From: Sulfurimonas sp.
GTDB lineage: Bacteria; Campylobacterota; Campylobacteria; Campylobacterales; Sulfurimonadaceae
NCBI RefSeq assembly: GCF_041583195.1
Contig: NZ_JBFHGL010000002.1
Location: forward strand, 186,001 to 250,000
Direction: 5' to 3'
DNA: 64,000 nt
Shown here: in pieces, positions 1 through 64,000 of the stretch
Layout: every line of letters begins with the position of its first letter
How positions within the stretch are numbered: position 1 is the stretch's first letter
The notes under the pieces: generated by a model
Told to the model about the DNA's origin: nothing
Seen by the model: only the letters and a program-made list of their open reading frames with translations
Database searches by the model: none
Translations under genes and position numbers: made by a program

Positions 1-1
1 T

Positions 2-1546
2 AATGAAGTTGACAGAATGAACTCTATCCCTTTTAAAAACTCAAAACTGGCCGAACCTATGCGTAGAGCTTTAAGTGGTCAAACAGGTTCGTTTATAGGG
101 CTGGATTACAGGGGTGTAAAAGTTCTTGCAGCATATACACCGATTGAATCACTTAACTGGGGTATAGTTGCAAAAATAGATCTTGATGAGATCAAAGAAC
201 CATATAAAATAGAGGCTATATATGCTACTTTAGGCGGATTACTTTTAATGATTATAGGGGGTAGTCTAATTATAAAAATTACACGACCTCTCGCAGAAGA
301 AATTGAGCACGGCAGAAACTATAACCGCTTACTTTTTAACAAATCTCAAATTGGTTTAGCATTAGCAGATTTAGATGGAAGGCTATTAGATATAAATCCT
401 GCTTTTTCAAAATTAGTAGGATATACACAAGATGAACTTTCAGAACTTCGATATTGGGATCTGACACCTATAAAATATAAAAAAGAAGAGGAAAAACAAC
501 TTTATAGCTTGAAAGAATACGGTTCATACGGTCCATACGAAAAAGAATACATACATAAAGATGGTCACTTGTTTAACGTAAGGCTTTCAGGTTCACTTTT
601 ACATATTAACGGTGAAGATCTTATTTGGTCAAGTGTAGAAGATATAACCAAACTCAAGAAAAATGAACAAATACTAAAAGAGGCATCACTCGTATTTGAG
701 AATACTCATGAAGGTATTCTTATAACTGATTCAGATGTTAAGATTAGAAGAATAAATGGAAGATTTACAGAAATTACAGGCTTCACACTTGAAGATGTTA
801 AAGGTAAAAACCCTAGCTTTTTAAAATCAGGTGCACATACAAAAGAGTTTTATAACAAAATGTGGACAGAACTAAATGAAAAAGGATTTTGGTACGGTGA
901 ATTAAACAACAGACGCAAAGGCGGAGAGTATTTTACCACTCTTCAAAGTATAACTGCCATTACTGATGAGTACAATAATATAAACGGTTATGTATCTGTA
1001 TTTTCCGATATTACCGATAGAAAAAATTATGAGAACAACCTGTCATATCTTGCTACACATGACAGCCTTACATCTTTGGCAAATCGTATACACTTTAACG
1101 ATAACTTTGAACAATCCATAAGTATGGCAAAAAGGCATAACTACAAGTTAGCAGTTTTATATATGGATCTTAATAAGTTCAAAGACATAAATGATACATA
1201 TGGCCATGAAACAGGTGATCATCTCTTAAAAGAGGTAGCGAAACGTTTTAAAAGTGCAGTCAGGGAAGAAGATACCGTTGCAAGACTTGGCGGAGATGAA
1301 TTTGCAATCATTTTAAATGATATACAAAATAAAGAGGATATTATTGCAATAGCCAAAGCAATTATCCAAAAAACTAGTGAGCCGCTTAGTATTAAAAACC
1401 ATAACATGATCCCATCTACAAGTATTGGTATAAGTATCTATCCAGATCATGCAAAAGATGAAGAATCACTTCTAAAATATGCCGATCAAGCTATGTATAA
1501 AGCAAAACAAAAAGGTCCTGATAATTACGAGATATATTCGGAGTAA
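2..1546 (+). CDS. Membrane diguanylate cyclase, dCache-PAS-PAS-GGDEF (5' partial)
   Basis: The frame is open to the left window edge, so the gene starts upstream; the ATG at 17 is probably internal. The visible N-terminus looks like the end of a periplasmic dCache sensor (LNWGIVAKIDLDEI), followed by one membrane helix (about residues 70-90 counted from the ATG at 17), a PAS domain (about 105-215), a second PAS (about 225-340) and a C-terminal GGDEF domain. The active-site motif is intact (RLGGDEF), and an RxxD inhibitory I-site (REED) lies five residues before it, so it should make c-di-GMP with product inhibition. It probably couples an extracellular ligand to c-di-GMP. The ligand is unknown. 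Confidence 0.9.
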   Translation, partial: NEVDRMNSIPFKNSKLAEPMRRALSGQTGSFIGLDYRGVKVLAAYTPIESLNWGIVAKIDLDEIKEPYKIEAIYATLGGLLLMIIGGSLIIKITRPLAEEIEHGRNYNRLLFNKSQIGLALADLDGRLLDINPAFSKLVGYTQDELSELRYWDLTPIKYKKEEEKQLYSLKEYGSYGPYEKEYIHKDGHLFNVRLSGSLLHINGEDLIWSSVEDITKLKKNEQILKEASLVFENTHEGILITDSDVKIRRINGRFTEITGFTLEDVKGKNPSFLKSGAHTKEFYNKMWTELNEKGFWYGELNNRRKGGEYFTTLQSITAITDEYNNINGYVSVFSDITDRKNYENNLSYLATHDSLTSLANRIHFNDNFEQSISMAKRHNYKLAVLYMDLNKFKDINDTYGHETGDHLLKEVAKRFKSAVREEDTVARLGGDEFAIILNDIQNKEDIIAIAKAIIQKTSEPLSIKNHNMIPSTSIGISIYPDHAKDEESLLKYADQAMYKAKQKGPDNYEIYSE

Positions 1547-1569
1547 CCAGAATTTAAACTACTCTTAGC

Positions 1570-1575
1570 TATAAT
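1570..1575 (+). promoter_or_regulatory. Likely -10 element (TATAAT) for the ABC-F gene
   Basis: An exact TATAAT lies 35 bases before the ATG at 1611, in an AT-rich gap with no competing ORF. No -35 is evident, which is usual for Campylobacterota sigma-70 promoters. Confidence 0.55.
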
Positions 1576-1610
1576 CGCGAAATTATTTTATATCTAAAAG
1601 AGAGATAAGT

Positions 1611-3215
1611 ATGGTAACAGTTCAAAATCTAACAAAACGTTTTGGAAACAGAGTTTTGTTTCAAGAGATAAACCTAAAACTTGACCGTCATAAGCGTTAC
1701 GGTCTTATCGGTGCTAATGGTGCCGGAAAAACTACATTTTTAAAAATCTTAAGTGGACAAGAGACTGAGTATGAGGGTGAAGTGATCATCCCTAAAGCTA
1801 ACAAAGTCGGTGTACTTGGGCAAAACCAGTTTGCATTTGAAGACTACACTATTATGGATGCAGTACTTTATGGTAACAAAAGACTTTACGATGCAGTAAA
1901 AGAGAAAGAAGATCTTTATGCAAACGGTGACTTTGAAGATGATGCTGTAAACAACCGTTTAGCAGAACTTGAAGTTATCTCAGTTGAAGAAGATCCAACT
2001 TATGAGTACGAAGTAAACATCGGTAAAATTTTAGAGAACGTTGGTATCCCTGCAAGTGATCACTACAACCTTATGAGTTCTCTGGATTCAGCTGATAAAT
2101 TCAAGGTATTACTTGCACAAGTACTTTTCCCAAAACCAGATGTACTTTTCCTGGATGAGCCTACGAATAACCTTGATATCCAAACTATCTCTTGGCTAGA
2201 GGATGAACTGCAACGCCATGAAGGTACTATGGTTGTTATCTCTCACGATAGACACTTTTTAAATGCAGTTGTTACAAATATCTTAGATGTTGATTACCAA
2301 AAAATCCGTGAATTCACTGGTAACTACGATGACTGGTATATCGCTGCAAACGTAATTGCAAAACAACAAGAACTTGACAATGCTAAAAAAGAGAAAGAAA
2401 AAGAGCAACTTGAAGCTTTCGTTCGCAGATTCAGCGCTAATGCATCTAAAGCTAAACAAGCAACTTCAAGACAAAAACAACTTGATAAACTTCAAATTGA
2501 TGACATCAAACCATCATCTCGCCGTGACCCTTCAATAGTTTTCAAAGCTAATCGTGTAATGGGTGATGAAGCTTTAGAGATCCACAATATCTCTCACTCT
2601 TACGGGGACAACCAAGTATTAAACAACATCACTTTAAAATTTGAGCCTGATGAAAAAGTTGCACTAATCGGTGGAAACGGTGTTGGTAAAACAACTCTTT
2701 TAAAAATAATTATGGAAGAGATGAAACCTGTTTCAGGTGAAGTTAAATGGGGTGCTACAATTGAGCCTGGTTACTTCCCTCAAGATACAGCTGACATCAT
2801 AGAGGGTGAAGGTACACTTTATGACTGGTTACGCGCGTTTGATCCTAAGCGTGATATTGCTGAGATCCGTAACTGTCTTGGTCGTATGCTTTTCAACGGT
2901 GAACAGCAGGAAAAATCTGTAGTTAGTATCTCTGGTGGGGAAAAACACCGTATGATGCTTTCAAAACTAATGCTAGAGGGTGGAAACTTCTTAGTTCTGG
3001 ATGAGCCTTCTAACCACCTTGACCTTGAGGCTATCGTTGCACTTGGTGAAGCTCTACACGAGTTCAAAGGTAATGTTATCTGTGTATCTCATGACCGTGA
3101 GTTACTAGATGCTTATGCTACTCGTGTTATTGAGATTCAAGAAGACGGTACTGTGATCGACTTCAAAGGTACATACGAAGAGTTTGCAGAAGCTAAGGCT
3201 GAGGGTAAACTATAA
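1611..3215 (+). CDS. ABC-F family ATPase, YbiT-type
   Basis: Soluble ATPase with two ABC domains and no membrane segments. ABC-F proteins act on the ribosome E site and relieve stalled translation. Walker A motifs GANGAGKTT (about residue 34) and GGNGVGKTT (about 353) and Walker B motifs LFLDEPTNNLD and LVLDEPSNHLD are intact. The second signature is canonical (SISGGEK), but the first is degenerate (SSLDSADKFK where LSGGE is expected). This is a known trait of the YbiT subgroup. A charged, Lys/Glu-rich linker lies between the domains. Length 534 is normal. The gene is monocistronic, with its own -10 and a terminator hairpin directly after it. The exact cellular role is inferred from the family. 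Confidence 0.9.
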   Translation: MVTVQNLTKRFGNRVLFQEINLKLDRHKRYGLIGANGAGKTTFLKILSGQETEYEGEVIIPKANKVGVLGQNQFAFEDYTIMDAVLYGNKRLYDAVKEKEDLYANGDFEDDAVNNRLAELEVISVEEDPTYEYEVNIGKILENVGIPASDHYNLMSSLDSADKFKVLLAQVLFPKPDVLFLDEPTNNLDIQTISWLEDELQRHEGTMVVISHDRHFLNAVVTNILDVDYQKIREFTGNYDDWYIAANVIAKQQELDNAKKEKEKEQLEAFVRRFSANASKAKQATSRQKQLDKLQIDDIKPSSRRDPSIVFKANRVMGDEALEIHNISHSYGDNQVLNNITLKFEPDEKVALIGGNGVGKTTLLKIIMEEMKPVSGEVKWGATIEPGYFPQDTADIIEGEGTLYDWLRAFDPKRDIAEIRNCLGRMLFNGEQQEKSVVSISGGEKHRMMLSKLMLEGGNFLVLDEPSNHLDLEAIVALGEALHEFKGNVICVSHDRELLDAYATRVIEIQEDGTVIDFKGTYEEFAEAKAEGKL

Positions 3216-3227
3216 ATTTTCAGAACC

Positions 3228-3253
3228 AAAGAGCTAAATTCTTTAGCTCTTTT
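3228..3253 (+). terminator. Rho-independent terminator after the ABC-F gene
   Basis: An 11-bp perfect inverted repeat, AAAGAGCTAAA / TTTAGCTCTTT, with a TTC loop ending in T residues, starts 13 bases after the ABC-F stop codon. Confidence 0.75.
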
Positions 3254-3320
3254 ACCTACTATAACTTAAAACAACATTTTTTATTTTTAAATATTTTAGA
3301 AAAATTCAAGTTTTGTTTTA

Positions 3321-3326
3321 TATAAT
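3321..3326 (+). promoter_or_regulatory. Likely -10 element (TATAAT)
   Basis: TATAAT preceded by a T-rich stretch, 27 bases before the ATG at 3353. A second match (3341-3346) lies too close to the start codon to be the functional one. Confidence 0.5.
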
Positions 3327-3352
3327 GCTCACATAACTCTATAATAGGAAAA

Positions 3353-4084
3353 ATGAAATTGATAAAATATTTTAGAAATAAATTAAATTCATTTTCAATA
3401 GAACTTAAAGCTATTAATAATATTTTTGAAGTCTCTTTTTTTAAATTCATATTTTCTGACTTAGCATTTACTGTTCTTCCATTGTTAATTATAGTTTTTA
3501 TATCTTTTGCAATGAACGATAATAAAATAGAATTGTTATCTAGTCCTGAATTGTCATTTGCTTCTATCGTATTATATGGAATTACAGTTACCCATTTTAT
3601 TGAATTAAAAACAAAGTACCAATCTGATTTTTCTTATAAATTAGAAGTTGGAAGTAGATTATTTATCATACTACTCATATTTTCTGTATTAACCTTATCA
3701 TTATCTGTATTAGTAAAATATGAAGTTGATATCAATAAACAATTTGTATATACAACACAGATATCTCTTTTTATTTTTTCAATTTTTTCTGTATTTGTAA
3801 GTCACTTTGCAAAAGAAAGAATTAACTATGATAAGCAATTAATATCAAAAGTTAGCAAAGATAAGTACTATAAATTTATTTTAGATAGTGCTGATAGAGC
3901 AAAAAAAGAAACTTTATATATAGAATATGCTTTAAGAAAAAAAAATAATAAACTTCTTTTTTCTGAAGATAAAGATTTTGACATTATAGAAAATAATAAA
4001 ATTAAAGAGCTAGAAGATAGTATTAAAAATATCGAATTAAATATCAAAAAACTGCAAGTAAATCTTAAAACTTTAAAGAACTAA
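3353..4084 (+). CDS. Membrane protein with C-terminal coiled coil, unknown function
   Basis: I do not recognise the family. The 243-residue protein has about four predicted membrane helices (residues roughly 35-57, 66-85, 98-123 and 130-150), then a Lys/Glu-rich cytoplasmic tail likely to form a coiled coil (about 205-243). Base composition is even more AT-rich than its neighbours, with many AAA/AAT/ATA codons, which suggests an accessory or recently acquired gene. It has its own -10 and a short AGGA element before the ATG. It lies between a terminator and another promoter, so it is monocistronic and context gives no functional clue. Confidence 0.7.
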   Translation: MKLIKYFRNKLNSFSIELKAINNIFEVSFFKFIFSDLAFTVLPLLIIVFISFAMNDNKIELLSSPELSFASIVLYGITVTHFIELKTKYQSDFSYKLEVGSRLFIILLIFSVLTLSLSVLVKYEVDINKQFVYTTQISLFIFSIFSVFVSHFAKERINYDKQLISKVSKDKYYKFILDSADRAKKETLYIEYALRKKNNKLLFSEDKDFDIIENNKIKELEDSIKNIELNIKKLQVNLKTLKN

Positions 4085-4112
4085 TATTTTTAATATATTA
4101 ATCATAATTATC

Positions 4113-4118
4113 TATAAT
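4113..4118 (+). promoter_or_regulatory. Likely -10 element (TATAAT) for the DsrE-like gene
   Basis: Exact TATAAT 26 bases before the ATG at 4144. Confidence 0.5.
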
Positions 4119-4143
4119 TCCCAAAATTATTTTAGGTAATATT

Positions 4144-4560
4144 ATGAAAACAATCATTTTAACATTATTATTTTTAGCCGTATCCGCTATGGGTGCTGAA
4201 CATAAAGTCGTTTTTTCTTTAACTACTTCAAAAGAAAATGTTTTACAAGAACAACTAATAAAACAAGTAGCATTATTAAATAAGCACTATTTAGAGCAAG
4301 GTGATTCTCTAAAAGTAGCTGTTGTAATTTACGGTGGTGCTTACAACTTTTTCCTAAAATCTTCAAATCCTACACTAAAAAATCAACTACAAAACTTGCA
4401 TGAAAAATATAACGTAGCTTTTGATATGTGCGGCATGGGTATGAAAAAAAGAGGTATTACAAATTCAATGATCTACAACTTCGTAAACCCGGCTTTTAAT
4501 AAAAACGTAGCTCTAATAAAGTGGCAAAACAAAGGATATGCATATATCGAAATAGAATAA
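4144..4560 (+). CDS. Exported DsrE/DsrF-like protein
   Basis: 138 residues with a clear signal peptide (hydrophobic LTLLFLAVSAMGA, cleavage probably after residue 17), so the mature protein should be periplasmic. The rest resembles the DsrE/F fold (VVFSLTTSK beginning, then VAVVIYGGAYNFFL, then a nucleotide-fold-like helix and a single Cys in FDMCGMGM). DsrE-family proteins trap or transfer sulfane sulfur through a conserved Cys; exported versions occur in sulfur-oxidising bacteria. Only one Cys is present, at about residue 98, placed where family members often carry theirs. The sulfur role is an inference from fold resemblance. The gene stands alone. Confidence 0.65.
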   Translation: MKTIILTLLFLAVSAMGAEHKVVFSLTTSKENVLQEQLIKQVALLNKHYLEQGDSLKVAVVIYGGAYNFFLKSSNPTLKNQLQNLHEKYNVAFDMCGMGMKKRGITNSMIYNFVNPAFNKNVALIKWQNKGYAYIEIE

Positions 4561-4609
4561 CTCTTCTTCTCTTTTACTTTAACGAACAAAACTTGCATAT
4601 AAAAACTAT

Positions 4610-4807
4610 ATGATTACACAACCCCTATATTGCCATAGTTGCAAAGAAAACTATAATGTTCGCAAAGAAGATCTAGAACTGATGCAAAAGCACAATAACG
4701 ACTTTGATGAAAAAGGTTACACAGGCGGTTGTTTTTTCAAAAATTTAGGTCAGCTAAAACGCTCACTTAATCAAAAGGAACAAGATGATCATAGATGTAA
4801 ATGTTAG
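4610..4807 (+). CDS. Small Cys-rich protein, possible zinc ribbon
   Basis: 65 residues with CHSC near the N-terminus (residues 9-12), a Cys at about 41 and CKC at the extreme C-terminus, a spacing compatible with binding one metal ion. There is no signal peptide or membrane helix. The 3' end overlaps the next gene by 23 bases, which supports translational coupling and real coding status. No family recognised. The overlap and Cys pattern are what can be seen; zinc binding is a guess. Confidence 0.6.
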   Translation: MITQPLYCHSCKENYNVRKEDLELMQKHNNDFDEKGYTGGCFFKNLGQLKRSLNQKEQDDHRCKC

Positions 4808-5378
4808 TGAATGCGATGAATCTTTCGTAGAGGATCTTGAAGATATTATAGAAGACACGATGGTACAAATGTTTGTTCTTCATCCAAAAGATGTAGATTC
4901 ACTAGAAAATGTTCAGGAACTGGCAAATGAGCATAACACTATCTTTTATACAACACCTGCTGATCTTTCAGATCAAGCCGATACAAATTGTGTCGGTATT
5001 TGTATATCTAAAACTGATGATCTAGCTAGTATAGATGATCGTGTAGTTTTTGTAGATGAAGCTAAACTTGATGACACACTTTACAATGAGTTAAAAAACC
5101 ACAAAGGGATCATACTAAACGCTACAAAAAGCCACGATGAGTTAGAGAACTTTTTTGTAAGTATCGGTCCTGGATGTGTTGAAGAATTTGACAAAGATAT
5201 TCTAAAAAATATCCCTATGGAGAAGATGGTACTTCAAAGTAACTATCCAAAGCATGGCTTTAACGATATCTATACAAGTATGGAGACAATTTCAGAAGCT
5301 ACATTAAGAGCTGAGATGAGTATAGCTGCTGAAGCTACGAAAAATACTATGAAACTATTTGCAATGAGAAGACTGTAG
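4785..5378 (+). CDS. Degenerate TatD-like protein
   Basis: 197-residue cytoplasmic protein, shorter than the roughly 260 residues of TatD-family metal-dependent hydrolases. The C-terminal half resembles TatD: the segment MVLQSNYPKHGFNDIY sits where TatD has its ETDSPYL strand, and the ending EATKNTMKLF matches the family's C-terminal helix. The N-terminal HxH metal-binding motif and the other catalytic His/Asp residues are missing, so hydrolase activity is unlikely. It overlaps the Cys-rich gene upstream and is 9 bases from the J-domain gene downstream, so the three are probably co-translated. It may be a structural or regulatory relic of a TIM-barrel enzyme. The TatD relation is a pattern match by eye. 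Confidence 0.6.
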   Translation: MIIDVNVSECDESFVEDLEDIIEDTMVQMFVLHPKDVDSLENVQELANEHNTIFYTTPADLSDQADTNCVGICISKTDDLASIDDRVVFVDEAKLDDTLYNELKNHKGIILNATKSHDELENFFVSIGPGCVEEFDKDILKNIPMEKMVLQSNYPKHGFNDIYTSMETISEATLRAEMSIAAEATKNTMKLFAMRRL

Positions 5379-5387
5379 TATAAGTTT

Positions 5388-5873
5388 ATGGATGAAGAGT
5401 ATATAATTTTCAACCTTACTCTTGGTGTTCGTGATTTTGTCACGATCGGAGAGATTGACGAGCATAACACTAATGCCTGGTTGGAAGAGCCTTATGACAT
5501 GGTTGGACCGTTTAGTTTGGATGAACTTTATACAAACGGTCAGATCAGCTTCGCAGCTTGTATTGTCATGTCTAGAGAAAGATGGAAAAAGGAACGTATA
5601 TTCTTACAACAAGAGGCTTTTAGAAAACAACAAAGAGCTCAACAGGAGCACTTTGAAAATATACGCCGCTACAACAGAAAAAAAGCTCAAAATGATGATA
5701 TAGAACATCGCGAACTATTATGTTTACCTGCAAATGGAGAACTTAAAGTTTCTCAAATCAAAGCAGCGTATAGAAAAATAATTAAAAAAGTCCATCCTGA
5801 TGTAGGTGGAAGTCATGAAAAATTTATTCAGATTACTGAGGCGCGTGATACTTTACTTGAAAAATGGGATTAG
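5388..5873 (+). CDS. GYF-like/J-domain co-chaperone
   Basis: 161 residues. Residues about 30-65 look like a GYF_2 domain (WLEEPYDMVGPFSLDEL followed by NGQIS), then a Gln/Arg/Lys-rich helix (about 66-105), then a C-terminal DnaJ domain with the diagnostic HPD at 136-138 (KKVHPDVGG), which stimulates DnaK ATP hydrolysis. There is no Gly/Phe or zinc-finger region, so it is a type III J protein that would recruit DnaK to a particular client, perhaps bound by the GYF-like module. It follows the TatD-like gene closely. The family call for the J domain is strong; the GYF call is moderate. Confidence 0.75.
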   Translation: MDEEYIIFNLTLGVRDFVTIGEIDEHNTNAWLEEPYDMVGPFSLDELYTNGQISFAACIVMSRERWKKERIFLQQEAFRKQQRAQQEHFENIRRYNRKKAQNDDIEHRELLCLPANGELKVSQIKAAYRKIIKKVHPDVGGSHEKFIQITEARDTLLEKWD

Positions 5874-5874
5874 G

Positions 5875-5880
5875 TATAAT
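5875..5880 (+). promoter_or_regulatory. Likely -10 element (TATAAT) for the glycosylase gene
   Basis: TATAAT begins immediately after the J-domain stop codon and lies 21 bases before the ATG at 5901, suggesting that a new transcription unit starts here. Confidence 0.45.
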
Positions 5881-5900
5881 TTGTAAAAACAAGGTATACA

Positions 5901-6335
5901 ATGAGACTTTGGTCAATATCTCCATCTTATTTAGATTCAAAAGGTTTAGTAGCATTATGGAGAGAAGGATTACTTGCTCAAAATGTACTGCATGAAAAAA
6001 CAAAAGGGTATAAAAACCATCCACAGCTAATACGTTTTAAAAACACAAAATTTCCTCAAGTAAATATAGCCGATTATCTTCACTCTGTTGTGGATGAAGC
6101 AGATACAAGAGGCTACAACTTCAATAGAGACAAAATACTAAACTGTGCCGGACAATGTTCCCGTATAGAGGTAACTGACGGACAGATAGAATACGAATTT
6201 AACCATCTGCTTAACAAATTAAAAATCCGCGATCCAAAAAGATATGAAGAATTAAAATCTATTAAAGATATAAAATTACATCCTATGTTTTTAAGAACAG
6301 AAGGCGATGTTGAGGAATGGGAAGTCATAAACTAA
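5901..6335 (+). CDS. Pyrimidine-dimer DNA glycosylase family protein (Pyr_excise)
   Basis: 144-residue protein whose start, MRLWSISPSYLDSKGL followed by VALWREGLLAQ, is the hallmark of the MSMEG_6728/T4 endonuclease V-like family (Pyr_excise). Family members are annotated as removing UV-induced pyrimidine dimers by glycosylase and AP-lyase action. Further family-like features are the HPQLIRF segment and the closing HPMFLRTEGDVEEWE. The length is typical. It has its own -10 overlapping the end of the J-domain gene. Enzymatic activity in this subfamily is assigned by similarity, so the DNA-repair role is likely rather than certain. Confidence 0.85.
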   Translation: MRLWSISPSYLDSKGLVALWREGLLAQNVLHEKTKGYKNHPQLIRFKNTKFPQVNIADYLHSVVDEADTRGYNFNRDKILNCAGQCSRIEVTDGQIEYEFNHLLNKLKIRDPKRYEELKSIKDIKLHPMFLRTEGDVEEWEVIN

Positions 6336-6397
6336 CCGTTTCATCTAAACATAATTCCCCTTTTGTTACAATTCCAAAAATAAAACACAAAGAATAA

Positions 6398-7237
6398 ATG
6401 ATGGCAAAATACAAAAACTATATCGGCTTAGGTATTGCAGGAAACTTTGCACTGCACTTAGATCAAGCTGGTGAAGCAGAAGATTTTAAAGATATTATTA
6501 CAGCAGATGAAGCAGCTCCTAAGGGGATGTTTCCTTTTTACCTGCCAAAACCGGTAGAAGCTGCAAAAAATATATTAAACACTTACCCGCTAGATGCGGA
6601 GTATATAAAACTACCTGCAGAAGATGTAAATGTTCAAGCAGAACCTGAAGTTGGACTTGTATGTGAACTTGAGTATACAGGCGATAAACTCTCTAGCATT
6701 AAACCAACTCACTTTGGAGCATATAACGATTGCTCTATTCGTGTTAAAGGTGCTTCAAAAATCAGCGATAAAAAGAACTGGGGTGAATCTTCTAAAGGTT
6801 TATCAAACACTCTTTTTGAGATAGACAAATTTGAAGAGGGTGGAGTTATGGACAAGTTCTCTATAGCTTCTTTTTTACGTCGTGATAATCAAGTTCATCC
6901 TTACGGTGAAGATGTTGAGCTAAATGGCTACAGCTACTTCTATTCTAAACTTACAGACTGGATGGTAAACCAGATAGATACGCAAGAAGACTTTGGACCA
7001 TTAGAGAACCTGATCTCTTATATTTCAGAATGTGAACACCCAACTAAAGCAATAATCTCAATCGGTGCTACACGTTATACTGAGTATGGGGAAACTACAT
7101 TTTTAAAATCAAATGACGAAGTGATTATAGTAGTTTACAACAACGAACAGTTATCAAAGATAGATGTTTTAGAAGCTGTAGCTAACAACACCTTTGATGA
7201 TTCAAAAATGAGTGTTTTAAAACAAAAAGTTCTTTAA
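6398..7237 (+). CDS. DUF5718-like protein resembling fumarylacetoacetate hydrolases
   Basis: 279 residues, no signal peptide or membrane segment. It looks like the DUF5718 family of Campylobacterota. Its central part recalls the FAH fold: KGMFPFYLPK near the N-terminus, PEVGLVCELEY carrying acidic residues where FAH enzymes bind a divalent metal, and HFGAYNDCSIR comparable to the FAH GYTIxNDVTAR segment. It may therefore be a metal-dependent C-C hydrolase or decarboxylase; the substrate is unknown. Two adjacent ATGs (6398 and 6401) could serve as start. It is one base from the SUI1 gene downstream, indicating co-transcription. Confidence 0.65.
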   Translation: MMAKYKNYIGLGIAGNFALHLDQAGEAEDFKDIITADEAAPKGMFPFYLPKPVEAAKNILNTYPLDAEYIKLPAEDVNVQAEPEVGLVCELEYTGDKLSSIKPTHFGAYNDCSIRVKGASKISDKKNWGESSKGLSNTLFEIDKFEEGGVMDKFSIASFLRRDNQVHPYGEDVELNGYSYFYSKLTDWMVNQIDTQEDFGPLENLISYISECEHPTKAIISIGATRYTEYGETTFLKSNDEVIIVVYNNEQLSKIDVLEAVANNTFDDSKMSVLKQKVL

Positions 7238-7238
7238 T

Positions 7239-7583
7239 ATGTCTCGTGGGAAAAAACTAGATCTTTTTATCGGTGCTGAGTTTGATGATGGCTGGTCAGA
7301 AGTAGAAACTCCTAGAAAATCAAAAGTGGCTAACGATATACTAGAGCCCTCTAAGCACCAATTATTTTTCTCCAAAGAGAAACGCCGCGGAAAAGTGGTA
7401 ACTCTTGTGGGTGAGTTTTTTATCTCAAAAGAAGATGCGACAAACACGCTTAAAACTCTTAAAAAGAAACTTGGCTGCGGTGGAAGTTTTAAAGATGGTT
7501 TTATGGAGTTTCAGGGAGATATAAAAGAGAAAGTTCGTCCCCTTTTAATCGATTCAGGCTACAAGTTCAAACCTAAACATTAA
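7239..7583 (+). CDS. SUI1/YciH family translation-initiation-factor-like protein
   Basis: 114 residues ending in an eIF1/SUI1 domain: KRRGKVVTLVGEF, then the KKLGCGGSFKDG loop that is diagnostic of the family, then the closing I..KV...L...GYKFK. Bacterial YciH-type proteins bind the 30S subunit and influence start-codon fidelity, though they are not essential. The first 45 residues are a charged, probably flexible extension. It starts one base after the DUF5718-like gene and converges with the GGDEF/EAL gene, sharing four bases with it. Confidence 0.9.
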   Translation: MSRGKKLDLFIGAEFDDGWSEVETPRKSKVANDILEPSKHQLFFSKEKRRGKVVTLVGEFFISKEDATNTLKTLKKKLGCGGSFKDGFMEFQGDIKEKVRPLLIDSGYKFKPKH

Positions 7584-9520
7584 TTACAAGTAATTGTTTC
7601 TTCCGGTTTAGCTAGAAAGTATCCTTGAGAACGCTCTATATTTAGTTCTTTTACTTTTTTATATACTTCTTCACTATGAACATACTCTGCTATAACTACA
7701 ATGTTAAGCTTTTTAGCAAAGCTTACTATTGTCTCAACTACGATCTGAGCATTTCTATCAACATCTAAGTTCTTTATCAAAGAACCATCGATTTTAATAT
7801 AGTCTATATTCAATTGAAGCAAGTATTCAAAGTTAGAGTATCCGGAACCAAAATCGTCAATAGCTATTCTACACCCTAATGATTTCATTTCATCAATAAA
7901 AGAAGAAACCTCTTCATAGTTTTCAATACCCTCTGTTTCAAGGATTTCAAAAACAATTTTTTTACTAACATTATACTTTTGCATATTGTATATAATATAT
8001 TCAACTATCTCTTCATTTAAAACATCTTCAACCGATAAATTAATAGAAAAATCACAATCTAAATGTTCGAAAAACTTGCAACTTTTCTCGATCATTATTT
8101 TGGTCAACTTTGCATAAAGCTTACTCTTTTTTGCAATTGTTAAAAAATGATATGGAGTTATAATATTATTTTCTTTATCAATTAAACGAATCAAACACTC
8201 AGAACTTTTTAACTCGTTTGTTTTATTATCATAAATTCCTTGGTAAAAAGGAATAATCCTATCATGTTCTATAGCCCAATTAAGTTTTTTAGTCCACTCG
8301 ATGTTATTTTTATATTGTTGTTCTACGTTTAAAGTTTCATCATATAGTAAAAACTCTTTCCCTTGTTTTCTAGCAGATTTTAGTGCAATATCAGCTTTTT
8401 CTAAAGCTTCTTGAATTTGAAATGTAGCTCCAATACTTACTCTTAAAGTTAACTCATTATCTTCATGATAAAATATCATTTTTTCAATATCTTTTATAAA
8501 TGTTACAGCAAATTGAATAAACTTATCTTTAGATGGCTTTTTTGTAAAAAACAGAGCAAATTCATCACCTGATAAATGGATAAGTGTAATATTTTGCTCT
8601 TTTATGATCATATTTGATAGTCTTTTTGAAAATGCTATTAGAATATCATCACCCACTGCTTGTCCAAAGAAATCATTAATCTCTTTAAAGTCATCGATGT
8701 TAACTATTAATAAAGCCCCATCATTATAGTCATTTATATCACGTAATAGGCTTATTCTGTTTGGTAGTCCTGTCAGAGCATTTGTATAAAGCTGTTTACG
8801 CAACTCTAATGTCTTTTCATCTACCTTTTCTTCAAGATATTTATTAATATTTTTCTGTTGCTCTGAATATTTTATTATACTTTGCTGCATATTATTTAAT
8901 GCATTTGAAATAAATCCAATCTCATTATTCTGATTTTTAAATGGTATACTTAAGTTTTTATCTGGAGAATAATTTTTTAATAAGTCTGCAATTCTCCGCA
9001 AAGGAGAAAGTAATTTTTTAATATATAAACCAAATAGCAAGAAAAAAACTCCAAATAAAACAAGAACTTGCATTAAAAGTTTTGTATACTTATCAACAAG
9101 TTCTTTATAGTTTTTACTAGAGTATATAAGAATTAATTTTCCAATCTTTTTTTCAGAGTTTGGCTGAAAAATAGGCTCTTCAACAATAAACGAATCATCT
9201 ACATTATTTTCAAACTCTTTTGATTTTCTCTCATTTATAAGCATTTCACCTTGTAATACTTTTATAGATAGAATATTTGGATTAGCCAAAAGTTGCTTAG
9301 TAACTTGTTCAATTTTATCATTTAAATTTAAATAGATATTCAAAGCTATTAATGGTTCAATAGTGCTAAGTACTAATTTTGCTTTTTGAGTTTCAATACT
9401 ATAGAAAGCTTCTTTATTTATTTTTTCAAAAACATTAAAAATCAGTAATATTGAGGTTAAAGTCACAACTGCTATTAAAAAAACTATTTTACTAGAAAGT
9501 GAATTTATCTTTTTTCTCAT
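7580..9520 (-). CDS. Membrane HAMP-GGDEF-EAL c-di-GMP signalling protein
   Basis: 646 residues: N-terminal membrane helix (about 13-30), periplasmic sensor region (about 31-150), second helix (about 152-170), HAMP, then GGDEF and EAL domains. The GGDEF signature reads SGDEF, and the EAL signature reads ECL (SSECLIRL), keeping the metal-binding Glu. The remaining phosphodiesterase residues are present: DDFGSGYSN, YIKIDGS, and an E in EILETEG. Net phosphodiesterase activity is therefore plausible and cyclase activity doubtful. It is the last gene of the operon with the YfiR-like protein and the TonB receptor, which suggests that its periplasmic domain is controlled by the YfiR-like partner. Confidence 0.88.
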   Translation of the reverse strand: MRKKINSLSSKIVFLIAVVTLTSILLIFNVFEKINKEAFYSIETQKAKLVLSTIEPLIALNIYLNLNDKIEQVTKQLLANPNILSIKVLQGEMLINERKSKEFENNVDDSFIVEEPIFQPNSEKKIGKLILIYSSKNYKELVDKYTKLLMQVLVLFGVFFLLFGLYIKKLLSPLRRIADLLKNYSPDKNLSIPFKNQNNEIGFISNALNNMQQSIIKYSEQQKNINKYLEEKVDEKTLELRKQLYTNALTGLPNRISLLRDINDYNDGALLIVNIDDFKEINDFFGQAVGDDILIAFSKRLSNMIIKEQNITLIHLSGDEFALFFTKKPSKDKFIQFAVTFIKDIEKMIFYHEDNELTLRVSIGATFQIQEALEKADIALKSARKQGKEFLLYDETLNVEQQYKNNIEWTKKLNWAIEHDRIIPFYQGIYDNKTNELKSSECLIRLIDKENNIITPYHFLTIAKKSKLYAKLTKIMIEKSCKFFEHLDCDFSINLSVEDVLNEEIVEYIIYNMQKYNVSKKIVFEILETEGIENYEEVSSFIDEMKSLGCRIAIDDFGSGYSNFEYLLQLNIDYIKIDGSLIKNLDVDRNAQIVVETIVSFAKKLNIVVIAEYVHSEEVYKKVKELNIERSQGYFLAKPEETITCN

Positions 9521-9540
9521 CCTACATCTTTATAATAAAT

Positions 9541-10188
9541 TTATTTATAACTACCCAACATATCATTAGTTATATTAGCATAAATATTTTTCAAACTTAC
9601 ACTATTGTAGTGCATCTTTTTTTGAAATAATTTATCACGTTTATATGCATAATCATTTTCAATAAACCTAACCATCTGTAGTAGAGCATCGACAAACTCT
9701 ATTTTATTTGTATATAAATTCTCTTTTTTCAGATATATTACTGTTGATTTTTCAATTACCAAAGAGAACATTAAACCCTTATTTAGATTATTTATATCGT
9801 ATGAAAAAGAGATGATCCCTTTAAAGTTTGCAATATTAGCTATATCTTCAATATGATCTTGCAGGTTAAGTACATAAATGGCAGAAGCTTCCGTCTGTTC
9901 TGAAAAATTTGAAAAATCGACTAAGTTAATTTTATAATCATATGTATCTAAACGTCCTTGAAAATTACTATTTATAAACTCTTTAATAGATTTAGCAGTA
10001 ACGTAGTCTGTTTTATCGTAAATTATTGTATATACTATTTTGCCATCTATAAGTTTTTCATCTATTTTTTTATCTAAAGTTATTATTTTAGGAAAAATAG
10101 AAGCTTGTGCTTTAAGTAGTAAATCATCATAGTTATATCCAAAAGCCAGGTTTATAAAAATCAAACTAAGAAAGAGTATTTTTTTCAT
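9541..10188 (-). CDS. YfiR-like (DUF4154-like) periplasmic regulator
   Basis: 215 residues with a signal peptide (LFLSLIFINLAFG, cleavage about residue 18). The mature part resembles YfiR/HmsC: an N-terminal FPKIITLDK helix, an expression of the type KIVYTIIYDKTD, a central IYVLNLQ strand, then ISFSYDINNLNKGLMFSLVIEK and a C-terminal LLQMVRFIEN helix. YfiR binds the periplasmic domain of the cyclase YfiN and restrains it. Here it lies directly between a TonB receptor gene (stop and start adjacent) and a membrane GGDEF/EAL gene, the arrangement expected of a signal relay. No Cys pair is visible, unlike Pseudomonas YfiR. The family assignment is by eye. Confidence 0.7.
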   Translation of the reverse strand: MKKILFLSLIFINLAFGYNYDDLLLKAQASIFPKIITLDKKIDEKLIDGKIVYTIIYDKTDYVTAKSIKEFINSNFQGRLDTYDYKINLVDFSNFSEQTEASAIYVLNLQDHIEDIANIANFKGIISFSYDINNLNKGLMFSLVIEKSTVIYLKKENLYTNKIEFVDALLQMVRFIENDYAYKRDKLFQKKMHYNSVSLKNIYANITNDMLGSYK

Positions 10189-12294
10189 TTAAAACTCCTT
10201 CTTTAAAGTTATAAGGAAGTTTCTACCCTCTTGGAGGTAATCTTCCGTATAAGTTTTTGGTGCTGAAGGATATTTTACTTTAGCATCAAAAATATTTTTG
10301 GCACTTAACGTAACATCATAATCATACTCTCGGTTTTTATACTTTAGAGTAGTATCTAATGTAGAATAATCATCTACTTTATTACGTGTATCACCTAAAA
10401 TTCTATCTTTTGAGCTAACATACTTTGCAACACCGCTTAACGATATGGTGCTAGTTAGATTATAAATATAATATCCCTTAGCTAAGTGGTGTGCTACATT
10501 AGTTAAGTCTGTATTAACACCTGTACTTTTTATTTTAGAATCGCCTGTAACATAAGAGTAGTTTAAATACAACTTATCCGATGAAAAGATATGCCCTGAA
10601 TACTCAAGTTCTAAACCGTATAGATCAGTATCTAATACATTTTTGTATAAAGGATCTGTAGCTGAATTATATATTTGATCTTTGTTTTTTAGATAAAAAA
10701 GATTTGTTTGAAGATATGTATCACTTGTAAGTTTTCTAATATATGCTAATTCAAATGCATCAACTTTTTCAGGTTCAAGATTGGTACTACCGACTCTTGC
10801 CGCATTGTTTGCCGTAAACATCTCCTGCCATGATGGATTTCTGTGTGCACGAGAATAAATTGCTTTATATATATTTTCTAAATTATGTTGATATACCATA
10901 GATATTCTTGGTTCAAACCCTGCATCTTTAAGTGATGTTTGTTCATAGTTAAAACCATATATAAAACTTAGTTTATCGCTGTATTTGAATTCATCTTGCA
11001 ATGAAAATATATATGTATCGCGTTTTGCATATTTATCAAAAAACGGAAAAGTATTGGTATAGTCTACAAGTGCTGCATCACCTGTCGCCCAGTTTGAAAG
11101 TTTTGAGACCATATCTATAGTTTTTTCTTGGAGTATACGGTACCCTGTAGTGATAACATGGTTGTCAAAACCGTTATATTTAAGATAAGTGGATTGATAA
11201 AGTGTTCTTTGTGCAGCTTTATGCTCTCCGTATAATCCATCTGAAAATGTTACATTGGTTATAGTACCATCTAAGTTGAATTGGTAATAGTCCATAAAGT
11301 CTACACCATTTGGATTAAGTTTAGCTTTTGAGTCAAATGCATCGTATTTAGTACCTAGTTTAATATCTATGACTAAGTCGTCAATAGAGTTGTTGTAGCC
11401 AAGTTCCAAATACCCATTTGGAAGTTTTAGTCTATCGGTATCTAAAGGTAATGCAAGGTTAATTCCGTAAGAACTCCCTTGAGTATGATCCAGCATTCTT
11501 CCTTTTAAAGTAAAATTGTAGTACTTTACGTCAATACCTAAAGAATAATCTTTGAACCAAACTGGAGCATCTCCGGTTTGAGATATGTCTGTATTGTCGT
11601 AAAGCCCTGGTATACTCATAGAACCCTGAGAAAACCCATCTGGACCGGCATAAAGTTTTTTGTTGTCTTCTTGGTAGTAAAAGTCTATAGTAGCATCAAA
11701 ATTTTCAGTTTTAAATTTTTTTACAAAACCACCCATTCTATAATCATAAGAACCGTATTTAAAAAGAAGTTTATCGTTTGACTCAAAATCTTTAAAATCT
11801 TCTGCATAAGTTATAATGTTTATAGAACCTGCATATGCATTTACTCCATTTGTTTTACTTCCAGGTCCTCTAGTGATCTCTATTCGTTTAATCATCTCAA
11901 TAGGCATGCCTAAATACTCCGAGTATGAGTCAAAAAAGAGATTGTTTACTAGTACATCATCAATGAAAAGTTTTGTTTGACCGTATGCTTGAGGATTTGA
12001 ACCGCGAAATATAGAAGTTTGGTTATTAAAGTTATCGGTAGTTATATCTACTCCGGGAACAAGTTGAAGTGCTTCTTTAAGATTAGAAACCCCTAAAGTT
12101 TCTAACTCTTTGCCTTTAAATACAGATATGATATACGGCTGATAGTGCTCATTTTGTTTTGTAATTGTAGCAACTGTGTTAAATCTATCCAAATCTTTAG
12201 AAATGGAAGCCAACATATCAGAGCTTTTTGCATCTAAGCTTGTAAAACTTACAAATAAAAATAACATAATATTAAAAATATATTTTCTCTCCAC
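10189..12294 (-). CDS. TonB-dependent outer-membrane receptor
   Basis: 701 residues, GTG start chosen because a GGAG element lies just upstream and the next residues form a signal peptide. The plug domain is clear: LKEALQLVPGVDITTDN, then IFRGSNPQAYGQTKLFIDDV and IEITRGPGS (about residues 70-160), followed by a beta-barrel with alternating aromatic strands and a C-terminal Phe (ITLKKEF) for BAM recognition. It takes up a siderophore, vitamin or other bulky ligand using TonB energy; the ligand cannot be told from sequence. It is the first gene of a three-gene operon with YfiR-like and GGDEF/EAL partners, suggesting the receptor may also report ligand occupancy. Confidence 0.93.
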   Translation of the reverse strand: MERKYIFNIMLFLFVSFTSLDAKSSDMLASISKDLDRFNTVATITKQNEHYQPYIISVFKGKELETLGVSNLKEALQLVPGVDITTDNFNNQTSIFRGSNPQAYGQTKLFIDDVLVNNLFFDSYSEYLGMPIEMIKRIEITRGPGSKTNGVNAYAGSINIITYAEDFKDFESNDKLLFKYGSYDYRMGGFVKKFKTENFDATIDFYYQEDNKKLYAGPDGFSQGSMSIPGLYDNTDISQTGDAPVWFKDYSLGIDVKYYNFTLKGRMLDHTQGSSYGINLALPLDTDRLKLPNGYLELGYNNSIDDLVIDIKLGTKYDAFDSKAKLNPNGVDFMDYYQFNLDGTITNVTFSDGLYGEHKAAQRTLYQSTYLKYNGFDNHVITTGYRILQEKTIDMVSKLSNWATGDAALVDYTNTFPFFDKYAKRDTYIFSLQDEFKYSDKLSFIYGFNYEQTSLKDAGFEPRISMVYQHNLENIYKAIYSRAHRNPSWQEMFTANNAARVGSTNLEPEKVDAFELAYIRKLTSDTYLQTNLFYLKNKDQIYNSATDPLYKNVLDTDLYGLELEYSGHIFSSDKLYLNYSYVTGDSKIKSTGVNTDLTNVAHHLAKGYYIYNLTSTISLSGVAKYVSSKDRILGDTRNKVDDYSTLDTTLKYKNREYDYDVTLSAKNIFDAKVKYPSAPKTYTEDYLQEGRNFLITLKKEF

Positions 12295-12344
12295 AGCACA
12301 CTCCAGTTATATATTGTTCACTTTATCACAAAAGATCTATATAA

Positions 12345-13097
12345 TTACTTAAAAACAGCTTGCGCCTCTGCATAACCCATCTCGAACAATTTATCAAAGT
12401 TTTTGAAAGAGAAGATCGAATAGTTGATGATCTCATCGTCAGATATGTAATAATCATACTCATCTTTTTGACTAAAAGCCGTAATAAATAATCTAATAGC
12501 AATAACCTTTTTTAAATAACTCATAAGTTTTTTTCGGCTTGGTTTTTTAACTATAGGATTCAAATTTACGCCTACTAATGGTTGAGAGTATTTTTTTAAA
12601 GGCTCATACGGCATATGGTTAAAAAAACCTCCATCAACCAATACCCTGCCAGAATAATCAACAGGTTTAAAAACAGGTACCAATGCAGATGAAGCCCTGC
12701 ATATAGTTTTTAAATCACCTCTGTCAAAACAGATCTCTTCTGCACTCTGCAAATCTAATGCAGTTATATATACTGGTATATTAAGCTCTTCTATCTTTTC
12801 TTTTTTGATCAGCTGCTCTATGCTTTTTGAATCCATATCTACTTTAAACAAAGACTCTTTAAACCAGGCAAAAGAGAATATTTTTTTTGTAGATTTTTGC
12901 TTAAATATCTCCAACTGTTCTTTTGGTGACACACCTGATGCATAACTTGCAGCTATAATAGCACCTATAGATGTAGCACATATAGCTTTTACTTTTATAT
13001 TATGATCATCTAGATACTGTAAAACACCAAGATGAAATGCACCTCTGGCTCCACCGCCTGACAATGCTAAAACTATTTCCCTTGTATCTCCAACCAA
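12345..13097 (-). CDS. Patatin-like phospholipase (RssA/NTE type)
   Basis: 250 residues. The oxyanion loop GGGARGAFHLGVL is at residues about 14-26, and the Asp of the Ser-Asp dyad is in VDGGFFNHMP. The nucleophile elbow reads ATSIGA, so the Ser is present but the first Gly of GxSxG is Ala. Patatin enzymes hydrolyse acyl chains from phospholipids. The start overlaps the upstream metallophosphoesterase gene by 25 bases, so both are probably translated together. The pairing suggests lipid or lipid A turnover, but this is inference from context. Confidence 0.9.
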   Translation of the reverse strand: MVGDTREIVLALSGGGARGAFHLGVLQYLDDHNIKVKAICATSIGAIIAASYASGVSPKEQLEIFKQKSTKKIFSFAWFKESLFKVDMDSKSIEQLIKKEKIEELNIPVYITALDLQSAEEICFDRGDLKTICRASSALVPVFKPVDYSGRVLVDGGFFNHMPYEPLKKYSQPLVGVNLNPIVKKPSRKKLMSYLKKVIAIRLFITAFSQKDEYDYYISDDEIINYSIFSFKNFDKLFEMGYAEAQAVFK

Positions 13098-13828
13098 TTT
13101 ATCACCTCAAAACTTCCATCATAATTTTCAACTACACAACTGCAAGACTCTACCCAGTCACCACAATTTAAATACTCTATATTACCTATACTTTTTGCTT
13201 CAGCCTTATGGATGTGCCCACATATAACACCATTATAACCTTTTTTTTCAGCATGTGTAGACAAGATTCCTTCAAAATCTGTTATGAAAGAAACCGAACT
13301 TTTTATATTGTCTTTTACATACTTTGAAAGAGACCAATACTTCTTAACACCAACTATTTTCCTTATCTTTTGAAGATAATGGTTTATAAAAAGAACAAAG
13401 TCGTAACCTACATCTCCTAAAATAGCAAGCCATTTTTTTGTCATAGTTATACTATCAAAAAAATCACCGTGAGTGATCAGATACTTTTTTCCACTGAGTG
13501 AGATATATTCACACTCATTTTCAATGTATAGGTTATCACCCATTATAAGTGGAGTAAAGGGTCTTAAAAACTCATCGTGATTACCAGTCACAAGATATAC
13601 ATTTGTCCCTTTTCTTGCTTTTCTAAGTACCTTTTGAATTACGTCAGAGTGAGACTGTTCCCATTTAAACTTTCTTTTAATAGCCCAACCGTCTATAATA
13701 TCACCGACAAGATACAGGTTGTCGGATTCCGTATCTTTTAAGAAGTCTAAAAATTGTTCTGCTTGGGAAAAACGAGTGCCTAAGTGGAGATCTGATACAA
13801 AGATTGATTTATATTTCATAAGTGACAT
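13073..13828 (-). CDS. UDP-2,3-diacylglucosamine diphosphatase-like metallophosphoesterase
   Basis: 251-residue calcineurin-like phosphoesterase. Metal-binding motifs are in order: SDLHLG (DxH), LVGDIIDGW (GDxxD), VTGNHDE (GNHD), LITHGD and CGHIHKAE (GHxH). The pattern and length fit the LpxH-like branch that removes UMP from UDP-2,3-diacylglucosamine in lipid A synthesis. True LpxH also has an insertion lid, and other branches exist, so the substrate is not certain. The start ATG is preceded by AGGTG. It overlaps the patatin gene. Confidence 0.8.
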   Translation of the reverse strand: MSLMKYKSIFVSDLHLGTRFSQAEQFLDFLKDTESDNLYLVGDIIDGWAIKRKFKWEQSHSDVIQKVLRKARKGTNVYLVTGNHDEFLRPFTPLIMGDNLYIENECEYISLSGKKYLITHGDFFDSITMTKKWLAILGDVGYDFVLFINHYLQKIRKIVGVKKYWSLSKYVKDNIKSSVSFITDFEGILSTHAEKKGYNGVICGHIHKAEAKSIGNIEYLNCGDWVESCSCVVENYDGSFEVINWLEIQGK

Positions 13829-13840
13829 ATTATGTTCACC

Positions 13841-13872
13841 TGATTACAAACTTGTAACTAATTGATTACAAA
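13841..13872. promoter_or_regulatory. Possible operator: TTACAA palindrome plus direct repeat
   Basis: Between the Crp/Fnr gene and the LpxH-like gene, TTACAA-AC-TTGTAA (13844-13857) forms a perfect inverted repeat, and TGATTACAAA occurs twice (13841-13850 and 13863-13872), 22 bases apart, about two helical turns. It looks like a protein-binding site for the LpxH-like/patatin pair. No regulator can be named. Confidence 0.35.
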
Positions 13873-13876
13873 TCTA

Positions 13877-14527
13877 TTACGAATTTTTCCATTCATCTAG
13901 TAAAGAGAGTTTATCTTTATCCAGCAACCTGTTTTTTTCATCCAATATACCAATCTTTTTAAGCTTTTTAAGTACACGTGATATTGTCTCTGGTGCCATG
14001 TTAAGCAACTGTGCGATCTCTTTATTTTTTAATGCTTGAAAAATAGCAGGATTATCTTCTAAGAGTGAACATACTTTTAGAGTCGCATCGAAAACAAGAT
14101 TTCTATTTATGGTCTGTTCAAGATTTTTAATTTTTTTAGTTAGTGATCTGATAAAGCCGATGGAAAAACTACTATTTTCGTTTATTAGGTTTAAAAATTC
14201 ATCTATCTTAATAAGTGCTACGACAGTATCATCTTTCATAACTATCGCTGAAGCAGGAAAGTTTATTTGTTCAAATGCAGTCATTTCTGCTACAAGACAG
14301 GGCTTAGTAAAATGATGAAGAACTATTTCATTATCTTTTATACCCATTTTATAAAGTTTAAGCTGCCCTGATAACAGTGCATATATGTAGTTTGGTTTAT
14401 CACCTTCATAAAAAAGCATATTATCTTTTTTTAGATGTTTAATCGTAGCAATGTCAGCTACTTTTTCCAATAGTTCATCACTTAAAGATACAAAAACATC
14501 TACAGACTTTAATAATTCTTTTTTCAT
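13877..14527 (-). CDS. Crp/Fnr family transcription regulator
   Basis: 216 residues: cyclic-nucleotide-binding-like effector domain (about 10-125; FYEGDKPNYIYALLSGQLKLY), dimerisation helix (about 130-155) and a C-terminal winged helix (LLNMAPETISRVLKKLKK). The recognition helix carries ExxSR, the residues with which FNR reads TTGAT half-sites. Only two Cys are present, so it has no FNR-type Fe-S cluster and would sense something else, as in the Dnr/NssR-like regulators. A perfect TTGAT-N4-ATCAA lies 21 bases before its start, shared with the divergent hemerythrin gene, so autoregulation is likely. Confidence 0.88.
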   Translation of the reverse strand: MKKELLKSVDVFVSLSDELLEKVADIATIKHLKKDNMLFYEGDKPNYIYALLSGQLKLYKMGIKDNEIVLHHFTKPCLVAEMTAFEQINFPASAIVMKDDTVVALIKIDEFLNLINENSSFSIGFIRSLTKKIKNLEQTINRNLVFDATLKVCSLLEDNPAIFQALKNKEIAQLLNMAPETISRVLKKLKKIGILDEKNRLLDKDKLSLLDEWKNS

Positions 14528-14547
14528 TTAAAAATTATATCAGTAAA

Positions 14548-14561
14548 TTGATCTATATCAA
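14548..14561. promoter_or_regulatory. FNR-type box TTGATCTATATCAA
   Basis: A perfect dyad TTGAT-N4-ATCAA lies in the divergent intergenic region of the Crp/Fnr-type regulator and the hemerythrin gene. It matches the FNR/Dnr consensus exactly and the ExxSR recognition helix of the adjacent regulator. Its centre is about 62 bases before the hemerythrin start, compatible with activation from a class II position. Confidence 0.7.
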
Positions 14562-14616
14562 TTTTTTATATCTGTATTTTAGATAAACTTTTTCCAATTT
14601 TTTTAGGAGCTATTTT

Positions 14617-15060
14617 ATGAAATTAATAAATTTAGATACATTACCTCAAGTTGCTATGGAGTTTATGAACGATGTTCATGAGGAAGATGTAAATATAATA
14701 AATGATCTTTATGAATTTATAACTGAATATGAGAGCAATCCAACTCAAGAGCATGAAAAAAATATAACAAATAAATATCAAGAATGGTTTGATCATACTG
14801 TTGCACACTTTAAAAGAGAAGAAGAGAAGATGATTGAATTGCATTTTCCACCATACCCTGTACATAAAGGTGAACATGACAATGCACTTCACACTATGGA
14901 TACTATATTTAGGGACTGGAATTCATCCAAAGATATTGCTGCTTTAAAAGAGTATTTAGAAAATCAGCTACCTGAATGGTTAGTACATCACATACAAACT
15001 ATGGATACAGTAACAGCAATGTTTTTTAAAACTGGTCTTAGTCCATGTTCTGCACATTAA
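14617..15060 (+). CDS. Bacteriohemerythrin
   Basis: 147-residue four-helix bundle with the hemerythrin di-iron ligands in order: H in DVHEEDV, H and E in VAHFKREEEKM, H in VHKGEHDNA, and HH...D in LVHHIQTMDT. It binds O2 (or NO) at a non-haem di-iron centre in the cytoplasm, serving as an oxygen carrier or buffer in microaerophiles. The start has a clear AGGAG (TTAGGAGCT) spacing. It is divergent from a Crp/Fnr regulator with an FNR-type box between, so expression probably responds to oxygen or NO. Confidence 0.92.
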   Translation: MKLINLDTLPQVAMEFMNDVHEEDVNIINDLYEFITEYESNPTQEHEKNITNKYQEWFDHTVAHFKREEEKMIELHFPPYPVHKGEHDNALHTMDTIFRDWNSSKDIAALKEYLENQLPEWLVHHIQTMDTVTAMFFKTGLSPCSAH

Positions 15061-15094
15061 TTTTAAAATTTGTCATACCTTAACAAAGTTTAGT

Positions 15095-15100
15095 TATAAT
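15095..15100 (+). promoter_or_regulatory. Likely -10 element (TATAAT) for sppA
   Basis: TATAAT 26 bases before the sppA ATG, downstream of the hemerythrin stop. Confidence 0.5.
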
Positions 15101-15125
15101 TTTTCAAAAATCAGGGATTATAACT

Positions 15126-15995
15126 ATGAACTTTATCAAAAAAATATTTTATCCAATCGGTGCAACTTTAAAATATATACAAGAGCATTTCAAAGCGATG
15201 CTTTTTTTACTTATTTTATTTTTGATATTTGCACCTTCTGAAGATGCTAAACTAAGTACTGTAAATCTTCAAGAGATCAAACTAGTAGGTCCTATTTTTG
15301 ATGCAACAGACATAGTTCAAAAAATAGATAAAGCGGCAGATGATGAAAACATTAAAGGTGTACTTTTAGATGTAAACTCTCCAGGCGGTGCAGTAGCTCC
15401 ATCGATCGAGATAGCATATGCTATAAAACGCTTAAAAGAGATAAAACCTGTTGTTGTATATGCAAGCGGCACTATTGCTAGCGGTAGCTACTATGCAAGT
15501 ATCTGGGCTAATGAGATTGTTGTAAACCCTGGTAGTATGGTAGGCAGCATCGGTGTAGTTATGCAAGGTGCTGATGTAAGCGAGCTTATGGGTAAAATAG
15601 GTGTTAAAACTCAAAGCGTTCAAGCAGGTAAGTATAAAAAAGTTGGTACAGGTGATCGTGCTTGGAAAGACTATGAGGTAAAAGAATTAAATAAAGTGAT
15701 CAGTGGTACTTACGATATGTTCACAAAAGATGTAGCAGATGCAAGAGAGTTAGACTATAACAAAAGAGAAAATTATGCGGATGCACATATATTTACAGCA
15801 AGTCAAGCTAAAGATGTAGGTCTTGTTGATTCACTTGGCGTTAAATACAATGCTAAAAAAAGGGTTGAACTTTTAAGCAAAGTAGCGTTTCCTGAATGGA
15901 GTAAAGAAGACAAGTTTGATAAGCTTATGAAAAAACTTGCGGCTGAGACTTCATCTTCTATTCATACATATTTTCCGGAGTTAACTCTTAGATAA
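15126..15995 (+). CDS. sppA: Signal peptide peptidase SppA (short form)
   Basis: 289-residue membrane-anchored serine protease (one N-terminal helix, about residues 22-38; active domain in the periplasm). It digests leftover signal peptides. The S49 fold is evident: VDVNSPGGAV-like segment (LLDVNSPGGAVAP), nucleophile Ser in ASGSYYAS, and general-base Lys in the QAGKYKKVGTG segment. It is the short form with a single catalytic domain, unlike the 67-kDa E. coli enzyme. It converges with xseA, with 15 bases of overlap. Confidence 0.92.
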   Translation: MNFIKKIFYPIGATLKYIQEHFKAMLFLLILFLIFAPSEDAKLSTVNLQEIKLVGPIFDATDIVQKIDKAADDENIKGVLLDVNSPGGAVAPSIEIAYAIKRLKEIKPVVVYASGTIASGSYYASIWANEIVVNPGSMVGSIGVVMQGADVSELMGKIGVKTQSVQAGKYKKVGTGDRAWKDYEVKELNKVISGTYDMFTKDVADARELDYNKRENYADAHIFTASQAKDVGLVDSLGVKYNAKKRVELLSKVAFPEWSKEDKFDKLMKKLAAETSSSIHTYFPELTLR

Positions 15996-17225
15996 AACCT
16001 TTGCGCTGAGCACGGTTTTATCGCTCATAAGTTCAAATTCATCACTTACATTTAACTCATCTATATCTATAACTTTTTTATCTTTAGATATTTGAGCAAA
16101 CCCTTTTTTTGATTTGTATTTAGGATTGTTTGCTTCTAAATTTTTCATAGCATTACTAAGCTCATTTTGTTTTGTTTTTAAAATAGAGTTTATTGCATTT
16201 GGATACTGTGAAAATGTCTGCTGTAAATCTCTTTGATGTGTTTGTATTTTAAAAGTTATAGCTTGAAAAAAGTTCTCTTTTAGACTCTTAATCTCTTCAA
16301 GTTTCTGAGTTAGTTTATTCTCGATGGAATTTTGTTTATATGCTTGATGTAGGTGGTTTAGTTCTTGTTTTTTATTATATATTTTTTGCTCTAGAGTTTG
16401 TGTAAATTGATTTGAGATACTATCTAAATATTGATAAAGTTCATTTTCATCAGGCAAGATCATCTGCATCGCAGCACTAGGTGTAGGTGCTCTTAGATCA
16501 GCTACAAAATCACTGATAACAGTATCTATCTCATGCCCTACTGCACTAACGACCGGGATAACTGAAGCGAATATCGCATCTGCTACTATCTCTTCATTAA
16601 AAGCCCACAAATCTTCTACGCTTCCTCCACCACGACCGACTATTAAAATATCATAATCTTTTTTATTCGCTTGTGATATTGCATTTGCTATTGATGAAGC
16701 AGCCATATCACCTTGAACAAGTACGTCATATACATCAACTTCAATATCTCTGTATCTGTGGTTTGCTACTCTTAACATATCCTGCAGGGCTGCACCTGTT
16801 GCAGAAGTTACAAGGGCTAGTTTTTTTGGAAATTTCGGAAGTTGTTTTTTTATCTCAGGATTAAAATAACCTTTCTCTTGAAGCTTTCGTTTCAACTGCT
16901 CGTAAGCCAGTGCTAAAGCACCTTGACCTGCAGGCTCTATGCTAAAACAGTTAACCTGATAGGACCCGCGAGGTGTATAAACACTAACAGCTCCATCAAG
17001 TACGACTTTCATCCCCTCTTCGAGCTGAAACTTCAGCCTTGATGCATTTCCTCTAAACATAACGCAAGAGATAGCCGATGAATTATCCTTTAAAGTGAAG
17101 TATATATGCCCAGAGTTATGAAAAGTTATACGTGAAAGTTCCCCTTCAACGAGAACACGTGTAAAACTGGTTTCAAGTAAAGATTTGATCTGTTCATTTA
17201 ATGCCGACACACTTAAAGTATTCAT
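15981..17225 (-). CDS. xseA: Exodeoxyribonuclease VII large subunit
   Basis: 414 residues: N-terminal OB-fold (about 1-100; VLVEGELSRITFHNSGHIYF then SCVMFRGNASRL), catalytic domain with GGGSVEDLWAFNEE and SAVGHEIDTVISDFVADLRAPTPSAA, and a long helical C-terminus. With XseB it degrades single-stranded DNA from both ends and takes part in repair. The ATG start has AGGAG just upstream. xseB is not in the window. Confidence 0.96.
   Translation of the reverse strand: MNTLSVSALNEQIKSLLETSFTRVLVEGELSRITFHNSGHIYFTLKDNSSAISCVMFRGNASRLKFQLEEGMKVVLDGAVSVYTPRGSYQVNCFSIEPAGQGALALAYEQLKRKLQEKGYFNPEIKKQLPKFPKKLALVTSATGAALQDMLRVANHRYRDIEVDVYDVLVQGDMAASSIANAISQANKKDYDILIVGRGGGSVEDLWAFNEEIVADAIFASVIPVVSAVGHEIDTVISDFVADLRAPTPSAAMQMILPDENELYQYLDSISNQFTQTLEQKIYNKKQELNHLHQAYKQNSIENKLTQKLEEIKSLKENFFQAITFKIQTHQRDLQQTFSQYPNAINSILKTKQNELSNAMKNLEANNPKYKSKKGFAQISKDKKVIDIDELNVSDEFELMSDKTVLSAKVLSKS
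15991..16022. repeat. Inverted repeat at the sppA/xseA convergent ends
   Basis: GATAAAACC and GGTTTTATC form a perfect 9-bp stem with a 14-base loop, spanning the sppA stop codon and the last codons of xseA. No T-run follows on either side, so termination is possible but not certain. Confidence 0.4.
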
Positions 17226-17314
17226 CTACACTCCTAATATTTATGTGATTATAACATCTATGATTGTAAATATTGCAATATGTCATATTTTTAAAAGTAA
17301 ATCGTTTTGCGTAG

Positions 17315-17320
17315 TATAAT
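17315..17320 (+). promoter_or_regulatory. Likely -10 element (TATAAT) for radA
   Basis: TATAAT 32 bases before the radA ATG at 17352; this also argues against the longer reading frame starting at 17307, which would begin upstream of the promoter element. Confidence 0.5.
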
Positions 17321-17351
17321 TTTTCAAATATTATTTACTGGACAAATTATT

Positions 17352-18698
17352 ATGGCTAAGAAAAAAGTACTATTTGAGTGTCAGCATTGTGGAATGACAA
17401 CTCCCAAGTGGATGGGAAAATGTACAAACTGTGGAGCTTGGGATTCTTTTATTGAGTTAAACGAGCATCAGCAAGAAGTTATAAAACAAACTAAATCTTC
17501 ATCTAGTCAAGGTGCTAAAGCCGTATCGATCAACCAAATAAAAGAAGAAGAGATCTACAGATTCTCTTCAAGCGATCCTGAACTTGACACTGTTCTTGGA
17601 GGTGGTATAGTTCCGGGTTCACTAACTCTAATCGGTGGAAGCCCCGGTGTTGGTAAATCAACTCTTTTATTAAAGGTAGGAGGGCTAATCTCATCGGGTG
17701 GAAGAGATGTACTTTATGTAAGCGGTGAGGAGTCAAGTTCTCAGATAAAACTACGTGCTAACCGTCTTGGAGCGAATCAAGACAACCTTTACCTGCTTAG
17801 CGAGATAAGACTTGAGCAAGTTCTTTTAGAATTAGAGCATCATAATTACGACTTTTTAATTATAGACTCGATCCAAACACTTTACTCTGAAAATATCACT
17901 TCAGCCCCTGGTTCTGTAACACAGGTTAGACAAATTACATTTGAGCTTATGCGCATAGCAAAAGAAAAAAACTTAGCAATCTTTATAATAGGTCACATAA
18001 CTAAAGAGGGTTCAATAGCAGGTCCTAGAGTGCTTGAACACATGGTTGACACTGTACTGTACTTTGAAGGTGATTCTTCTCAGGAACTTAGAATTCTAAG
18101 AGGATTTAAAAACCGTTTCGGTCCAACTAGTGAGATCGGTGTATTTGAGATGCGTAGTGATGGACTTGTATCTGCAACAGATATAGCATCAAGATTTTTC
18201 AACCGTGATTCTAATCAGGCTGGCTCAGCTCTTACCGTTGTAATGGAGGGAAGCCGCCCGATCATACTTGAAGTTCAGGCACTTGTGAGTGAGAGCCATA
18301 CTCCAAACTCAAAAAGACAGGCTACCGGTTTTGATAACAACCGTTTAAATATGCTTCTCGCACTTTTAGAAAGAAAATTGGAGATCCCTTTATCTGGATA
18401 CGATGTATATATTAACGTAACAGGCGGAATTAAGATCAACGAGACTTCAGCTGATCTTGCAATATTGGCTGCAATAATATCTAGTTTTAGAGACCGTGCT
18501 ATTTCAAAAGAGACTATCTTTTTAGGTGAGGTTTCACTTGTAGGGGATGTTCGTGAAGTGTTTGGACTTGATGCAAGACTTAAAGAGGCTCAAATGCAAA
18601 ATATAAACAAGGTGCTTCTTTCTAAAAAACCGTTAGAGAAAACGAATATGAAAACATTCATAGTCGATGAAGTAACAAAACTGCTGGAATGGTACTAA
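17352..18698 (+). CDS. radA: DNA repair protein RadA
   Basis: 448 residues from the ATG giving MAKKKVLFECQHCG, the family-typical N-terminus; the in-frame ATA/ATT-rich extension upstream is not coding. A C4 zinc finger (CQHCG and CTNCG) precedes a RecA-like domain with Walker A GGSPGVGKST and the RadA-specific KNRFG motif (RGFKNRFGPT), then a C-terminal Lon-protease-like domain without catalytic Ser. RadA is a helicase-like motor that extends recombination intermediates during branch migration. Confidence 0.96.
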   Translation: MAKKKVLFECQHCGMTTPKWMGKCTNCGAWDSFIELNEHQQEVIKQTKSSSSQGAKAVSINQIKEEEIYRFSSSDPELDTVLGGGIVPGSLTLIGGSPGVGKSTLLLKVGGLISSGGRDVLYVSGEESSSQIKLRANRLGANQDNLYLLSEIRLEQVLLELEHHNYDFLIIDSIQTLYSENITSAPGSVTQVRQITFELMRIAKEKNLAIFIIGHITKEGSIAGPRVLEHMVDTVLYFEGDSSQELRILRGFKNRFGPTSEIGVFEMRSDGLVSATDIASRFFNRDSNQAGSALTVVMEGSRPIILEVQALVSESHTPNSKRQATGFDNNRLNMLLALLERKLEIPLSGYDVYINVTGGIKINETSADLAILAAIISSFRDRAISKETIFLGEVSLVGDVREVFGLDARLKEAQMQNINKVLLSKKPLEKTNMKTFIVDEVTKLLEWY

Positions 18699-18738
18699 AT
18701 TAACAAATAATTTACCTTATATTTATCATTAAAAATGT

Positions 18739-18744
18739 TATAAT
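18739..18744 (+). promoter_or_regulatory. Likely -10 element (TATAAT)
   Basis: TATAAT 26 bases before the ATG at 18770, upstream of the small gene and carbonic anhydrase pair. Confidence 0.5.
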
Positions 18745-18769
18745 CAATAAATTTTTACAAGGTTTTTAA

Positions 18770-19030
18770 ATGATAGATGCAGAATTCAGAAGTGAAGAAA
18801 GATTTTCAAAGTTATCAATAGCTTATGAAGGCAAAGATGAGGGACGACTTGTATGTTCAACTATAGATAGAATTACTTCAAAGTACGAAATAAAACCTGA
18901 AACATATACTTGTAATATCTCACATGGTAGAGAAGTAGTAGTTGTTGAATACCACGATGATATCGATCGTGAATCTGGTCAAATTTTTGAAGAAATTATG
19001 AAAGAGTTAAACATTACTAGTTGTGATTAA
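18770..19030 (+). CDS. Conserved-looking small protein of unknown function
   Basis: 86 residues, acidic, soluble (no signal peptide or helix). Two Cys occur at about residues 29 and 44, plus one near the C-terminus (ITSCD). No family recognised. It has its own -10 and overlaps the carbonic anhydrase start by eight bases, so the two are translationally coupled, hinting at a shared role or a simple operon position. The coding status is supported by the coupling and by normal codon use. Confidence 0.6.
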   Translation: MIDAEFRSEERFSKLSIAYEGKDEGRLVCSTIDRITSKYEIKPETYTCNISHGREVVVVEYHDDIDRESGQIFEEIMKELNITSCD

Positions 19031-19682
19031 TCTACAAGAATATGCCCAGGGCAATAAACTTTTTAGATCCTATTTTAAAAAGAACCAAGAGTCTTTACTA
19101 GAACTGGTAAAGAGCGGTCAATCTCCAAAAGCACTTTTTATAGGTTGTTCCGACTCAAGAGTTATCCCTGATATGATGGTTCAATCAGCGCCTGGGGATC
19201 TTTTTGTTATTAGAAATGTCGGAAATTTTGTTCCACCTTATAAACCAGATGAAGACTTTCATGCAACGGCATCTGGTATAGAATACGCTGTTAGTGTTTT
19301 AAAAGTTCAAGAGATAATTATTTGCGGTCATACACACTGTGGAGCTTGTGCTTCTTTATATGAGGAGATAGAAGATCCATCTCTTGTTCATACTAAAAAA
19401 TGGCTGGAACTTGGTCAAAGTGCAAAAAAATCTGCTATCTTAAGTCTAGGTTCTGATGCAAATAGAGAGGAATTACTAAGGCTTACGGAAAAATTGTCGA
19501 TAATAAAACAAATAGAAAATATTCTTACGTATCCTATTGTAAAAAAACGCTTTGAAAACGGCGATTTATCAATACATGGATGGTGTTATGATATAGCTAC
19601 TGGAAAAATAGAGTATTATAACGCTGATACTTATGAGTTTTTGCCACTTAAAAGTTTGATACAAAGTGAACTTAAAATATAA
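19023..19682 (+). CDS. Beta-class carbonic anhydrase
   Basis: 219 residues with the zinc ligands and catalytic pair of the beta class: GCSDSRV (Cys, Asp-Arg) and GHTHCGAC (His, Cys). It interconverts CO2 and bicarbonate, which matters for autotrophic growth and pH balance. GTG start within the preceding small gene; no ATG is available before the conserved region. No signal peptide, so it is cytoplasmic. Confidence 0.93.
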   Translation: MINLQEYAQGNKLFRSYFKKNQESLLELVKSGQSPKALFIGCSDSRVIPDMMVQSAPGDLFVIRNVGNFVPPYKPDEDFHATASGIEYAVSVLKVQEIIICGHTHCGACASLYEEIEDPSLVHTKKWLELGQSAKKSAILSLGSDANREELLRLTEKLSIIKQIENILTYPIVKKRFENGDLSIHGWCYDIATGKIEYYNADTYEFLPLKSLIQSELKI

Positions 19683-19702
19683 AATAAATTAAAAGGATAG
19701 TT

Positions 19703-20251
19703 ATGGCTGAAGAAGAAACTAAAGAGGAAGAACAACAAAGCGAAAAAAAATCTAGTAATATGCTGATGATCATTATCATCGCAGTTTTAGTATTAATCAT
19801 TATCATAGGTGCTATTTTAGCTGTTGTCTTGATGGGTTCTGATGAAGAGCAAGTTGTGAAACAGGCTCCACAAAGTCAAGAAAGAGTATCTCCAACTAGA
19901 ACAAAACGTCCATCTGCGGCTCTTGAAGATTCAAGAAGACTTAGTGAAATAGGTATACTTTATCCACTGGATACATTTACTGTTAACCTAAAAAGTGATT
20001 CTGGTAGAAGATATTTAAAAGCTACTCTTAGCCTTGAGTTAAGCGGTGAAGAACTAAGCTTGGAGCTAGATGCAAAAGCACCTGTAATTAGAGATAGAGT
20101 AATCAGAATATTAACATCTAAAACTCTTGAAGAGATATCTTCGAAAAAAGGAAAACAAAAAGTTTCTGATCAGATAATAGACACTTTAAATGCAATCGTT
20201 TCTGATGGCAGTATCCAAGGTATCTATTTTACTGAATTCGTTATCCAATAA
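19703..20251 (+). CDS. fliL: Flagellar basal-body-associated protein FliL
   Basis: 182 residues: acidic cytoplasmic N-terminus, one membrane helix (about residues 20-46), then a periplasmic FliL domain (FTVNLKSDSGRRYLKATLSLEL, and the closing GIYFTEFVIQ). FliL surrounds the stator MotAB and supports torque. In this group fliL lies away from other flagellar genes. It starts 20 bases after carbonic anhydrase with AAGGA before the ATG, and converges with the Lon-like gene. Confidence 0.92.
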   Translation: MAEEETKEEEQQSEKKSSNMLMIIIIAVLVLIIIIGAILAVVLMGSDEEQVVKQAPQSQERVSPTRTKRPSAALEDSRRLSEIGILYPLDTFTVNLKSDSGRRYLKATLSLELSGEELSLELDAKAPVIRDRVIRILTSKTLEEISSKKGKQKVSDQIIDTLNAIVSDGSIQGIYFTEFVIQ

Positions 20252-20252
20252 C

Positions 20253-22625
20253 TTATTTTTTATCACTATCAGTTGATTGATTAAACTCTTTAACTTTTAG
20301 TGATAAATCTCTCAACTTTTCTGTAACAAGTCCATCAATATAACTTGCTTCTTTTCCTGTTAATATCGATATACCTTCATCTATAGATTCCACTGCATAT
20401 ATCTCAAACCTTTTATCTTCTACCGCTTTTAAAACTTCCTCTTTTAACATAAGATGTTTTACGTTTGCTTTTGGAATTATAACTGCGTATGATGCTTTTG
20501 AATCCTTTCTCATACATATGTCAAAAAAGCCCTCTATCTTTTCATTAACTCCACCTATAGGTTGAATCTCTCCAAATTGATTTACAGAGCCGGTTACAGC
20601 TATATTTTGCTTTATAGGAAGTTCTGAGAGTGATGAAAGCAGAGCATAAAGTTCAGTTGACGATGCACTGTCTCCATCTACATGTCCGTATGACTGCTCA
20701 AATACTAAAGAAGCATTTAGACTAAAAGGTATATCTTTAGCGTATTTTGAACCTAAGTATGATGATAAGATCATTACACCTTTGGAGTGTATAGGTCCAC
20801 CTAATTCGACTTTTTTTTCTATGTCTATTATCTCACCTTTTCCTATTCTTGTCGTTGCCGTAATCCTAGAAGGTGATCCGAAGTTATGTCCTCCGACAGA
20901 TATATAACTGAGTGCATTTATCTGCCCTACTCTGCTTCCACTAAGGTCTATCATTATAGTACCTTCATCTATCATGTCGTAGAGCTTAGTTTGTATTCTG
21001 TTTATTCTTTGTATTTGAGAATAGAGTGCCTTTTCAATATCTGCTTTCTCTATAGCTGAATGGTTTTGTTCTTTTGAATAGTAATCTGCCTCTTTTAAAA
21101 GATCTGAGAGTGTACGAAGATGAGTTGAGAGTTTTAAAGAGTGAGATATATTTCTAGAACTCTCCTCAATTACTCTTGCAACTGCATCGGGAGTAAGTGG
21201 AAGCAGTTTATCTTGTTTTGAGATGGTTCCTATCATCTGTGCATATAGTTGAATATTCTCATCGTTTCTTGGAACATCCTCTTCAAAATCTGCACTAACT
21301 TTAAACAGCTCCTTAAAATCAGGATCATACTCATACAGTAAATAATAAAGCATTCTCTCACCTACGATTACTACTTTAACATCGATAGGTATCGGTTCAG
21401 GTTCTAATGATGTTGTTGCGATTAAAGAGTATTGTTGTGCCAACGATTCTATACGTATCTCTTTTGATCGAAGTACCCTCTTTAATTCTTCGTATGCAAA
21501 AGGCTGAGTCAACAGTTTTCTCGCATCTAAAATAAGATAACCACCATTTGCTTTATGAAGAGCTCCAGGTTTTATCATACTAAAGTTTGTAATTAAACTA
21601 CCCATTTGTGACATATGTTCAATCTTACCTATCAGATTGTGCTGAGTCGGGTTATCTTCGTAAATAACAGGGGCATTTACACTATCAGTATGTGCTATAA
21701 AAAGATTTACCTGATATTTTTCATAAGACGGAGTATAATAATCTTTCATAAATCCCGGTATATTCATGTTGTCAGGCTTCAATAAAAAATCTTGAGTGTT
21801 TTTAATTACGTCTTTTTGAAGTTCATCCAAATATTCTACTATCTTTTTATTCTCTTCATATTTTTGTTTTACTTCATCTATCAATGAACCTACAGCTTGT
21901 TCTGCTACTTTTTTATCGTACTCTTTTAACTCGGTTTGCTGTTCTTTACTTAGCTGGCTTACTTTTCTAAGTTCATCTTTTACTATCTGTTCAAATTCGC
22001 CCATTCTCTTTTGGATCTGTTTTTTCTTATTGTCATCTATATTGTTAAACTCTTCAGGGGATAAAATCTTTCCATCAACTATTGGTACGAATGTTACACG
22101 ACTCGTATTAGTTGCATTCATTGAAACTTCATACTCTTTTGCTTTATCTTGAAGATATAGAAATATTTCAGACTGCTTTTCTAAATATTTTTTATTTATA
22201 GCCTCTATGTCGTTTCTATAATCATTGGAATCAAAACTCGAAGGTAAAATTGCTTTGATTAGCTCTATAAGTTCATCTATATCTTTTTTAAATTCTTGAG
22301 CATTACCTGCTTCTAATTTTATAGCTATCGGTTTTTGGTAGTTTTCAAAATTATTTACATAACACCAGTCACTAATGTTGTTTTCTTTTTTCGCTTTGGC
22401 TTCTAAAAAACTTGTAACCATGGAATGTTTTCCACTTCCTGATGGTCCCATTATAAAAAGGTTAAAACCTTCTTGTTTTATATTTGTACCAAATTTAACA
22501 GCTTCAACTGCACTTGATTGACCAATAGGCTGGTTAAGCAGTTCTAAATCATCTGTAGTTTTAAAACTGAATATCGAGCTATCACACTTGTTATATAGCT
22601 CTTTAACGTCTAGAGGATTAAGCAT
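20253..22625 (-). CDS. Lon-related ATP-dependent protease (AAA_32 type)
   Basis: 790 residues. Domain order: P-loop (GPSGSGKHS, about 55-63), long helical insertion (about 150-280), second ATPase part with GGYLILDAR and a sensor region, then the S16 protease domain with nucleophile Ser in GDSASSTEL and Lys in GGVNEKIEG. The Walker A Lys is followed by His rather than Ser/Thr, as in this Lon-like branch rather than classical Lon. Its targets are not known from sequence. The gene ends one base from the fliL stop on the other strand. Confidence 0.93.
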   Translation of the reverse strand: MLNPLDVKELYNKCDSSIFSFKTTDDLELLNQPIGQSSAVEAVKFGTNIKQEGFNLFIMGPSGSGKHSMVTSFLEAKAKKENNISDWCYVNNFENYQKPIAIKLEAGNAQEFKKDIDELIELIKAILPSSFDSNDYRNDIEAINKKYLEKQSEIFLYLQDKAKEYEVSMNATNTSRVTFVPIVDGKILSPEEFNNIDDNKKKQIQKRMGEFEQIVKDELRKVSQLSKEQQTELKEYDKKVAEQAVGSLIDEVKQKYEENKKIVEYLDELQKDVIKNTQDFLLKPDNMNIPGFMKDYYTPSYEKYQVNLFIAHTDSVNAPVIYEDNPTQHNLIGKIEHMSQMGSLITNFSMIKPGALHKANGGYLILDARKLLTQPFAYEELKRVLRSKEIRIESLAQQYSLIATTSLEPEPIPIDVKVVIVGERMLYYLLYEYDPDFKELFKVSADFEEDVPRNDENIQLYAQMIGTISKQDKLLPLTPDAVARVIEESSRNISHSLKLSTHLRTLSDLLKEADYYSKEQNHSAIEKADIEKALYSQIQRINRIQTKLYDMIDEGTIMIDLSGSRVGQINALSYISVGGHNFGSPSRITATTRIGKGEIIDIEKKVELGGPIHSKGVMILSSYLGSKYAKDIPFSLNASLVFEQSYGHVDGDSASSTELYALLSSLSELPIKQNIAVTGSVNQFGEIQPIGGVNEKIEGFFDICMRKDSKASYAVIIPKANVKHLMLKEEVLKAVEDKRFEIYAVESIDEGISILTGKEASYIDGLVTEKLRDLSLKVKEFNQSTDSDKK

Positions 22626-22677
22626 AAAATTCCTTTTTTCCCTACATTGGCTTAAATAAAAAAAATACTTATATCGC

Positions 22678-22683
22678 TATAAT
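22678..22683 (+). promoter_or_regulatory. Likely -10 element (TATAAT) for acpS
   Basis: TATAAT 30 bases before the acpS ATG, in the divergent gap with the Lon-like gene. Confidence 0.45.
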
Positions 22684-22712
22684 ACCATTATTGTATACAA
22701 ATGGATTAAATA

Positions 22713-23066
22713 ATGATAGGTATAGACTTAATTAAAACTTCTAGAATGAAGCGCATGATGGATCGTTTTGAGAAAAAAGCACTCCAAAAATTTTTATCTG
22801 ATGATGAGATAGCACTTGTTAAAAACTATAAAACTGCAGCTGGTTTTTGGGCTGTAAAAGAAGCTGCTTCAAAAGCTTTGGGTGTAGGAATTGGGAGTGA
22901 ATGCGGATTTCATGATATAACTATATCTAAGACACAAAAAGGTGCACCTAAAATAAAGTTATCTAAAAAAATTGTAGAGAGTTTTAATGTAAGTGATACG
23001 AGTGTATCAATCACACATGATGGGGAATACGCGATAGCAGTAGTTGCTATAGAGACTAAAAACTAA
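22713..23066 (+). CDS. acpS: Holo-[acyl-carrier-protein] synthase
   Basis: 117 residues with both family motifs: [10 protein letters not shown] at the N-terminus (metal-binding Asp) and [12 protein letters not shown]. It transfers 4'-phosphopantetheine from CoA to ACP. Length is normal. It converges with thiS, zero bases between the stops. Confidence 0.95.
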
Positions 23067-23267
23067 TCAACCACCGCCTACAAAATCTAAAAGTTCTAAC
23101 TTATCACCATCTTTTGGCTTATAAGCAGACCAGTTATCTTGTTTAACTATCTCCATATTTACGGCTGCTGCCATAACTTTTCCGTCTAGTTTTAACTCAC
23201 TTAATATATCTTGTAATGACTTACCGTCGTTAAATTCTTTGTTTTCGCCATTAATTATCAGTTTCAT
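23067..23267 (-). CDS. thiS: Sulfur carrier protein ThiS
   Basis: 66-residue ubiquitin-like protein (MKLIINGENKEF start, LSELKLDGKVMAAAVN centre) ending in Gly-Gly-Gly; the C-terminal Gly pair is adenylated and thiocarboxylated to deliver sulfur to thiazole synthase in thiamine synthesis. There is no Cys, as usual. It stands alone here; thiF/thiG are not in the window. Confidence 0.88.
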   Translation of the reverse strand: MKLIINGENKEFNDGKSLQDILSELKLDGKVMAAAVNMEIVKQDNWSAYKPKDGDKLELLDFVGGG

Positions 23268-23337
23268 AATATTTCTTTTGTTTCAATTTTTAGGAATTTT
23301 ATCCAAAGATTATTAAAAAAGTTTTACTTTTTTATAA

Positions 23338-23931
23338 CTACTGTTTTATATCAGGAAAGTTATTGGTCATATCTTCATAAGTTTTGTTGTACTTTAAAGC
23401 TTCAATAACTTCATCTAAAGGTGAAGAATAGATACCTTCAAGGTCTGATTCAGCATCTTGAAGTTCAAATGCAAGTTTTTCCATAGGTGGAGTAAACTGT
23501 GCATCTATTCCTTCTTTATTACCTCTAGCATCAACTCTGTACCAACCATATTCTTTTAAATATATGGCATTTAAACCATGTAAGCAGTATACATCATCTT
23601 TATATTCACCACAAGAGAGCCTCTGATAACAAAAACCTGTAGGGATGTTGTTTGCACGTAGCAAAGCAGCAAGCAGTATACTTTTAGCATAACACCAACC
23701 CGTTGTGTGTTGTAATACTTCACTGGCTTTTAGTGTAGTTATATTGTCTTTATGATCACCTGTGTGGTTTATATTGTCTCTAACAAATAAAAAACAATGT
23801 CTAGCAATATCTTCATCACTATTTACACCACGAGCAAGTGAGGAAGCCAGAGCCTGAATTTTTGGTGATGAGAAATCTACTATTGAATCTTCAATTAGAT
23901 ATATACTTAGGTCTTCTTTTATATCCATCAT
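23338..23931 (-). CDS. Transglutaminase-like cysteine protease family protein
   Basis: 197-residue cytoplasmic protein with a transglutaminase core: Cys in GWCYAKSILLAALLRA, His in CLHGLNAIYL, Asp in WYRVDARGN. Bacterial members are mostly proteases or amidases of unspecified substrate. The catalytic triad is complete. Overlapping neither neighbour, it probably forms its own unit with the ATG at 23931. Confidence 0.88.
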   Translation of the reverse strand: MMDIKEDLSIYLIEDSIVDFSSPKIQALASSLARGVNSDEDIARHCFLFVRDNINHTGDHKDNITTLKASEVLQHTTGWCYAKSILLAALLRANNIPTGFCYQRLSCGEYKDDVYCLHGLNAIYLKEYGWYRVDARGNKEGIDAQFTPPMEKLAFELQDAESDLEGIYSSPLDEVIEALKYNKTYEDMTNNFPDIKQ

Positions 23932-23975
23932 AAAATACTTTATATTAAAATCATTTTATAATAGTATATCAAAAA

Positions 23976-24230
23976 CTATTTCTTTGATAACTCTTCCAAA
24001 AGCTTTGTTTGTTTCTCAGTTTCTTCCAAACGTTTTCTATTGATAACAAAAGCATCAAGTGCGAGAATCATAAACATAGATACGAATACAAAAAATATTG
24101 CAAAGAAAATAGCTGTAAAAAAGCCTAAAAATAAAAGTGATTTAAAAGTAATAAGAGCGCCGAAGAGGACAATAGCCCAAGACGCTCCAAGCAAAAAACT
24201 TACAATTCTATGAAATGTAGTTTCTCGCAT
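23976..24230 (-). CDS. Small two-helix membrane protein
   Basis: 84 residues: two membrane helices (about 8-30 and 35-62) followed by a charged C-terminal coiled coil (EETEKQTKLLEELSKK). I do not recognise the family. It lies 15 bases downstream of atpB on the same strand, so it is probably co-transcribed with it. An accessory role near the F0 sector is possible but rests on position only. Confidence 0.65.
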   Translation of the reverse strand: MRETTFHRIVSFLLGASWAIVLFGALITFKSLLFLGFFTAIFFAIFFVFVSMFMILALDAFVINRKRLEETEKQTKLLEELSKK

Positions 24231-24245
24231 AATTCAAGGGGAGTT

Positions 24246-24920
24246 TTAGTGGTCTTCCATTACTACTGCACCAGTTAGGTACACGTAAGTTAACATCATA
24301 AAGATGAAAGCTTGTAAGAAAGCCATAAAAGTTAATAATGCAAATGGAATCATTGGTAATACCCACGGAGCAAGCATTAAGATTACCATTAAGAACATAT
24401 CGTCACCTTTTACATTTCCGAATAAACGGAAAGATAAAGATACAAGTCTTGAGAAATGAGATACGATTTCAATTGGGAACATTAACCAATATAACCACCA
24501 AACTGGACCTAAAAAGTGTTTGAAGTATTTGATAACACCGTTACGACGAATACCTTCGAAGTTATAGTAAACAAATACAGCTAAAGCTAAAGTAAATGCA
24601 AATTCTAAAAATGCAGTTGGAGCTTCAAAACCTGGAATTACACCGATTAAGTTAGCGATACCAACGAATAAACCGATAGTAGCTACTAGTGGGAAATAAC
24701 GACGTGCTTCGTCTTTACCCATTGTATCAGTTCCCATTTTAAGAACACCTAACATATAAGCTTCCATAACATTTTGAGTTCCTGTAGGAACTAACTTTAA
24801 ATTACTCATAGCCATTTTAGCTAAGATTATCGCTATACCAGCCGCTAAAAGCATGTGCGTAGTATAGATAAACTCTTTAGAGTGTGAAACAAGTCCGAAA
24901 AAAGTAAACAACTCACCCAT
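24246..24920 (-). CDS. atpB: F0F1 ATP synthase subunit a
   Basis: 224-residue membrane protein with about six helices. The essential Arg is in [16 protein letters not shown] (helix four region), next to the c-ring. Subunit a carries the proton half-channels. The length is typical for Campylobacterota, in which atpB is separate from the main atp operon, as here. A -10 (24953-24958) and an AGGGAG ribosome site precede the ATG. Confidence 0.94.
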
Positions 24921-24952
24921 TAGAATAAACTCCCTGATTAAAAATTATCGCA

Positions 24953-24958
24953 ATTATA
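24953..24958 (-). promoter_or_regulatory. Likely -10 element (TATAAT) for atpB
   Basis: TATAAT on the minus strand, 32 bases upstream of the atpB start codon. Confidence 0.5.
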
Positions 24959-24999
24959 ATCAACCTTGTATTAAATTATTATTAGATTTTATCCTAAAT

Positions 25000-27900
25000 T
25001 TAGCTATTTGGTGCCTTAATTTTATACAATACGGCATAAAGAAGAGGTACATATACAAGGTTTAAAACGGTAGCCCAAGCTATACCAAAACCAAGTGAAA
25101 CTGCCATTGGTTGAAGTATCATCGCCTGACCAGAAGCAAAAAAGATAAGAGTCATCAAACCAAGTACAGTCGTAATAGATGTGAGTAAAATCGGGCGTAA
25201 ACGAGTAAGTGCCCTACTCATAAGATCTTCCGTATTTTTAGCATTTTTTATAAAATTAACCATTATCAGTCCGTCATTAACAACAACACCTGCAAGACCT
25301 ACAATACCTATAGTACCAGGCATTGTAAGGTTTAATCCCATTACAATATGACCAAAGAATACACCAAGAAGTACTAATGGGATTGTAGAGATCACTATAA
25401 GTGATTTTTTAATAGAATCAAAAAGCCACACCAACGTTATAAATATTAAAAACAGAGCGATTACGGCAGATTGAGTCATCTCTTTTTTATTTTTTGCATT
25501 CTCTTTCTCTTCACCTTTTATATCTATAGTGAAGCCGTCGTTTTCAAGCTTTTTAAAAGCACCTTGTAGTCTTGCCATAACTTCTGATGATGTTGTTATA
25601 GTTTTATCTATAGTGGCAAATACACTTCTTATACGAACACCGTCTTCTTTATTTATATCAACATAGCCTTGCTGGAAAATATACTCACACACGTCTTTTA
25701 GTACTACAAACTGATTTGTATTTGGAACCTGCAATTCAACCGTATCTATAGAGGAGATAAGCTCATTCATACCGCTTTCTATTTTGATGCGAAGCAGACC
25801 TGTATCGTTGAACATCTTTCCGTATTCACCTTTAAGGTAATATGCGCGAAGTTCATTAGAGATAAGTTGTTCGTTAAATCCAAGTTCTTGCCCATACTCG
25901 TTAACACGAAGCTTTAACTCCATCTCCCCTATATCTGCATCATTTGATACGTTTGAGACTCCGTTTATTTTTTTAACCTCTTTTTCTAAATATCCAAGTG
26001 CTTTTATAATGTCTGTATTTGTTTTTGAACTTAAACTTATTTCCAAATCATGTTTTACAACACCAGCACCCGGAACTTTGACAACAAGTTCTTCATATAA
26101 TAAGCTCTCGGCTACTTTTAGATCTTTATATGGTTTTAAAACCTCTTTTAAATCAGCAGCTATATCTCTGGCATATCTTTTTCTAATCAGTACATCAGGA
26201 TCATATTCTAAAGAGAGATACGGACTTATATATTTATCAAACACATTTTCGGGGGCTTTTTCATGAAGATCAATAAATATGTGGAACATATTCTCACCGA
26301 TTACCGCTCTATTTCTGGCATCAAGTTTAAAACCTATAACACTTGTAACAGATGACATATCATCTTTTGAAAGGTTTTTTATGATCTTATTCTCTAACTC
26401 TGTTACTATCTCTTCGGTATCTTCAAGTTCATTGTTAATATTTACTTTTCCATATACATATATCTGCGTATTGTCAAAATCAGGGAAAAGCTGGAATTTA
26501 GAGTTTTTAATGAGTACAGCCGTAATAGATAATATCGTTACAACTATCACTATTAAGGAAGTTATTTTTCTTCTAAATAAAAAGTGAAGTGTTTTATTAT
26601 GCCACTCGTATAGTTTGTCCCATAATGCTTTTGTATAGTCAGTTGACTTTTTAACACGTAAGAAATCATAAGCATGAAGAGGTAAAAAGTAAAAAGCCTC
26701 TAATAATGATGAGAGTAGTAAAATCGTTATCATGATAGGTATTATCTTAATAAACATACCCATTTCGCCACTTAAAAGAAGCATCGGCAAGAATGCAAAA
26801 ACAGTTGTAAGCGTTGCAGCTAAAACTGCAGGAAACATCTCTACAGCACCGTTTATAACAGCTTCGCGTCTCTCCATCCCCTCTTCTAGGTGTCTATATA
26901 TATTCTCAGCTACAACTATTGCCTCATCAACCAGCATACCTAAAGCGATAAGTGCCCCTAAAAGCGAGAGCATGTTTATAGAATCACCCATAATCTCAGT
27001 TGCAATCAGACCTATCATAAAACTAACCGGAATACCTATCGCTACAACAAGTGCAATCCCACGATCAACAAATATAAGCATAGCAGTAAATACAAGCATA
27101 AGTCCAAAAGCAATATTTGAGAAAACTACATTTAAACGGTTCTTGATCCACTTCGATGTATCTGTGTAAATATCATAAGATATACCTTCGTTTTTACTCT
27201 CACTTTCTTTTAGGATCTCTCTGATCTCTTTAACAAGTGCTATAGCATTTCCGCTCTCACTCTTAGTTACGTTTATAGATATATTTCTTTTTCCGTTATA
27301 GTGCGATAGTTCCACTTCATCACCGAGTTCAAAACTAACATCTGCGATATCTTTTATTTTTACTTTAACTCCGCCTACGCCTATTATTGTATTTTCTACA
27401 TCTATTTTAGTTTTTTCACCATTATACGTAGATATGTAAAGGTGTGAACCTTTGTCTTTAATAGTACCTACAGGGAAAATTGAGCTTATATTTTGCAGTG
27501 CAGATACTACAAGTGCAGGTTGCAGACCAAGTGCCAAAATCTTTTGATTGTTTAATCTTAAAACAAGTTCCTCATCTGCATCACCACGGATTGTGATCTC
27601 ACTTAGATCTTTAAGGTTACTTAGTTTACTTTTTAATTTGTCAGCTTTTTCTAAAAGTACGGTTTTATCTACATCACCTGAAAGTGCAATAAGAACAAGC
27701 GGGAAATTATGCTTCATTATCTTGGCTATAGGTTCTGACATATCTGCAGGAAGGTCTTTTTTTACACCGCTTATAATATCTTTTACGTCATTTAAAACCA
27801 AGATATTGTCAGAGTTTGGTTTTATATCTACACTTATCGTAAATGAGCCGTTTTTGATAGTCGTTTCAATAATATCAAGTTCATCAATATTTTGAAGATC

Positions 27901-28113
27901 ATCCTCTATAGTTTTAACGACCATGTTATCAAGTACGTCCGCACTTGTCCCTACATACCCTCCACTAATTACGATCTTATCCATATTCATAGGAGGGAAG
28001 ATCTCTTTTGGAATATTTAAATATGCAAATATAGACATTACAAATATAAATGTTAAAAATATATGATTTAGTCTTGGTTTATCTATAGCAAACTCTATAA
28101 AACTTCTTATCAT
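25000..28113 (-). CDS. RND-family efflux transporter (AcrB/MMPL-like)
   Basis: 1037 residues: 12 membrane helices and two large periplasmic loops. The proton-relay helix has Asp in GALIALGMLVDEAIVVAEN. Resistance-nodulation-division pumps expel small molecules or metals using the proton gradient. No membrane-fusion (AcrA-type) or TolC gene lies beside it, so it must share partners encoded elsewhere or work alone. It begins 13 bases after the ftsL-like gene and may be co-transcribed with rsmH. The substrate is unknown. Confidence 0.92.
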   Translation of the reverse strand: MIRSFIEFAIDKPRLNHIFLTFIFVMSIFAYLNIPKEIFPPMNMDKIVISGGYVGTSADVLDNMVVKTIEDDLQNIDELDIIETTIKNGSFTISVDIKPNSDNILVLNDVKDIISGVKKDLPADMSEPIAKIMKHNFPLVLIALSGDVDKTVLLEKADKLKSKLSNLKDLSEITIRGDADEELVLRLNNQKILALGLQPALVVSALQNISSIFPVGTIKDKGSHLYISTYNGEKTKIDVENTIIGVGGVKVKIKDIADVSFELGDEVELSHYNGKRNISINVTKSESGNAIALVKEIREILKESESKNEGISYDIYTDTSKWIKNRLNVVFSNIAFGLMLVFTAMLIFVDRGIALVVAIGIPVSFMIGLIATEIMGDSINMLSLLGALIALGMLVDEAIVVAENIYRHLEEGMERREAVINGAVEMFPAVLAATLTTVFAFLPMLLLSGEMGMFIKIIPIMITILLLSSLLEAFYFLPLHAYDFLRVKKSTDYTKALWDKLYEWHNKTLHFLFRRKITSLIVIVVTILSITAVLIKNSKFQLFPDFDNTQIYVYGKVNINNELEDTEEIVTELENKIIKNLSKDDMSSVTSVIGFKLDARNRAVIGENMFHIFIDLHEKAPENVFDKYISPYLSLEYDPDVLIRKRYARDIAADLKEVLKPYKDLKVAESLLYEELVVKVPGAGVVKHDLEISLSSKTNTDIIKALGYLEKEVKKINGVSNVSNDADIGEMELKLRVNEYGQELGFNEQLISNELRAYYLKGEYGKMFNDTGLLRIKIESGMNELISSIDTVELQVPNTNQFVVLKDVCEYIFQQGYVDINKEDGVRIRSVFATIDKTITTSSEVMARLQGAFKKLENDGFTIDIKGEEKENAKNKKEMTQSAVIALFLIFITLVWLFDSIKKSLIVISTIPLVLLGVFFGHIVMGLNLTMPGTIGIVGLAGVVVNDGLIMVNFIKNAKNTEDLMSRALTRLRPILLTSITTVLGLMTLIFFASGQAMILQPMAVSLGFGIAWATVLNLVYVPLLYAVLYKIKAPNS

Positions 28114-28126
28114 CTAACTTATACCT

Positions 28127-28405
28127 TTAAAAAATAGTATCTATTACTTGGTTTTTATACTTTATCTCTTCTACAGATGCGCCTATTACTTTATTTTCCT
28201 CTTTTAATGTATCGTATTCAGCTTTAAGTTTTGATATCTCTCTGCTTTTAAAATAAATTTGTTGGGTTATATAAATTTTTGGAAATAAAATTGCAAGTAT
28301 AAAAAACATCACTACAAGTGTATATACTAAATATGAGAGATCAAGACTTTTAAGCGGTGCAAGTACTTTACCGACTTCATCTAAAAGTAGATCTTTTGAA
28401 CTCAT
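28127..28405 (-). CDS. FtsL-like small division protein (positional)
   Basis: 92-residue bitopic protein: short cytoplasmic N-terminus (about 1-24), one membrane helix (about 25-46), then a periplasmic coiled coil (LKAEYDTLKEENKVI). This topology, and its place immediately after rsmH with a 4-base overlap, match ftsL, which sits there in most bacteria. FtsL with FtsB and FtsQ activates septal peptidoglycan synthesis. The sequence itself is too divergent to confirm by eye, so the gene symbol is withheld. Confidence 0.7.
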   Translation of the reverse strand: MSSKDLLLDEVGKVLAPLKSLDLSYLVYTLVVMFFILAILFPKIYITQQIYFKSREISKLKAEYDTLKEENKVIGASVEEIKYKNQVIDTIF

Positions 28406-29328
28406 TTTATATCCATTTGAAAAACTCTAAGTTTTGCACTACGGCTTCTTGGGTTTTGTTTTAACTCTTCACTATCGGCAGTAAGCGGTTTTTTAGTAAC
28501 AACTTTACCTAAAGCATGATTGTTTCCACACGTACACCTCATAGCCTCAGGATCACAAATACAAGATTTTGCCCACGAAGCAAATGTTTGTTTAACTATC
28601 CTGTCTTCAAGTGAATGAAACGATATGATCGCTATCTTTGCATTTGGAAGTTTAGCTTCTTTGATCGTCTCTAAAAGCCCTTTTAATTCTCCAAGCTCAT
28701 CATTTACCTCTATTCTGATCGCCTGCATCAAAAGTGTAGCTGGATGAATTTTTTTACCGCGAGGCATATGTGGTTTTACACATTCGCTCAACTCTTTTGC
28801 AGAATGAAACGGTCTATTTTTTACTATAACATCTGCAATTCTTTTATAGTTTCTAAGCTCACCGTACTCATTTAAAATACGCTCTAGTTCAGACTTTGAA
28901 TAGTTGTTTACAACTTCACTTGCACTAAGCTCAGCTCCCTTGTCCATACGCATATCAAGATTATCGCTCTCATAAGAAAAACCTCTGTCTTTTTGATCAA
29001 GCTGAAGAGAACTTACTCCTATATCTGCTAGAACTAATTTTATATCTTCTAAATTGTACTCTTTAACTATCTCTTTAATAACATTGGAAAAGCGACCTTT
29101 TTTTATATCTACTCTATTTTTATATGGTTCTAATCTTTTGCTAGAGAATTCTATTGCTGTTATATCTTGGTCAATCCCGATTAAGTGTGCATTTGGATTG
29201 GCTTCGAGCATCATAGAAGAATGTCCTGCATATCCCATTGTACAATCGATTATAATTCCGTTATCAACATCTTTTGCAACATCTAGGACTTCTTTGTATA
29301 AAACTGGAATATGCGGTATTTCTGACAC
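28402..29328 (-). CDS. rsmH: 16S rRNA (cytosine(1402)-N4)-methyltransferase
   Basis: 308 residues with family motifs: HIPVLYKEVLDV start, SAM-binding DCTMGYAGHSSMML, VLADIGVSSLQLDQKDRGFSY, and C-terminal SFHSLEDRIVKQTF. It methylates C1402 in the decoding region. The position before an ftsL-like gene is the classical mraW arrangement, although mraZ and the rest of the dcw cluster are absent. A cluster of Cys (CICDPEAMRCTCG) near residue 250 is noteworthy and may bind metal. Confidence 0.95.
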   Translation of the reverse strand: MSEIPHIPVLYKEVLDVAKDVDNGIIIDCTMGYAGHSSMMLEANPNAHLIGIDQDITAIEFSSKRLEPYKNRVDIKKGRFSNVIKEIVKEYNLEDIKLVLADIGVSSLQLDQKDRGFSYESDNLDMRMDKGAELSASEVVNNYSKSELERILNEYGELRNYKRIADVIVKNRPFHSAKELSECVKPHMPRGKKIHPATLLMQAIRIEVNDELGELKGLLETIKEAKLPNAKIAIISFHSLEDRIVKQTFASWAKSCICDPEAMRCTCGNNHALGKVVTKKPLTADSEELKQNPRSRSAKLRVFQMDIK

Positions 29329-29353
29329 TTTATTTGCTCTTTATTTTTTAGTG

Positions 29354-29359
29354 ATTATA
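29354..29359 (-). promoter_or_regulatory. Likely -10 element (TATAAT) for rsmH
   Basis: TATAAT on the minus strand 25 bases upstream of the rsmH start; a T-rich stretch precedes it. Confidence 0.5.
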
Positions 29360-29448
29360 CTTAAACTTATTTAATACTTTGTAAAATTATTAGAATTAAG
29401 TCAAATTAATTTAACATATTGTATTATACAAAAAACAAAGGATCACGC

Positions 29449-31161
29449 ATGAAATTCATTTTACTAATATCAATACTTTTAACAACATACCTAAGTGCTG
29501 CCACACAGATAGTCATAGGTACATTTTCAAAATCAAGTAGTGCTATTAGTGTTAAAGATGAATTAACGAGTGTGATCTCAAAAGATATTGAATTTAAAAA
29601 CTTTTTAGAAAAAAACAATATTAAAAGTGTTACAAAACAAGACGGAAAATACTTTTTAGTAACATTAGAACCATTACTAGACAAAGCTACTCAAACACAT
29701 GTGCTAAATAAAATTAAATCTACAGAATTTAAAGATGCTTATGTTTTAAAGCTAGTTCTGGACAAAGTTGAACTTCCAAAAGAGTTAGCAAAAGAAGAGG
29801 TAAAAGTAGAAGACCTTCCAGTTGAAGAGGTTAAAGTTCAAGAGGTAAAACCAGAAAAAATACAGGTTGAAAAAACGACTCCTGTAAAAGTAGAAAAAGT
29901 AACTCCAATAGAAGTTAAACCAAAACCTGTAAAACAAGAGATACAAAAAATAAAAATACCTCAACCAGCTCAAGAAAATTTCGTGCAAACATATATGATG
30001 GAGATAATTGCATTTATACTTATTCTTATTTTGATAGTTATATATGTTTTTATACTAAAGAACAAACAAAAAAAACTTCAAGAAGATCTAGGTGAAGATA
30101 TCATAATTGAAGACACTGTAGATTCATATGATATTCAAAGCAATATTGAAGAAACAGAATATGAACCTGAGTACACTGCAGAACAAGAGGATGAAGATAT
30201 ATTAGCAGTTCCTGACGCATCTGCTATAGAGATGGATGAGGAGGAACTAGAATATGAGCAAGAAGATGAATTAGTTCAGCCAGAAAGTGAAACAAAAGAG
30301 CCAGAAAAAGAATCTACTAAGGCACTAGACCCGCTAAAGTCAACAATTGAAGCGAAAAAAGTACCTACACACGGAAAAATAAGCAAGGATGATTTTAAAG
30401 AGTTTGAAGGTATGAGAGTTATGATTGCAGAAGACAATCTTATTAATCAAAAGGTTATTAAAGGTCTTCTAGGAGAATCTGGTATTCAACTAACAATCGT
30501 TGATGATGGAGAAGAAGTTTTAAAACACCTTGAAAACGATGATGCATTTTGTATGATTTTAATGGATGTTAATATGCCGAATATGGACGGTTTTGAAGCT
30601 ACAAGAATTATACGTGCAAACCCAAACTATTCTCATATTACAGTTATTGCACTTAGCGGTGACGTAGCAGCCGATGACATTGCAAACATGCGCGCAGCAG
30701 GTATGCAGGAAAATCTTGAAAAACCTCTAAAAATGGATGCTTTATATGACATATTATATGCGTATGGATACCATAGAGAAGATAAAATCGATATACAGAC
30801 TAATGATGATACTAATGATTCAACTTCTAAAGAACTTGACACACAAACAGGTATAGAAGTTTGTGGTGGCGATGAAGATTTTTATAAAGAGATCCTGAGT
30901 GACTTTTTAAATAACTACGAGGGTTCAACTAAAACGATTCAAGACTTTTTAAATAATAATGAAAGAAAAGCTGCTCAACAAATTTTACTTGATATTACTG
31001 GAGTTACGGCAAATATCGGGGCAAATAATCTACAAGAGTTATTGAAAAACTTAAAACAAGAACTTAAAGATCCTGAAGGTAAAGAGTATATAAATACTTT
31101 TAAACAGTATGCTTCACATTTTAAAGCTTTAGAGGTAGAGGTAAAAGAATATCTTTCTTAA
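29449..31161 (+). CDS. Membrane SPOR-like/receiver protein with degenerate Hpt domain
   Basis: 570 residues from the ATG with GGATCA just upstream; the ten codons before it are not needed. Order: signal-anchor helix (about 1-13), a SPOR-like extracytoplasmic segment (TQIVIGTFSKSSSA, then YFLVTLEPLLDK; about 15-100), a Lys/Glu/Pro/Val-rich linker (about 100-175), a membrane helix (about 180-204), an acidic linker, a REC domain (about 322-440) with phospho-acceptor Asp in ILMDVNMP, acidic pocket AEDN and Lys in EKPLK, and a C-terminal Hpt-like domain (about 465-560). In the latter the motif expected to hold His reads ILLDITGVTANIGA, so the phospho-His is replaced. Receiver signalling toward an unknown partner is likely. 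Confidence 0.75.
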   Translation: MKFILLISILLTTYLSAATQIVIGTFSKSSSAISVKDELTSVISKDIEFKNFLEKNNIKSVTKQDGKYFLVTLEPLLDKATQTHVLNKIKSTEFKDAYVLKLVLDKVELPKELAKEEVKVEDLPVEEVKVQEVKPEKIQVEKTTPVKVEKVTPIEVKPKPVKQEIQKIKIPQPAQENFVQTYMMEIIAFILILILIVIYVFILKNKQKKLQEDLGEDIIIEDTVDSYDIQSNIEETEYEPEYTAEQEDEDILAVPDASAIEMDEEELEYEQEDELVQPESETKEPEKESTKALDPLKSTIEAKKVPTHGKISKDDFKEFEGMRVMIAEDNLINQKVIKGLLGESGIQLTIVDDGEEVLKHLENDDAFCMILMDVNMPNMDGFEATRIIRANPNYSHITVIALSGDVAADDIANMRAAGMQENLEKPLKMDALYDILYAYGYHREDKIDIQTNDDTNDSTSKELDTQTGIEVCGGDEDFYKEILSDFLNNYEGSTKTIQDFLNNNERKAAQQILLDITGVTANIGANNLQELLKNLKQELKDPEGKEYINTFKQYASHFKALEVEVKEYLS

Positions 31162-32393
31162 CCTCTAATCTGACCCTGTCCGTAGATTTTAAACTTATAC
31201 GTAGTTAATCCTTCAATTCCCATAGGTCCGCGAGCATGAAGCTTATTTGTACTTATACCAACCTCGGCACCAAATCCAAAAGCACCACCGTCTGTAAATC
31301 TTGTTGATGCATTAACATAAAGAGCAGCTGCATCGATAGAGTTTAAAAATAGCTCAGCAGAAGTTATATTTTCAGTTATGATAGCTTCAGAGTGTCCTGA
31401 AGTAAAACGAACAATATGATCTATTGCACCCTCTACTCCATCTACCACTTTTATATTTAAAATATTGGCTAAATACTCAGTATCAAAATCTTCATCAGTT
31501 GCTTCTGCAACATCTATAATTGTCTGAGTCTCAGCACAACCTTTTAACTCTGTGTGGTACTCATCAAATGCACTTTTAATTTTTGGAAGTGCATCTTTTG
31601 CTATAGCTTTATCAACAAGAAGAGTCTCCATAGCATTACATACACCAGGACGCTGAGTCTTTGCATTTATTGCAATTTTGATAGCATTGTCCAGTTTTGC
31701 ATCTTTGTCTATATACGTGTGACACTGTCCCTTATCATGTTTAACAACACTTACAGTCGCATTGGCACTAACATGTTTGATAAGCCCTTCTCCACCGCGA
31801 GGGATAATTAGATCAACATACTTATCCATCTTGATTAGTTTATCTACACCTTCGCGAGAAGAATCAGGGATTAAAGAGATCATCTCTTTTGGCAGGTTAT
31901 TTCTTTCTAGTACTGCTTGAAGAACATCAGCTATTGCTTTATTAGAGTTTTGTGCTTCTTTACCGCCTTTTAAGATACATACGTTTGAACTTTTAAAACA
32001 AAGTGCTGCAGTGTCACTTGTAACATTTGGACGAGACTCGTAAATAATACCTATTACACCGATAGGGATAGATACCTTTTGCATATTTAATCCGTCTTCC
32101 GTAACCCAACCATCAAGTATACGACCAACAGGGTCTTTAAGTGCAGCAATCTCTTCAACGGCAACAGCCATACCTTCAATACGGGCTTCATCTAAAAGAA
32201 GTCTATCCATTAAAGCAGATGAAAGATTATTTTTCTCACCATCTGACATATCAAGTGCATTAGCTTCTATTAAGTTCATAGTATTACTTCTTAAAGCTTC
32301 TGCCATCTCTTTTAAAATTCTGTTTTTTTCGCTTCCGCTTAAAGCACCAAGTACCCTGCTAGAGTCTTTTGCTTTTGCTAAAAAACTTTCCAT
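31158..32393 (-). CDS. proA: Gamma-glutamyl phosphate reductase
   Basis: 411 residues; active-site Cys in RPGVCNAMETLLV; family segments PIGVIGIIYESRPNVT and GPMGIEGLTTYKF. It reduces gamma-glutamyl phosphate to glutamate-5-semialdehyde in proline synthesis. Three bases after proB on the same strand; with proC divergent nearby, the whole pathway is together. Confidence 0.97.
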   Translation of the reverse strand: MESFLAKAKDSSRVLGALSGSEKNRILKEMAEALRSNTMNLIEANALDMSDGEKNNLSSALMDRLLLDEARIEGMAVAVEEIAALKDPVGRILDGWVTEDGLNMQKVSIPIGVIGIIYESRPNVTSDTAALCFKSSNVCILKGGKEAQNSNKAIADVLQAVLERNNLPKEMISLIPDSSREGVDKLIKMDKYVDLIIPRGGEGLIKHVSANATVSVVKHDKGQCHTYIDKDAKLDNAIKIAINAKTQRPGVCNAMETLLVDKAIAKDALPKIKSAFDEYHTELKGCAETQTIIDVAEATDEDFDTEYLANILNIKVVDGVEGAIDHIVRFTSGHSEAIITENITSAELFLNSIDAAALYVNASTRFTDGGAFGFGAEVGISTNKLHARGPMGIEGLTTYKFKIYGQGQIRG

Positions 32394-32396
32394 ATT

Positions 32397-33173
32397 TTAA
32401 ACCTCCTCTTTCTTCTTAGGTGCGAACAAAGTACCTAATGTGTGTTTTTTATCTATTAAAAATGATTCTGCAGCAGTCAAATCAAAACCATTTGTTAAAA
32501 GCATTTTTTTACCACGTTTCATTAAAAAATCTGCCGCTTTTAGTTTTGTAACTATACCGCCTGTCGCAAACGGGTTATTAGGTGTAGCTTTATCTTCAAG
32601 TGAACCTTCAGGCAGTTCAGTCAGAACTTTATAAATCTTAGCATCTTTATTCTCTGAAGGATTTTTATCATAATATCCGTCAATATCGCTTAAAATAATT
32701 AATAAATCTGCATTTATCGCATATGCCACATTAGCTGAGAGCTGATCATTATCTCCAAAAAGCTGTTCAGGAGTTGAGCTTATATCGTTTTCATTAACAA
32801 TAGGCACAATATTATTACTTAAGTGCATATCGATAATTTCCTGGAAGATTTTTGTTCTTTTTCTAGAATCAAAATCATCCTCTGTCAATAGGATCTGTGC
32901 AGTGTCTATACCATATATGTCAAATTTCTTTTTATAACTTGACATCAAAATCGGCTGACCTGCTGCAGCTATTGCTTTTTTACCAATCTGTTTTGACTTA
33001 TCAAGTTTTAGTGCAGAATATCCTGCTGCTACTGCCCCTGATGAAACAAGCACAACCTCATATTTTCTTCTAAGCTTAGCAATAAGGTTTACAAGATTTA
33101 GCATTCTCTCTTTTGCTATCTCATTATCTTGAGTTAAAACAGCACTTCCAACTTTGATTACTATTCTTTTCAT
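32397..33173 (-). CDS. proB: Glutamate 5-kinase (short form, no PUA domain)
   Basis: 258-residue amino-acid kinase: VIKVGSAVLT start, VSSGAVAAG, IVPIVNENDISS, FGDNDQLSANVA and GTGGMTTK-like FATGGIVTKLKAA. It phosphorylates glutamate, the first step to proline. It lacks the C-terminal PUA domain of E. coli ProB, as is usual in this group. Operon with proA. Confidence 0.96.
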   Translation of the reverse strand: MKRIVIKVGSAVLTQDNEIAKERMLNLVNLIAKLRRKYEVVLVSSGAVAAGYSALKLDKSKQIGKKAIAAAGQPILMSSYKKKFDIYGIDTAQILLTEDDFDSRKRTKIFQEIIDMHLSNNIVPIVNENDISSTPEQLFGDNDQLSANVAYAINADLLIILSDIDGYYDKNPSENKDAKIYKVLTELPEGSLEDKATPNNPFATGGIVTKLKAADFLMKRGKKMLLTNGFDLTAAESFLIDKKHTLGTLFAPKKKEEV

Positions 33174-33207
33174 TTAAAAAATTCCTGAATTAGGTTATAC
33201 TTTTAAT

Positions 33208-33213
33208 ATTATA
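33208..33213 (-). promoter_or_regulatory. Likely -10 element (TATAAT) for proBA
   Basis: TATAAT on the minus strand 34 bases upstream of proB; TATAAC at 33194-33199 is an alternative. Confidence 0.45.
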
Positions 33214-33270
33214 AAATTAAATTGATTGTATCACTATCTTAGTTAAAATTGATTGAAGCAAAGGATTATT

Positions 33271-34035
33271 ATGGATAAACTTATAACATTTATTGGCAAT
33301 GGAAATATGGCACTAAGCATAGCAAAGGGGCTAAAAAAAGAATATAAGATAGAAGTTGTAGGTAGAAATGCAGATAAACTAAACAAGTTTGAAAATGAAC
33401 TTGGTGTGAAAATCGAAAAACATCTTATGGATGGTTTTGACATGACAGGTAAAACAGTAATCTTTTGTGTTAAACCTGCAAATGTTGAGAGTGTAGCCGA
33501 GAGATTACAAGGTAATGCAAGAGTAGTATTTTCAGTACTAGCTGGTACTACTGTTCAAAAACTACGTAATAATCTAAAACCTGACGGAGTAGTAAGAAGT
33601 ATGCCAAACCTAGCTGCTTCAGTTGGATCATCTATGACTACTTTAACTGGAGATGAAGCTTTTAAAGAAGAAGCGGAAAAATTACTTGGTGCAATTGGCC
33701 CAACAAGATGGCTTGCAAGTGAAAAAGAATTAGATATAGCTACAGGTCTTGCAGGAAGCGGTCCAGCTTATCTTGCACTTATAGCAGAGTCTTTGGCTGA
33801 TGGTGCTGTAAAACAAGGACTAAAGCGTGATGATGCAATGGCTATTATGCGTGGCTTATTCTGTGGTTTTGGAAAACTTATCCAAGATGTACATCCTGCA
33901 ATTTTAAAAGACGGTGTTATGAGTCCAGGTGGAACAACAGCAGCAGGATATGGTGCTTTAGAAGATGGCAATGTTAGAAGTGCCTGCATGAATGCTATTG
34001 AGAAAGCTTATAAAAAAGCAGTTGAATTATCATAA
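33271..34035 (+). CDS. proC: Pyrroline-5-carboxylate reductase
   Basis: 254 residues from the ATG, preceded by AAAGGA; an earlier in-frame TTG at 33253 lies before this ribosome site. Rossmann start ITFIGNGNMALSIAKG, GCVKPANV-like CVKPANVESV, and the C-terminal MSPGGTTAAG that is diagnostic. It completes proline synthesis using NAD(P)H. Divergent from proBA. Confidence 0.96.
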   Translation: MDKLITFIGNGNMALSIAKGLKKEYKIEVVGRNADKLNKFENELGVKIEKHLMDGFDMTGKTVIFCVKPANVESVAERLQGNARVVFSVLAGTTVQKLRNNLKPDGVVRSMPNLAASVGSSMTTLTGDEAFKEEAEKLLGAIGPTRWLASEKELDIATGLAGSGPAYLALIAESLADGAVKQGLKRDDAMAIMRGLFCGFGKLIQDVHPAILKDGVMSPGGTTAAGYGALEDGNVRSACMNAIEKAYKKAVELS

Positions 34036-34076
34036 AAAAATCAGTTTTCAAAAATATAGATAATGGCATAATCTTT

Positions 34077-34931
34077 ATGCTTCTTAGTGCACTTATATCT
34101 GCACTAAATGGAGCAATAGCTAAAATATTATCGGATGATATTAGTGCTTTAGAAATTGTATTTTTCAGAAATATGATCGGTGTTGTACTAATTCTATGGG
34201 CACTAAGAATCAAACCTCCCACATTGGAAGGAGGTAAGATTCATCTGCTTTTTTTACGTGGCTTTCTCGGCTTTTTGGCGATGATCTTATTTTTCTATAC
34301 TATCTCTGCAATTCCACTTGGAGAAGCTATAACACTTAATAAAACATCACCTTTATTTGTATCGATCTTAGCTTATTATCTACTGCATGAGCATCTAAGT
34401 AAACGTGCAATTCTAGCTCTGTTGATAGGGTTTTTAGGGATTATATTTATTACCAAGCCATTTGGAATGAGTATATCGTATGAACATGCCTTAGGTATTT
34501 TAGGTGGATTTTTTGCAGCAGCTGCATATGCTACAATTAAAAAAATAAAAGATATTTATGATTCTCGTGTAATAGTATTGTCTTTTGTAATGGTTGGATC
34601 TGTAATGCCAGTTTTTTTATTTTTACTATCACCTTACATAGATGCACCGCAATATTTAATGTTTTTATTTCCTGAATTTATAATTCCTCAAAACTTTAGT
34701 ATTTGGTTGCTTATAGGATTTATGGCTTTTATATCTACACTATCTCAATGGCTTTTAACAAAAGCATATTCAGCCTCCAAGGCTAGTATTATAGGTGTTA
34801 TAAGTTATACAAACATACCATTTGCAATAGGTTTTGGATATATGCTTGGGGATTCGTTCCCTGATTTTTTAACGTTTTGCGGAATTGGTCTTATAGTTTT
34901 AGGAGGAATTTTAGTATCAAAAGCTAAATAG
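34077..34931 (+). CDS. EamA (DMT-family) membrane transporter
   Basis: 284-residue protein with ten predicted membrane helices in two repeats of five, typical of EamA exporters for amino acids or other metabolites. Motifs seen include FFYTISAIPLGEAITLNKTSPLF and SQWLLTKAYSASKAS. The start is uncertain: no ribosome site precedes the ATG at 34077, and the frame is open upstream without another standard start codon, back to the end of proC. It lies 41 bases after proC, so it may belong to that transcript. Confidence 0.85.
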   Translation: MLLSALISALNGAIAKILSDDISALEIVFFRNMIGVVLILWALRIKPPTLEGGKIHLLFLRGFLGFLAMILFFYTISAIPLGEAITLNKTSPLFVSILAYYLLHEHLSKRAILALLIGFLGIIFITKPFGMSISYEHALGILGGFFAAAAYATIKKIKDIYDSRVIVLSFVMVGSVMPVFLFLLSPYIDAPQYLMFLFPEFIIPQNFSIWLLIGFMAFISTLSQWLLTKAYSASKASIIGVISYTNIPFAIGFGYMLGDSFPDFLTFCGIGLIVLGGILVSKAK

Positions 34932-34939
34932 CTTTTGAT
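34916..34939. terminator. Hairpin between EamA and thrC convergent ends
   Basis: ATCAAAAGCTA and TAGCTTTTGAT form an 11-bp perfect stem with a two-base loop, spanning the EamA stop codon and reaching the thrC stop. No clear T-run follows, so terminator function is moderate. Confidence 0.4.
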
Positions 34940-36408
34940 TATAAGAAGTTTAATATACTCTTTTCAATATCTTCTTTTTCAATAACAGTTTTTTGAGCTA
35001 TATCTTTTGTAAAAAGATCTTTTATTATTTGTGGTATATCAACTTTTGCAGCTTTAGATATTGAAGCCAATGCATCTAGATCTCGTGTATCGATTTCACC
35101 AGTAATAGCATTAGCTATAACCGGTGAAAATTTAGTCCACTCCGCAGTTGAATAGACAATAGATTTTATCTTAGGATCACATACACTCTCGTAAGCTTTA
35201 AGACAAGTTGCCGTATGAGGATCCATTAAATAACCTTCATCAAACATTGTTTTGATATAGTGCTTACCCTCTGCATCGTCACAATAATCAGCTATAAAAA
35301 TCTCTTGAAGTTTTTTCAGTTCATCATTAGTAAGTTCATATTTACTATTTTTATCTAAGTCGTTCATTAACTCTTTTGTTCTTTGAGCTCCATAAAGACT
35401 AAAAAGAACTCTCTCTACATTTGAAGATTTTAATATATCCATAGCAGGAGATGTTGTTAAAATTAATTCATCATCTTTTATATCATAAACACCTGTATTA
35501 ATCAGACGAGTTAGTATATTGTTCTGATTTGAAGAAACAACTAGTTTCTCAACAGGTAATCCCATCTCTTTTGCATAAAAGGCACCAAGAATATTTCCAA
35601 AGTTTCCACTCGGAACATTGATATATACTTTTTCACCAATAGTTATCTCATCTTGGCGTACTAGCTCTAAGTAAGAGTGAATATGATAGATAATCTGAAA
35701 TATTATTCGACCAAAGTTTACAGAGTTAGCAGCTGAAAGAGAGATATCTTTCTCTTTTAATGTCTTATTAAAGCTATCAGATGCTAAAAGATGTTTTAAT
35801 GCACTTTGTGCATCATCAAAGTTACCGTTTATACCAATTACTTTAAGGTTTTTTGCATTTTCCGTAACCATTTGAAGACGTTGTACATCACTTGTTCCGT
35901 TTGCAGGATATATACAAACCATCTGAATATTATCTTGGTTTTTAAAAGTCTCTAGTGCTGCCGGACCTGTATCACCACTAGTTGCAGCTAAAATCAAATA
36001 GTTTTCATTTTTTTTCTGAGCAACAGATGATAATATTCTTCCAAAAGGTTGAAGTGCCATATCTTTGAATGCACGAGTTGGACCGTGATAAAGTTCACTT
36101 ACAAAAAGATTATCTCTTACTTTCACAACAGGAACTGGATTGTCTTTATCATCAAAATTATCATACAAATCAAGTGCTTCTAAAATAACATTTGCATCAA
36201 TATCTATTTCAAATTGTTTTAACAGATCAAATGCCAACTCTTTGTAGCTAGAGTTTAGATGTTTATTTAAAAAAACTTTCCCTAATTCAGGTAGCTTCTC
36301 AGGTACATAAAGTCCACCGTAAGATGCTATAGGGCTTAAAATTGCTTCTGAAAAAGTAACTGTTTCTTGGAAAGAAGGATCTACGCCACGAGTTTGAATA
36401 AAGTTCAT
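34939..36408 (-). CDS. thrC: Threonine synthase
   Basis: 489-residue PLP enzyme of the long fungal/proteobacterial type. PLP Lys in GPTRAFKDMALQP; phosphate loop and Gly-rich segment in ATSGDTGPAAL; later VPSGNFGNILGAFYAKEMG. It converts O-phosphohomoserine to threonine. A -10 lies 26 bases upstream. Independent unit. Confidence 0.97.
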   Translation of the reverse strand: MNFIQTRGVDPSFQETVTFSEAILSPIASYGGLYVPEKLPELGKVFLNKHLNSSYKELAFDLLKQFEIDIDANVILEALDLYDNFDDKDNPVPVVKVRDNLFVSELYHGPTRAFKDMALQPFGRILSSVAQKKNENYLILAATSGDTGPAALETFKNQDNIQMVCIYPANGTSDVQRLQMVTENAKNLKVIGINGNFDDAQSALKHLLASDSFNKTLKEKDISLSAANSVNFGRIIFQIIYHIHSYLELVRQDEITIGEKVYINVPSGNFGNILGAFYAKEMGLPVEKLVVSSNQNNILTRLINTGVYDIKDDELILTTSPAMDILKSSNVERVLFSLYGAQRTKELMNDLDKNSKYELTNDELKKLQEIFIADYCDDAEGKHYIKTMFDEGYLMDPHTATCLKAYESVCDPKIKSIVYSTAEWTKFSPVIANAITGEIDTRDLDALASISKAAKVDIPQIIKDLFTKDIAQKTVIEKEDIEKSILNFL

Positions 36409-36433
36409 ATATTTCTCTTAATGATTTTTTGCA

Positions 36434-36439
36434 ATTATA
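36434..36439 (-). promoter_or_regulatory. Likely -10 element (TATAAT) for thrC
   Basis: GCTATAATTGC on the minus strand, 26 bases upstream of the thrC start. Confidence 0.5.
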
Positions 36440-36471
36440 GCAAAAGAAGTTTAAGTAAAGAGTAAGTACTT

Positions 36472-36852
36472 TTATTTATCACTATCGAACTTCATAAACA
36501 TCCAAAAAATTATAAGAAGTGCTAATGAAGCTACTATTTCATATCCAATCGCCCAAACTACAAAAAATGCTGCAGTATTTAACTTCATAAAGCTGTCAAA
36601 ATCTGCCTGAGCTACTGCAAAAAATAAGAAAACGGCACCTACTATATATGGTATAAATAAAAAGTATATAAAACCGAATATACCTTCATAACCATCAGGT
36701 GCCCAAACCATTTCCTTGACATCGACATTTTGAGAACCGAAAGATTTATTCTTTCTTCTAGTTCTCTTGCGTCTGGCAAGGTTGTCCCTTTTTAATTGGT
36801 TGTAATACATCTGGTTATTTCGGCTGTTGTTTAGATCTCTTCCGTAATCCAT
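36472..36852 (-). CDS. Membrane protein with basic N-terminus, unknown function
   Basis: 126 residues: an Asn/Arg/Lys-rich, probably cytoplasmic N-terminal part (residues 1-40, with RRKRTRRKNK), then two or three membrane helices (about 58-80, 92-120). The basic stretch could bind phosphate groups of nucleic acid or lipid, but that is speculation. No family recognised. Isolated on the minus strand between thrC and the end of the envC-like gene. Confidence 0.6.
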   Translation of the reverse strand: MDYGRDLNNSRNNQMYYNQLKRDNLARRKRTRRKNKSFGSQNVDVKEMVWAPDGYEGIFGFIYFLFIPYIVGAVFLFFAVAQADFDSFMKLNTAAFFVVWAIGYEIVASLALLIIFWMFMKFDSDK

Positions 36853-36914
36853 GATATCTACCTAATAATTTATAATAATTTAAAATAATTGTATCATAAT
36901 TTTAAGCATTATGT

Positions 36915-38129
36915 TTATTGAAATAACCTTATAGGATTTATGTGATATGATTTTTGAGTAACTTCAAAGATGAGTTCATCGTTAACACGCCCTATTGTAT
37001 AACCTTTTCTAATCTTTTTACCTTTTTGAATATTCGGTGAAATTTGTGAAAGATTTGCATATATAGTATGAAGACCGTCTTTATGTTCAACAATAACTAT
37101 ATTGTCTAAAACAGCAGTTTTATCTGCATATATAACTTTTCCGTTAAACACAGTCCTCACTTTTGCATTTTTTTCTTTTGGAATCATAGAGATCGATTCG
37201 TTAAATATTTTTATACCGTATATAGGATCTGTATATGTCCCGTATTTTTTTGTTAATGTGTACGGATATATAGGTGTTATAGTTTTTTCACCAGTATATT
37301 TTTTCGTTTTAACTCTCTGGTATGAACTTCCGTGTTGTTTAACTTTTGGGAGGTCTTCATCTTTTTTTGCAGCAAAAGCTTGACGTCTACGCTCATCCTC
37401 TTTAGCTTTTTTTATTTCATCTAGCTTTATAATTTTAAGCCTTGAGAGAGTCTCTTTCAAAGTGTCCTGCTTTTTTATAAGAGACTTTAATTCTGTTTTA
37501 TAAGACTTTTTAGATTTTTCCAACTTAGCGAGTAAAGTTTTGTTTTTTTCTTGTGTCTTTTTAAGTATTTTGTGTTTTGTATCTATTTTTGAAATCTCAT
37601 CTTCTAACTGAAGAGCTTGATCTTTTTTAGCATCTATTATTTTTACATTTTCATAAAAACGATCATTTAATTTATTTGCTCTCTCTTTTGTTTTTTGAAG
37701 CATCTCTTTTAAAACTTCTACCTCTATAAGTGCACTTTCATCGTTAGCTTCATTCTCATCGATAATAATACTTAAAGATACACTTTTAGCAATCGTAAAT
37801 ACAAGCTCTTGTTCTATGTCTGACTGAGATTTTTGCAGCTTAGCTTGCTCTAATTTTAATTTTGATAGTGTTTGTGTATTTGCCTGGTAAGTTTTTTCTT
37901 TTAACTTTAATTGTTCTTCTAATTCTTTTAAATACTTTTGCTGCTTATATATCTCTTCTTTTTGTTCTAAAATCTGTTTTGCATTATCTGCCATCTTTTT
38001 ATTTAAAGAACTATATGTTTTAGAGAAATTCTTTATTTTTTTAGATGTATTATCTATTTTTTTATCAATATTAGTTTCTGAACTTAATGATAAAAATAGT
38101 ATTAATAAAACAAATAATGTTCTTATCAT
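36915..38129 (-). CDS. EnvC-like murein hydrolase activator (degenerate M23/LytM)
   Basis: 404 residues: signal peptide (about 1-18), a long coiled coil (about 25-245) and a C-terminal LytM-like domain (about 290-404). The metal ligands of active M23 peptidases are not all there: the first HxxxD site reads FNESISMIP, and the HxH reads HTIYAN, so it should activate amidases and not cleave. In E. coli EnvC is recruited by FtsEX to trigger septal amidases; here it overlaps ftsX by four bases (ATGA), which supports this role strongly. Confidence 0.85.
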   Translation of the reverse strand: MIRTLFVLLILFLSLSSETNIDKKIDNTSKKIKNFSKTYSSLNKKMADNAKQILEQKEEIYKQQKYLKELEEQLKLKEKTYQANTQTLSKLKLEQAKLQKSQSDIEQELVFTIAKSVSLSIIIDENEANDESALIEVEVLKEMLQKTKERANKLNDRFYENVKIIDAKKDQALQLEDEISKIDTKHKILKKTQEKNKTLLAKLEKSKKSYKTELKSLIKKQDTLKETLSRLKIIKLDEIKKAKEDERRRQAFAAKKDEDLPKVKQHGSSYQRVKTKKYTGEKTITPIYPYTLTKKYGTYTDPIYGIKIFNESISMIPKEKNAKVRTVFNGKVIYADKTAVLDNIVIVEHKDGLHTIYANLSQISPNIQKGKKIRKGYTIGRVNDELIFEVTQKSYHINPIRLFQ

Positions 38130-38938
38130 ACTTCTTCTTTATGACCTAATACTATCATTGTTGCTAAAAATATAGATAAGATTAAAGATACGCCTAATAA
38201 TAATAGAGAATCGTACACTTGATCAAATATAACAATTTTAATATTGATATTTTCAAATTGTTTTAAAACAAACTCATTTACACTTATATATGAAAAAATT
38301 AAAAATATCAAAATGCTTGAAATTATTGCATCTACAATTGAAAGTCTGAAAAGCACAGCTGATCTAAGCCATGTAGGAGCCCCGAACAATCCCATAATAT
38401 TCATTCTCTCAGAGTGTTTAAACTGCCATATTCTTAACTCTTTTAAAATAAGAAGCATTGTAACTATTGACACTACTATTGCAAAAACCAAAATCACATT
38501 TTTAAAAAGCACTAATAACTTATAAGTTATATCATGGTTATTTGAAAAGTCCTCAATCTTTGTAATATTTTTGTTTGTAAAAAGAGCACGTCTAAGTTTT
38601 TCTATCTCATTGGGAGATGGAAACTTTTTCAAATGAAGCTTGTAAAACTTTGGTAAAGTCAATTTTAAAAGATTCATATTTTTTTCATCTATATCCGCAT
38701 CTAAACGCTTAATAACGTTATCAGGCGATAGTTCTTCTACCTCTTTTATTAAACTGTTTAAAGACAACATATCTTTTTCTAATATGTTCTTTTTACTGAC
38801 TACAACTACTGAATATTTATTAGCTAAATTTTGTTTATATGCATCGATTGAACGATCAACAATAATAAAAATCTGAATAGAAAAAAGGATACTTATAAGT
38901 GCTACAATAAGCGAAAGGTGGTTTTTAATTGACTTCAC
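38126..38938 (-). CDS. ftsX: Cell division protein FtsX
   Basis: 270 residues: one N-terminal helix (about 9-28), a periplasmic loop (about 30-135) that would bind the EnvC-like protein, then three helices, the usual four-helix FtsX topology. FtsX transmits ATP hydrolysis by FtsE across the membrane to control septal wall hydrolases. Overlaps ftsE by 14 bases and the envC-like gene by 4. Confidence 0.88.
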   Translation of the reverse strand: MKSIKNHLSLIVALISILFSIQIFIIVDRSIDAYKQNLANKYSVVVVSKKNILEKDMLSLNSLIKEVEELSPDNVIKRLDADIDEKNMNLLKLTLPKFYKLHLKKFPSPNEIEKLRRALFTNKNITKIEDFSNNHDITYKLLVLFKNVILVFAIVVSIVTMLLILKELRIWQFKHSERMNIMGLFGAPTWLRSAVLFRLSIVDAIISSILIFLIFSYISVNEFVLKQFENINIKIVIFDQVYDSLLLLGVSLILSIFLATMIVLGHKEEV

Positions 38939-39596
38939 TAATCTCTCCGTATTCTATATGATAATGTTTATAATCAACATTCAATGTAGATGGGATATGG
39001 TGAGTTACAACTATAACTGTAGTTTTTAATTGAGTATTTGCCCCTTCTAAAAGGTTCCAAATAAGTTGAGATGAATATTCATCAAGGTTACCTGTCGGCT
39101 CATCTGCCAAGATTAGTATCGGATTATGTGCCAATGCTCTTGCCATTGCAACACGCTGTTGCTCACCCCCACTAAGCTCTAGTGGATACTTACCATATTG
39201 ATGTTTTAGTCTAACATGTTTCAATAGAGATTCCGTCTGGTTGATAGTAACCTCTTTTTCATAACCGTTGATCAACAGTGGCATAGTAATATTTTTCTCA
39301 ATAGTCCACTCTTTTACAAGTTTATAATCTTGAAAAACAATACCAAGATGTCTTCTTAAGAAATTTAATTTACTTTTTGATACGTTATTTAATTCAACTC
39401 CACCTACTATAAGAGAGCCTTGTTTTGGTTTTATGGCACCGTATAGTGATTTTAGAAGCGTTGACTTACCACTACCGCTAGCCCCAGTGATAAATACAAA
39501 ACTACCGGAGTCAATACTAAAGTTTGCTTGTTTTATGATTGTCTGACTAGAGTCATAACTAAGGGAAACATCTTTAGCAAGAATCACTTTATCCAT
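38925..39596 (-). CDS. ftsE: Cell division ATP-binding protein FtsE
   Basis: 223-residue ABC ATPase: Walker [10 protein letters not shown], signature [15 protein letters not shown], Walker [12 protein letters not shown], and the H-loop VTHH. With FtsX it forms the septal-ring complex that governs peptidoglycan hydrolysis. Overlaps trmB by eight bases. Downstream ftsX and an EnvC-like activator identify it as FtsE rather than another lipoprotein-type ATPase. Confidence 0.92.
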
Positions 39597-40761
39597 TTAA
39601 AACCCCATTTAAGAATTTATGTGCATTGAGATTACTTTTTGATCTAAGAGGTGTCTGAGGATAGTATGAAATATTCTCATCTCTTATGATCACATATAGA
39701 TGCTCAGGTCTGTCAAAACTACCCATAGAGACTCTAAGCATTACACCATCTTCTAATGAGTAAGCTCTTTCAAAATGGATAAACCCGCTATCAAATCTTT
39801 TTGTAACTCCGCCTAGTTCAAGTAACTTTTGTTCATCACCTTTAAACTCATCAAAATTAAATCCACCCTCTATATTTAAAAGCTCAGATTCTAGATCGTT
39901 GATCATAGTTACATCATAGATGTTTTTCTCCATTCTCTTCCATCTGTCTTCATACTTGGAACTGACCTCTATATCGCTGTTTTTTCTAATGTTTAAAGTT
40001 ATTTTCGGAAAGTTTATAAATGTTTCATAAGAATACGCATAATAGTTTTCACTGTCTGTTCTTAATTCAAGTGTTCCGCCAACTTTTAAAACACGTCTTG
40101 CTTCTTCAATAAATGAAGTAGATATTACACGTCTATGAGGTTTTTTATCCCATGGTACAGGAAAGTGAACAAATATTTGACTTACTATATTTGATGGTAC
40201 TAATTCCATAAAAAGTCTTGCATCATAATCGAGCACTAATAGATTATCAAGTTCCTGAATGCTGATCTGCTTTAACACCTGTTCAATTGATGGGCGATGA
40301 ATCTCAATACCTATGTATAAAGTCTTTGGATTTTTTTTAGCTTGATGAAGAAGATGTCTTCCTGAGCCAAAACCGACCTCTATTGCTACATCATCAGCTT
40401 GGGGAAACTTATCTGCAAAATACTCTATATTTTTAAGAGCGGTTACCTTTTCAAGGTGTATATTTTTTGCAGATGTATGTACATTTGAACTTAGGACATT
40501 TAGTTGTGCTTCATTTGCGTATGTTAAAAGGGCATTATGAACTTTTTGTGTAGAAGCTGGACGTGTCAGTTTATCTGTTTTTAAAAGTGTTTTATTCTCA
40601 TCATCTTTTAAAAGCAAAAAGAAATCTTCATCCTCAACTGTAGTTGAGATAAGAAGTTCGTCATCGTGCTTTACGTTTTGTCCATAAAAATTAAAGCTTA
40701 CTCCATCTTTTTCAAATGGCAGTTCTAGCTTTTTAAATTCTTCTATATGTAGGTGTGGCAT
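39589..40761 (-). CDS. trmB: tRNA (guanine-N7)-methyltransferase, long Campylobacterota form
   Basis: 390 residues, longer than the roughly 240 of E. coli TrmB. The catalytic domain is central: [18 protein letters not shown] (SAM site), [14 protein letters not shown] (typical FPDPWpKkrH site) and [10 protein letters not shown]- and C-terminal extensions flank it. It makes m7G46 in tRNA. It lies in the ftsEX operon, one base after the FN3 lipoprotein, as in other Campylobacterota. Confidence 0.93.
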
Positions 40762-42036
40762 CTATTTTTGTTCTTCTTTTGTTTCTGGAATTTCAATAAC
40801 AACTTCTATACTAGGCTCTGATGTTATAGAGTTTTTATCTACAGTTAAAACCTTGTAGTAATAAGTAGTTCCCGGAAGTATATCCTCATCTACAAAACTT
40901 TCACCTTTAATATCTTTAATCTCATCTATTGTAGATTCAAAAACACCTGTTTTATACTCTTTGATAACAGTATAGCTGTTTGCTCTTAGATCGTTTTTTC
41001 TCCACTTTAGAACAATTTTATTATCTTCAAGCTTTGCATCAACTACAGCAGGTGCAAGCGGTTTTGATAAACTTAAACCTTGTGTTGAGTATGGCTGATG
41101 TAGAGATTCTAAACCGTCTTTGTCAACTTGAGTTACCATGTAGAAGTATCTAACACCGTCTTCTTGTACTTCATCTTCAAAACTATTATCAATAAGTTTT
41201 GCTATAAATTCATAGCTTCCGTCCGGCTTATCTGCTCTATATAGTTTGTAGTAAGAAAAATCTTTATTTTGTGTTTTATCCCAAGAAATTTTTATCTTCT
41301 TTGCAACATCTTTTGAAGCTACTAAATTAGTTATAGTTAGAGGTAGTTTCTTAGTAATAGATTTTACAATCTCACTCTGTTTTGATGTAATTCCGTTGTA
41401 TGTAATCGCACGTACATTGTACAAATATGTGTGGTTATCTTTTAAACCTTCATCTATATACTCTGCACTTAAACGCCCTTGCACTCTAGCTACTACTTTC
41501 CATTTTTCTTCGTCTAATGCTCTTCTTTGGATCTCGTAAGCTTTTACTATCTCATTTGTATGCGGTCTCCAAATAATTTTTGTACTTCTAGGCATTGAAC
41601 TAGCTGCATACACCCATGTTACAGAATTCAGTATAGGTTTTGTAGCAGTTTGATAAACCTCACTTCTCTCCCCTTGTGCATCTTTAGAATAAGTTACGAA
41701 AAAATAGTTATATCTATGTTCAGGTTTAACATTGTTGTCTAAATAGTGAGTTGCAAATCTTGTATTTATCGTATCGAAGTACGAATCTTCAGAACTTAAG
41801 TTCTCATCTATAGACTCTCTATAGATATAGATACCTTCAACTCTTTTGTCCTTAATTTGCTTCCATTCAAGTGCTATCGATTTCATACCTGATTTTGTAG
41901 CATTTTTTGTTAAAGATACTTTTGGAAGGGTTGGATCAATGACAGCCTCTTCTTTTGGTTTTGGTTTTGCCCCACAACCACTAAGAGTTAAGAGAATTAA
42001 AACTATCGATAATGAACTTAGGTTCAATAACTTCAT
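40762..42036 (-). CDS. Lipoprotein with fibronectin type III domains
   Basis: 424 residues from the ATG at 42036, chosen because ACGGAG precedes it and it leads straight into a lipoprotein signal peptide (lipobox LSGC at about residues 20-23); the longer frame to 42054 is disfavoured. The mature protein holds about four FN3-like repeats, seen from recurring IPxxTxYYYKV-like segments such as GTTYYYKVLTVD and NHTYLYNVRAI, YFYMVTQVD and YNYFFVTYS. A surface or periplasmic adhesion/scaffold role is likely. The gene overlaps rluD by 56 bases and abuts trmB, so it is in the ftsEX operon. Confidence 0.85.
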   Translation of the reverse strand: MKLLNLSSLSIVLILLTLSGCGAKPKPKEEAVIDPTLPKVSLTKNATKSGMKSIALEWKQIKDKRVEGIYIYRESIDENLSSEDSYFDTINTRFATHYLDNNVKPEHRYNYFFVTYSKDAQGERSEVYQTATKPILNSVTWVYAASSMPRSTKIIWRPHTNEIVKAYEIQRRALDEEKWKVVARVQGRLSAEYIDEGLKDNHTYLYNVRAITYNGITSKQSEIVKSITKKLPLTITNLVASKDVAKKIKISWDKTQNKDFSYYKLYRADKPDGSYEFIAKLIDNSFEDEVQEDGVRYFYMVTQVDKDGLESLHQPYSTQGLSLSKPLAPAVVDAKLEDNKIVLKWRKNDLRANSYTVIKEYKTGVFESTIDEIKDIKGESFVDEDILPGTTYYYKVLTVDKNSITSEPSIEVVIEIPETKEEQK

Positions 42037-42955
42037 ATATTTGCTCCGTATCAAATTTTTTATCTATATATTCTTTCATTTTCTGCTCTATTGGAGCTAC
42101 AAATGAAACCACCTCATTAGTTTTTGGATGGATAAAGTGTAATTCATATGCATGAAGCAAAATTCGTTCCGATTTATCATCTTTTTTAATAGCTCCGTAT
42201 ATGTGATCACCAACTATATGACGGCTTTTTGTCTCAAGATGTACACGAATTTGATGTGTACGTCCCGTAAATAGTTTACAAGCTATTAACTGGTGTTTTT
42301 CATCATTACTCAAAAGCAGTTGTTTAAAAGCTGTTTTAGCATCTTTTCCACCTGCTTCACAAGCCATTTTCAAACGATTGTTTGAGCTTCTTTTTATAGG
42401 TGCTTCTATAATCGTTATATCATCTTTTAGCGGTGGTTCAATTACTGCCAAATAATGGCGTCCCATACTTTTATCTTGAAGTTGTTCACTTAAAAGCTGG
42501 TGTGCTTCATTGTTTTTTGCAACAACCATAACACCGCTTGTACCTTTATCTAATCTATGTACAATACCGTGACGCTCTTCACCGCTAATTGTCGAGAGTC
42601 TTATACCCTTGTGCTTTAACCAGTCAACAAGAGTAGCTTCTTTTACGCTGGGTGCGGGATGAACTGTCAACCCGCTAGGTTTGTTTATTACTAAAAGGTC
42701 ATCATCTTCATGGATAATTTCTACACTAAAATCTATCTCTTGAGGCTCTTCTTCTTTTGCCTCTGGAAGTTCTACTCTAATGTTTTGATTTTCTTTCAGT
42801 TTTACACCTGCACGTGAAACTAATTTTTCATCAACATATACACAATCTTTTTTTATAAGTTGTGCTACTTGTGATCTACTTTGGTCTAATTCGTTAGCTA
42901 AAAAAGTGTCTAAGCGCTCAGGAATGCTACAAGTAAAGCTTTTAATATTATCCAT
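41981..42955 (-). CDS. RluD-family pseudouridine synthase
   Basis: 324 residues: S4 RNA-binding domain (about 12-75; RLDTFLANELDQSRSQVAQLI), then the catalytic domain with HRLDKGTSGVMVVAKN (catalytic Asp) and GRTHQIRVHL. It isomerises uridines in rRNA, RluD acting at 23S positions 1911/1915/1917; RluC is an alternative. It is the first gene of the rluD-FN3-trmB-ftsE-ftsX-envC operon and divergent from rodA. Confidence 0.9.
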   Translation of the reverse strand: MDNIKSFTCSIPERLDTFLANELDQSRSQVAQLIKKDCVYVDEKLVSRAGVKLKENQNIRVELPEAKEEEPQEIDFSVEIIHEDDDLLVINKPSGLTVHPAPSVKEATLVDWLKHKGIRLSTISGEERHGIVHRLDKGTSGVMVVAKNNEAHQLLSEQLQDKSMGRHYLAVIEPPLKDDITIIEAPIKRSSNNRLKMACEAGGKDAKTAFKQLLLSNDEKHQLIACKLFTGRTHQIRVHLETKSRHIVGDHIYGAIKKDDKSERILLHAYELHFIHPKTNEVVSFVAPIEQKMKEYIDKKFDTEQIYEVIEPKFIIDSFNSLNS

Positions 42956-43015
42956 AATATACCTTTTTATACACCTTTTGTGTTACAATTCTGTAAAAAT
43001 TTGGAGAAGTGTAGT

Positions 43016-44131
43016 TTGTGGAGAATTGATAAGCGTATTTTAGCACAATTTGATTTTATTTCCATTATTCTTATCCTGCCTCTGATCATTACATCAAACT
43101 GGCTTATAGATGAAGCCGTACCAGCTCTTGCTCAAAAACAAATAGCTTATATTGGTGTAGCAGCTATAGCGTTTTTAGTTGTTTTTTTACTCCCTATTAG
43201 AAGAATGAGCTGGCTGATTCCACTTATATACTGGGTAAATATACTTTTGCTTTTAGCCGTTGATTTTTTTGGAACAACACGCGGTATGGGTGCGCAAAGA
43301 TGGCTAGAACTTCCATTTATAAATGCGACTATTCAACCATCTGAATTTGTAAAACCTGCACTTATTTTAATGCTCGCGTATCTAATACATAAAAATCCAC
43401 CTCAAAGGAATGGATATAATTTAAAAGAGTTTTTAAAACTAAGCGCGTATATACTACTGCCTTTTATTTTAATTGCAAAAGAACCGGATCTTGGTACAGC
43501 ACTGGTACTTTTGATAATAGGTTACGGTACACTGTTTTTTATAGGTGTTAATTGGAAAATTTGGGCTGTAATAATCACTACAATATTACTTTCATCCCCT
43601 CTTGTATATAAATTTGGTCTGCATGACTATCAAAAAACACGTATAAAAGATTTTATAAGTGAAAAGCCCTCATACCATGTCCAGCAGTCGATCATTGCCA
43701 TAGGTTCAGGTGGACTTAGCGGGAACTCAAAAGAGGAAGCTACCCAAACACAAATGAAGTTTCTTCCAATTGCTACAAGTGATTTTATATTTGCCTACTT
43801 AGTTGAGCGCAGTGGATTTCTAGGCGGGTTAGCTATTATACTGGTATATATTCTACTAATACTGCACTTATTAAGTCTTAGTATTTTCAATACGGATTAT
43901 TATATAAAAGTTGTGACTATTGCAATATCATTTATGATATTTGTATACATGGGTGTTAATATATCTATGACAATTGGATATGCACCGGTTGTGGGAGTAC
44001 CACTGCCCATGTTTAGTTACGGGGGCAGCAGTTTTTTAAACTTTATAATACTCTTTGCCATTATGCAGAACCTTATTACTTTTCAGTATAGGGATCTTTA
44101 TGACGGACGTGGTACTAAAAGCTTTTTATAA
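43016..44131 (+). CDS. rodA: Peptidoglycan glycosyltransferase RodA
   Basis: 371 residues from the TTG at 43016, six bases after GGAGAAG; the frame opens earlier at a GTG (42980), but that would place the ribosome site inside the gene, and the short start MWRIDKR fits the family. About ten membrane helices, with the SEDS signature VGVPLPMFSYGGSSFL near the end. RodA polymerises glycan strands in lateral-wall elongation. Divergent from rluD. Confidence 0.93.
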   Translation: MWRIDKRILAQFDFISIILILPLIITSNWLIDEAVPALAQKQIAYIGVAAIAFLVVFLLPIRRMSWLIPLIYWVNILLLLAVDFFGTTRGMGAQRWLELPFINATIQPSEFVKPALILMLAYLIHKNPPQRNGYNLKEFLKLSAYILLPFILIAKEPDLGTALVLLIIGYGTLFFIGVNWKIWAVIITTILLSSPLVYKFGLHDYQKTRIKDFISEKPSYHVQQSIIAIGSGGLSGNSKEEATQTQMKFLPIATSDFIFAYLVERSGFLGGLAIILVYILLILHLLSLSIFNTDYYIKVVTIAISFMIFVYMGVNISMTIGYAPVVGVPLPMFSYGGSSFLNFIILFAIMQNLITFQYRDLYDGRGTKSFL

Positions 44132-44139
44132 ATAGGTAT

Positions 44140-44313
44140 TTATTGAGACATCTCTTTTTGTTTCTCTAAATAATCTCTTTTCATCTGTAAACTTGAACCG
44201 TTTGCTACATCGTGCAATACAAAAGCAAAAGACATCATGTACAAAAACGAAAATATGCCTATAAAACCTACAACAACATATATATTCAGATATTTTTTTA
44301 TTTGTTTTTTCAT
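44140..44313 (-). CDS. 57-residue single-pass membrane protein
   Basis: Too short for usual ORF cut-offs. It begins with ATG at 44313, preceded by a strong AAAAGGAG at good spacing. The protein starts MKKQIKKYLNIYVVVG, has one membrane helix (about residues 10-33) and ends in a charged helix (KRDYLEKQKEMSQ). A longer frame across the same bases (44126-44341) gives an implausible Cys/Arg-rich product. It lies tail to tail with rodA (9 bases apart). Function unknown. Confidence 0.7.
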   Translation of the reverse strand: MKKQIKKYLNIYVVVGFIGIFSFLYMMSFAFVLHDVANGSSLQMKRDYLEKQKEMSQ

Positions 44314-44467
44314 GAAAAACTCCTTTTAAATATCTTGACAATATAAAATATTATTATATTAGACTGACAATAACTAGACTTTTTTTTAGTAGATCTATTT
44401 TTTAAGCATAACAATATTTCGATACAATTTCATAAACAATTTAATTAACTTTTATAGGAGGTATATT

Positions 44468-44524
44468 ATGTATTCAATCAAACAATTAACAAAATTAAAA
44501 ACTAAGTTGGTGACAATTAAATAA
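44468..44524 (+). CDS. 18-residue leader-type ORF before a methyltransferase
   Basis: ATG with a perfect AGGAGG ribosome site (TAGGAGG, spacing 7) encodes MYSIKQLTKLKTKLVTIK and stops at 44522. Its last codons and stop codon overlap the left arm of a perfect hairpin (44510-44543). No known family; the arrangement resembles a regulatory leader peptide for the methyltransferase 48 bases downstream. Confidence 0.55.
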   Translation: MYSIKQLTKLKTKLVTIK

Positions 44525-44543
44525 TATATTTCATAATTGTCAC
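44510..44543 (+). promoter_or_regulatory. Perfect 10-bp hairpin in the leader of the methyltransferase
   Basis: GTGACAATTA (44510-44519) and TAATTGTCAC (44534-44543) are exact reverse complements around a 14-base AT-rich loop; no T-run follows, so it is not a normal terminator. The left arm is inside the leader ORF, so a ribosome finishing that ORF would open the stem. It ends 29 bases before the methyltransferase ATG. Confidence 0.65.
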
Positions 44544-44572
44544 TAAATATATTAATTATTTGGAGACAAAAA

Positions 44573-45412
44573 ATGTACACTCAATTAAAAGAGATTAACA
44601 AAAAACCAAAAGCCTTTGAATTTTATACCGCTGATTCTTTATGGACTGATGAGTATAGATCAAAACAGATGCTTTCTTATCATCTAAAAGAAGATATAGA
44701 TGTAGCTTCAAGAAACATAGACTTCATAAATAGGTCATTAAAGTGGATCATTTCAGAGTTTAATATTTCTGAAAAAAGTAAAACTTGTGACTTTGGATGT
44801 GCAGTTGGTTTATACACAACTGGACTAGCTAAAACAGGTGCTAAAGTCACAGGAATAGACTTTTCTAAAAATTCTTTGGAATATGCAAATGAAATTGCTA
44901 AAAAAGAAAGTTTAGATATAAAGTATATTAATAAAAATTATCTAGAATATGAGTCAGACGAGAAATACGATTTAATCACAATGATAATGCTTGATTTTTG
45001 TGTTTTAAGCCCATATCAAAGAAAAATATTATTAGATAAGTTTTACAATCTGTTGTCAGATGATGGTTCTATTTTACTAGACGTGCAATCACTAAAAGCT
45101 TTTGATGAAAAAGAAGAAATTTCTACCTATGAACATAACCAACTATTTAACTTTTGGTCGGCTAATGACTACTATGGGTTTGTAAACACTTTTAAATATG
45201 AAGATGAAAAAGTATCTTTGGACAAATATACAATTATCGAGGAATCAAAATCATACGTTGTATATAACTGGTTTCAATACTTTAGTCCTGAAACACTACA
45301 AAAAGAGCTTGAAAACTCTGGATTAACTATTAAGTCTATATATAAAGATGTTGCGGGTTCAGTATATGATGAGAACCATACAGAGTTTGCTGTTGTAGCT
45401 ACTAAAAAGTAA
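44573..45412 (+). CDS. Class I SAM-dependent methyltransferase
   Basis: 279 residues from the ATG with TTGGAGA seven bases upstream. The SAM-binding motif I is CDFGCAVGLYTTGLA (about residues 77-91), followed by VTGIDFSKNSLEYA and the motif YDLITMIMLDFCVL. The C-terminal part looks like a substrate cap. The substrate cannot be told; small-molecule methylation is most likely. Codon use is very AT-rich, and there is a leader ORF and hairpin upstream and a strong terminator downstream, so this is a self-contained, individually regulated unit. Confidence 0.85.
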   Translation: MYTQLKEINKKPKAFEFYTADSLWTDEYRSKQMLSYHLKEDIDVASRNIDFINRSLKWIISEFNISEKSKTCDFGCAVGLYTTGLAKTGAKVTGIDFSKNSLEYANEIAKKESLDIKYINKNYLEYESDEKYDLITMIMLDFCVLSPYQRKILLDKFYNLLSDDGSILLDVQSLKAFDEKEEISTYEHNQLFNFWSANDYYGFVNTFKYEDEKVSLDKYTIIEESKSYVVYNWFQYFSPETLQKELENSGLTIKSIYKDVAGSVYDENHTEFAVVATKK

Positions 45413-45423
45413 TTCAGCTATTA

Positions 45424-45449
45424 AATATAGGGTTATATAACCCTATATT
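45424..45449. terminator. Strong hairpin terminator, probably bidirectional
   Basis: AATATAGGGTT and AACCCTATATT form an 11-bp perfect stem with an ATAT loop, between the convergent ends of the methyltransferase and the HU-LysM gene, followed on the plus strand by AGTTTATTTTTT. Confidence 0.75.
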
Positions 45450-45452
45450 AGT

Positions 45453-46358
45453 TTATTTTTTAATATCACTACATCTTTTTATTATCGGATACTCAGCAGG
45501 TAATAATTGCTCTTTTAGATATATTTGAAAATCTTTACCCATAAAATGTGTACCTTCACATAAAATCCAAAACGATTTACCCATTTTGTCCATATCCATA
45601 TAGGTATTGTGTACATCCATATATGAGTTATATAAACTATTTGACTCTGTTTTATCAGGGACAACTATATTTGATCCTTTAAAAATCAGATCAGGGTTCA
45701 ATACCTTTGAATTATTTGCACTGTAAAGAAGTGGCCAATAACCTTTATCTCCATAAACCTTTAAACCAATAGCAGACAGTGTTTCATTTGCATTGACTGT
45801 GTAACTACCTGGATATAGTTTAGTTGCACTTGGAATAGTTGGAGGTATTTGTTTTAACTCTGTCACTACAGGTTGCTCAATAGTTTGTTCTTCTTGAACT
45901 TCTATAATTTGCGCTTTTTCAACCTCTTGAACAACTGGTTTAAAAACTTCCACCTCTTTAACTGACTTTACTGTAACTGTTTCATTTGTAGCGGTAGTAA
46001 AATAGATTAAAACCCCAACCAATAAAACTAATAATGCTAATAGTAGTTTTGGTAAAAAAGATTTTTCATCCTCTTCATTTATTGCATTTTTTAAAACTTT
46101 TGAACTTGCAAAATGTATATGATAGTGTGGAAGAATATCTAAAGGCTGTCCTGTTTGTGGATTTATTCCTCGCTTTGCTTTATACCAGCGAGGCTGAAAA
46201 CTTCCAAAGTTTCTTAGTTTAACCGAGTTTCCTTTTTTGCTTTCTATAACAATTGTTTCAAACATAGCAGAGAGATAATTTCTTACCGTTTCATTATCAT
46301 AGCCTGACTCAAGTACTATTTGTTCAACAAAATCATCATAATGTAGTTTTTCATTCAT
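45453..46358 (-). CDS. HU domain - membrane helix - LysM fusion protein
   Basis: 301 residues. Residues about 1-90 are an HU/IHF domain (VKLRNFGSFQPRWYKAKRG, then NPQTGQPL, then HIHFASSKVLKNAIN), which binds DNA. A single membrane helix follows (about 103-121, LLALLVLLVGVLIYF), then an acidic linker, and a LysM domain (about 185-235; GSYTVNANETLSAIGLKVYG, NPDLIFKGSNIVVP) that binds peptidoglycan, then a C-terminal tail with Cys. The N-terminus in the cytoplasm would place LysM in the periplasm, so the protein may link nucleoid and wall. It overlaps the HU gene upstream by four bases, so the two HU domains may pair. Confidence 0.85.
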   Translation of the reverse strand: MNEKLHYDDFVEQIVLESGYDNETVRNYLSAMFETIVIESKKGNSVKLRNFGSFQPRWYKAKRGINPQTGQPLDILPHYHIHFASSKVLKNAINEEDEKSFLPKLLLALLVLLVGVLIYFTTATNETVTVKSVKEVEVFKPVVQEVEKAQIIEVQEEQTIEQPVVTELKQIPPTIPSATKLYPGSYTVNANETLSAIGLKVYGDKGYWPLLYSANNSKVLNPDLIFKGSNIVVPDKTESNSLYNSYMDVHNTYMDMDKMGKSFWILCEGTHFMGKDFQIYLKEQLLPAEYPIIKRCSDIKK

Positions 46359-46642
46359 GACTGATACTTTTTCTGTAGTTGGTCTTTATACTCTGAACTA
46401 ATATGAAAAAAGATAGAGTATTTTTGAGGTGCCATCATGATGGTTTCTTTAACAATATTAAAAAAACGATGTTCCTTACTTTTTCTGACGTCAAAAGTGC
46501 CAAAATGTGGAATAGTTAAACTACTTTTTGTACTTAGATGATTTTCTATAACATTGATTGTAGAATCTAGTAAAACCTTTGATTCTGCGTGTGTAAGTGA
46601 AGATTTTTCAGCCGCAATATTGATCAACTCTTTCTTAGTCAT
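46355..46642 (-). CDS. HU-family DNA-binding protein
   Basis: 95 residues, typical HU length: helical dimerisation half (about 1-42) and beta-arm half (IPHFGTFDVRKSKEHRF, about 43-60). The arm lacks the NPxTG tip (NIVKETIMMAP instead), a departure from classic HU. Four-base overlap with the HU-LysM gene suggests that it forms a heterodimer with that membrane protein. It has its own -10 at 46675-46680. Confidence 0.85.
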   Translation of the reverse strand: MTKKELINIAAEKSSLTHAESKVLLDSTINVIENHLSTKSSLTIPHFGTFDVRKSKEHRFFNIVKETIMMAPQKYSIFFHISSEYKDQLQKKYQS

Positions 46643-46674
46643 AGTGATCCTTTATCAGGTTTTCTTATAGAACC

Positions 46675-46680
46675 ATTATA
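46675..46680 (-). promoter_or_regulatory. Likely -10 element (TATAAT) for the HU operon
   Basis: TATAAT on the minus strand, 32 bases upstream of the HU start. Confidence 0.5.
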
Positions 46681-46733
46681 TCACAACTGTCAATTGAATA
46701 TTTTATATAATTTGGAGTACCAAGCCAAAGAGC

Positions 46734-47303
46734 TTAGTGAAGTAGATTCTTTCTTACAAGTTTATATACTAAACTAAGATTCTTTTTTACACGAGCATAA
46801 TATGGAGCATTTGAGTAACCTCCGTTATAGCCGCTAACCATATTAAAGTATTTTTTTCTACTGTGTTTTAGTCTTACAAGCAAATGTGCTGCAATTTTTG
46901 TAGAAGTTTTTACATCGGTCAGTAGAAGCGATGCTAATTTTTTATCACTTAGTTTTAACAGGTGACTTAGAGACGGTGTCAGCTTTGCAATATGTTTTGC
47001 CGTTCTTAACTGGATCTGCATAGCACCAAGTGATGCTTTTGTAATGTCGGTACCCTTTTTTACATCACCAAGTATGTGAACACCGCCACTACTCTCAGTA
47101 AGACAAATGGCACTTAATGTGTTTTCGTATGTCTCACCTGTGTTATCTGAAATAGTTTTAGCTATATCTCTTACAGTTTGTAATGTTTCAAGCTGTTTTT
47201 GAGAAATGTCTGCAAATAAAAGTTTTCCAACGCTTAACAATAATATTAATCTTAACAAATATACCCTTTTTTTTCGAAAGCGGAATTTTAGTAAAAAAAT
47301 CAT
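46734..47303 (-). CDS. Lytic-transglycosylase-like (SLT) protein
   Basis: 189 residues with a hydrophobic N-terminal signal (VYLLRLILLLSVGKLLFA). The mature part has an SLT-like core: catalytic Glu in LTESSGG, then LGAMQIQL and a closing SGYNGGYSNAPYYARV. These enzymes cleave glycan strands to 1,6-anhydro ends. The protein is short, so it may be a minimal catalytic domain. It precedes the HU operon on the same strand, with a separate promoter between. Confidence 0.8.
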   Translation of the reverse strand: MIFLLKFRFRKKRVYLLRLILLLSVGKLLFADISQKQLETLQTVRDIAKTISDNTGETYENTLSAICLTESSGGVHILGDVKKGTDITKASLGAMQIQLRTAKHIAKLTPSLSHLLKLSDKKLASLLLTDVKTSTKIAAHLLVRLKHSRKKYFNMVSGYNGGYSNAPYYARVKKNLSLVYKLVRKNLLH

Positions 47304-47427
47304 ATTTATTCCATAAGCAGATACTACTAATTTAGAAATTTAAGTTTTATAAATAATAAACATAAATTATTTAAATACTTAAAAACATTTTCAAACCGTG
47401 TACAATAAAATTTAAACTTAACTTTTA

Positions 47428-47433
47428 TATAAT
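47428..47433 (+). promoter_or_regulatory. Likely -10 element (TATAAT) for the DUF748 gene
   Basis: TATAAT 33 bases before the ATG at 47467. Confidence 0.5.
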
Positions 47434-47466
47434 GTAATCAACTTATATACTTTGGGATTAGATCAT

Positions 47467-49884
47467 ATGAACAAATCAAAAATAGCTTTATGGACTCTAG
47501 GATCGCTTGTTGTTATATACACTTTATCAGGTTTCTTTTTAGCTCCTTATTTTGCAAAAAAAATTGCGACAGAAGAGTTAAAAAAACAATATAGCATCGA
47601 TTTAAATATTAAAAAGATATATTTTAATCCATATACTTTTTATATAGAAATTGAAGATTTAAACATTTATGAAAAAAATACTCCGCTGATCTCTTTTTCA
47701 CAACTCAGTGCCAATTTTAATCCGACAAAATATCTTCTAAACACACTTGAGATTTCAGAAGCATCTTTAAGTGGACTAAAGGTTCATCCCGTACTTGAAA
47801 AGAATGAAGATTTAAACTTTTTACGTATATTTACTAAAAAAACTAAGAGTAAAACTCAGAACAAAGAGTCTGCTCCGTTAATTTTTAAACTGGATAGTTT
47901 TACATTAAGTGATTCTTTCTTACATTTTAAAGATTTAACTCAGGAGAAAGTGTTTGATCTAAATGTAGGTCCTCTTAACCATACATTTACAGGTTTAACA
48001 ACTAAACCGATGGAAAAATCAGACCATTCACTAGCATTTGATTTAAATGAGTACGGAAAACTTTTAATAAACGGTAAGGTAACTATAAATCCTTTAATAG
48101 TTCAAGTAAAAATTGATCATAGTGCTATCAAATTATCAAATACTGATTATATATTTAAAGACCAAAACTTCGCATTCAATAACGGTGTATTTGAATATAT
48201 GATGGACTTTATTCTTGAATCTAATGGAAAGACTATCATTAAAATTCCAAGCTTTAAAGCAGGTGTTAAAGATCTGGAACTTTTAGTTGATGAAAACAAA
48301 ACTTTTGAATCAAAAAACATAAACTTAGAACTACTCAATTTAAACTTTATTACAGATACTAAAGAGTTAGAAGTTGAAAAAATAAATACTTTTCTGCATC
48401 AGAACAAGATCTATGACAATTTTATCGCTCAAGAAAGCCATTTAGTAGATGACTTAAATATCAGCATTAACAAATTAGATCTAAACAATACATTTGATGC
48501 TAATGTAAATGCCATCATTGAAAATACTCAAAAGCTGAAAATAGATTCAAAAATAAATCTGGCACAAAAAGATTTTGAATTTGATATAGGTATAAACAGT
48601 TTTGATCTCTCAAACTACAACAAATATTTGAGCAAATATGCAAATATAAGTATGAAATATGGATTTATAAACCTAAGTTCAAAACTAAAAATAAAACCTG
48701 AAGATATAGTTGTAGAAAACCTGATTATAGATAAGATGAAACTTTATATTATTATGGATAACACTCAGAAAGATTCTCAAAAGCAGAACATAAAAAAAGA
48801 AAATGGAATTGCTAAAACAAATAATGAAAAAACACAAATGAACTTTGAACTAAAAGAGATGAGCCTGAATAATTCAAGTATATCTATAAAAGATAAAGCA
48901 GATCTTGAACTGAAAAATATTAATGCAAAACTATCAAATGTTAAACAAGGCACCAATGCCATGCTCTCATTAAAAGCAAACTTCAGTAAACACGAAACGA
49001 TCTCACTTGATGGAAAGTTCAACCCTTTTAAACCAAAACAATTTTTTCATTTAAACGGTGATATCAAGTCATTTAATATGCAACAGCTATCGCCATATTC
49101 TTACGGCTCAATTGGAAGAAACATTTCAAGCGGACGATTAAGTGATTTGTTTTATGTAAATATAGATAAATCTCAACTTGATTCAAATCACAAAGTTATA
49201 ATTAACAACTTAGATGTAAGTGATCATATAGACGAAAGCGGTGCTGCGACACTTCCTATAAATTTAGCAATAGCACTGCTTCAAGATATGAACCAAGTGA
49301 TCAATCTAAATATAGATATTCAAAACGATTTGGATGATCCTAGTTTTAAAGCGCATAATATTATTCTTACGGTTTTAACAAACGTAATTGTAAAAACCGT
49401 ATCATCACCATTTTCTCTTTTAGGTGCTATAGCAGGCTTAAGCGGTGATGACCTATCAGGTGTTACATTTGAAGCAGGAAGTGAAAAACTTACTCAAGAA
49501 AACATTGTAAAACTTGATGCTTTGAAAAAAGTGTTTGATGAACGCCCTGAATTATCATTAAAACTATGTTCTGCATACGATGAAGATGATGATATTAAAG
49601 TGCTAAAAGAAAAAGCTTTGGAAGCATTAATGAAGACAAATACTGTTGAGCAAATTGCAAAAGAATACACTGTTGAGATCAACAAAGATCAAGAAGTTAC
49701 AAAAGCGGCTATTTTAAATAAAATACAAATTGATTCTAAGACACTCGAAGATCTAGCAAGTAAACGTGCAAATGGAATTTTAAAGCATCTGTTAAGTCTT
49801 AATGTAGATAAAGAAAAACTAACTATATGTCCAGACATAAAAACACAAAGTCTCGATGTTAAGTTTGAGCTAAATGCTAAATAA
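47467..49884 (+). CDS. DUF748/AsmA-like envelope protein with OmpA-like C-terminus
   Basis: 805 residues from the ATG at 47467; a TTG at 47452 is an alternative start. One N-terminal helix (about 7-28) anchors it, then a long periplasmic region of AsmA-like repeats (FNPYTFYIEIEDLNIYEKN, later FNLKAHNIIL-type strands). The C-terminal 150 residues look OmpA-like (VTFEAGSEKLTQENIVKLD, then CSAYDEDDD). DUF748/AsmA-type proteins form bridges that help move lipids to the outer membrane. The exact role is unproven for this family. Confidence 0.8.
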   Translation: MNKSKIALWTLGSLVVIYTLSGFFLAPYFAKKIATEELKKQYSIDLNIKKIYFNPYTFYIEIEDLNIYEKNTPLISFSQLSANFNPTKYLLNTLEISEASLSGLKVHPVLEKNEDLNFLRIFTKKTKSKTQNKESAPLIFKLDSFTLSDSFLHFKDLTQEKVFDLNVGPLNHTFTGLTTKPMEKSDHSLAFDLNEYGKLLINGKVTINPLIVQVKIDHSAIKLSNTDYIFKDQNFAFNNGVFEYMMDFILESNGKTIIKIPSFKAGVKDLELLVDENKTFESKNINLELLNLNFITDTKELEVEKINTFLHQNKIYDNFIAQESHLVDDLNISINKLDLNNTFDANVNAIIENTQKLKIDSKINLAQKDFEFDIGINSFDLSNYNKYLSKYANISMKYGFINLSSKLKIKPEDIVVENLIIDKMKLYIIMDNTQKDSQKQNIKKENGIAKTNNEKTQMNFELKEMSLNNSSISIKDKADLELKNINAKLSNVKQGTNAMLSLKANFSKHETISLDGKFNPFKPKQFFHLNGDIKSFNMQQLSPYSYGSIGRNISSGRLSDLFYVNIDKSQLDSNHKVIINNLDVSDHIDESGAATLPINLAIALLQDMNQVINLNIDIQNDLDDPSFKAHNIILTVLTNVIVKTVSSPFSLLGAIAGLSGDDLSGVTFEAGSEKLTQENIVKLDALKKVFDERPELSLKLCSAYDEDDDIKVLKEKALEALMKTNTVEQIAKEYTVEINKDQEVTKAAILNKIQIDSKTLEDLASKRANGILKHLLSLNVDKEKLTICPDIKTQSLDVKFELNAK

Positions 49885-49898
49885 TGATTGTTTGAAAG

Positions 49899-49975
49899 TG
49901 GTGGGTTCAGAGTGACTCGAACACTCGACCACTCCGTTATGAGCGGAGGGCTCTAACCAACTGAGCTATGAACCC
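49899..49975 (-). tRNA. tRNA with CAU anticodon (Met or Ile2)
   Basis: On the minus strand the cloverleaf is complete: 7-bp acceptor stem GGGTTCA/TGAACCC, D arm GCTC...GAGC, anticodon stem CTCCG/CGGAG with loop CTCATAA (anticodon CAT at 49939-49941), T arm GAGTG TTCGAGT CACTC, and an encoded ACCA 3' end. The paired first base excludes initiator tRNA. Elongator Met and lysidine-modified Ile2 share this anticodon and cannot be separated by eye. It follows truD on the same strand. Confidence 0.93.
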
Positions 49976-50031
49976 ACTTTCGTTGTAGGGCGAAATTATA
50001 GCCACTATGAGCTTATAATTTTTTTAATTCG

Positions 50032-51051
50032 CTACTTTTTCTTTACATCTTTTGCAGAGTAGTTTTTATCTGCAATTGACTCTAAGAACACAGTTGCGTA
50101 AGAGCCCTTAGGAAGTGTAAAAGATATATTTAGCATAGTCTGCTTTTTTATGTATTTACACTCTATATCTTGAGGATATACAAGAGCTTCACGTCTATAA
50201 CCTTTCTCTTGTAAAAACTCATCGTCATACTTAGCCTCGATCTCCAAAGCTTCATCACGTGCACGAAATACATCGCGACCGCAGAGTAACCCTGTCGGAG
50301 TTAGTTTTTTAGATTCAAAATCTTTTGTAGGGATGACCTTTGGAGTTGAGAGTTTTCCTTTTTTATCCATATAAACATCACCACTTAAAAGCTTAAACAC
50401 TCCAGAGTTTTCATCTTGAGAGATCTCAACACGCTCGCGAAGCCATTGGTTAAAAAATTCACTTTGATATATAGATATTAAAAAGTTTTTTATTTTAGCA
50501 TCCTCTATAAATATCTCACCACTGATCATCTCTCTAGCTTGCTTGAAACTGTCGCTGTCACGTCCAAAACGCTGAAAACCGAAATAGTTAGGCAGTCCAT
50601 TTTTAGATATTTTTCTCGCACATTTTTCTATGCGCCCAGCATCTATATTATCTACCTCGTAAAGATTTATACTAAATCTATTTCCGGCCAAATCCCCAAT
50701 TCTTATACCTGTAGAGTGACGGGTAATATCTATAACTTCTATTTGTTTATGATAAAACTGCTTGATCATTTTCTCATAAGAAACATCTACAGATATATAC
50801 TGGGTTGTTGTAGCGTGCTTATCTTTTAAACCTGCATAACCTATTTTTTGAGCAGGGATGCCAAGGTACTCTGAAAATGCAGCAATCATATCCCACGTAG
50901 TCATTTCTACTTTTTTCACATGAACTATAAGTGAATTCCCCTTACCTTTAAACTCTATAGATGGGATCTCATCTACTAAAAAATCATCTTGAGTTTGGTA
51001 AAACTTAAAACCAATATCGCCAACGCTATCTAAATATTCTCTTTTTCTCAT
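50032..51051 (-). CDS. truD: tRNA pseudouridine(13) synthase
   Basis: 339 residues with the TruD signature GYAGLKDKHATTTQY (catalytic Asp in LKDK) and NYFGFQRFGRDSDSFKQA. It isomerises U13 in tRNA. Last gene of the ligA-OMP-tlyA-ribF-truD operon; four-base overlap with ribF. Confidence 0.95.
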   Translation of the reverse strand: MRKREYLDSVGDIGFKFYQTQDDFLVDEIPSIEFKGKGNSLIVHVKKVEMTTWDMIAAFSEYLGIPAQKIGYAGLKDKHATTTQYISVDVSYEKMIKQFYHKQIEVIDITRHSTGIRIGDLAGNRFSINLYEVDNIDAGRIEKCARKISKNGLPNYFGFQRFGRDSDSFKQAREMISGEIFIEDAKIKNFLISIYQSEFFNQWLRERVEISQDENSGVFKLLSGDVYMDKKGKLSTPKVIPTKDFESKKLTPTGLLCGRDVFRARDEALEIEAKYDDEFLQEKGYRREALVYPQDIECKYIKKQTMLNISFTLPKGSYATVFLESIADKNYSAKDVKKK

Positions 51052-51890
51052 AATTCTAAAAACTTTAATTCTTTTTTAGCGATAGTTATATCACTTTCTA
51101 TCGCTTTTTTTAACTCTTCAAGCGAGTTAAATTTTTGATTATCTCTTATAAAAGAGACAAAACTAATGCTTGCTTTACTTACTTCGCCAACTTTACCATC
51201 AAGCAGATGACTCTCTATCGCAAAACTGCCATCTGTAGTAACACGATGCCCTACAAAACTTACAGATGGATGATAATGTTCTTCATCGTCTATACGTGTT
51301 AAAGTTGTATATACACCCTCTTTTGGAACTAAAAACCCCTCTTCTGAAGATATGTTAATCGTAGCTACAAGTTCTTTGCTTCCTATACCTTGCCCAGCCT
51401 CTTTTGAACCTCTTATAGTATAGTTATGCCCTAAAAATGCGTTCGCACCTTTTATATCACCTATGCCTAACTTTGCACGAATTTTATGTGAGTGAATTGA
51501 ATCACCATCAAGACAAACCTCATCAACAACTTTAACTTCTCCATCAAACAACTCTTTTAGATCATCAAAGTTGTATTTTCTATTTTTACCAAAATGAAAA
51601 TCATACCCTACAACTATTTTTTTCAAACTTGGAAACTTTTCATTTAAAAGTTTTACAAACCCTTCACCGTCTAAATGGCGGATATCATCAAGTTCCAAAT
51701 AGACTATCGGATAATGAGTAAAGTTCTCACGCTCTTTTTTAGGTGTAAGATTTGCATAGCCAGTTTCAATTACGACAATAGTTCCATGTTCACCAAGTTC
51801 ATCAAAAAGATGTTGATGCCCTGTATGCATTCCGTCAAATCCGCCTATAGCTATAGCAATACTATTTTTCAAAGTAGTAGCAATATTCAA
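51048..51890 (-). CDS. ribF: Bifunctional riboflavin kinase/FAD synthetase
   Basis: 280 residues, a little shorter than usual (about 310). The N-terminal nucleotidyl-transferase domain has GGFDGMHTGHQHLF (HxGH) and the later SSHSKIR-type SIHSHKIRAKL; the C-terminal riboflavin kinase part begins around residue 165. It makes FMN and FAD. It overlaps tlyA by 29 bases and truD by four. Confidence 0.92.
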   Translation of the reverse strand: MNIATTLKNSIAIAIGGFDGMHTGHQHLFDELGEHGTIVVIETGYANLTPKKERENFTHYPIVYLELDDIRHLDGEGFVKLLNEKFPSLKKIVVGYDFHFGKNRKYNFDDLKELFDGEVKVVDEVCLDGDSIHSHKIRAKLGIGDIKGANAFLGHNYTIRGSKEAGQGIGSKELVATINISSEEGFLVPKEGVYTTLTRIDDEEHYHPSVSFVGHRVTTDGSFAIESHLLDGKVGEVSKASISFVSFIRDNQKFNSLEELKKAIESDITIAKKELKFLEL

Positions 51891-52568
51891 GATTGCCCTC
51901 CTTCCCAGTTATTTTTGAAGGTGATTTTTGTATTAGGTTCCACCCTTTTTCTGAACACTTGTTCTCAAACTTTTCCATAGCTAATTTAATAGCTTTGTCA
52001 TCCAATACTACACCATGTTTATCACGCTTTACTTCTCGCCCTACTTCAAACTGAGGCTTAAATAAAAGTATGATTTTATCTGATGAGAGTCTATCTACGT
52101 CATCTAAAATATTTAGTAGAGATATAAATGATACATCGCTAACAATGAGATCATAAATCTTATCGCTTTTAAACTCTCTAATATCACAGCTCTCATAAGA
52201 GTTTACCCTATTATTCTCTAAAAGGGACTTATGAAGTTGACTCTTTCCGACATCAACTGCATCTACACTTTTAACTTCATATTCAAGTAGCACCTGTGTA
52301 AAACCGCCAGTAGATGAGCCAATATCTAAGCAAATATTATCTTTTAGGTCAAGTTCCAACTCTTCTAAAAAGTACTTTAGTTTATATGCAGCCCTACTTA
52401 CATAACTACCATGTTCTGATACTTCTACAACAGAGGCTTCATCTACCTTAAAAGAGCTTTTCTTTACCACTTTATTATCTATGCTGACCAAAGAGTTTTT
52501 AATAAGCTCCTGAGCTTTCGTGCGACTATCTGTAAAGCCATTCTCAACCAGATAATTATCTAAGCGCA

Positions 52569-52569
<1 letters not shown>
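51862..52569 (-). CDS. tlyA: TlyA-family rRNA 2'-O-methyltransferase
   Basis: 235 residues: S4 domain (MRLDNYLVENGFTDSRTKAQELI) and an FtsJ-like methyltransferase domain (CLDIGSSTGGFTQVLLE, then DLIVSDVSFISL and FKPQFEVGRE). TlyA methylates C1409 of 16S and/or C1920 of 23S rRNA; its loss confers capreomycin resistance in other species. One base overlap with the OMP gene before it. Confidence 0.93.
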
Positions 52570-55072
<2,503 letters not shown>

Positions 55073-55099
55073 TTAAACTTACTAAAAAATATGTTAGGC

Positions 55100-57091
55100 T
55101 TATGTATTTATAAGGTTTTGGGCTTTACCGAAATAAAAACCCTGATACTCATCTACACCATATTCTTTTAATAGTTCAAATATCTCTTCATTTTCTACAT
55201 ATTCAGCTACTGTTTTTATACCAAGTTCTTGTGCAAAATGCACAATACTTTTTACTAAGATTTTCGATTCTTCATCATCTAAAATATTTTGAACCAACGA
55301 ACCGTCTATTTTTAAATAATCCGGCTTTAGTCGTAATATATGTGAATAGTTTGCATATCCGCTTCCAAAATCATCTACGGCTATTTTAACACCAAGTTTT
55401 CTAAACCTTTTTACTATTTTTAAAAGTCTGTTGAAATCTTCTATTTTGTCTTCTTCGGTGATCTCTATAACGATCCTTTTTGGATCACTAAAGCCCTCAA
55501 CAATCTCTATAAACGTATCTATAACCTTAGGTTGAAAAAAATCACTAGGTAAAAAATTTATAGATATGATCTCTTCTCTATTTGAAAAAAACGACAACGC
55601 CTGATTTAAAACCTCTTTAGCTACATCGGAATACAATCCGCCATTGATTGCAATGGATAAAAAATCACCAGGGTATAAAATTTTTTCTTTACCATTTTCA
55701 AAATCTATTAAACGAACAAGCGCTTCATACTTGACCACATTTTTATCACGATCCCTGATCTCTTGAAAAAACGGAACGATATTGTTGTTTTTAAGTGCAT
55801 GTTTAAGTGTTTTTTTCATCTTAATAATTCTGGAAGAGTTTTGTTTTGTATCTATATATTCCGTATAAGCCATAAAAGGCAAAGACTTTTCTTTAGCTTT
55901 TTTAAGTGCCATTTGTGATTTTTCAACTAAGTTATCATCTGCACTTCCATTTGAAACACCAAAGTACGGTTCGACTTGCAGTATATCTGAAAATTTTTCT
56001 ATTTTAATTCTTAGGGAGTGTATGTTTTCATGTAACTCTTCTAAAATTTCTACATAATCATCTTCTGAAAAAGAATCATCATATTTTAAAAATGCAAATT
56101 CATCAGAAGATATTCTATATAGCTTTAATGAGTATTTTTTGGCAAACTCTGTTAACTCTTTGGATATTGACACAAGGACATCATTTCCTATACTGATCCC
56201 GTAAAGTTCATTAATAAGACTAAACTCTTTTATATTCATCAATATAAGTACGTTTACTTTCTCCTTGGATAATTCATAATCAAGTTTTTGTTTGTTTCCT
56301 ACTCCAGTTAAAGCATCTGTAAACGTATGTTTTTTAAAGTGATAAAAAACACTGTCAAAGCTTTTTTTTGTAAAAAACAGTATTAATACTGATATAAATA
56401 AACCAACTAGTAAAAGTGTGTGTATAAGATTGTTTTGAGATTTTATTAACTCAGAAATATCAAAATGCAAACTTAGATAAGTTACTGGTATAGAGTTATC
56501 TGACCTAAATTGTATATTTGTTATCAGGGTTTCGTCTGTGAGTTTGCTTTGAATATAAGAATCATCTTTATTTAAAATATTGATGGACTTAATTTTATAT
56601 ATATTTTTTAGCTCTTTTACAAAAAGTTCTATTTTTATAGATTGCTCAATAAAGCCTATGTACCTGTCTTTATCAAACACGCTTTTTAAAACAAAAAAAT
56701 AGATACCGTTTTTTGTATTTTTAAAACCTACAGAACTCTCTTTTTTAGTTTTTGTATAGTATGAAACTTCTATGTTTTGTTCTGATGTTTTATCAAGAAA
56801 ATAACTATTTGAAACTATCTCATCTATTTTTTTTCTGTTTTTACTCTTTAGAGCATCAATAAATTCTTCTTTTAAAACAATATATTCTATATTTTTATCC
56901 AGTATCGTTCTATATCTGTCTATGTATATATTGAAAAGTTTCTGCGTAGAAGTGGATATTGTGTCAACTCTTTGCTTAATTTGTTTGTCAAAAACAAAAT
57001 TTAAAAAGATATATCCAACTATAAAAAGTATTAAGACTAGCAATATCGATGATATAAAAACTTTTTGTTTTGTGTTCTTTAATGTACCCAT
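55100..57091 (-). CDS. Membrane GGDEF(degenerate)-EAL phosphodiesterase
   Basis: 663 residues: two membrane helices (about 12-34 and 223-241) around a periplasmic sensor, a GGDEF-type domain whose signature is degenerate (ISSDEF), and an intact EAL domain (YEALVRL, DDFGSGYANY, YLKIDGSLV, EITEEDK, YQGFYFGKA). It should hydrolyse c-di-GMP, with the GGDEF part probably regulatory. It lies between MATE and ligA on the same strand. Confidence 0.9.
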   Translation of the reverse strand: MGTLKNTKQKVFISSILLVLILFIVGYIFLNFVFDKQIKQRVDTISTSTQKLFNIYIDRYRTILDKNIEYIVLKEEFIDALKSKNRKKIDEIVSNSYFLDKTSEQNIEVSYYTKTKKESSVGFKNTKNGIYFFVLKSVFDKDRYIGFIEQSIKIELFVKELKNIYKIKSINILNKDDSYIQSKLTDETLITNIQFRSDNSIPVTYLSLHFDISELIKSQNNLIHTLLLVGLFISVLILFFTKKSFDSVFYHFKKHTFTDALTGVGNKQKLDYELSKEKVNVLILMNIKEFSLINELYGISIGNDVLVSISKELTEFAKKYSLKLYRISSDEFAFLKYDDSFSEDDYVEILEELHENIHSLRIKIEKFSDILQVEPYFGVSNGSADDNLVEKSQMALKKAKEKSLPFMAYTEYIDTKQNSSRIIKMKKTLKHALKNNNIVPFFQEIRDRDKNVVKYEALVRLIDFENGKEKILYPGDFLSIAINGGLYSDVAKEVLNQALSFFSNREEIISINFLPSDFFQPKVIDTFIEIVEGFSDPKRIVIEITEEDKIEDFNRLLKIVKRFRKLGVKIAVDDFGSGYANYSHILRLKPDYLKIDGSLVQNILDDEESKILVKSIVHFAQELGIKTVAEYVENEEIFELLKEYGVDEYQGFYFGKAQNLINT

Positions 57092-57145
57092 GTAAATACT
57101 CTTATTAAAACATTGTGATACATTATATCACATTTTATATTATGA

Positions 57146-58471
57146 TTAAACTTTAGTATTCAGCCAATCTCTTTTTTGATAAATATACCAGTAAATCATA
57201 CCTTTTAAAAGTGTTTCAATATTCATAATTATAAATACAGCTAAAATCCCAAATCCCATTTTATAAGCTATATATGATGGAATTACCCTAAAAAACCATA
57301 ATGAAAACACATTTATTTTAAGTGTAGTTTTTGTAGCTCCTGCACCGCGAAGTGCAGATGAATATACAAACATAATCGCTAAAGGTATCTGTGCAAGTCC
57401 GACTAAAATCAAATATTGAGATGCAACTAAAATTGTAGATATATCATTCGTAAAAAGTCCTACAATATGTTCTGGAACAAGGATCATAAACAAACCTACA
57501 CTTGCCATAAAAGTATATGCAACTCGACCACTTATAATTCCCATTCTATAAGCTTTTTCTTGATTTTTTGCACCTAAGTTTTGTCCAACCAAAGCCATAG
57601 CAGCTATAGCAAATCCAAAACCTGGCATGAAAGCTATACCTTCAATTTTAAGACCAACTTGATAACCCGCAAGTTCTACACTTCCATACCAGGCTATAAT
57701 AGCTACAAAAAATAAAAAACTTAAACTTGATATTCCACGATCCAGTGCAGCACCCCAGCCTACTTTCCAAGCTCTTTTTAAATCAGATAAACGAATGATT
57801 GGAATAAGATTTAACTTTGAAGAAGGTCTTTTTAAGATTATCAAATAAACAACTACATTAAAAATATACGATATTACAGTTGCTATAGCTGCACCTTCAA
57901 TACCTAATTCCGGAGCTCCGAAATGTCCGAAGATCAGTACATAATTTAGAAAAGCATTTATAATCGCAGATACAAGCTTAATGTAGAGGGAGCTTTTTGT
58001 ATCACCTGCCGCACTTAGAGCATTAAAAAGAAGAGCGTCTAAAAAGATAACCACCATACCAAGTGAGATAATTTCAAAATAAGCACCGCCAAGCCTTACA
58101 ACCTCATCATCTGCACCTAAAGCAATGTAAAAATATTCACTAAAAGAGTATCCCAAAATAGAGACGATAATTGATAATAAAATAGAAAATATCCCTAGCG
58201 AATATAAGAGTGAAGATGCTCTTTTTTTTCTGTTATTTCCTATAAACCTTGAAAATAAAGCATTACCCCCGACTACATAAAGTGTCATAACCACATTTAT
58301 AATCATCATAAACTGCATAGACACACCCACTGCAGCAAGTGCATAAAAACTTATCATACCAACCATCAACATATCTATAAGTGACTGAAGTATATCTACT
58401 AAACTTTTTAGTGCAGCAGGAATTGCTAGAGAAAAAACTCTTTGAGTATCTTTTGAAAAATTTATAAACAT
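57146..58471 (-). CDS. MATE-family efflux transporter
   Basis: 441 residues with 12 membrane helices in two six-helix halves. Family-like features: GGNALFSRFIGNN, GLKIEGIAFMPGFGFAIAAMALVGQNLGA. MATE pumps export cationic drugs or metabolites against Na+ or H+. It follows the PAS-GGDEF gene by six bases, so the two are likely co-transcribed. Confidence 0.9.
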   Translation of the reverse strand: MFINFSKDTQRVFSLAIPAALKSLVDILQSLIDMLMVGMISFYALAAVGVSMQFMMIINVVMTLYVVGGNALFSRFIGNNRKKRASSLLYSLGIFSILLSIIVSILGYSFSEYFYIALGADDEVVRLGGAYFEIISLGMVVIFLDALLFNALSAAGDTKSSLYIKLVSAIINAFLNYVLIFGHFGAPELGIEGAAIATVISYIFNVVVYLIILKRPSSKLNLIPIIRLSDLKRAWKVGWGAALDRGISSLSFLFFVAIIAWYGSVELAGYQVGLKIEGIAFMPGFGFAIAAMALVGQNLGAKNQEKAYRMGIISGRVAYTFMASVGLFMILVPEHIVGLFTNDISTILVASQYLILVGLAQIPLAIMFVYSSALRGAGATKTTLKINVFSLWFFRVIPSYIAYKMGFGILAVFIIMNIETLLKGMIYWYIYQKRDWLNTKV

Positions 58472-58477
58472 ATAGCT

Positions 58478-59260
58478 CTATATTCTTTTTATAAATGTTG
58501 TGATTTTTTCATCTTTATCATCATGTATATCTAATTTTAATTTACAGCCATAATCTTTTATATGTTCAGCTGATAATGCATTTTCAAATTTATATAGTAC
58601 TTTATGGGCATTTTGTACCTCATCAACCATATATACAAGTAAAAACCTATTATCACCCCATCTTACCAACATATCATCTTGTCTGATCATTACTACAAGA
58701 TCATCAACAAAATTTTTATGGTCGACATCTTCTTTTGTTACTACTATTGATAAAATTGCTACAACTTTTTCATTAAACCTTGCAGCTTCATGGTAAGTTT
58801 TTGCAATTTGCTTGAAATACTCTTTAGCATAAGCTCCGCTATGCTGATCTATATTTGCGTTATTTTGGATCATAATTCTTTTGATCAAATCTTGTGTAAT
58901 ATCCTTAAACACGACTACGCTATATCCATTTACACTTTTATCAATGCTAACGCTAAAGGCATGGGGTTCATATGTTTGACTAAGCATACTTACAACTCTG
59001 TCATTCTTGTCTAACTTAAAAATAACATCAATCCAATGATCACCTGATGTTACTTTATCTTTATTAAAATAGCTTGGATGCGGTACAAAGTTATTTACAA
59101 AATCTCCAAAGTTCTCATTATAATGTTCAGTTGAGGATACATTAAAAAAATTGTTAAACGAGTCGTTTGTAAAAATAACTTTATCGTTTTCAAAAATAAC
59201 AATAAAATCTTTTTGCAAGTTTGAAACACTTGCTATTAACGACAATGAGGTGTTATCCAT
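58478..59260 (-). CDS. PAS protein with degenerate GGDEF domain
   Basis: 260 residues, soluble. N-terminal PAS domain (about 10-125; FIVIFENDKVIFTNDSFNNFF) then a GGDEF-type domain (about 135-250) in which the signature reads WGDNRF instead of GGDEF, so it should not make c-di-GMP. It may bind a nucleotide or serve as a partner. It overlaps the 90-residue gene before it by eight bases and is six bases from MATE. Confidence 0.78.
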   Translation of the reverse strand: MDNTSLSLIASVSNLQKDFIVIFENDKVIFTNDSFNNFFNVSSTEHYNENFGDFVNNFVPHPSYFNKDKVTSGDHWIDVIFKLDKNDRVVSMLSQTYEPHAFSVSIDKSVNGYSVVVFKDITQDLIKRIMIQNNANIDQHSGAYAKEYFKQIAKTYHEAARFNEKVVAILSIVVTKEDVDHKNFVDDLVVMIRQDDMLVRWGDNRFLLVYMVDEVQNAHKVLYKFENALSAEHIKDYGCKLKLDIHDDKDEKITTFIKRI

Positions 59261-59525
59261 TTATTGCCTCCGAAACTTTTTGCATCTCCTCGATTAGTTC
59301 ATCTTTGGTGTTAAAAACAAGAGTAGTCTTTATCTTTTCCTCTTGTCCTTGAGGGGTAAAATCAAATACTAAAACATAGTTTAAAACTTTTACTTTATCT
59401 TCGTTTAGCTCAGTCCATTCTAAACTCATTTCAGCTACATCACCATTTAACTCCACTACAGATGCAGGATAAAGTCTGGTAAGCTTTGATAAATCAAGTT
59501 CTCCATCTTTAGTATTATAAATCAT
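59253..59525 (-). CDS. Small soluble protein of unknown function
   Basis: 90 residues, acidic, mostly beta-prone with a C-terminal helix (ELIEEMQKVSEAI). No family recognised. It overlaps the PAS-GGDEF start by eight bases (coupled) and follows the MFS gene by 19 bases on the same strand, so all may be one operon. Confidence 0.65.
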   Translation of the reverse strand: MIYNTKDGELDLSKLTRLYPASVVELNGDVAEMSLEWTELNEDKVKVLNYVLVFDFTPQGQEEKIKTTLVFNTKDELIEEMQKVSEAING

Positions 59526-59544
59526 CTAAATCTATCCCTTATTT

Positions 59545-60750
59545 CTAGTTAATCTCTTTTATATTGTGAGTTTTTACAACCCATTTAAAGTATAAACCGC
59601 CTAAAATGAAACCAACTCCCATAATAACAGCTACACCTTCTAAAGTGATTCCGCTTTCTATTAAAAAACCTGTCATATATGACGTAAATGCTGCCGTAGT
59701 TAAAAACAACATATCATTATAAGCAACAATTCTACCATAATACTTCTCATCTATATTTTTTTGAAGCAATGTATATGTGTATGACCATAGTGTTGTCGAG
59801 AAAAACCCTACAAATAAGCTTGCAAGCAATGACAAGTAAAAGTTTTCCATCATATACGCCCAAAACCATATAGCAATGCCTTGAGCTATAAAAATGTAAG
59901 TCAAATATCTGTTGTTTGTAAATTTTCCTAAAAGTATTGGTCCAAACACAAGTCCTACCGCACGCGTAGCATGTAAAAGACCTAAAGCTAAAGACGCAGC
60001 AATAATATTAGCGTAGTAATGATCAACCATAAGTGCAACAAGTGCGTCAAATGCAGTAAGTCCTATAAACGAGTGAACAAACATCAAGTGCATAGCATGC
60101 GGGTATTTTTTAAGATACTTAAACGTTCCGCTCATCATATCTAAAAGTCTCTCTTTTACCCTTATAACTTCTATATCAACCTTAAGTGTATAAAGCAATA
60201 AAAAAGCTACAACAAACATAAAAGCATCCAGTATAAAAGCTGCTTTTATTCCCATCCAGTAAACGAAAAACCCACTTACTGCCATGCCTAACGTATAAGA
60301 TAATGACCAAATGATCGAATGAAGCTCATTTGCACGCTGCAGTTTTGAACCATCTAGTATTTTTGGCAACAATGACATCTCTGTAGTGAAATAAAAACTC
60401 GCAGCTGCCATTTTTATAAAAATTAACACATACAAAAAAGTTAAGTCATTAATATTATCTATAAAAATTAATAAAAATGTAGAAATTATCTCAAAACCTA
60501 TCAAAATCAACATAAGTTTTTTTGGTTTAACACTATCAATTATTGAACCTGAAATTGGAGCCTGAACTACACCTGCTAAAAAATGCAGCATTGCGACAAA
60601 TGCAATAATTTTAGGATCAGCTTCAAGTTCTATCAGTAAAGTATATATGGCTACATTGCTAAACCATGCGCCAAAATAGGCTATAAGCTGGATAATTGAT
60701 AAACGTCTAAAAACTTTATGGCTTTTAAGTAGATGTAAATATTGTTTCAT
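59545..60750 (-). CDS. MFS transporter
   Basis: 401 residues from the ATG at 60750 (MKQYLHLLKSHKVFRRLS). A longer frame to 60876 adds 42 residues with no matching family feature and overlaps the flaG ribosome site, so it is disfavoured. About 12 helices; the MFS_3/enterobactin-exporter-like beginning (IQLIAYFGAWFSNVAIYTLL) suggests an exporter. Substrate unknown. Confidence 0.85.
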   Translation of the reverse strand: MKQYLHLLKSHKVFRRLSIIQLIAYFGAWFSNVAIYTLLIELEADPKIIAFVAMLHFLAGVVQAPISGSIIDSVKPKKLMLILIGFEIISTFLLIFIDNINDLTFLYVLIFIKMAAASFYFTTEMSLLPKILDGSKLQRANELHSIIWSLSYTLGMAVSGFFVYWMGIKAAFILDAFMFVVAFLLLYTLKVDIEVIRVKERLLDMMSGTFKYLKKYPHAMHLMFVHSFIGLTAFDALVALMVDHYYANIIAASLALGLLHATRAVGLVFGPILLGKFTNNRYLTYIFIAQGIAIWFWAYMMENFYLSLLASLFVGFFSTTLWSYTYTLLQKNIDEKYYGRIVAYNDMLFLTTAAFTSYMTGFLIESGITLEGVAVIMGVGFILGGLYFKWVVKTHNIKEIN

Positions 60751-60865
60751 AAATGCAAGATTATCATATTTTTTTACATTATTATTAAAGATAATTATTT
60801 TAGTGTCGATTTTGTAGTTGATAGCAATATTTTTAATATATTGGACTAAAAAAAAGGAGTACGTC

Positions 60866-61228
60866 ATGGATGGCATAGCAAACGTTGCAAGGCAGCAACA
60901 ATCTCAAGTTCAAACAAGCGATTCTCAAAATGCAAGAGCACAAGAGGCTAGAGTTCAACAAGTGGATTTAGTAAAAGCTTCTCAAGAGAGAGCTACTAAA
61001 GTAGATTCTAAAGAGCAAGTTGAAGACTTAGTAAAAAAATTAAATGATGCTTTAGCACCTATGAAAACGGATCTAAGTTTCGGTGTAGATAAGAATGATA
61101 TTTTTTACGTAGCTGTAAATGAGACTAAAACTAACAAAATGATTAGAAGATTTCCAGCTGAACAAGCTTTAGAATTTTTACCTAAGATGAAAGAAGTAAC
61201 AGGTATGTTATTTGATACAAAAGGGTAA
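60866..61228 (+). CDS. flaG: FlaG-family flagellar protein
   Basis: 120 residues from the ATG, preceded by a strong AAAAGGAG; the frame continues upstream to 60818 but without reason. The C-terminal FlaG domain is plain (LVKKLNDALAPMKTDLSFGVD, then TNKMIRRFPAEQALEFLPKMKEVTGMLFDTKG). FlaG influences filament length. Its stop codon lies in the loop of a terminator hairpin, so it is monocistronic. Confidence 0.92.
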   Translation: MDGIANVARQQQSQVQTSDSQNARAQEARVQQVDLVKASQERATKVDSKEQVEDLVKKLNDALAPMKTDLSFGVDKNDIFYVAVNETKTNKMIRRFPAEQALEFLPKMKEVTGMLFDTKG

Positions 61229-61252
61229 AAGTCGACCCTTTTGTATTCTTTT
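61215..61252 (+). terminator. Rho-independent terminator of flaG
   Basis: ATACAAAAGGGT and ACCCTTTTGTAT pair as a 12-bp perfect stem (61215-61246) with an 8-base loop holding the flaG stop codon; TCTTTT follows. Confidence 0.8.
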
Positions 61253-61321
61253 ACTCTCTCTCATAATCTTAACAATTTATCTTCATTGAGGTTGCTAACG
61301 TTTTTTTAATATCTTTTATTG

Positions 61322-61327
61322 TATAAT
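61322..61327 (+). promoter_or_regulatory. Likely -10 element (TATAAT) for argG
   Basis: TATAAT 36 bases before the argG ATG, after the flaG terminator. Confidence 0.5.
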
Positions 61328-61362
61328 CGCCTTCATTATTTTAATATTAAAGGTTTTTTTGT

Positions 61363-62595
61363 ATGAAAAAAGAGGTTAAAAAAGTAGTTCTAGCATATTC
61401 TGGGGGACTTGATACTAGTATAATTTTAAAATGGTTACAAGAAGAGTATAAAGCTGAAGTTATTACATTTACTGCAGATCTAGGTCAAGGTGAAGAGGTT
61501 GAACCAGCTCGTCAAAAAGCACTAGACAATGGTATAAAACCAGAAAACATTTTTATCCTTGACATTCAAGAAGAGTTCGTAAAAGATTACGTATTCCCAA
61601 TGTTTAGAGCAAACGCCATCTATGAAGGTGAATATCTTTTAGGGACATCTATCGCAAGACCGTTAATCGCAAAAAAACAGATTGAAATCGCAAAAAAAAT
61701 GGGTGCTGATGCAGTAAGCCATGGTGCTACTGGTAAAGGAAACGATCAGGTTAGATTTGAACTTGGATACCTTGGACTAAACCCTGATATAACTGTAATC
61801 GCTCCTTGGCGTGAATGGGATCTAAACTCTAGAGAAAAACTTTTAGCATACGCTAGAGAGCACGGAATTGAGATCTCTCAAAAACACGTAGACGAAAATG
61901 GGAACCCTAAAGTTAGCCCTTACTCTATGGACGCAAACTTACTTCACATCTCATATGAGGGTCTACACTTAGAAAACCCTATGAATGAGCCTGAAGAGGA
62001 TATGTGGTTATGGACTAACTCACCTGAAAAAGCTCCGGATCAAGCTGAGTACATCACAATAGGTTATAAAAACGGTGACCCTATCTCTATCAACGGTGAA
62101 GAGATGTCACCTGCTACACTTTTAAGAACTCTAAATGAATATGGAAACAAACATGGTATCGGTAGAATAGATATTGTTGAAAACCGCTACGTTGGTATGA
62201 AAGCTCGTGGATGTTATGAAACTCCAGGTGGAACTATTATGTTAAAGGCTCATAGAGCTATTGAATCAATTTGTCTTGATCGTGAAGAAGCTCACTTAAA
62301 AGATGAGATGATGCCTCGTTATGCAAAACTAATCTACAACGGTTTTTGGTTTTCTCCTGAGCGTGAGATGCTTCAAGCTGCAATCGACACTACACAAAAA
62401 TATGTTCAAGGTAACGTAAGACTAAAACTTTACAAAGGGAATGTTGAAGTAGTTGGACGTGAATCTGACATGTCACTATATTCTGAAGAGCACTCAACTT
62501 TTGAAGAGGATGAAGTATACAACCAAAAAGATGCTGAAGGATTTATCCGCCTAAATGCACTTAGAAGAATAATAGCCGGTAAAAAAAGAGGTTAA
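61363..62595 (+). CDS. argG: Argininosuccinate synthase
   Basis: 410 residues with the PP-loop AYSGGLDTS at residues about 11-19 and family segments [14 protein letters not shown] and [18 protein letters not shown]. It joins citrulline and aspartate in arginine synthesis. Head of an operon with the FTR-rhodanese gene (one base gap), rplI and hslV. Confidence 0.97.
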
Positions 62596-62596
62596 T

Positions 62597-63334
62597 ATGA
62601 GTATGATTAGAATTGATATGGACTCTCCTGAATTTAAGGAGAGAATGGAAAAAACTATAAAATTTACTGATAAAGTTTGTGAATCTCGCGGATGGGTATA
62701 TAACCCGCAAGAGGAAGTAAACGAGGGTGTACAGATGGGTCTTGCAAGAAACAAGATTATGTACAACAAACTTTTTTGTCCATGTTTCATGGTAGAAGAA
62801 GTTGATGGAAAACCTCAAAGCGTTGACAATAGAATATGTCCATGTAAACCTGCAATTGAAAAAGAGATTCCTGAAGAGGGAAAATGTCACTGTGGAATTT
62901 TTTGTACGCCTGAATATGCTGCTGAAAAAAGAATTGAACTTGGTATGGAAGAAGTTGTACATACTCATTCACGTGGTCTTACAAAAGAGGAATGTGAAGT
63001 TCTAGTAAAACAACCGGAACTTGATGGTGATGAGTTAACTGCACTTATTGAGGCTAGAGAACTTGGAATGGTTGAATTTACACTTATAGATGTTCGTGAA
63101 CACATGGAATGGCAAATGGGTCATATTAAGGGTGCAGACAAGCTTATTCCTACAAGTAGTTTTTATCAAGCGATTGAAGAAGCTAGTTTAGATAAAGATG
63201 CTCATAACATCGTTTATTGTCATGTTGGAAGTAGAAGTACACACGTAGCGATGATTATGAAAGATATGGGCTATACACAAGTTGGAAACTTAACTCACGG
63301 TATTGTTTCATACGGTGGAGAGATAGAGAGATAA
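62597..63334 (+). CDS. Ferredoxin-thioredoxin-reductase-like/rhodanese fusion
   Basis: 245 residues. N-terminal part (about 1-120) carries the FTR catalytic-subunit pattern: CPCF, then CPC, then CHCGIFC, the Cys set that holds a [4Fe-4S] cluster and redox disulfide. The C-terminal part (about 130-245) is a rhodanese domain with active-site Cys in YCHVGSRSTHVA and the expected DVREHMEWQMGHI start. The fusion joins a dithiol/Fe-S redox module to a sulfur-transfer module. It lies between argG and rplI, one base from argG and sharing one base with rplI. The FTR call rests on Cys spacing. Confidence 0.85.
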   Translation: MSMIRIDMDSPEFKERMEKTIKFTDKVCESRGWVYNPQEEVNEGVQMGLARNKIMYNKLFCPCFMVEEVDGKPQSVDNRICPCKPAIEKEIPEEGKCHCGIFCTPEYAAEKRIELGMEEVVHTHSRGLTKEECEVLVKQPELDGDELTALIEARELGMVEFTLIDVREHMEWQMGHIKGADKLIPTSSFYQAIEEASLDKDAHNIVYCHVGSRSTHVAMIMKDMGYTQVGNLTHGIVSYGGEIER

Positions 63335-63783
63335 TGAAAGTACTTTTAATAAAAGATGTAAAAAGCTTAGGAAAAGCAGGCGAAGTTAAAGAGGTAAAAC
63401 CTGGTTATGGTCAAAACTTTTTAATAAAAAAAGGTTTTGCAAAAGCTGCAACAGATGAGATAATTGCACAACATAAAGAGGAAGAAGCACAAAAAGCACA
63501 AGATCTAAAAGATGAAATTGCTTCACTTCAAGATATGGCTAAAAAACTTGATAAACTTGAAATTGTCATAACTAAAAAAATTGGACAAAATGGACATCTG
63601 TTTGGTGCAGTTACAAAAGATGAAATAGCATCAGCACTGCAAGAGCAACACAATATAGAGATCGATAAAAAACACATAACTGACAAAATAGCTATAAAAA
63701 GTGTTGGTGAGCATGATGTTGATCTTAAACTAGGTCATGCTATTCATGCTACTCTTCACGTAGATGTACAAGGAGAAGAGTAG
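63334..63783 (+). CDS. rplI: 50S ribosomal protein L9
   Basis: 149 residues with the L9 beginning MKVLLIKDVKSLGKAGEVKE, VKPGYGQNFLIKKGFA and the C-terminal domain (GHLFGAVTKDEIASAL). Binds 23S rRNA near the L1 stalk. The start shares one base with the FTR-rhodanese stop; hslV follows four bases later. Confidence 0.97.
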   Translation: MKVLLIKDVKSLGKAGEVKEVKPGYGQNFLIKKGFAKAATDEIIAQHKEEEAQKAQDLKDEIASLQDMAKKLDKLEIVITKKIGQNGHLFGAVTKDEIASALQEQHNIEIDKKHITDKIAIKSVGEHDVDLKLGHAIHATLHVDVQGEE

Positions 63784-63786
63784 TAA

Positions 63787-64000
63787 ATGTTTGACGCTAC
63801 TACGATACTTGCTTATAAGGGTAAAAACAAAGCTGTTATAGGCGGTGACGGTCAAGTAACATTTGGCAATTCCATACTAAAAGGCAACGCTACTAAAATC
63901 AGAAAACTTCATCATGGAAAGATACTTGCAGGTTTTGCAGGTAGCACGGCTGATGCATTCAACCTTTTTGATATGTTTGAAGAGTTTTTAGAAGATAAAA
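63787..64000 (+). CDS. hslV: ATP-dependent protease subunit HslV (3' partial)
   Basis: The first 71 codons are visible. The catalytic Thr is in [12 protein letters not shown] (a short MFDA pro-segment before TT), followed by [23 protein letters not shown], the typical HslV strand. With HslU it forms the bacterial proteasome-like protease. The 3' part and probably hslU lie beyond the window. Confidence 0.95.

Follow-up and report, generated by a model that had tools for sequence, protein, structure and literature searches.

Does a pair of overlapping genes in Sulfurimonas encode an HU dimer that is fixed to the cell wall, and is DNA what such a dimer would hold there? The question is raised by a locus in a stretch of 64,000 nucleotides of Sulfurimonas sp. 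(contig NZ_JBFHGL010000002.1, positions 186,001 to 250,000), here called the window. An earlier note on this DNA proposed that an HU-LysM protein and its HU partner form a heterodimer that anchors DNA to the envelope. The parts of the pair are as follows.

46355..46642, minus strand: partner HU gene, 95 aa (ORF; PF00216, 61.1 bits)
45453..46358, minus strand: gene for HU domain, membrane helix and LysM domain, 301 aa (ORF; PF00216, 73.1 bits)
46355..46358, minus strand: ATGA stop/start overlap, 4 bases (ORF coordinates)
46074..46358, minus strand: HU domain of the HU-LysM protein, residues 1-95, arm NPQTG (PF00216; single-chain IHF, 8.7e-19)
45990..46046, minus strand: single membrane helix, residues 105-123, N-in by charge (charge bias; model helix 102-123)
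45651..45809, minus strand: LysM domain, residues 184-236, periplasmic by topology (family profile and model)
45456..45650, minus strand: C-terminal periplasmic helical region, residues 237-301 (model, pLDDT block means 70-93 except for the final residue)

Both open reading frames, their strand, their lengths and the 4-base overlap are as the earlier note had given them, and the HU domains that it had read in both proteins score above the PF00216 cut-off of 22.4 bits. At E <= 0.01 the same profile matches 23/23 HU-LysM proteins and 23/23 partners. Between the window and L038, the other member of its branch, differences are mainly synonymous in all three parts (dN/dS 0.10/1.16 in the partner, 0.10/1.26 in the HU domain and 0.14/0.79 in the LysM domain), and an artefact of ORF calling was ruled out by this bias together with conservation of the pair across loci. 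Nor is the pairing a matter of chance, since the 22 loci found in a contig scan through the HU-LysM protein alone all have an overlapping partner, as does G668. With the window these make 24 different intact pairs, all sharing the same gene order and the 4-base overlap, which reads ATGA in 21 of the 22 scan loci and GTGA in one. The scan used two short peptide patterns and was run once, so that more divergent pairs are missed, and all 22 of its loci come from MAG records. The ATGA overlap suggests that translation of the two genes is coupled.

The HU and LysM domains had been placed on opposite sides of the membrane, and prediction agrees for 23/23 members, each of which has one helix with more K/R before it than after it. 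Residues 105-123 are the sole membrane helix detected in the window protein, where the K/R counts in the 15 residues before and after (3 and 2) give an N-in orientation by a small margin. The LysM domain falls below the Pfam threshold (PF01476, 12.6 bits against a gathering cut-off of 20.9 in the window protein), and 9/23 members match at E <= 0.01. The assignment holds nevertheless, as two other approaches agree on it. A family profile of the region picks up LysM chains of known structure (Kbp 3.1e-8, phage tail LysM 4e-8, TsaP 3.2e-6), and residues 183-237 of the model superpose on the Kbp LysM with a Z of 7.1 and an rmsd of 1.0 Å over 55 residues, with the strand-helix-helix-strand elements of the fold at 184-187, 194-202, 205-214 and 230-233. 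The LysM of Kbp/YgaU is the closest solved one; Kbp has neither an HU domain nor the membrane helix, and its LysM comes after a BON domain.

AlphaFold confidence is low in the arm region of the HU domain of this protein, with residues 49-102 nearly all below 50, and its first helices alone are modelled well. Submitted entire, the HU-LysM protein gave no Foldseek match with an E-value below 0.001. The region that follows the LysM domain is shorter in the sister clade described below (about 47 residues) and longer in the window branch. Its C-terminal helices gave weak Foldseek rows to TPR-like hairpins, one of them the FimV TPR (E 3.4).

The search field that the earlier note had named for this architecture was Campylobacterota. 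Pairs do occur there, but the field was too narrow: carriers are also found in Gallionellaceae, Desulfobacterales and Zetaproteobacteria (one bin, short contig), with Sulfurimonadaceae, Helicobacteraceae, Gallionella and Sideroxydans among the taxa concerned. The Zetaproteobacteria placing (L080) could be a binning error, given a contig of 8.6 kb. With the window protein as query, 44 of 397 genomes of the phylum have some match; the match runs from HU through LysM in 3, the window genome included, and comprises HU alone, LysM alone or other parts in the remainder. An HU-LysM profile gives some match in 191 of 228 genomes of the family and the whole protein in 5, the pairs from this search being L065 (the same pair as L038), L066, L069 and L071. 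Profile searches also find 16/150 Gallionellaceae genomes (15 intact, 1 broken), 1/78 genomes of the class Zetaproteobacteria and 3/193 of the order of the Desulfobacterales locus (four more rows are HU alone). In the phylum to which the Sideroxydans genome belongs they find 2/398, neither of them new, and five more rows cover the HU part only. These searches scored the best candidates per genome only, and the sets of 397, 150, 193 and 398 genomes, like the 120 genus genomes used below, are samples of larger groups. Within each group the pair is rare. At another locus (L118:1030-1743) an HU domain (91.8 bits) is joined to a C-terminal region of ~145 residues that has no Pfam match at E <= 0.01 and is PilZ-like by eye.

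Evidence that the partner is dedicated, as had been claimed, comes from two families. In the same 228 family genomes a partner profile finds 6, namely the 5 with the HU-LysM protein and G430, in which the contig ends inside the partner gene; in the same 150 Gallionellaceae genomes it finds 16, identical to the 16 of the HU-LysM profile. An HU-domain tree of 13 of the 23 pairs and 19 ordinary HU/IHF sets two groups apart from the ordinary proteins, one of partners, weakly supported (77/93), and one of HU-LysM domains (96/95). Because there are two HU lineages, one per gene, the pair probably arose once and its genes travelled together, by a single origin and shared descent. The tree of pairs separates the window branch (window and L038) from a 21-member sister branch that spans several phyla, within which sequences group by taxon with no intermixing. 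A broken copy is seen at L102 (G633), where the HU-LysM frame leaves the family after residue 69, a transposase-like sequence (by eye) starts at the break on the opposite strand, and the partner frame runs beyond its normal end.

The partner is modelled with a mean pLDDT of 80.8 as an HU fold with beta arms, with a Foldseek match of 2.7e-7 to 1p71 (Anabaena HU-DNA). Its arm does lack the NPxTG tip, as had been noticed, and carries NIVKE instead, the tip proline being gone. This is less telling than it seemed, since the host's ordinary HU is also without NPxTG and the 21 sister-clade partners keep the proline. In the host genome (2.38 Mb, 22 contigs) PF00216 matches three proteins, the window pair and this one ordinary HU (L001, G000:C1:109725-109994), whose arm tip, KVPGT, is atypical. 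Ser21 and Thr28 are invariant in 23/23 partners, at positions that are nearly always hydrophobic in ordinary HU/IHF and in the HU domains of HU-LysM proteins; the two residues are a possible mark of a partner-specific interface.

Does the HU pair bind DNA? The hydrophobic core is kept at 86-93% of 22 positions in the HU domains of the pair versus 98% in ordinary HU/IHF, which favours a folded, pairing HU domain. The surface is more altered. Fourteen positions that are mostly basic in 19 ordinary HU/IHF (0.77) are 22-36% basic across the four pair groups (0.29 in the HU-LysM proteins of the window branch and 0.36 in their partners, 0.22 and 0.29 in the other branch), and position 61, basic in 19/19 ordinary HU/IHF, is non-basic in both window proteins. 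Counted on the sequence, and not as electrostatics on a complex, the arm charge is +3 to +7 in ordinary HU/IHF (mean +4.5), +3 and +4 in the HU-LysM protein and partner of the window, and in the sister clade -1 to -5 with 0-1 K/R in the 21 HU-LysM proteins and 0 to +4 in their partners. The summed HU charge per pair, counted likewise, is +5 in the window, +6 in L038 and between -7 and +3 in the 21 pairs of the sister clade; that of ordinary monomers is +2 to +12.

Basic positions lost while the core is kept, with acidic arms in 21/23 HU-LysM proteins, would also fit an HU pair that serves as a protein-protein module, the LysM protein being a landmark, anchored in the wall, to which a cytoplasmic client is recruited after the logic of FimV/HubP. 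A protein-protein role has reportedly been proposed for the HU domains of eukaryotic CCDC81. Against such a module stand the basic arms of the window's branch, the tip proline present in 23/23 HU-LysM proteins (in many of which D replaces the preceding N) and the basic residues retained by the partners: position 86 is basic in either branch, and in the sister clade positions 74, 75 and 80 are so too. On its side, FimV of P. putida is reported to show LysM-dependent wall binding and polar placement (PMC12918733). We hold this reading to be possible, with the chances against it.

The central claim of the earlier note, that the HU pair anchors DNA to the envelope, stands in part. An anchored HU pair is supported by the opposite-side topology, the dedicated partner and the two co-descending HU types. 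For the DNA step speak the basic arms of the window pair; the loss of most basic positions and the acidic HU-LysM arms of the sister branch speak against it. The DNA-anchor reading survives best in the window pair, because both its arm charges and its summed HU charge are positive. As judged from residue composition, a DNA-to-wall tether is plausible in the window's branch and doubtful in the sister branch.

Further information on the pair can be drawn from its surroundings, in which three features are of note.

46675..46683, minus strand: extended -10 promoter-like TGATATAAT before the partner gene (by eye)
45424..45449, no strand assigned: terminator-like palindrome just past the HU-LysM stop codon (1 found versus 0.8 expected in shuffles, no excess)
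46734-47303: SLT transglycosylase gene, in 3/120 genus genomes, two of them with the pair

A promoter consensus scan did not list 46675..46683, and its sites were fewer than in shuffles (7 versus 13.9). The block from the extended -10 to the start codon is kept between the window and L065, and the sequence before it differs. To judge from the conserved -10 block, the terminator-like palindrome and the scarcity of shared flanks, the pair is probably transcribed as a unit of its own. A perfect 18-bp palindrome, possibly an operator, lies in L065 just downstream of the -10 (L065:3682-3699) and is absent from the window. Across 23 different loci, apart from the pair and a shadow ORF opposite the partner, no neighbour cluster occurs in more than 3 loci, the ORF picking being greedy so that genes may be missed. 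The widest cluster is a small ORF that precedes the pair at L076, L081 and L083, each remaining cluster is found in 2 loci, and no conserved neighbour at the 23 loci hints at chromosome segregation. The window's sole shared neighbour is the transglycosylase gene, shared with L065, and this gene is not part of the unit, being found in only three genus genomes of which one (G471) is without the pair. In G471, of the window's genus, neither pair gene is present and the transglycosylase gene is followed after 68 bases by an HD-GYP gene; in L065 (G508) the pair and the gene of a 318-aa protein lie between these same neighbours. The pair is a free-standing unit, present or absent at one site between relatives. 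The 318-aa protein ('C5', L065:2670-3626), encoded between the transglycosylase gene and the pair, is TOPRIM-like by eye and, at the limits used, matches nothing in Pfam, NCBIfam, PADLOC, PHROGs or PDB.

These surroundings also bear on a second alternative, in which the pair is a membrane-bound transcription regulator comparable in layout to ToxR and CadC, its LysM domain sensing the state of the wall and its HU pair bending promoter DNA. An N-in domain of DNA-binding type, one helix and a periplasmic domain would suit such a regulator, and the conserved leader before the pair could permit self-regulation. However, HU/IHF proteins have an architectural role and as a rule work together with other factors, no conserved target gene adjoins the pair at the 23 loci, and the basic positions are reduced. 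A regulator of this kind is unlikely.

Lateral transfer or extensive loss is suggested by the rarity of the pair in each group and by the presence of the two branches within one family. Rarity, both branches in one family and the empty site make the case for transfer; the sister-branch tree shows no intermixing. The pair may have spread laterally, with repeated loss as the alternative, and single short contigs may be binning errors. A phage or plasmid origin was rejected, as none of the 442 plasmid and 53 phage records that gave a match has a copy covering 80% of the HU-LysM protein; three viral-contig scans gave one plain 93-aa HU in one and nothing in the other two. A third alternative, that the pair is selfish or defensive mobile cargo, a nucleoid-associated factor acting on incoming DNA, would account for its patchy occurrence in distant groups, its presence or absence between the SLT and HD-GYP genes within one genus, and the broken copy in G633 with transposase-like sequence at the break. 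It is very improbable all the same: the HU-LysM protein has no PADLOC match and the partner only weak ones (16.0 and 14.4 bits), the searched collections of phage, plasmid and viral sequences contain no full-length copy, and sister-branch sequences cluster by taxon.

How does the pair compare with known systems? By profile both proteins are members of the HU/IHF superfamily (PF00216), and a pairing of two types would resemble that of IHF alpha and beta. They differ from HU/IHF in that one subunit would be membrane- and wall-anchored and in that most basic contact positions are lost. Bacteroidetes proteins in which tandem HU domains (HU-CCDC81_bac) are followed by a membrane segment and SPOR were reportedly treated by Burroughs et al. 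in 2017; they likewise have two HU domains, one membrane helix and a glycan-binding periplasmic domain. In the present pair, by contrast, the HU domains are encoded by two separate overlapping genes, not in tandem, and the periplasmic domain is LysM, not SPOR. The window pair falls below the cut-off of 35 bits of PF18175 (HU-CCDC81_bac), the partner scoring 14.7 bits (14.2 in the genome scan), and at E <= 0.01 this profile matches 12/23 HU-LysM proteins (best 8.9e-4) and 11/23 partners (best 1.5e-5). Linking HU domains to a periplasmic domain that binds glycan is an idea already known from the Bacteroidetes HU-SPOR proteins, from which the present pair differs by its two genes and its LysM domain. 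A search of one literature library, judged by titles and abstract openings, found no paper describing an HU-membrane helix-LysM architecture.

In FimV/HubP proteins the LysM domain comes first. The HU-LysM protein falls outside that family, as its cytoplasmic part is an HU domain and its periplasmic part comes after. PMC12918733 describes FimV/HubP as a LysM membrane protein able to bind the wall and act as a landmark, HubP positioning the chromosome origin in some species. By the same account, FimV/HubP is like the HU-LysM protein in having a periplasmic LysM, one membrane helix and a cytoplasmic docking part, and unlike it in that this part, acidic in character, terminates in a FimV TPR domain and is not HU.

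With an opposite-side topology, a dedicated partner and two co-descending HU types, a LysM-anchored HU pair is the best reading of the locus. The chances are about even that the pair is a self-contained two-gene system in which a wall-anchored HU/HU heterodimer fixes a cargo to the wall, chromosomal DNA being the likeliest cargo in the window's branch. Both genes, their domains, the predicted topology, the conservation of the pair, its dedicated co-occurrence and a tree that fits co-descent are in its favour, as are the retained hydrophobic core, the LysM fold and the basic arms of the window pair. Weighing against it are the lost basic positions, position 61 included, the acidic HU-LysM arms and low summed charge of the sister clade, the missing tip proline of the window partner, the lack at the 23 loci of a conserved neighbour linked to segregation, the low-confidence arm model and the narrow charge margin at the window's helix. 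In such a system the two proteins would be produced together through coupled translation, and the HU domain of the larger one would pair with the partner as an IHF-like heterodimer on the cytoplasmic side of the inner membrane. Through the single helix and a variable linker the LysM domain would reach the periplasm, where it would bind glycan strands; as it holds these strands, anything gripped by the HU pair would be fixed to the wall. Binding of chromosomal DNA would make the pair a nucleoid-to-wall tether or a positional landmark in the window's branch, and in the sister branch the cargo may be a protein, or the DNA contact weaker. A wider account, less likely than not, is that of a free-standing, probably laterally spread nucleoid-to-wall device with a dedicated HU heterodimer, one branch of which turned into a docking module for something other than DNA, a histone-type fold serving as a wall-anchored landmark.

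Direct links between chromosome and cell wall are seldom seen as a single defined protein pair. Since this pair is small, conserved and dedicated, and since a relative naturally lacks it at the same site, it should be cleanly addable or removable, and adding or removing it could show whether a wall-anchored HU alters nucleoid position, segregation or wall growth. The basic-arm and acidic-arm branches would provide a built-in test of what the HU pair carries.
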